Below the pieces are notes generated by a model. That model made no database searches. It saw only the letters and a list, made by a program, of their open reading frames with translations, and was not told the origin of the DNA. From contig WELB01000049.1 in the NCBI GenBank assembly GCA_009602725.1, forward strand, positions 425,389-455,032: DNA of 29,644 nt. Direction: 5' to 3'. Source of the stretch: Spirogloea muscicola. Its lineage: Eukaryota > Streptophyta > Zygnematophyceae > Spirogloeales > Spirogloeaceae. A program made the position numbers and the translations under genes. Below are positions 1 through 29,644 of the stretch, in pieces; within the stretch, counting starts at the first letter, position 1, and each line of letters begins with the position of its first letter.

Positions 1-123
<123 letters not shown>

Positions 124-252
124 CTGCGGCGGCCGCCGGGCGCGGCGCCCGCCACCGCCGCCGCCGTTCGCGGCACTCCAGAACCCACTCCGAAACTCCC
201 TACATTCGCCGTCTGGGCCGCGACCGCCGCCTGCTGCGGCCGGGGGCTGGCC

Positions 253-1434
253 TTGGAGGCGCAGCGCGCCGGCCGACTGCCACTGAGCAGCGGCTCGCTT
301 GTTAGCAACAGACGCCGAGGAGGCGGCCGCCCAGTTGCCACCGGCAGGCTGCCGTTGCGCTGGCGGGCGTCAGCGGGCGCTGCGGTGGTCGACGGCCACG
401 AGCAGCTGCTGGACGCCGCCAAGGCGGGCGACCTGGCGCTGGTGCGGGCGCTGGTGGAGAGCGGCCGCGTCGACGTCAACCAGCCGAGCGCGGCCAGGTC
501 GGGCTGGACTGGTGAGACCACCAGTGTCGGCCTGTTGTGCAGTCCATCACTACCTCTCTCGAGGACACGGTCTTGTCTGAAGGTCCTATCCATGCGTGCT
601 TCAGCCTTGGGACCGGAGGAGGGTGGGACAACCCTACCCTGGACTTAGCTCCAGGTTGTGAGCTTGGAATGCAGAGACCTTCTGACCCTCATTCAAGCCG
701 TTCTGTGTGCGAGTAAGAGCTACACGATGGACAAGATGGACACGAGTGTGCAAGACGCCCAGACCTGACGCTTGTCATCCAGCTTGTTGCTGGGCTTAGG
801 TGCCTGACACACAAATCCCACCTGATAGAGCTGCACGCTCGTGTTGGCGACCCGCAGCACTGCAGCTCAGCTGCTTCTATGAGCACCCTGAGGTGGCTAG
901 CTTCCTGCTCCAGGCGGGCGCCGACACGGAGGTTCGCAATGACAGCGGCAATACAGCGCTGCAGGTTGGCATTGCGCACCAGGAATTTCGTGAGATTACA
1001 GTGGTCTTCTTTGCTGATCATATGTATACGTCATCAAGGGGCAGCAATACTATTGTTGAGTAACATGCTTCGCTCCTAACCCTGCTCCGGCGGCCGACCT
1101 TGGGCACCAGTTTGCCTGCATAAAAGGGAACGTGCAGTGTGCTCGCTTGCTTCTTGACGCCGGCGCGGATATTGAAGCGGAGAGCAACGACAAAGGCAAC
1201 TGCTTGGATTATGCGCAAGGTGGGTATATGCCAGACGTCAGGCATCCAGGTTTGGCACACAACTTCGCAAAGCAGGTGCAATCAGTGAGTGTACAGAGGA
1301 ATATGAGAGAGAAATGTGAGCGTGTGAGCTTTCAGGCTTGTCAGTTGCTTGATATTCAGAGAGCTCCTAAAGAGGCTGGACCGGCAACTGAGAAGCAAGT
1401 TTGCTGCTTGCAGAGTGGGGAGGGGAAGAGATAA
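253..1434 (+). CDS. Small ankyrin-repeat protein, 5' end not determined
   Basis: Three exons read as ankyrin repeats: an open segment ending at 511 (recognisable from 391, GHEQLLDAAKAGDLALVRAL), 858-964 (LQLSCFYEHPEVASFLLQAG) and from 1111 (FACIKGNVQCARLLLDAGAD). Donors GTGAG at 512 and GTTGG at 965 and acceptors CAG at 855-857 and 1108-1110 keep the frame, joining GWT to ALQLS and TALQ to FACIKG, both normal ankyrin positions. Exon 3 can stay open to a stop at 1434 or be cut by a donor at 1220; I could not decide. No ATG exists in frame between the poly-T and the first repeat, so the true first exon is off-window or lost, and 253 is only the first near-cognate codon in the open frame. Ankyrin repeats are protein-binding scaffolds; no other domain shows, so the role is unknown. 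The 5' flank (124-250) is a GCC-rich CpG-dense stretch like the starts of other genes here. Confidence 0.6.
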
Positions 1435-2358
1435 CTGACTTCATCCTACTGTGGGCTGCTAAATCGAACATTGTGGGTGATGTTTGAATGCTCCAGTGCC
1501 AAAGACAAGTAAATACCGTGGATGTCATTATCCAGTAGGATGCCTAATTCACGCTGCATCAAGGATCAACTCTGTCCTTACTTATACCAGTGACACACTT
1601 TGGTCACTGGTAGCAAGCAACCTCTCACTTGCCAGGGTTATTAGTAAATAGGTGTAAGCAGATGTAAGTAGGGTGGTTTGGCGTACCTGTTTGACGTATC
1701 TGACATGGGTCGCAAACTGTATTGCGAAGCAGAAATGTCAGGCCAGCCTCTCACTCACATGCAGGTGCACATGTATGGAGATTGAATTTGTGGGCAAATT
1801 TCCTGCAATCTCCATGGACCCTCCCACAACCTCTAGTGGAGAACTCTGTCACTTGATTTGCAGTATTTCTGCAGTGTAACATAGGCTCCAGCGGCAAGCC
1901 CAGAACACATAGTTGCTCTCCACTGCAGCCATTGAGCATTTACTTGTGTCCGATGCAAGAATCCTTCATGTTGTACAACCATTTAACTGCTTCCAACATG
2001 CAAGGTTGAGTGAATGCAGAATTGATTTCCTGCTGGATCCCAGACTGCATGCATACGTAACACCTAACCTAATATATGCACTGCGAGAGAGGAGTATTCG
2101 GGCAGAAGGGTGGCAGCCACCAGACCACAGGCAGAGCAGTTGGCAGACAGAAACCTGCACTCTCGTGAAGGTGACCACACTGTACATGCGACACTACGAA
2201 AACCTTTTCGCTGGTCAAATCAGCAGCGTCTGCTTTTGTCCGCAGCAGTTTCCAAAATCAAACTTGGTATATCACGCAACCCTGACACGCTTCTGCGAAT
2301 CTGCATTTGGGACACTAGCGTCGGATGCAGGTAATGGCTCTGCGGCCATCGTCTCGAC
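1435..2358. other. Intergenic between convergent genes, no gene seen
   Basis: Apart from the small hairpin at 1585-1612 I see no coding exon, RNA gene or repeat module here. Open frames on both strands have no family resemblance and no usable splice signals linking them to the flanking genes. Confidence 0.6.
1585..1612. repeat. Perfect 10-bp hairpin in 3' flank
   Basis: TACCAGTGAC (1585-1594) and its exact reverse complement (1603-1612) flank an 8-base loop. It lies about 150 bases after the ankyrin stop, in what should be 3' untranslated or intergenic sequence. Confidence 0.7.
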
Positions 2359-5300
2359 CTAGCATGGGCACAGTAAGCCAAGTAAGTTGCTTGAGCTCGT
2401 AGGATCGAGATAAAGGGTCCATGGCAGTGTTTCAATCAATCTATTAGCTGCTCCATTTGAATAGTCGTCACCTTGCACAAAATGGCAAGGTGACGACAGC
2501 TGCATATGATGACAGTGACAACATGCATAGATGCAAGGACTCATCTACCACTGGCTGGTGACTCACCATCGTTTCACCAGGCACTACAGCATCACGATGA
2601 GGTAGAAGTCTCAAGCTAGGCCCTGCAGACGTTCATCATGCCATCAGCAAACTTCAGATAGCTCTCCTCAGGGTACTCCAATGAAACGATCAGAGCACTG
2701 GACCTTCACAGCAGCGCTTGCTGACCTGAACCATTTGACACTGGGCGCTCTATTTGTCGACAGGCCTGCCCATCCGTGCTCAGGGACTCAATACGCTTGG
2801 GTGTGCTTCTGCCAAAGACACATGAAGACAATGAGCACAGCACCTTGAGCACAACTGGAGAAGTCCTGCATGCGGAAGGCCTTGGCAAACCCTGCAAGCG
2901 GCAGGTAACCAAATCCACAAGTTGCTAGTACCTATCAAGGGCATCACCATGCCCAAGTTGACCACTGGTTCCTCTGCCCCAAGAGTACACATTCCCACGT
3001 TCCGTGCAAGCAATAGTGTGCCTCCATCCACAGGAAACAGAAGATACTCTCTGCAGATAGCAGATGGATCTGGGTATGTTGTGACAGGCAACAGCAGTGC
3101 TAGAGCACTATCATCACAAGATCTGTAATCCACTGCTTACATCTGCCAAAGTACTGCTTGCGAGACTGCTGCATGTGAGAAGGTGCACTTGGACTACCTG
3201 GTCTGCAAAGCTCGTGACAAGCTGTGGTAAATTATGATCATCCGTATTCCCAACTCCAACTTGGCCAAACTGCATTGGGCAAGTAAGTGTGTACAACCAG
3301 GATAAGTCTGGATCACTGCGCATGCACACAACAGGCCTCTGTGAAGCTAAGGCTTGAGATGCTGTACCTTGTTCCAGCCCCAAGCAAAGAGCTTTCCTTC
3401 TGAGTCTATGGCAACCGTGTGCCTCCAGCCCCCAGATATCTGCAGTGACTATGTCACTATGTGAGCAGAAATATCAAAAGAAGGGCTCCAGTTGCGCAGC
3501 TTGTGATCTTTGCAACAGGAAGAGGCACAGCGTGCAGACCAGGGGTGAATGACCAACTCCACCTTATTTTACCTTAGTGATCTTCTTGTCAGCCAATGCA
3601 GCCACGCGTGTAGGGACCAACTGATCTTCGAAGTCACCATGTCCTAGCTGGCCATACTTGCTCCACCCATATGTATATATTGCGCCTGATGAAGCTACAG
3701 CTATAGTGTGCCGCCAGCCGCATGCTACCATCTCCATTCTTTCCTCCTGCCAGAAGCTCACTTTTCACATTCTTAATAGTTACAGTATCAATGGGGACTT
3801 ACATGGAGACACAGACATAGCCTGCAGCTCCGAAACAACATCTCTACTGCAGACAAGAAAACAAGTAAATGGGTCTTACTTACTTGTACGCTCTGAACCT
3901 CTTCAGGCAGCAGTCGATCTCTCCTATCACCCAAGCCCAAGTTCCCATATCGACCCCATCCCCAACCATAAAGGCGACCATCCTCTGAGACTGCGACTGT
4001 GTGCTCAGCACCAGCGGACAGCATCTTCATTCTGACACCCTGTCATAGATACATGACAGAGCAGAGATTATCCAGAGGTCAAAATCAAGAGTGACCCTAC
4101 TTATGACCAATTATTCCAAACAAATTCATACGACAATAGCAGCTCACAAATCATATACGCGCGTTTGTCCTCAGGGCGTAAAACCAGCAGACACTATGGC
4201 CACCACTCACTGCTGTAAGCATAGCAGTATGGCTGGTCCTGCCAGACAATATGAACTCACATCAAAGCCTGGAAGCGTTCGTGGAACAAGGGAGTCTTCT
4301 GTGTCGCCAAGGCCAAGCTGCCCATTCTGATTGCGCCCCCATCTGCATGATTGCCAACAGTCATCAGCGTTGGAGACAAACACCCTGCAAATGAGCAAAG
4401 GAGTGGTCCTGCTGTCAAATTCTCACCCGTGCACTTCTCCATCACCAGTGATGGCCAAACAATGGCAGTCGCCACAAGCGATCTGCTTGATAGAAAGGCC
4501 ACCGAGGAGCTTGATTGGCTGAGGATAAAAGACATCCGTTGAATTGCCATGTCCTAATCGCCCAAAGTCCCCCCTGAAATATAAGTCAAGGCAAAGTATG
4601 CGTCAAGATAGTGACAGGAGGTGGCAGGGGGGGCTTTCTGTTCGTTACCAGACCATGCTGCTACTCCCTAACATTATAATTGGCCTATCACGCCTCTGGT
4701 ATGTGCACGCCAAGGTCCAGTGTGAAGGTGCTCCCGATATTGGATCCTCAGTGAAAAGCCATGCTCATGCTTTGCATGGCTTAGCAGGACCCTGCAGGCC
4801 TCCATATGCTTGGCTTGTCCATGAGCATTATAGACAAAGAGGCTGCCGAGAATGCAACTAGCTCTATATGCAGATTATTTGTCTGCTAGTTACTTGTCTG
4901 CTAGTTGCACCAAGAATGTATCTGTAATGCCACCCCCCTGCCGAGCTATTGACAGCACAGGTAATGCATACCACCCCCAGCTGTAGACGGTCCTTGTGTC
5001 TTGCGAGTAAGCAGTGGTGTGGTCGGCTCCACATGTGACTGAAGAGATGGCAGCTCCCTCCAAGCCAGCCACAATGGTCGGCAGGTGCCGCTCGTTTGCG
5101 TCCCCGTGACCAAGCTGTCCATCCTCTCCTCGACCCCAGGAGCACACGAGATCACCAGCTACACGAAGCAACAAACCGGGCCATGTGACCACCATCATAA
5201 TAAACTCACACACAAAGCTCTCACATGTATACATTGCCAAGGCTCATTTACTCCTTGAAAGGCCAATGCAAGAGCTCACATTACAGAGAGCCACGAGGTA

Positions 5301-5509
5301 TGTCGTACATTTAGGCAACACAAGTACGCTACAGGAAGAAAAGGCTGCTATCTTAAAAGCAGCGTGCAGAAGCCCCAGACCTAATTGAGGTGCTGGAGAA
5401 GACGGCACTCACTCAAAAGGGCAACGGAGTGGCTGGCTCCGGCCGAAAGGGCGAGCACCACTTGCGCGTCGGCCGAGGTCGCGTCCTCGGGCTTGCCATT
5501 ATCTCCCAT
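2359..5509 (-). CDS. UVR8: UVR8-type UV-B photoreceptor
   Basis: UVR8 is a seven-bladed beta-propeller that senses UV-B through tryptophans: the homodimer splits on illumination and the monomer binds COP1. Twelve exons were read, high to low: 5509-5413, 5158-4972, 4573-4427, 4342-4261, 4039-3884, 3746-3573, 3439-3368, 3269-3198, 3050-2932, 2808-2726, 2622-2567, 2499-2359. They sum to 1386 bases, 461 residues (Arabidopsis: 440). The N-terminus reads SAGASHSVALL. Three GWRHT motifs place W234, W286 and W338, each one above Arabidopsis W233, W285 and W337, with R287 and R339 beside them. D97 and D108 match the dimer salt-bridge residues D96 and D107. Exon 11 encodes HRDAVVPGETM with VP at 410-411, the COP1-binding position. 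The last exon (residues 416-461) resembles nothing I know; reading through the donor at 2566 would end at 2468 instead. Start chosen at the first ATG before the conserved N-terminus. Confidence 0.95.
2464..2497. repeat. Perfect 13-bp hairpin at UVR8 3' end
   Basis: GTCGTCACCTTGC (2464-2476) pairs exactly with 2485-2497 across an 8-base loop. It lies in the predicted last UVR8 exon, or in the 3' UTR if the gene ends earlier. In the read-through reading the stop codon (2468-2470) falls inside one arm. Confidence 0.85.
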
Positions 5510-6426
5510 GGTCAAGGCAACCTCCTTATGCACACCGGTGGAGGCTCCAGCTCAGAGAGCCTGCTGCAGCAGCCTCCTCAGCGGCAGAAAGGCCTCATCG
5601 TGACACCAACAACGGCAGGCCGGTGCCGTGCCGAGCCCCCTCATCCCGCGCCGGGCCACCGACGAGCTATCGCTGGACTGAGCGGCGGCCCGGCCTCCAG
5701 AGACGCCAGCCCTCCAAGGGCCGGCCTCTGCGAGACGCCCCTGCTGCAGCGCGTCCGCACGGCTAGAGCGCGACGCCAGCGCGCGGGCGGGCGGCCATTG
5801 GCGGCGGCGGCGACGGCGGCGGCGGCGGCAGCGGTGGCTGCAGAGGGGCCTCTGAGGTCACGGCTCGTCGCAAGGACCTGAGGGGGCAGACATGGCGTTG
5901 GACGGGCAAAGGCGGGGGGAAGACGCTTAGTGCCCGAAAAGCGAGCGGCCAGGAGGGAGGCGAGGGCAGGGAGGCAGGCGGGGGCGCGTGGGGCCCCTCC
6001 GCAATAGGGCCTTCGAAGAATCCGGCGTAGCGCCAGAACGGGGGGTGGGGGGCCCTCCTGCGGGGAGGTCGGAACGCCGGACCGCCGATCCGTCGGCTAA
6101 AACCTCCCCACGCTCGGGACAGCCGCTCGCCTGCTCGTCCCCTACTCCCAGCCGGTGGGCTTTTCGATCGGGCCGCAGGCAATTCTCTACGGATACGATT
6201 CACCGAACCACCCCCCCCCCCTCTCCCCCGCCCAGGACCCCGCGCCGAGCCCGCCGGCAGCCAATCACCGCGCCGCGCCGCCGGATAGCGCCGCGGCCGG
6301 GGCCCCCGCATGGCACACGTGCCGCGAGCGCCTTTTGCCACGCGTCGGAGGCTGGGGGCCTTCTGTTCGCGGAGCCAGTTTCAGCCATCAATTAAAGAAG
6401 AAGCAAGCGCGGCCAGATTAAGTGGT

Positions 6427-6445
6427 GGCTGGGAGAGGCCAGCCC
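6427..6445 (-). repeat. Hairpin module copy in the divergent promoter
   Basis: GGCTGGGAGAGGCCAGCCC is one member of the dispersed hairpin family. It is followed by AAAAGGAATGGTGACAAGG, the usual downstream block, and preceded by AAGCGCGGCCAGATTAAG, which recurs near 28690. It is the only clear copy between UVR8 and bL9m. Confidence 0.7.
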
Positions 6446-6611
6446 AAAAGGAATGGTGACAAGGTCGGAAGGAGCCGGAGTGCTAAGGACTGAGACAGCA
6501 GCAAGCGGACCCTCAGTAACCATTAAAGGAGAAGCTCTCAGCAGTTGCCGCGGAGATTAAAGGTCCCGAAAGGCACTGATCTAAGTGTATAGGTCGCGTG
6601 CCGTCAACCGC

Positions 6612-6815
6612 AGCCGCCGACGCCGTTGCCGCCGCCGCCATTGCCGCCGCCGCCGCCGCCGCCGCCGCCGGGCGCCACCATTACTGCCATCAACGCCGCC
6701 GCCGTCACCACCGCCGCCGCCGCCGCCACGGCCACCGCCGAGCTTGCTGCAGTCGCTGGCAGCGCGTCTCTCCGCCACCGTCGCTGCCGCCGCCGCCGCC
6801 GCCGCCACCGCCGCC
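6612..6815. repeat. GCC/CCG trinucleotide repeat cluster
   Basis: Two long runs of CCG triplets with a few interruptions, upstream of bL9m. Similar runs lie near 5810, 10080-10255, 17449-17478 and 24215-24240, each at or just upstream of a gene start or in a first intron. Confidence 0.85.
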
Positions 6816-7206
6816 TGAGACTGCGCGCGTGCCAGATTGTACCGTTGACGGGCTTTTATCTCGTCGGCCCGTCGCCGGTGCCGGGACCAACATACTGGGT
6901 CCGACGAGGCTGCACCTGTGGGGTCTTGCGCCCTCGCCCTGCTCTCGCTGCTGGGACTCGACGCAGGCCGCTTGGAGGGGAGAAAGTCACTCTAGACGGC
7001 CTGTACCGCTAGCGGCAGTGCGGCGGCGCGAAGCCGGTCCGGCATCTTCGAGCAGCGGGGCGCTCTGAGGGCGAGCTAGCAATCCGGCGCTGGTGTGGGC
7101 CCCTTGGCCTCGGCCTTCGACGGCCCGGCTCGCTCTGAGCGGCTGGCTCAATGCTGCGGACCCTTGAGACCGCACGCAGGCGAGCTGCTCATCTGGTATC
7201 CTCCTG

Positions 7207-7215
7207 AACCCTAAA
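7207..7215 (+). promoter_or_regulatory. Telobox-like element upstream of bL9m
   Basis: AACCCTAAA, followed by several imperfect AACCC-type units to about 7250. Telobox motifs are known to be frequent in plant ribosomal-protein promoters, and the next gene is a ribosomal protein. The match is a single copy, so this is suggestive only. Confidence 0.3.
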
Positions 7216-7384
7216 CTGAAATCCAAAACCCGACCTCAAACCCGAACCTAGACCTAGCTGCTGCAACCAATGGCTGCAGCCTACCAACGCGCTCCTGGCG
7301 CAGCCGTCACAGACTGGGAGGAGTATGCACGCTGGGCCGTAGTGTAGTAAGCCAGCTAGTACAATCTGCACATTGATATTTAAT

Positions 7385-8888
7385 ATGGAAAAAGTTCTCC
7401 TGCGGTGCACGTCCTTGCTCCTCAGCCGGTTGCCTCTCAGGTCCCTGTTCCCTCTTGAATCTGCTGGAACGAGGGCGGCTAGGCACCAACGATCGCACAT
7501 GGCTTCTCTCAACAGCGTTGTCGCACTTGACTCTTGCAGGCCTCAGCAAACCTGAGCTTCGAGCCTGGACGCGCAAATACCCCTTCATCTTATAGAAGAA
7601 AAGTTGCTGTCATATTGAATACCGTAAGCCCTCAGACAATGCAATGTCAAATTAAGCATTGTGGCGGTGAGCCCTCTTGTCATTGTCAGCTAGCAACTTG
7701 AAATAAGTAACCCAATCCTTGCAAAGCAGTAGTGCCTCGAGCTAAGGGCCAGCTTGAGGTGCTTGTTGTCATGTCACCTCATGATTGACACTCACTTTCT
7801 GCATTTGTCAGTCCGTGGATCATCTTGGAACAGCGGGGCAGGTCGTGCATGTTGAGCCTGGGTATGCTAGGAATAAGCTCATCCCCCAGAAGCTCGCACA
7901 CCCTGCCATTGAGAAATATCTCAAACTCAGAAAGCATCAGCAAGAGGTGAGAACGACATTCAGCTGATTCCTGCACAGCCAGGGTGTTGACCGTGTGTCG
8001 TCTCATCCTCACTGTTGACTGGGAAGTACTGAATTTCTGAAGTTGCAGTGAGCGTGCAGTCATAAAAGTAGGGTACGCTCACGAAAGGCTCGGGCGTCCT
8101 GTTGTGTCATCTATCGAGCGCACCCAAAAGCTGTCTACCAGGTCTTGCTTGTGAGAAGCTCAGGTTGGGACGTATATCTTGTGGGAATGACCTGATGAAG
8201 CCCTAGTGCTACTTACATGTTTGCTCAATGTGCAGCAGATTGTGGAAAGTGAAAATTCTGCAACCCTTCCAGTAGTGGAAGAAACATCTAGTGCTGAAGC
8301 TGCTGCACAAAGATTGGACAAAGGCAGACTGGTACTTTTTTGTTGCACCAGGCTGCTTCTATCTTTTCTGTCCCCTTATATGCATGCAAACAATCGATAT
8401 GGTGGTTTCATGGGATGGAATCCAGAAACGCGCATGCTATGCTTTTCAACATGGGTCTTGGCTTCACTTGGCTTGCAGGTTTTCAGAAGAGATGTGGGTG
8501 ATGCAAGCACAATACGACAGCCTGTCAGGTTGCCAGACATTGTGAATGAGGTGCGTCTACATCACCTTCTCTGCCCGAGTTATGCTCCGGAACGTGCACA
8601 CACCTGCCCCGCTTTGGCCATCTTACAAGCTATATTGACAGCAACACTTGGTACCATACCATATTGCCTTACTTCTTTATGGTCTTGAGCAAGCATTGCT
8701 GTTGTGATGTGCTGACTTTGCAGGCAAGGAGGCAACTGAATGTCCAACTTCATGAAAGTAACCTCATTATGGCAGGCCACCTCACAACACTGGGAGTCTT
8801 TGAGCTGCCACTTATCTTTCCACCAGAACTCACATTGCCTGGTGGCAAAGCTCAGATTCATTTGAAAATTAGGGTTAGACGAAAATAG
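7385..8888 (+). CDS. Mitochondrial large-subunit ribosomal protein bL9m
   Basis: bL9 binds 23S-type rRNA near the L1 stalk of the mitoribosome. Exons: 7385-7440, 7596-7623, 7812-7946, 8236-8331, 8479-8550, 8724-8888, total 183 residues. Exons 3-6 are secure: VDHLGTAGQVVHVEPGYARN is the N-domain signature, and IVNEVARRQLNVQL plus the end TLGVFELPLIFPPEL is the C-domain, closest in my memory to the plant mitochondrial form. The N-terminal 18 residues, MEKVLLRCTSLLLSRLPL, are basic and hydrophobic as in a mitochondrial presequence. The weak point is exon 2, only 28 bases (RKVAVILNT). It could instead begin at 7541 after another acceptor, but then no phase-matching first exon is visible. Convergent with FKBP12, 40 bases between stop codons. 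Confidence 0.9.
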
Positions 8889-8928
8889 GCTGACAGAAAA
8901 TGCCAGGCTGTGTTGTTGAATTCTTTAT

Positions 8929-10058
8929 TCATTCAATCCTCAACACCTCAATCTCAAAAAGGAGAGTGGAATCTGGTTGTATGCCCCAGGCAGGAAAACC
9001 ACCAGAGCCGTATGCATAGTCCGGAGTGCACTGCACAGGTTTGACAGCAGAGTCAGGGGCGTCAGCACAGATTGTTACCCCGGCCATCCTGTCAGCAGCT
9101 CTGGCCGAGAAGAATGGAGGCCTCATATATTTACGAGCATTCAGAAATTGCAACAAGGTGATCAACCAATTTGCATGCCGGAACTGCTAAACAGATGACG
9201 AGCAAATTGGCTACTCTCCTACTTGAGTATCTCCCTCTTGGTTTCAGGTCAGAGAGTGAGGACACCTTCAGCTTTGCAATCTCGCCAAGCTGCATCCCCA
9301 ATACTCCCTCGTCCCATCCTGTCGAAAGACACATTTTCCTGTGGATTGAGTGCCACATAGCTTCTACCAAGGCGCCACCTGCTTAGAATGCATGGGATGC
9401 ATGAGTGACCTACTAGTATATAGTGCACACCTTTGATGACATTGCCAAGTCCTATGTTGAACGTGAAAGGCTGCTGTCCTGGATCCTTTGTGCTGAGGCA
9501 TCACAAGAGTCAAGAAGTTGATCAGGGCTGCCCTCCTCATTAGTTGTGCTCTTCTTATCCTGTTCAGGCAGACACATTTGTCTGCCTGCACAAGTGCGTG
9601 GTCGCACATTGCAAGCACTAGGATCAGGAAGACGGCGAAAAAGGGAGAGCGTGTGATGTATTGCATGGTTGAGATTTAGCTGGAGACAACCCACCTCCAG
9701 AACTTCTGGGATAGGTCACGGTCCTTGCCTGCACAGCACATTGCAAGTTTCCTTCCAACGTCACACAACATGAGGCCGGGCCGGGCCAAAGACAGACCTG
9801 GGGTGTCTAGACCTTCACACGACAGTATATCTTTGCGCGACAAACGCCTTCGGTTCTTGTCAGGATAAGGGCCAAGGTGTGTCCTGCTCTCTGCGATGGC
9901 AAGAAGGCCTGGCTGGAGAACAGAGCAGCAAGCGCCGGCGCCGCAAGGCTGCGTCTGGCCGTGAGCCCACCGTATCCGGTGCAGTGCACGGTGACCTTCT
10001 GGCCTTTGCGGGGGTAGGGGCCGGTGCCCGCGCGCACGAGCTCCTTCTCGATGCCCAT
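8929..10058 (-). CDS. FKBP12: FKBP12-type peptidyl-prolyl isomerase
   Basis: FKBP12 catalyses cis-trans isomerisation of Xaa-Pro bonds and is the receptor for FK506 and rapamycin. Five exons, high to low: 10058-9971, 9728-9695, 9492-9431, 9318-9266, 9030-8929, giving 112 residues, the usual length for plant FKBP12. Signature segments are [50 protein letters not shown] and [15 protein letters not shown], which include the active-site Tyr, Phe and Trp positions. The two cysteines (in HCTGYG and KLKCTPDY) correspond to the pair that forms the plant-specific disulfide. I chose the ATG at 10058 because it matches the family start. The frame also stays open upstream to about 10322 through a lysine run and an Ala/Leu-rich stretch that could be a membrane anchor. 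An AATAAA (8929-8924) overlaps the stop codon. Confidence 0.95.
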
Positions 10059-10203
10059 GGCTGGGCGCTCGTCTTTGCCAGCGGCGGCGACGTCGGCGGC
10101 GTCGTCAAACTGCCGCGGCGGCGGAGGCGGCGCGGCAGCGGGCGGGAGGAGGAGCCACCAGGCGGCGGCGGCGAGGGCGAGCAGCGCGAGCAGGGCGGCG
10201 GTG

Positions 10204-10221
10204 TTTTTTTTTTTTTTTTTT
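10204..10221. repeat. T18 homopolymer upstream of FKBP12
   Basis: Eighteen T residues (A18 on the FKBP12 strand) in GCC-rich sequence. If translated in the FKBP12 frame it gives a lysine run. A one-base length change here would join the ATG near 10299 to the FKBP12 frame. Confidence 0.9.
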
Positions 10222-10377
10222 GCCGGCGGCGGCAGCGGCGGCGGGTCCGCGGGGGCGGCGCGGGGGCTTGGAGCCAGGCCGGCGGGCTGGGCCTGCCATT
10301 TGTCGGGCCACCGGCAGCCCAACTTGTCAGCGCTCCCCCGACCGTGGCCGATTGCCTGCGGGCTGGCCCTTTCCGTT

Positions 10378-11280
10378 AGTCATTCTTTTCTGGGCTGACT
10401 TTTCCAAGCCTCATCCTTAATGGGCGAGCCCACTTCCCCTTTCCAGCCCCAAGCTCATCGCTTTTCTACTTCAACTAGAGGTTACGGAGAGTCCCCTTGC
10501 TGCTGTGTTCGTACTAAGCACTCCGGCTCTATCAGACCTTGTCCATTCCTTTGGGCTGGCCTCTCACAGCCACCAGTCAATTTGCGCTTTCCGATTTTCT
10601 ACTTCACAACCCCAAAGGAGATATGGAGTGTGTGTATTGAGTGAAGAGAGGGCCTGTAGAGGCCCAAGTACAGAAGCAAGCACATTGACAGATGTACATC
10701 ACCCGCTGCTAAAAAGAGAGTGGAAGACTACGCGGTGCGCAAGTATCAGAAGAAAGTGCTCGTCTATTGAGAAGAGGGGCTGGCAAAGCCACCCCAAAAA
10801 GAATGTCCAAAGCCAAAGAAAGAGGTGCCGAGGTGCATGTACCGAGAATGACGCTTCCAGAAGAGGGTGGTGGCTGTGAGAGGCCAGCCCGGAAATAAGA
10901 GGTAGGCCAATGCAAGCCAGTACAGTCTATAAGAGGGGAAAACCTTAGAGGGGCTACGGTAACATAATCAAGACTGGAGGGGGACTCTTGTACCACCCAG
11001 ATCAGAACCAATCCCAAAAGGTGGTACCAAAAAGGGAATAAGATAGAACCCGGCAAATGTTCAGGGCGACGCCTTACTCGCCGGCAGAGAGATTGTTGAG
11101 CACCCGCACTTACAGCGACGGGAACCCGTGATCAATAAGAAGAAAGAAGTGGCTCTCCCAATGGGGGCAAGGGCTGTGAGAAGCCAGCCCGAAAAGAGTT
11201 GACAAGGTTCGAAGGGGCCAAAGTACGAGCTAAGCAGCTACTAAGGGGCCTGAAGAGGCTACGGCAGAACGGGGGAGGAA
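10378..11280. repeat. Block of hairpin-module repeats, no gene
   Basis: Copies of the dispersed hairpin module in both orientations, with cores at 10392-10410, 10553-10571, 10776-10795, 10871-10890 and 11171-11190. The last is a full-length copy with its usual flanks: TGGCTCTCCCAATGGGGG upstream and GACAAGGTTCGAAGGGGCC downstream. No coding exon is visible between the FKBP12 5' end and the LINE remnant. Confidence 0.75.
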
Positions 11281-11369
11281 AGGGGTGATCAATAAGGGGA
11301 AGACTCTTCCAGCAGTATACCCTTGGGAGCTTGGCCCCTTTGTCCAGGGGACAGGGGACCTGCTACCCG

Positions 11370-12410
11370 GAGAGCAACTCTCTCTGCGGCCTATGACCAG
11401 GTGGTGGAGCTCCTCCCGCCGCACGACCTTCGAGGGCGCGCCCGAATCCTCTCCGCCTCCTTCCCTGGGGCAGCGGCGTGGTTATCAGCGATCCCAATCT
11501 ACGCGGCGCTCACAATATTCGACGAGGTTTTCAGGACGGCGGTCCACCGGCTCCTGGGCCTCCCTCCCTCCCTGCCTCGTTGGGGTCCAACAGCGCGAGT
11601 GCGGTGCCCGCCACGATGACCCTGCGGCGCTGGCTGCCCATATGCTCCGCTGCGCGCACGGGGGCGAGCGGACCGGTACACACGACCTCCTGCGCGACTT
11701 GCTTCCTGCGCGACGCCATGCAGGGTGTGTTCCTGGAGGCCGGCTACACAGGTGGCGGTGGAAAATACGACAATTATGCCCATCCAGCGGGGTGCCGATG
11801 GACTGCTTCACACCCGACGCGCTGACCTAGTTTCCATCCCGCCCAGCGGAGGTCCGCGTATCATCGCAGATGTGTCTGCAGATTGCATCGACTCCGCAAC
11901 CCTGTAAATTCGGCGACGCTCGCAGGGCACGCGGTCGCTATGGCGGCTTGGAGTAAGGAGCGCAAGTATGCTGACCACCCTCCAGGCGATGACTTCGCGG
12001 CCCTGGCCACTAATGTTCACGGGGCCTTCGGCAGCGGCTGGTTGGATCACCTCCAGCGGCTTGCCCGGCAGGCTATCGAGCGGCGGCCGGGTTCGCGCGG
12101 CTTCAATGCTGCCGGCTCCCTTGCTCAGGTAATTCGAATGAGGCTGGCGGTCTCGCTCCAGCGCTCTTTGGCTCATGCATTCCACACGCGCGCTGGCCGC
12201 GCTATGGCTGCTGCTTCAAGGTCTCGGCGGAGTGCCGCTTTTCCTGCTTCGAGTTATTCTGATTTGCTGTTGCTCACTCGTGGCTACTGAGCATCCATCT
12301 GCATCCTTTCGTGTCCTGGTCTGTAGTTTTGTCTTTCCGGGCACTGTTTTGTGGCCCTTGAGGCCTGCGGACATTGTCCATTCTTTTCTGGGCTGGCTTT
12401 GCTAGCCCCT
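11370..12410 (+). pseudogene. Decayed LINE 3' end (post-RT domain and 3' UTR)
   Basis: The C-terminal region that follows the reverse transcriptase in many algal and protist non-LTR retrotransposons is recognisable in pieces in different frames. About 11380-11570 gives AAWLSAIPIYAALTIFDEVF and LLGLP; 11585-11710 gives the Cys/His block ECGARHDDPAALAAHMLRC then GTHDLLRDLL; 11815-11907 gives RRADLVSIPPSGGPRIIADV; 11940-12290 gives ERKYADHPPGDDFAALATN, LAQVIRMRLAVSLQRSLAHA and the end SDLLLLTRGY. At least two frame changes and a stop separate them, so it is dead. No reverse transcriptase catalytic motif is present. About 100 bases past the stop lies hairpin core 12389-12408 (GGGCTGGCTTTGCTAGCCCC), placed as in the copy at 25 kb. 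The assignment rests on recalled family pattern. Confidence 0.75.
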
Positions 12411-13000
12411 TTTTCTATGGGCGAGCCTTCTCTCTCTGACTAGCGGCTGCTCAACAGGGGATCTTGAGCACCCAGTGGCCACTTGAGTCACTGAATGCTC
12501 TAGCGCTTTTCTGGCCCCTTCAAATTCTGTTCAGTCTTCTTTCTGGGCTGGCGAATCACAGCCACCGCTATCTACTGGAAGAGTCTTTCTCCACTCTCAG
12601 CTGCAAATTCCTCCTACTTGCGGCTGCTGACTCGGAATCACTAAGCTCCACCCGCAGTAGTCTCTTGCGTGGCTGTGTGGTGGCGTTGCCACTCGGCCCC
12701 TTGGACCTTGTCGATTCTTCCTCTGGGCTGGCTGTTCACAGCCCCCGCCCTCTTGGAACATTGTCCATTCTTTTCTGGGCTGGCTTTGCTAGCCCCTCTT
12801 CTCTCAGGGCGCGCCATTCTCCTTGGAAGAGCTCACTTCTTGCAGGAGCATCTGGACTAAGAAGAAGGATGCTTCCAGGGGAGGGCAGTAGCTGTGCGAG
12901 GCCAGCCCAGGAATAAGAATTAAACAAAGTTCGAGCGCCCTGTCTATTTACTATGGGCTGGCCTCTCACAGCCACCGCCCTCTCCTGGAAGACAGAGAAG
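12365..13000. repeat. Cluster of six hairpin modules
   Basis: Cores at 12389-12408, 12545-12563, 12725-12743, 12777-12795, 12891-12908 and 12955-12973. Most are preceded by a CTTGTCNATTCTT or ACATTGTCCATTCTT block. Copies 12389 and 12777 are near-identical (GGCTTTGCTAGCCCCT), the others carry TCACAGCC in the right arm. No coding exon is visible. Confidence 0.8.
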
Positions 13001-13244
13001 GCGCGCGGTTCGCATGAAATTGAAATGGAGGCCAATTCTAGCCTTACAAATGTCCTGTTAAGTGGGTAATGAGCTGGCTAAGGGGACACATATCCCCGAG
13101 TGAGCACATGCATATCTAACCTGAAAGCGTCCTTTCTTCTTCGTATAAGCTGGCTAGCCATCCCAGCCCGCTTTCCACACCGGCAGGAGGCGACGGTCGT
13201 CACTCGACAGTCGCGCCCCTGCCGCGCAGCGCAGGCGCCATGCG

Positions 13245-13567
13245 ATGTCCCGCCGCGCCCTCGCCGTCGCGCTCGGCGTCAGCACGCTGACAGCCGCCGG
13301 GATCCTCCACATCCACCGGGCTCAGGTCGAGGAGCGCAAGGTGGCTCGCTTGCCTCCGCTCGGATGCCGTGCCTCCTTGATGACCTCGGGCTGCCTGGCA
13401 TGCCGGCGGTCTCACTGGTCAGTGGCCTATCTGGCGGTTCGCAGAACCTCCACAAGGGCGTACTCCGGGACAAGGAGCTATGGAAGAGAAAGCAGCGCGA
13501 GCGAGCTGAGAGACTCCTAGCCGAGGCTGGGGGCGGCCCGGCTGGAGGGAGCACTTCGTCTGCCTAG
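13245..13567 (+). CDS. PET117: PET117-like cytochrome c oxidase assembly factor
   Basis: PET117 is a small mitochondrial protein needed for cytochrome c oxidase biogenesis, working with COX15 in heme a synthesis. Two exons, 13245-13340 and 13445-13567, give 72 residues (human about 81). The N-terminus MSRRALAVALGVSTLTAAGI is the family's single hydrophobic segment; it is followed by a basic charged helix (QVEERK, then GVLRDKELWKRKQRERAERL) that fits the family's VIRDIERQ-type region. The intron has donor GTGGCT and acceptor CGCAG, phase 0. The C-terminal tail is Gly/Ser-rich. Its stop is only 100 bases before the ATG of the RUG3-like gene on the same strand. Confidence 0.82.
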
Positions 13568-13597
13568 TGCCAGAACCACAAAGGCTGGGGCGAGCTT

Positions 13598-13668
13598 CAT
13601 ATTTCCATTCAACGGAGCACCTCGGTGCTAGCGACTGGTACAGCAGAAGCATATTTCCATTCAACGGA
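13598..13668 (+). repeat. 19-bp direct repeat between PET117 and RUG3-like
   Basis: CATATTTCCATTCAACGGA occurs at 13598-13616 and again at 13650-13668, so the second copy ends in the first base of the RUG3-like ATG. The unit period is 52 bases. It may be a duplicated leader or regulatory sequence. Confidence 0.85.
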
Positions 13669-15801
13669 TGAATCCAGGCGTTGCCGTCATGGTGGCTATG
13701 AGACATCTCCTTTCTCACAGGCATTTGAGCCAACTGGCTGTTAGATGCATGGACAGTCATGCAAACTGGCGAGGTCTGACCTCATCTGCCACTGGACCTG
13801 CAGGTAAGCGTTAGCCTTGTGGTTGCTTCTATATTACCTGTGGTTAAGAGCTCAGCCTCGAAGCAGTCTCCTGCTCTTAGTGCATACTGTATATGATAGC
13901 CGTCCTCGTCTGTCAAAGTGTAGACCAAAACTGTGGCCCCTTCAGCATATCGTGGCTTCTACTTCAATCCATCTAAACTTTGAGCTCAGCATTCGTCATA
14001 CTTGACCTGCTGTACGCAGCAGCAGCTGGTCGTACAACAACTGTTTGGAGTTTTGGAGACAACAGCCAAGGTGCGCTAGGCCACTCAAGTGGATTACAAG
14101 ACTTTCAGTATGAACCTGAGACCGTGAGTGGCTTGCCTACGGATATTGTTTCAATTGCTGCTGGGCATTACCACTCATTGGCAGTCACATCATCTGGCCA
14201 GCTCTGGTCATGGGGCAGAAACCAGGAGGGCCAACTAGGGCCAACTAGGGAAGGCCTTGCGGAGCCACACCCTGTGCAAGGATTGGAAGGAGTGCATATA
14301 GTAGCAGCAGCCGCATCAGCAGTTGTGAGTATGGCTATCAGCAAGGATGGAGATTTGTGGTCTTGGGGGACGTCTAAGAGGGGTCAGCTTGGACTTGGAG
14401 AGTATGTCACAGAAACATCTGTACCCCAACAAATCGTGCCATTGAGAGGAGTTGCGCAGGTGCACTCTCTAAGTACGTACATCTCCACCTCGAATCAGCT
14501 TCTTTGTGGCCTTCTGCTAACGCTTGCACACATTTGCAACTTAAGCTGCCGCATAGTGGTGATTGTTTCCTGTAAGCGTGTACTTTGCTGTGATCAAGCA
14601 TGCATTCTCAGTTGTTGCACAATAGGGATGGGAAGCTTCTTGCAACATTCCTCCTGACTCAGCTGCCAACTCCTTCCTCCCAGGTTGCCCTCGGCTGGGG
14701 CCATGCGCTGGCATGCACAGTTGATGGTCAGCTTTACTGCTGGGGTTATGCTGACCAGGGGAGGCTTCCCCTATACTCTGACACGTTCAGAGCAGCTGCA
14801 AGAAAGTGCCGTGACAATGCTGACTCTGGCAATGATATCACATCCTTGAGGAAGGGAGAAGCTGATGCAGCATCTCACCATCTGGCTGCGGAAGTGGGCA
14901 TGGAGAAGCTGTACTGGACCCCTCAGCGCTCTGAGCTCTTCCTTGGTGTAGATGTGGCAACTGTTGCCTGTGGCATGGACCACTCCTTGATTCTGAGCGG
15001 TAAATACATCTGGTGGACATGATTCCTAATTTTCCTCCTCTGATCTTGTTCCTGATCTGTATTTGCTGTGCATGGCACATTCTCTTCCTGTGTTGCATGC
15101 TTAATACATCATGTATGCCAGACCTATCTACCATCACTGGGATTGCTGGTGTCCGGACAGGACTGAGTAACAGTGTCGTGTATCCTTGACTTGTCTCTCA
15201 TGTGTCTCCTTTTCTGTTACTTGCGACTTGCGACGTTTTATAATTGTCGATATTGACTTCTCATTCTCATGCAGAGGCTGGGGATCTGTACACCCTTGGC
15301 GATGACAGTCTTGGACAGCTTGGGAAGGGCAGACAAGTGCCAGCTTCAGATACAGTCCGTCCAGTTCCAGGTCTGCAGGTACTTCATGCAGCTGCAGGGC
15401 TTGGTCATTCTTTGGCAATAGCAAGGCAGGCTCCAACAGGCGGAGTCAAGTCATTCACAGGTCTTGCTTCCACGAAGACAGGCCAAAAGGTTTTGTCCTG
15501 GGGTTGGAACCAGGCCTTGCAGTTAGGCAGGAGTAGTGAACAGGCGGAGGACACCCCTGGCGAGATCGATGGCTTGGAAGGTGTCATAGTGAAAAGTATG
15601 AGTGGGGGTCGAGTGCATAGCTTGGCAGTGACTGACAGCAAAGAATTGTGGACCTGGGGCTCTGGTCATGGAGGTCGCTTGGGTCATGGGAGCTCCAGAG
15701 ACGAGCCTGCACCACTTCCAGTGGAAGCCTTGATGGAATATCAAGTGCTGGGTGGTGCCTGTGGTCTTGACCACACTTTGGTACTGACACAGCCCAAGTG
15801 A
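13668..15801 (+). CDS. Mitochondrial RCC1-repeat protein, RUG3-like
   Basis: Four exons, 13668-13803, 14020-14459, 14684-14999 and 15275-15801, give 472 residues with phases 1, 0 and 1. The first 45 residues (MRHLLSHRHLSQLAVR and following) are Arg/His/Ser-rich and lack acids apart from one Asp, like a mitochondrial presequence. The rest is a seven-blade RCC1 propeller: VWSFGDNSQGALGHSSG, GHYHSLAVTSSGQLWSWGRN, DLWSWGTSKRGQLGLGE, WGHALACTVDGQLYCWG, DLYTLGDDSLGQLGKG, VLSWGWNQALQLG and LWTWGSGHGGRLGHGSS. Arabidopsis RUG3 is a mitochondrial RCC1 protein needed for nad2 intron splicing; animal RCC1L is the counterpart. Which one this equals cannot be fixed by eye. A charged insert of about 50 residues (from about 14780 to 14920) separates two blades. 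The GWRHT motifs of UVR8 are absent, so it is not a UV-B receptor. A 10-bp tandem duplication lies at about 14230-14250, in frame as read. Confidence 0.85.
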
Positions 15802-17440
15802 TTAGTTGCTACATGTCTCTTAGGACATGTCTCATGCAGCATGCTTTCCAGCTATTGTAGTATCACTTCAAACTATCAAAGTATCGGTGGCAAAGAGCCT
15901 GTCTCGAAGCAGGAAGTGGTTTGTAAGAGGGAAAGACTTAAAAGCAGTAGTTGCAAGTGCGAGTACCAGTTGGTGACCTGGCCTCCACCTGCTGCGGAAT
16001 GGCCAGCAGGCTTGGCCACCTGCTCATCAGTGCGCTTGTTAGGCCAGAGCGCCCTATTAGCCAGACTAGTGGGGGCGCTGATGGTGGCCGCGCTGGGGCC
16101 CATGTCACCTGCCAGACCTGCAGTTGCTTGGGTGCCCTTGTGCGCGTGCTAACAGATTCTGCATCCGCTTCAATCATACCTTCGGATCTACTCTGTTCGA
16201 TCTAGCTACTTTGCCCGTGCGCTTCTGCGTCAGGAGGCGATGATGCGGATAAGCCAAGCCCAGAGAGAAGACCCAGAAGCCTAGGAAATGGTGTGCAATC
16301 TGCTGCTTGTGGCTGGAAGGGGCCAGCCAGGACGAGGCGGCCTGCTCAGCGACGCGAGCAGCTCCCACGCTCGTGCTCGGGGCCTTCTGACCTGGCCTTT
16401 CCCAGTCAACACCTTCTCCAGAAAGAGTTTCGAATAGGCGGCTATCTATCATCTTTCTGGCGGTGATATCGCTTTCCTGAGTACTTCACTTGTTTAGTAA
16501 ACTCCTTGTCCAATCTATTTGGGCTGGCCTTTCACAGCCATTGCCCTTCTTGGAGTAGCTTCTTGATCCCGGCAGGGATATCCAGCTGGACCACTATCTC
16601 TTCAGGCTTCCCTTCCACAGCTACCGCCTCCCTTTGGAAGCTCGTCTCTCGTGTCCGGCTACTTGCTTAGCCTGTTCTGGCTTGCGGCTGTTAATCACGG
16701 GCTTTTGAGTGGGCATCCGTGTAGGCACTTGTTATGCCGACTTCTTGTGTTGCGGCTGTTGCCCTGGTGGCGACAGGAAACGGCGGCACCAAGCGGGCTG
16801 CCTTGGGTGCGCGCAACTGCTTGGGGCCTGGCCGGTGCGGCACAATCGTCAGGCGGGGTAGCGCCAACAGCTGGCCACGTCGTCGGGCGGCTCCACCAGA
16901 AGCCATTTGGGGGTGGAGACCAAGGTTGGCTTGAAATGAGCGGGATGCCAAATCTAGCCACTGCCCATGTTCAACAACCGCTAGTGCAGAGAACGCAAAC
17001 AATGGGGCTACACCAAGCGAAGCCCAATGCTAAGGGTGGGCAAAGCGATTTCTACAGAAGCCAGCTGAAGGGAGATATCGGCGTGAATGATTTAGCACAC
17101 GCGAAACCGACAGCCTAACCTGGGGAGCCGGAGCCCCGCCACAGAAGTCGGTCGCCTGGCTAGGCGCGCCCAGCACGCTGCTGAATGGGAAAGCTCGGGA
17201 GCTCCTGCTTATTGCGAAGCCGTATTCTGTAATTTGCAACGAACGCCTGCAGAATGCTAGTATGCCCCAAGATGCCCCCGCCAGATATGACGAAATGCGT
17301 CGATCGGCTGGTCGAGATGCCGGAGATAGGGAGGAACAGTTACCGGGGGAGGAGGAGGGAGGGGAGTCTGCCCACGCTTCGCCCACGCTCTGCATGCCCG
17401 GCCACCGGATCAGAGCTAGCCCGGCCCCCGCCCTTCCCGC
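15802..17440. other. Repeat-bearing stretch without a recognised gene
   Basis: One clear hairpin core lies at 16521-16539 (GGGCTGGCCTTTCACAGCC) with its upstream CTTGTCCAATCTATTT block. Near 16995-17020 the segment GGGGCTACACCAAGCGAAGC recurs in slightly changed form at about 24840 and 26945, marking a second dispersed repeat. Open frames at 15951-16205 and 16651-17118 have no recognisable domain. From 17250 the sequence becomes GC-rich ahead of the next gene. Confidence 0.55.
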
Positions 17441-17448
17441 TCCCGCTG

Positions 17449-17478
17449 CCGCCGCCGCCGCCGCCGCCGCCGCCGCAG
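17449..17478. repeat. GCC trinucleotide run ahead of the tweety-like gene
   Basis: About ten GCC triplets, about 60-90 bases before the candidate start codon at 17537. Same type as the runs upstream of bL9m and FKBP12. Confidence 0.9.
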
Positions 17479-17536
17479 CCGCGTCGAGGCAGAGCAGCCT
17501 CTCAGCGCACAGCCGAGAAGAACGGCTGCCACTACC

Positions 17537-20500
17537 ATGCCCCCAGCGTCCAGTCGACGAAGCTGGGAAGACGTCAGAATGGNGCACTGCAGCAAGGGGG
17601 CCCACAGCTCCATCCGGCACTTGTTGCGGACGTATACGAGCGGTGTCGGTGCTGCAGCCGCTTTTAGAAGACCATTGAAGGCTTCCTGACTGGTGAGGCA
17701 TCTCTGACCTCCGCAGAATCGGGTAAGACTTGCCCGTTAAACAGCTGGCAGTTGGGTAGAGCCCACTCAATATTGTCACTGCCACACATGTGTTGCTGCG
17801 TCTTGAGAACTGAGCATCTTACTCATTTATCATGGTGTCGACGTAGTTATTAGTATCCTAGATATCTGTAATGTTGCTCGCTGCACAACGTCAGTACTGA
17901 GCAGAAGTTGAATTGGACGTGTGCTGCTTGCTGCTGAACAACTTCAGCGGTCCGAGTCTCTTGACCCCTTGAGTCGCTTGAGCTACCTTCAACTCTTACA
18001 TGAGAAGGGTACATACACACCAACGCTGCCACACACAAGCCGTCAAGCAGTCAGCGATCGAGTTGGATAATCACAGGGGTCTGCCAAGGCAAGCCCAGAT
18101 CCCAGAAATGACCGATTATGCAGATTATGTTACTAGTCATTTTAGTACAAGTCATTCAAGAGAGTGAGGTGCATGCTTTGCCAGCTGAGGCAGCACGGGT
18201 GCGTTATGCCGCTCTAGAGTGCTTCCAGGATGCTGGTGCTATAACTCTATGTCCATAATTACAGCCGGGTGAAAAGCATGCAGCTTCATGCGCAGTGGCC
18301 TACACGGCTACATTGACTTTCCATGTTGTCACTTTGCAGATCCCTTTCTCCCGAAGAAGTGGCTGTCGAGGCTTTAAAGACTTGCTCACAGAACCAAGTC
18401 AGCTAGAGGGCTGGGGTTCACTTGCCAGCTGTGCTTGAAGCACGACCCAGCTGTTCTCCACTTCATGTGGTAGCCACCTCCAGCAAGCATCTCAAATAGC
18501 GGCCTTGAGCTTACTTAGAATTGTGTCAACTGCTAAGCATCTGGCTACTGTGGCCAGATCGACTTCGTTGACTTCTGGCTTCAAGATGTACGAGGGAGCC
18601 ATGGACCCAACATCATCAAGTTACTGGTACTCAGCTTGCCTTACTGGCATGGTCGGCCTCTTACTTGCTGTTGGGCTCGCCATTCTGGGCCTCTTAGCAG
18701 CAGCAGTCTTATGCACAAGTCACTGCCTTGCAAGCTCTGCCAGCACGAGAATGCCACAGAGAAGACATCTGCAAGACAACAGCAAAGGTAAGAGACATGA
18801 CCAAGACTCATATTTCCTGCTGTATATTGCTTACGGAGTCGGTTATGATCACGGTGCAAGCAATGCTGTTCTGCATGCTTCTGCTGTACCAGCTGATAGC
18901 GACGATGCACATAGCTGAACATGATGGGAGTAAAGGGCAGCCCCGCCAGCGAGGTGTTGATGACATTTGATACAAGCGCAAGAAGGTGTGACCTTGAATC
19001 CAGTGTAACATACATTGCATTGTAGTTGCAGATCAGCCAGCAAGAGTTCTGCTCAGGGGCGGAGTCTGGATGGCCACTTTATTTTTCTGCGGGGCAGTAT
19101 GTGCAGCAGTCGGCAGCTTCCTCGTTGTCATACAGGGCGCAGCTATCGAGAACCGGGTCTTTGGTGCCGTCCATGTGGTCCTTGACATGACCGAGGGTAC
19201 ATCAAAGGCGAGAACCCAACATTTCCCCTACTCAATATGGCTATCGAATTGCCAGCTGGACAATGTTCTACCCCTTCTGTACTAGGAGTTTCGTTTGAGC
19301 AACAGGCTTGTGACCTCTTGCTGTAAGCACAGTCCGTTACGAGGAATTTGTCTGCTGTTATTGCTCTATAAAAGCGCACTAAGTCCTCTAACTTTCACTC
19401 CATCAATATCATCTGTGACAGACCCTCACAAACGTATCTGCAGTCCTCCAAGACACAAGCATTGGCATGTCGACACTTGGCGTGAACAGAAGTGAAGCAA
19501 GCAAAGTCACAGAGCTGGCAAAGCAGCTGGGGAGCACTAGCAAGAAGGTCAGAAGTGTAGCCGATGTCATTGATCAAAAGGTGAGCCAGAGGCGCCCGTG
19601 TTCCCCATGAAGTCTCACTGAACGTTGCTTTACAAAATGGGGAGTAGCTGCAAGGTTGGCATCAGAACTTTGAAAGGAAAGGCCATCGGCAGTTTCAAGG
19701 GCAGATCAAACAATTTGTCTGTAGCATGTGCCACATGCATAAGCATGCATCACAATCAAGCATTCACTAGGTGTGAAACCACTGCATTTACGTGAATTTT
19801 TAGCAAGTTGGATCGAGGGTTTGCCAAGGAGATTACACCTCAACACCTACATACGTCAGACGCATCCAGTCGTGAAAGCCAGCTGTTCTCATACTAAGTT
19901 CTTGTGACATAGCATTCGAGTGGTCCTGGGGACTAAGGAGGTCAAATGTTTCTTGACAGGGCATCAGGTCCACGATTTACTGCAGTACGTAGCAGTTGCA
20001 GTGGTTGCCCTGGCAGTCATCACTTTGTTGACTCTCATTGGCCCCTGCCTTTGTCAGTCCAAGTTTTCTAAAATACTCAGTGCCGTCAATGTTCTTGGAT
20101 TGCTTCTGGCTAGTACGTGGTTCTTTCTCTTCGGCACATCCAATATATTTACGACCGTTGTGAAAGACTCATGCACAGGTCAGAGAGGACTACGCATTTG
20201 CCTGACTTATTACTATCATCTATATACAATTGCTAATAGCTGCACATTTAGATTGCTTCTAAGTCCTGCTCCCAGAAGTGTCATGTTGTGTTACATTGGT
20301 CAATACATGAGCTAGGGAGGTCGAGAGTATGGAGGTCGAGATTGAAGGTGAGATTGTTTGATGATCTGACATATATGTCAGAAGTCAAAGAAAGTTCTCC
20401 ATGGCTACCTTGCACTGCCAATTTCCTGCCTACTATCTCCCTCTTCAGGCAAGATACATCTTTGACTTGGGAAACTCTTTTGCTTCTGACCTTTGGCTTC

Positions 20501-21796
20501 TGAAGGCATGGCCCAATATGACGACAAGTGGCACCTTGGTGCTGAAGACAAAGGGATGCCTGTGGCAACAACATGGGACAAATTCATGCCCTGTCAGAAG
20601 CTCAACCGCACCAAGCAAACACTCGCGGATGGGGAGAGTGCAATTAGCAAGTTTGTCAACTTTCAAGAACCTGCCCACAGTCATTTTGTCAATCTGCATG
20701 ATCGCTACTGTTTTGTGAAGCTTTTGTACAAAAGGTCATGTTGTGATTAGCTCATAAGCATCACCACTGCGTATTAAGGACTAGCTCCGCACATGCATCA
20801 GGTTCTCGGTCGGCTTAAATGTACAGCGTTGGTCCCTTGCTGTGCGCTAAGCATTGGGTATGTCTCGTGCTTGTGCAGCTTGATTCTGACACTTGACAAA
20901 AACCTTACCGCCTACGTCACTGACGCCAGAGAACTTGGTTTGCATATGGGGATCCGACCGCTTTGTGACCCTTTCTATCAAACAGAGACTGATTTGACTT
21001 CAATTGACAACCACACCAGTGCAAGTCCAAGGATGCCTAGTATACATCTCAGAGATTCTCAAAATTGCAGTGACTTTGTGCAATTTATTCAGGAATACAA
21101 GGTATATCCAGACCTTGATGTGTTGTCGTCAAGCTTGAAAGCTATTTGCTTCTCCAATGCAAGCATAAATGCTGCCCACACACACCAGAATACATGTCCT
21201 CCTCAATGGCCTGTCTACTGCAGCTTCTCTCGGAGGTATGTGCGACTATCATCACTGGCCTAGTTGTAAGTTGATGTGCAACATAGCCATGGTGGCTTTG
21301 TGCAGGTTGTGGCCGCACAGGCTGGTCAGAGCGGTGTAAGTGGGTTGACAGCAGAGCAGGTTATAGATTCTGCCATGCGAATCAGCCATCTTGTAGCAGT
21401 TGTCCCAAACATCACCAGTCTGCTGGAATGCAAGCCTGTGACAAGTATTATGGAGTATCTACTGAACAGCGAATGCAAGAAGCTGACAGGTGGTTCTTCC
21501 GTTGGGCATATCTCAAACCAAGTCACAAGTATGGTGGAATGGCACAAAGACCTGCATGCATAAGACATAGACACGCATTATTATGCCTTCTGTAGATGAG
21601 GTTGACTCCACTTCTGAGGTGGTTGTTTATCCTGTGGATGCTTTCACCAGGTCTCTTGCGTGTGATGGGAGTCTTGCTACTCATCACAGCCACAGCAACT
21701 ACTTTTACTTTCTGTCACCTATTGCTGCTGCTGATCTGGAGCAGGCTTCCTAAGCAGCAAGCTTGCCATAATCAAGTGGCCCCACCACGACCATGA
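17537..21796 (+). CDS. Tweety-like multi-pass membrane protein, plant type
   Basis: Secure exons: 18484-18787, 19032-19196, 19444-19580, 19968-20178, 20506-20650, 20879-21101, 21306-21489, 21651-21796. Likely 5' exons: 17537-17631 (contains the N at 17583) and 18340-18397. All phases agree; the total is 555 residues, close to plant homologues. Five hydrophobic segments match tweety topology: ACLTGMVGLLLAVGLAILGL; WMATLFFCGAVCAAVGSFLV; YVAVAVVALAVITLLTLIGP; ILSAVNVLGLLLASTWFFLF; and a last one ending FTFCHLLLLLIWSRL. Between segments 4 and 5 lies a Cys-containing loop with NRT, NLT, NHT, NCS and NIT glycosylation sequons. The family includes animal TTYH proteins and plant plasma-membrane proteins annotated as membrane-fusion proteins; function in algae is unknown. 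The first exon has no obvious signal peptide, so the start is tentative, and its intron (708 bases) is long for this locus. Convergent with TRM7. Confidence 0.75.
17583..17583. other. Ambiguous base N
   Basis: The only undetermined base, inside the candidate first exon of the tweety-like gene. Confidence 0.95.
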
Positions 21797-22079
21797 TATG
21801 TCAGAGACACAGCAGCCACGAATCATCAGTGACGTGTCGTCCACTGCAGAGGAGACGAAGTCCTTCCCCACGACCAGAGTCAAAGACAGAGCTACTTAAG
21901 TGTAAAGTGCACGCCACTTGTCAAAGCAATGCTCTTACTCTGCCATGCAATCCATTGCCACTGCCCTGTCGCCTGTACTTCAGAGACGCCTCGTGAAGGT
22001 GCTGTGCCATTGTAGCACAAAGAAATACTGACATCTTTTCAATGACATCTGCTCTTGAATTAGCCCCTTATCAGTCCAT
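21797..22079. other. Short intergenic between convergent genes
   Basis: The 283 bases separate the tweety-like stop and the TRM7 stop and must hold both 3' UTRs. I see no exon, repeat module or RNA gene in it. Confidence 0.6.
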
Positions 22080-24484
22080 TCATATATTTGAAGGTTTACG
22101 TTCTTGAGCCTGCTTACTCAGCTGGAGAGCTGTCTTATATGGAGGAGCAATGGGAGGCTGTACAGGAGCTAGGAGCTGGTATGATGTGTGGCTAGTAGAG
22201 CCATCAGAAGCAGAGCTAGTCAAGTCGAGCGGGTAGGACTGGTCGGAGTCAAAACCGCTGAGATCGCCACATGCGAGGAAAGGTATCAGTGTACGGTTGC
22301 AGCCGTCCAAGCTGGACTCCCAGTAATCTGTGGCAGAGCTCCAATGCAGGGGTGCGGTCCATGTGGGCATGTGCAGGAGCCAGTGAAAAGTATCAGTAGT
22401 TAGAAACTGAGAAAGGCGACGACACCACACTAACAGCAAACGCCTACATGAAGTGGAGTCATTCCTGGACTGCCTATAAGATTTTAAAGGCCACTTTGAA
22501 GTTGTGACACGTTGCAGCAAGCATATGCGCTTGAGAAATACCAAGATCATCTGCAGCCGAGCTGATTTTCTCCAGCAGGCCGTGCAGGTGGGCAGGATCA
22601 AAGCCCTCCGGTGGGCTGTAGTCCTCACACACGGCGAAGGCCTCTGCGAGTATTTCGCTTGAGCTACGCATGAGCACACAACAGACGCCTGCACTGAAAG
22701 GGCACTGCATTGTTGTGCTGCTGCCTTTAGTACAGTGCTTGACTTTGACAACGTACCTATGCTGGAGTTACGGCTGCTCTTGGGCTTCGCACAAGTGACG
22801 CGTGGAAAGAAGATCTTCAGCTGCAAGGAGGAGCAACAAGCAATAGGCCATTAAATGGCTTCCTTAGGCTTGGAACTTACAAGAACCTGTAGGCTTGCAG
22901 CATAACTCTGACTTGTCACAGACTGCCAGGCATGCACAAGTAGGTCCTCAGGACCTACTTGCGTGTAGAGCAGTGAGATGTCCTTGCCACGGAAAATCTT
23001 GGCGACAAAGTTGCCACCAGGACGAAGCACGTGGGTCACTATAGTCAGTGCCTTCACACAGAGGCAACATCAGGCGCCCAGCTGGTAAGAGAACACCAAA
23101 GAAGCTGCACAAAGTGATACCAGTAGGCAGGTCACTGTATATGTGCAATATTCTCGCGTTGGCACTCACGGCTAGTATGAGCTGGGCTTGCACAAACTCG
23201 TCCATGTCATGTAGACCTGTCACTGAGGACCACAGATATTGCAGTACGAGAGCACATGTTCCTCAAGGCCACACAAGAGTACTTCATATTCACACAGGAC
23301 CATGAAACACCATGCAAGGGCACAAATGTTGGGATGAGTGGCATGCTCACCGTCAGGAGCTCCATCGCAAACGACCAGGTCTGCCTGACCTCCATCAAAG
23401 TGCTTGATAACCTGCCAAGTGCAAACATTAGAGAGCCAGGCCAGGAGAGGAGGTTGGGGTATGGGCATTGACCTCTCACGTATTTGCAGTTCCAGTGACA
23501 AAAGCATAGCCCTCGACAGCCCCAGTCATGTCAGTCGGTTGTTCTTCCCCCTGCTTGCATGCGAATCTTTGAATCCTGTAGTGGCAATAAAGGGCCAATG
23601 TTGCCGACAGTCTCAGCTCCTGGAGCTCACCTGCTGCGCCGTGCGGGCACTCGTGATGTCCCCCTGGATCTGTATCACGCCCTCAATGGCGGCCATAGGC
23701 TGCAGGTCAATCGCCACAATCAAGGGCAGCTTCCCTTCCCTGTCCAGCACCGCAGCACGGAGCAGAGCACTAAGCACTTGTGAGGCCTGGCCGGCGCCTC
23801 AACTACCCATGCAGTAGTAGCAGTCAGAGAAACAGCGCCAGCTGTGGCTGCCTAGTGCGAGTTGCACCTGGAGCCCTGCTTGGCCTTGGCTGGGAGGTAG
23901 ACCGACCTGCTGAGCACCTGCCAGAGAGCCAGATATCGGTGAGAACCAGGCTACCGATATCGGTGAGAACCAGGCTACCACCGTGCCGACCACCGTGTGC
24001 AAGGCCTGGCCATCACGTCCACGCAGCCGCTGTGTCATGGCAGGCAGGCCTGCCAAGGGGCAGGACCTGGCTCCAGCTCCCAGGGGCTGCGCAGAGATCC
24101 ACCACTCGCTCGACGCCTGCACCATTGGCGGCAGCCCAGCCCGGCGGTGAGCTGCAGCTACGCAATGGGGTACTGGGTCCAGCTGCGGCACTAAGCAGTC
24201 CAGAATTTGTGGGGGGGGGGCGGCGACGGCGGCGGCGGCGGCTCACGCCGCACCTTGGAGGAACCCAAACTCGTCATTGAGCTGGAGGAGCTTGAAGGCG
24301 CTGCGGGCGCGCCAGCCCTCCTCCTTGGCCTTGCGGTAGTAGATGTCCTGCGCTCGCCACGGCAGCGGCCCGCCGGGACGTCCCAAGGCCTCAACAACGG
24401 CGGTTGCGGCAGCGGCCAAGGCGCACATGAAGCGGCAGGCTGCTCCCCGCTGCTCACCCGCTTGTCCTTCGACGCGCGGCCCAT
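22080..24484 (-). CDS. TRM7: TRM7/FTSJ1 tRNA 2'-O-methyltransferase
   Basis: TRM7 uses SAM to 2'-O-methylate tRNA anticodon-loop positions 32 and 34, with Trm732 and Trm734 type partners. Ten exons, high to low: 24484-24458, 24347-24254, 24116-24067, 23786-23631, 23411-23351, 23222-23170, 23051-22959, 22820-22757, 22643-22511, 22311-22080; 320 residues (yeast 310, human 329). [42 protein letters not shown] (SAM loop), [39 protein letters not shown] and SRNSSIEAF follow the family in order. The catalytic tetrad is complete: K28, D125, K165, E200; the Glu codon is split by the intron after 22757. The C-terminus, [20 protein letters not shown] then [11 protein letters not shown], marks TRM7 rather than other FtsJ enzymes. 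The exon 9/10 junction (donor at 22510) is the least certain; the exon 4 start adds ASQ after SWSQ. Confidence 0.95.
23933..23980. repeat. Two tandem 24-bp units in a TRM7 intron
   Basis: ATATCGGTGAGAACCAGGCT plus four bases, twice in tandem (23933-23956, 23957-23980). The junction creates the perfect palindrome ACCGATATCGGT. It lies in the third TRM7 intron. Confidence 0.9.
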
Positions 24485-24499
24485 GGTTGCAGCAGCAGC

Positions 24500-24954
24500 A
24501 GCGCCTCCGCCGCCGTCGGCGGAGGCGTCGGCGGCGCGGGGCTGCGAGGCAAGCGGCAGGTCGTATGATCCACAGTGGGCTACGGCGACTTGGCTTGCCT
24601 TGTTCCCCTCAGCTCAACTTACGTCGATATACTAATATTACAACACTCTTTTACCGCAAGATCTTGTTCTTCTTCTTTGAAAACTGTATCAGAACTTTGA
24701 GATTGTGAGTGCTGACACGGGGTTTACTGAGAGGGACCCTGTTTGCCCATCCTGCAGCGCGTTGCTCTTGAAATGAAAGGGGAGGCAAGACGACCCAATA
24801 TCACCGGCATTGAAGCATTAGGCAAAGGAAGTGCAAATGATGGGGCTACACCAAGTGAAGCCTTAAACTAGGAGGGGTTTATGAAGCAGGGCAAAAGCAA
24901 CGACTGGAGGGGGGCTTCAGCACCTAGCAGTGAGCAAGTACAAATCCGACAGGC
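24500..24954. other. TRM7 upstream region
   Basis: GCC/GGC-rich for about 60 bases above the TRM7 ATG, then AT-richer. Near 24840 the segment GGGGCTACACCAAGTGAAGC matches the repeat at 17000. No exon seen. Confidence 0.5.
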
Positions 24955-25430
24955 CAAGGAAGGCGGCCAAGTATGCAGACCACCCGGCTGGGGACGAGTT
25001 CGTACTCCTGGCCATGGATGTGCACGGGGCTCTCGGGTCCCAGTGGCTCGACCTGCTGGCCAGGCTTTGCGCGGCGCGCTGTGTCCCGCAGGCGAGGTAA
25101 GCCGGCTGGCTCCACCGCCGCTGGCTCGTGGGCCCAGGTATATCGCATGCGTTTGTCAGTCTCCCTCCAGCGGTCCATGGCCCACGCCTTGCATCTGCGT
25201 GCTGGTCGTGCTCTCGCTGCAGCCTCTGGCTTTCGTCAGGGGGATAGTTTTCCAGCAGCTAGTCTGTCGGATTTGAGGCTCCTCACTCGTAGCTACTGAG
25301 TGGTCCATCCTCCACCCGTTCTGACATAGCATTGTCAGGCCTCTCCGTCATTGCGGCCCCTTCGACCCTTTGTCAATCATTTCGGGCTAGCGTTTCACAG
25401 CTCTTGCCCCCATTGGGAGAGCACTTCTTC
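24955..25430 (+). pseudogene. Truncated LINE 3' end, second copy
   Basis: The same C-terminal region as the element near 12 kb, only its last part: KYADHPAGDEFVLLAMDVHG and SQWLDLLARLCAARC from 24965, then after a frame change AQVYRMRLSVSLQRSMAHAL and the end ASLSDLRLLTRSY with stop at 25297-25299. The 3' UTR continues with GTGGTCCATCCTCC and reaches hairpin core 25384-25403 (GGGCTAGCGTTTCACAGCTC), then GCCCCCATTGGGAGAG and ends near 25430. The frame change and missing upstream domains show it is dead. It links the hairpin module physically to the LINE 3' UTR. Confidence 0.78.
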
Positions 25431-25549
25431 AAGTTGGGGGCAAAGCGGCGGCAATTGTTCCAACTGATGACGCCCGGGGTCGTTCTCTGATATTGAAAAG
25501 CTCTTCCATAGGGGCGATGGCTATATAACAAGTAAGCTCATTAGAGGGG

Positions 25550-26180
25550 GGCGAAGGTTGTGAGAGGCCAGCCCAGAAAAGATTGGACAAGGTTTGAAAG
25601 GCCAGTTGTCTTGGCCAGGAGAGCGATGCTTGCTCAATGGCGGCGCAATCCGGCGGCGGTGATGGTGTGTGTCGGCTCGACAGGGCTGGTGTCTGTGTTG
25701 GAGCCCCTTCGTCCAACCAACACTCGCCAAAAAAGAGCTCTTTCCATGTAACGCAATGGCTGTGAGAGGCCAGCCCAATGTTATGTGCAAGGTCTGAAAG
25801 GGCCGGAAGGCGTAAAAAGCAAGGTACTAAAACTCTAAGACTTTAAGGCGTCAGCCTCCCCAAGGCGGGGGAATGGCGGCTCCGGGTGTTGGCCCCGGGC
25901 CTCATTGTGGCCGAGTGGCCCCTTGAAGAACAGCGCTTCCAAAGTGACAGCACAGGCTCTGAGAAGAAGTGGTTCTCCCAATGGGGGCAAGGGCTGTGAG
26001 AAGCCAGCCCGAAAAGAATTGACAAGGTTTGAAGGGGCCAAACTACGAGCGAAGCAGCGACTGCGGGGCCTGAAGAAGAAGTGGCTCTCCCAATGGGGGC
26101 AAGGGCTGTGAGAAGCCAGCCCGAAAAGAATTGACAAGGTTCGAAGGGGCCAAACTACGAGCTAAGCAGCGACTGCGGGG
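25550..26180 (-). repeat. Hairpin modules, two in a 110-bp tandem duplication
   Basis: Cores at 25557-25574, 25758-25776, 25991-26010 and 26103-26122. The last two belong to near-identical units of about 110 bases starting at about 25964 and 26074, both with TCTCCCAATGGGGGCAAGGG, the core, and GAAGGGGCCAAACTACGAGC. These are the reverse complement of the LINE 3' UTR seen at 25.3 kb. Confidence 0.85.
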
Positions 26181-26470
26181 CCTGAAGAGGCTATGGCAGA
26201 ACGGGGGAGGATGGACCACTTAGTAGTTACGAGTGAGGAGCCTCACATCCGACAGACTAGCTGCCGGTAAACTATCCCTCATGAAACCATCCCCCCTTAA
26301 GAGGCTATGGCAGAACGGGGGAGGATGGACCACTCAGTAGTTACGAGTGAGGAGCCTCACATCCGACAGACTAGCTGCCGGAAAACTATCCCCCTGACGA
26401 AAGCCGGAGGCCGCAGCGAGAGCAGCCTGAGAGGCCGCCGCAGCGAGAGCAGCCTGAGAGGCCAGCCCAG
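26180..26470 (-). repeat. LINE terminal segment, tandem duplicate
   Basis: GGCTATGGCAGAACGGGGGA, GGATGGACCACT, AGTAGTTACGAGTGAGGAGC and the following bases down to about CCGGAAAACTATCCC occur twice, near 26185-26280 and 26302-26397. Read on the minus strand they encode the LINE end ASLSDLRLLTRSY-type peptide plus its stop and 3' UTR start. A short GCCGCAGCGAGAGCAGCCTG unit is repeated within 26410-26458, followed by half a hairpin module (26455-26468). Confidence 0.8.
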
Positions 26471-26926
26471 AAGATGGACAAGGTCTGAAGGGGCCGGATG
26501 GCGTAAAAAGCAAGAAACTGAATCTCTAAGACGTTAAGGCGTCACCCTCTCCACCTGCATCCACGGAAGTGCCTTCTTCATGCCACTGGCTTGCATGCTG
26601 GTGCTCCGGCGCCCCAGATAGTCCATGACATGTATGTGCTCACTCGTGGGTATAAGAGTCCCCCTTCCATTGTCTTTCCCGTTTCCTTACGACAGCCCAT
26701 TTTGAAAATTTCATTGTGCTTCTTATAAACTGTGTACTGGCCTCCCTTTCAATTCATGCTCACCGCGCGCCTTGCCTCTGCCCTCCGACCGTGAGCGGCC
26801 GCTGGTGGAGCGGAGGTGCCTGGTGCATATCAAATAAGAGGGAGGCTATGGTCGAAGCAGTGGACTGTCCAGGCCAAGCGAAATGGAAGCCGAGAGTTTA
26901 TGTTTTATTTTCTATTTTTTGCGGCT

Positions 26927-26986
26927 GCTGATATTGAAAGCATGGGGGTACACAAAGCTGATATTGAAAGAACGGGGGTACACAAA
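26927..26986. repeat. Two tandem 30-bp units
   Basis: GCTGATATTGAAAG followed by a GGGGGTACACAAA end, repeated once with two mismatches. The GGGGNTACACNAAG core resembles the dispersed segments near 17000 and 24840. No coding sequence is visible from 26470 to 27060. Confidence 0.85.
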
Positions 26987-27059
26987 GCGAAGAACCCTGG
27001 CTGAAGGGGCTAAGGGGACAGGGAGAAAGCACAATCGAAAAGTGACTTAAGGAAACCTT

Positions 27060-27345
27060 GTCCAATCTTTCTGGGCTGGCCTTTCACAGCCCCCGGCCCC
27101 TTCGGAAGAGCTCACTTGTTCTTCTATCAAGGATTTCAGACCCACGAGTGAGCAATTATATATCCACAGGGTAACTTGGGGAGCTGGAAAGGTAGTATCA
27201 TCCATCAGGTGGCTTGCTCAGCATGCCGTCCGTAACAAGCGGGACATCCACTTTCCTCCAATGGGGGCGAGGGCTGTGCAAAGCAGAAGAACGTGCTCGC
27301 CCATAGAGAAGAGGGGCTGGCAAAGCCAGCCCGGCAAGAATGGAC
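27060..27345. repeat. Three hairpin modules downstream of the unknown gene
   Basis: Cores at 27073-27091 (+ type), 27271-27286 (partial) and 27313-27332 (GGGGCTGGCAAAGCCAGCCC, a perfect stem), the last followed by AAGAATGGACAATGTCC. They occupy the place where further exons of the gene at 27496-28104 would be expected. Confidence 0.8.
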
Positions 27346-27495
27346 AATGTCCAAAGCCAAAGAGAAGAGGTGCCGAAAAAAAGGACTACACCTCAAAACA
27401 CTACAAAACGCAAGACGATGCAAAGGGTTGCTGCAGGGTGACGAAAGCTGCAGCTCTGACATGGGCACGATGGTTAGAAGGGCTGCCAGTTGGAC

Positions 27496-28104
27496 CTTAT
27501 ACTTCTTCGCGTGGACCAGCAGGAGGGTCCCAAACCCCTGGATGTAGCCTGGCCGGTGGGCGTGCTGCAGGTAGGCGTGCACATCCGCGCCGTACACTGT
27601 GACAGGCGTGTGCTCCACCTCCTTCTCCTTGTCGCCGTCCTCTGTGATGACCTAGACGCAGGCACCAGCAGACGAGCTCGACAATCAGCTCACAGGTCGT
27701 GGTTGGACACAGTCTGTGATCACATCAGTGCCTGTGTGCACATGCCTGTCTCTGTGCTTGCGAGCTGCTAAAGTTCGCCTGCCGCGGCTGTGACCAGCAG
27801 CTGCAGTTCCCTGCCAGTGCGGGCTGCATAGCAATGCTCCTGGGGACAAGTGCAAGCTGCTATATGATGAGTGCAACTAGCACTGTGATGCCCACGTCGA
27901 AAAGAAGGGCTGTCACCAGCTTGACGTCGTTGAGCTCACCTTCCAAGCATTCTGCATGAGCCGGGTCTGCTTCACAGCATGGTACGGGCTGCCGCTTTTG
28001 GAGTGCTTGGCCACCCAGATGGAGGCGTCGACCTCGTCCTGAGGCCGCGCGTAGTTCCTGTGGAAGGTGTACGGGCCGACATTGACCATCACGCCACCGT
28101 CCAT
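27496..28104 (-). CDS. Unrecognised gene, 5' exons only, probably truncated
   Basis: Two exons, 28104-27940 and 27651-27496, join in phase 0 (donor GTGAGC, acceptor GTCTAG) to 107 residues. The start MDGGVMVNVGPYTFHRNYAR follows a GC-rich leader. Middle segments are DEVDASIWVAKHSKSG and YHAVKQTRLMQNAWK; exon 2 has an acidic-basic stretch (EDGDKEKE) and then YGADVHAYLQHAHRPGYIQG and FGTLLLVHAKKYK. Composition and splice sites look like a real gene, but I recognise no family and see no membrane segment or catalytic motif. After exon 2 a possible donor (27495) leads into hairpin-module repeats, and no further minus-strand exon is seen before TRM7. Read-through would end at 27205 inside repeats. 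It may be a gene cut short by repeat insertion, or the last exons are unrecognised. Confidence 0.5.
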
Positions 28105-28261
28105 GGCGGCTGGAGCAGGGCCCGCCCGCCCCGCCCGGCTCTCCCAGAGCAAGCTCGCCCGGCCCTCCGTCTGGCCCGGGCCTGCCTCGGGGGCCTCCAG
28201 CGTCGGAGGAAGAAAACGGCGCAATGCGAGCCGCCACGCTGCCTGCCGCGCTGCCGAGGTG

Positions 28262-28540
28262 CGAGCTCGCTGGCAAAGCCAGTCCTAAAAAGAATGGACA
28301 ATGTCCGAAGCCAAAAGAGGAGCCGGAAAAAGGACTACACTACAAAACACTGCAAACCACGTAGACGATGCAGAGTCGCTCAGTACCCACGAGTGAGCAA
28401 CATCAGGTCTGAGTAGCTCGCTGCAGGGAAAGAGGCACTCCGCCGAGACCCAGAGGCGGCAAAGCCAGCCCTCGCAAGCTGTCAAGCTCCGAACGGGCCG
28501 AAGAGTTGTTTTCAAACCACGCAGCTACGCAATCTCTACG
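28262..28540 (-). repeat. Partial hairpin modules at the unknown gene's 5' side
   Basis: Half-stem copies at 28270-28285 (TGGCAAAGCCAGTCC followed by AAGAATGGACAATGTCC) and near 28456-28471. A GAGTGAGCAACATCAGGTCT stretch near 28391 is like the LINE terminal segment. They begin about 160 bases above the start codon of the gene at 27496-28104. Confidence 0.65.
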
Positions 28541-28599
28541 ATCTATACGACGAAGAGTCCACTTCACCCAGCAGGACCTTATGCGCTTTAGGCCCCTCC

Positions 28600-29022
28600 G
28601 TCATTTGGCTTCTGTCGAACCTTTTGTCAATTCTTTTCGGGCTGGCTTCTAACAGCCCTTGCCCCATTGGGAGAACCAGGAAAGCGCGGCCAGATTTACT
28701 GGTGGCTGGGCCAGGAAGAAGAGAACCACTTCTTCTTTTTCTTCTTATGCTGTCTATATCCGCGCTGGTCTCCAACCTTCTACATCAGGAAAAGCGCGTC
28801 CAGATTCTGGGCTGGCTTTGCCCCTCTTCTCTATGGGCGAGCACTTTCTTCTATTCAAGTCAGATTGACTGGTGGCTGGGAGAGAAGTGGCACTCCCAAT
28901 GGGGGCAAGGGCTTGTGAAAAGCCAGCCCGAAAAGAATTGACAAAGGTTCGAAGGGGCCATATGACGGAGGAGCCTAAAAAGCGCTAAGCAGCTACGAAG
29001 GGGGGCCTGAAGATGCTATGTC
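28600..29022. repeat. Hairpin modules in mixed orientation
   Basis: Cores at 28639-28658 (+), 28809-28824 (+, partial) and 28909-28929 (-). The segments AGCGCGGCCAGATTTACTGG, AGCGCGTCCAGATTCTGG and GTCAGATTGACTGGTGGCTG recur around them, suggesting successive insertions into each other. No gene is seen. Confidence 0.75.
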
Positions 29023-29544
29023 AGAACGGGGGAGGATGGACCACTCAGTAATTACGGGTGAGGAGCCTCAAATCCGACAAACTAGCCGCCGGAAAACTAT
29101 CCCCCTGCCGAAAGCCTGAGGCTGCAGCGAGAGCGTGGCCAGCACGCAGATGCAAGGCGTGGGCCATGGACCGCTGTGCTTGTTGTTCTTCGTACTTCCC
29201 CTGGCCCCTTCTCGTCCTTTGTTCATTCTTTTTTGAGCTGGCTTTTTCCAGCCCCTATCCTCAATGGGCGAGCCCTTCATCCGCTGAAGGAAGACTGACA
29301 ATCGCATGCGGTATACCTGGGCCCACGAGCCAGCGGCGTTGGAAGTCAGCCGGCTCACCGCGCCTGCGGGACACAAGGGAGAGGCCAGCCCAAAGGAATG
29401 TCCATACGCCTTGCATCTGCGTGCTGGCCGTGCTCTTGCTGCGGCCTCCGGCTTTCGTCAGGGGGGATAGTTTCCCGGCAGCTAGTCTGTCGGATTTGAG
29501 GCTCCTCACTCGTAACTACTGAGGGGTCCATCCTCCCCCGTTCT
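29023..29544. repeat. Large imperfect inverted repeat of LINE ends
   Basis: The left arm (about 29023-29159, LINE end on minus) and right arm (about 29407-29544, LINE end on plus) are about 137 bases each and nearly complementary. Each carries the ASLSDLRLLTR-type C-terminus and first 3' UTR bases. Between them, reading on minus, the LINE frame continues upstream (AGSWAQVYRMRLSVFLQR at about 29345-29290) but is interrupted by a hairpin module with core 29235-29255. Confidence 0.75.
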
Positions 29545-29644
29545 AGAAGAAGTGGCTCTCCCAATGGGGGCAAGGGCTGTGAGAAGCCAGCCCGAAAAGT
29601 GACAAGGTTCGAAGGGGCCAAACTACGAGCTAAGGAGCGACTTC
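29545..29644 (-). repeat. Hairpin module at the right window edge
   Basis: AGTGGCTCTCCCAATGGGGG, core 29574-29593, GACAAGGTTCGAAGGGGCC and AACTACGAGCTAAG, near-identical to the copies at 11171 and 26103. It runs to the window end. Confidence 0.85.

Follow-up and report, generated by a model that had tools for sequence, protein, structure and literature searches.

The gene on the minus strand of the analysed window (29,644 nucleotides of contig C49, from an assembly of 153 Mb in 471 contigs) almost certainly encodes the UV-B photoreceptor UVR8 and is one of three copies retained in the genome. The host is very probably a streptophyte alga, with Spirogloea muscicola, a zygnematophyte, as the most likely species. 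Sequence score, tree position, photochemical and salt-bridge residues, VP core and KRVR tail as well as purifying selection all agree with the identification as UVR8 that had been made in the initial annotation. That the protein works as a UV-B receptor in this alga is something we continue to infer from its sequence.

In the spliced model, the gene extends from position 5509 to position 2272 of the window and consists of 12 exons (Table 1). All introns are bounded by GT and AG and the exons are consistent in phase, yielding an open product of 443 amino acids. The twelve phase-consistent exons proposed in the initial annotation therefore stand, except for the last one. A gene end at 2359 had been claimed, but the true end is at 2272; exon 12 lies beyond the claimed end and is conserved in the three copies, so that the last exon of the earlier model must differ from the corrected one. 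The tail encoded by exon 12 was found by phmmer to align with Arabidopsis UVR8 (PDB 7vgg) through to its ...VKRVRI end. The trinucleotide TAG at 2361–2359 had been read as a stop codon; this reading was rejected, as its last two bases are the acceptor AG of intron 11.

Exon 11 shows a single base difference among the three copies, and the codon of W95 is split across the junction of exons 2 and 3. Exons 6, 7 and 8 (174, 72 and 72 nt) are each of phase 0 at both ends; skipping of exon 6 or exon 7 would hence drop a GWRHT motif and leave the frame intact. An upstream open reading frame of six codons (MRPFCR, 5578–5598, minus strand) precedes the start of the gene; its ATG is present in the copy on contig C48 and lost in the copy on contig C80.

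Table 1 Features of the UVR8 gene, in positions of the window
Feature	Position	Strand	Content	Basis
Exon 1	5413..5509	-	ATG at 5509; MGDNGKPEDATSADAQVVLALSAGASHSVALL	spliced model; kept in the C48 and C80 copies
Exon 2	4972..5158	-	W40, E44, D45, D78, W93	spliced model, residue alignment
Exon 3	4427..4573	-	D97, D108, D130	spliced model, residue alignment
Exon 4	4261..4342	-	W145, R147, E159	spliced model, residue alignment
Exon 5	3884..4039	-	E183, W197, W199, R201	spliced model, residue alignment
Exon 6	3573..3746	-	blade 5 GWRHT (W234, R235), W251, K253	motif search, spliced model, residue alignment
Exon 7	3368..3439	-	blade 6 GWRHT (W286, R287), W301, W303	motif search, spliced model, residue alignment
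Exon 8	3198..3269	-	72 nt	spliced model
Exon 9	2932..3050	-	blade 7 GWRHT (W338, R339), W353, R355	motif search, spliced model, residue alignment
Exon 10	2726..2808	-	last part of the propeller and beginning of the C-terminal tail	spliced model, residue alignment
Exon 11	2567..2622	-	C27/VP region HRDAVVPGETM; V410-P411; Asp at the Tyr407 anchor position	spliced model, residue alignment
Intron 11 AG acceptor	2359..2360	-	AG present in all three copies	
Exon 12	2272..2358	-	encodes VETMAAEPLPASDASVPNADSQKRVRVA, ends ...SQKRVRVA, stop TGA	spliced model

When compared with the PDB by phmmer, the spliced protein matched 11 distinct UVR8 chain sequences with 591.6–623 bits (E = 3.1e-186), the highest score being obtained for 7vgg. 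Proteins that have the RCC1-repeat propeller fold in common with UVR8 scored at most 255.5 bits (RPGR), with 229 bits for HERC1, up to 220 for HERC2, 152 for RCC2 and about 147 for RCC1. The E value, together with the recovery of the same gene from two other contigs, excludes a chance match. Identity to Arabidopsis UVR8 is 65% (280 of 432 aligned residues) and rises to 70% (256 of 368) in the propeller. Comparison with Pfam yielded RCC1-type propeller families only, including the Alsin RCC1-like domain below its cut-off.

Scores of single exons separate UVR8 from its paralogues poorly: the top non-UVR8 locus, the neighbouring RCC1 gene, reached 81.7 bits at 42% identity, as against 92.7 bits at 66% for a UVR8 exon. 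The spliced protein and a tree were used for this reason. The tree comprised 16 rows, namely Arabidopsis UVR8 as the sole UVR8 from outside the genome, the three copies and, from the same genome, 12 paralogue loci. A branch with a support of 100/99, recovered in 100% of 200 bootstrap trees, separates Arabidopsis UVR8 and the three copies from the remaining rows. The check suggested earlier, a tree of UVR8 against RCC1 paralogues, thus places the gene inside the UVR8 group, with one outside UVR8 defining that group. Thirteen paralogue loci had been selected from the RCC1 places in the genome, and L038 (193 aa) was excluded by the minimum length of 300 aa. Each paralogue row was roughly assembled by joining tblastn segments, L031 and L037 being near-copies; seven of the 13 inner branches are weak and a long-branch warning was issued, so only the UVR8 branch is used here.

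A motif search of the window returned exactly three matches, the GWRHT codon sets of the initial annotation; they lie at 3719, 3430 and 3029 of the minus strand, in exons 6, 7 and 9. Residue alignment likewise bore out that their tryptophans (W234, W286 and W338) are offset by +1 from W233, W285 and W337 of Arabidopsis. These three and W95 (Arabidopsis W94) are present in all three copies, and so are 13 of the 14 Trp residues of Arabidopsis UVR8 overall, including the pyramid. In Arabidopsis numbering, the six residues of the dimer salt-bridge set (R286, R338, D96, D107, E43 and D44) are kept without exception in the three copies, as are D129, R234, R146 and R200. The roles of the conserved Trp and charged residues are those given in passages of PMC5108777 and PMC8748919. 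The C27 region contains the VP core (HRDAVVPGE, V410-P411).

Three positions are changed relative to Arabidopsis: E53 is replaced by Asn (Asn54), W400 in the C-terminal coil by Leu and Y407, the COP1 anchor, by Asp, the latter in all three copies. We take E53 to be a residue of the dimer interface. Hence, the claim that all interface residues are present holds for the Arg and Asp residues checked, but not for this position. W400 is taken to be the one Trp that PMC8748919, in its account of the protein, assigns to the C-terminal random coil.

Searched genome-wide, a degenerate DNA pattern for GWRHT that admits Ser as well at the Arg codon occurs at 61 places (26 + 35), compared to 38 for a reversed-pattern control. 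The three UVR8 loci account for nine of the 61, and nowhere else do three matches occur within 2 kb. The triplet can therefore be regarded as evidence for UVR8, which is not the case for a lone motif. Segments recovered from the 13 chosen RCC1 paralogue loci are devoid of GWRH; the corresponding motifs read GWSHT in L032 and GWWHT in L033. Among relatives sought outside the genome, nine pattern matches were obtained in other genome contigs, none of them confirmed, and viral contigs gave no match.

A second RCC1-repeat gene is located in the window at about 14028–15801 (plus strand), approximately 8.5 kb from UVR8. The segments recovered from it are without GWRH, and its top PDB match, obtained with a rough hand-read protein, is UVR8 with 187 bits. 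A similar RCC1 gene was also observed near the UVR8 copies on C48 and C80. Coding stretches with ankyrin-like repeats were seen by eye at 370–1220 of the window (plus strand). Positions 1–123 are a run of 123 T directly following N in the contig, probably the edge of an assembly gap.

The proposed mechanism follows that of Arabidopsis UVR8. According to PMC8748919 and PMC5108777, UV-B excitation leads to charge separation from W233 to W285 and neutralisation of R286 or R338, upon which the salt bridges are lost; monomerisation is followed by binding of COP1, in which both the propeller and the VP core take part. The algal protein has the residues named for these steps. By analogy, two of its seven-bladed propellers would pair as a homodimer, with salt bridges across the interface linking R287 to D97/D108 and R339 to E44/D45. 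UV-B would excite the pyramid of W234, W286 and W338 together with W95 of the partner subunit, and charge transfer from W234 to W286 would neutralise an adjacent Arg and open the dimer. The freed monomer would then bind COP1 via the propeller and the VP motif of the tail, so that HY5-type factors would be spared from degradation. Expression, dimerisation, photochemistry, light response, COP1 binding and output of the algal UVR8 are all features that we infer from this analogy.

The two further copies in the assembly are located on C48 (5347–2114) and C80 (66072–62843). Each copy has 12 exons, 1332 coding bases including the stop codon, 443 residues and 11 of 11 introns with GT-AG boundaries. 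Since the coding lengths are equal, the differences in length between the copies lie in introns and flanks. Identity between copies is 96.0–97.8% in exons and 86.5–93.9% in introns (gaps left out), computed with provisional edges of exons 5, 11 and 12. The dN/dS values are 0.145 (C49–C48), 0.121 (C49–C80) and 0.072 (C48–C80). This range of 0.07–0.14 indicates purifying selection on all three copies and lends the intron-exon model, exons 11 and 12 included, support that does not depend on homologues.

It is possible, if rather unlikely, that haplotypes or duplicates in the assembly account for the three copies, instead of a genome triplication; this question bears on the origin of the copies and not on the identity of the gene. 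In line with such an origin, the copies are syntenic, each having an RCC1 gene like the second one of the window at a distance of 6.5–10 kb. However, introns differ by 6–13.5% and synonymous sites by 0.06–0.13, which is high for sequencing duplicates, and a 'triploid genome of Spirogloea' is mentioned in PMC11156808 and a genome triplication in PMC7994812. The copies may nonetheless be haplotypes of a triploid. Grouped by likeness of score and layout, RCC1 loci form at least five sets of three (for example C6/C21/C37, C15/C349/C432, C30/C58/C131, C20/C23/C34 and C50/C73/C113), and others occur once or twice. A single COP1 locus was seen, and two each of HY5-like, SPA-like and BES1 genes. Together, these numbers suggest uneven retention or assembly gaps.

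With regard to signalling, the Asp at the Y407 position is the relevant change. Asp545 of CRY1 occupies position −3 of its VP motif. In PMC6745501, Tyr407 of Arabidopsis UVR8 is described as anchored in the core of the COP1 WD40 domain, with Tyr441 among its contacts; the UVR8 peptide no longer binds to COP1 Y441A, whereas its affinity for COP1 K422A is raised. The same paper names Tyr, Arg and Gln as anchors at positions −3/−2 of known VP peptides and proposes that CRY1 Asp545 may contact this COP1 pocket, a contact that K422A may abolish. The Asp anchor thus departs from Arabidopsis UVR8, but may have a precedent in cryptochrome.

One consequence could be that the algal UVR8 still senses UV-B, while the Asp anchor shifts its affinity or its choice of partners (COP1, RUP, SPA), making the output weaker or re-tuned compared to land plants. 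We consider this unlikely. The replacement of Y407 in every copy and the loss of peptide binding in COP1 Y441A argue for it, but the range of anchors accepted, the gain of affinity in K422A and the suggested contact of CRY1 Asp545 (all from PMC6745501) indicate that Asp may be tolerated, and all COP1 pocket residues checked are conserved in the alga. More speculative still is the idea that the CRY1-like acidic anchor (Asp at VP −3) in all three copies would cause competition for COP1 to differ in affinity or preference from that of land-plant UVR8, with the retained copies keeping receptor dosage high in a sun-exposed alga. Finally, redundancy among three copies could permit photoreception to be lost, leaving an RCC1 protein derived from UVR8 or an extra copy in decay. 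This is highly improbable given the unbroken frames and whole splice dinucleotides in the three copies, the dN/dS of 0.07–0.14 in all three pairs and the unchanged state of the photochemical residues checked.

Candidate partners of the UVR8 photoreceptor were found in the same genome. A COP1 WD40 domain on C73, the single COP1-like locus seen, shows 62–87% identity per stretch and keeps K422, Y441, R465, W467, H528 and F595. Matches to COP1 WD40 and HY5 were obtained with fragments of these proteins as queries. A motif scan for the COP1 RING domain in 7 kb around the WD40 exons gave no match; an intron could split the RING. SPA-like WD40 stretches (40–61% identity) are present on C142 and C58, and HY5-like bZIPs on C68 and C217 (68 and 70% identity), with an RRVPE motif about 370 bases upstream of the former. 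BES1_N was detected on C173 and C32; BES1 is placed at the base of the streptophyte algae in an excerpt of PMC13261680. PHY domains of phytochromes were detected on C16, C101, C175, C48, C72 and C146, and PMC4525182 traces canonical plant phytochromes to a common ancestor of streptophytes. Pairs of PHY domains about 13–16 kb apart were observed at C48:474124-489623, C72:224583-240966 and C146:71394-85574. They likely represent a phytochrome pair in triplicate, of which one is located on the UVR8-bearing contig C48. The phytochrome and BES1 genes, taken with the RCC1 loci in sets of three, point to a streptophyte alga and probably to S. muscicola (class Zygnematophyceae). A search for RbcL gave no match, so the assembly probably does not include the chloroplast.

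With UVR8 of Arabidopsis thaliana (AT5G63860; PDB 4d9s, 4dnw, 7vgg), the algal protein shares the seven-blade propeller, the three GWRHT motifs, 13 of 14 Trp, the key salt-bridge residues, the VP core and the KRVR tail, and it aligns without gaps over residues 9–391 of 4d9s. It differs in the three exchanges given above (E53 to N, W400 to L and Y407 to D), and the part of the tail that lies between the VP motif and KRVR is divergent. In the zygnematophyte Serritaenia testaceovaginata, UVR8 is described as likewise 65% identical to the Arabidopsis protein and as having the pyramid Trp and the VP motif; in this alga, UV up-regulates COP1 and RUP (both from passages of PMC11156808). In the chlorophytes Chlamydomonas, Coccomyxa, Chlorella, Volvox and Monoraphidium, pyramid Trp and dimer residues are reported as conserved and blade 5 as carrying GWRHS (PMC5108777), whereas GWRHT is found in all three blades of the algal UVR8 described here. 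This agrees with a streptophyte host but is not enough on its own to exclude a chlorophyte, as Auxenochlorella is absent from the list of GWRHS species.

A search of the UVR8 literature on Spirogloea and Zygnematophyceae yielded no title naming Spirogloea, and the excerpts of PMC11156808 and PMC7289718 hold no description of a Spirogloea UVR8. UVR8 in zygnematophytes, other green algae and land plants is already in print, as passages of PMC11156808 and PMC5108777 document. Judged by sequence, the gene looks like an ordinary, complete member of the UVR8 family, whose single testable oddity is the Asp in the anchor position of the VP motif. As algal UVR8 is in print, the gain is incremental, the corrected gene model now covering the COP1-docking tail. 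It adds a full UVR8 gene of the land-plant type, together with candidate partner genes, in a probable member of the zygnematophytes, the class nearest to land plants.
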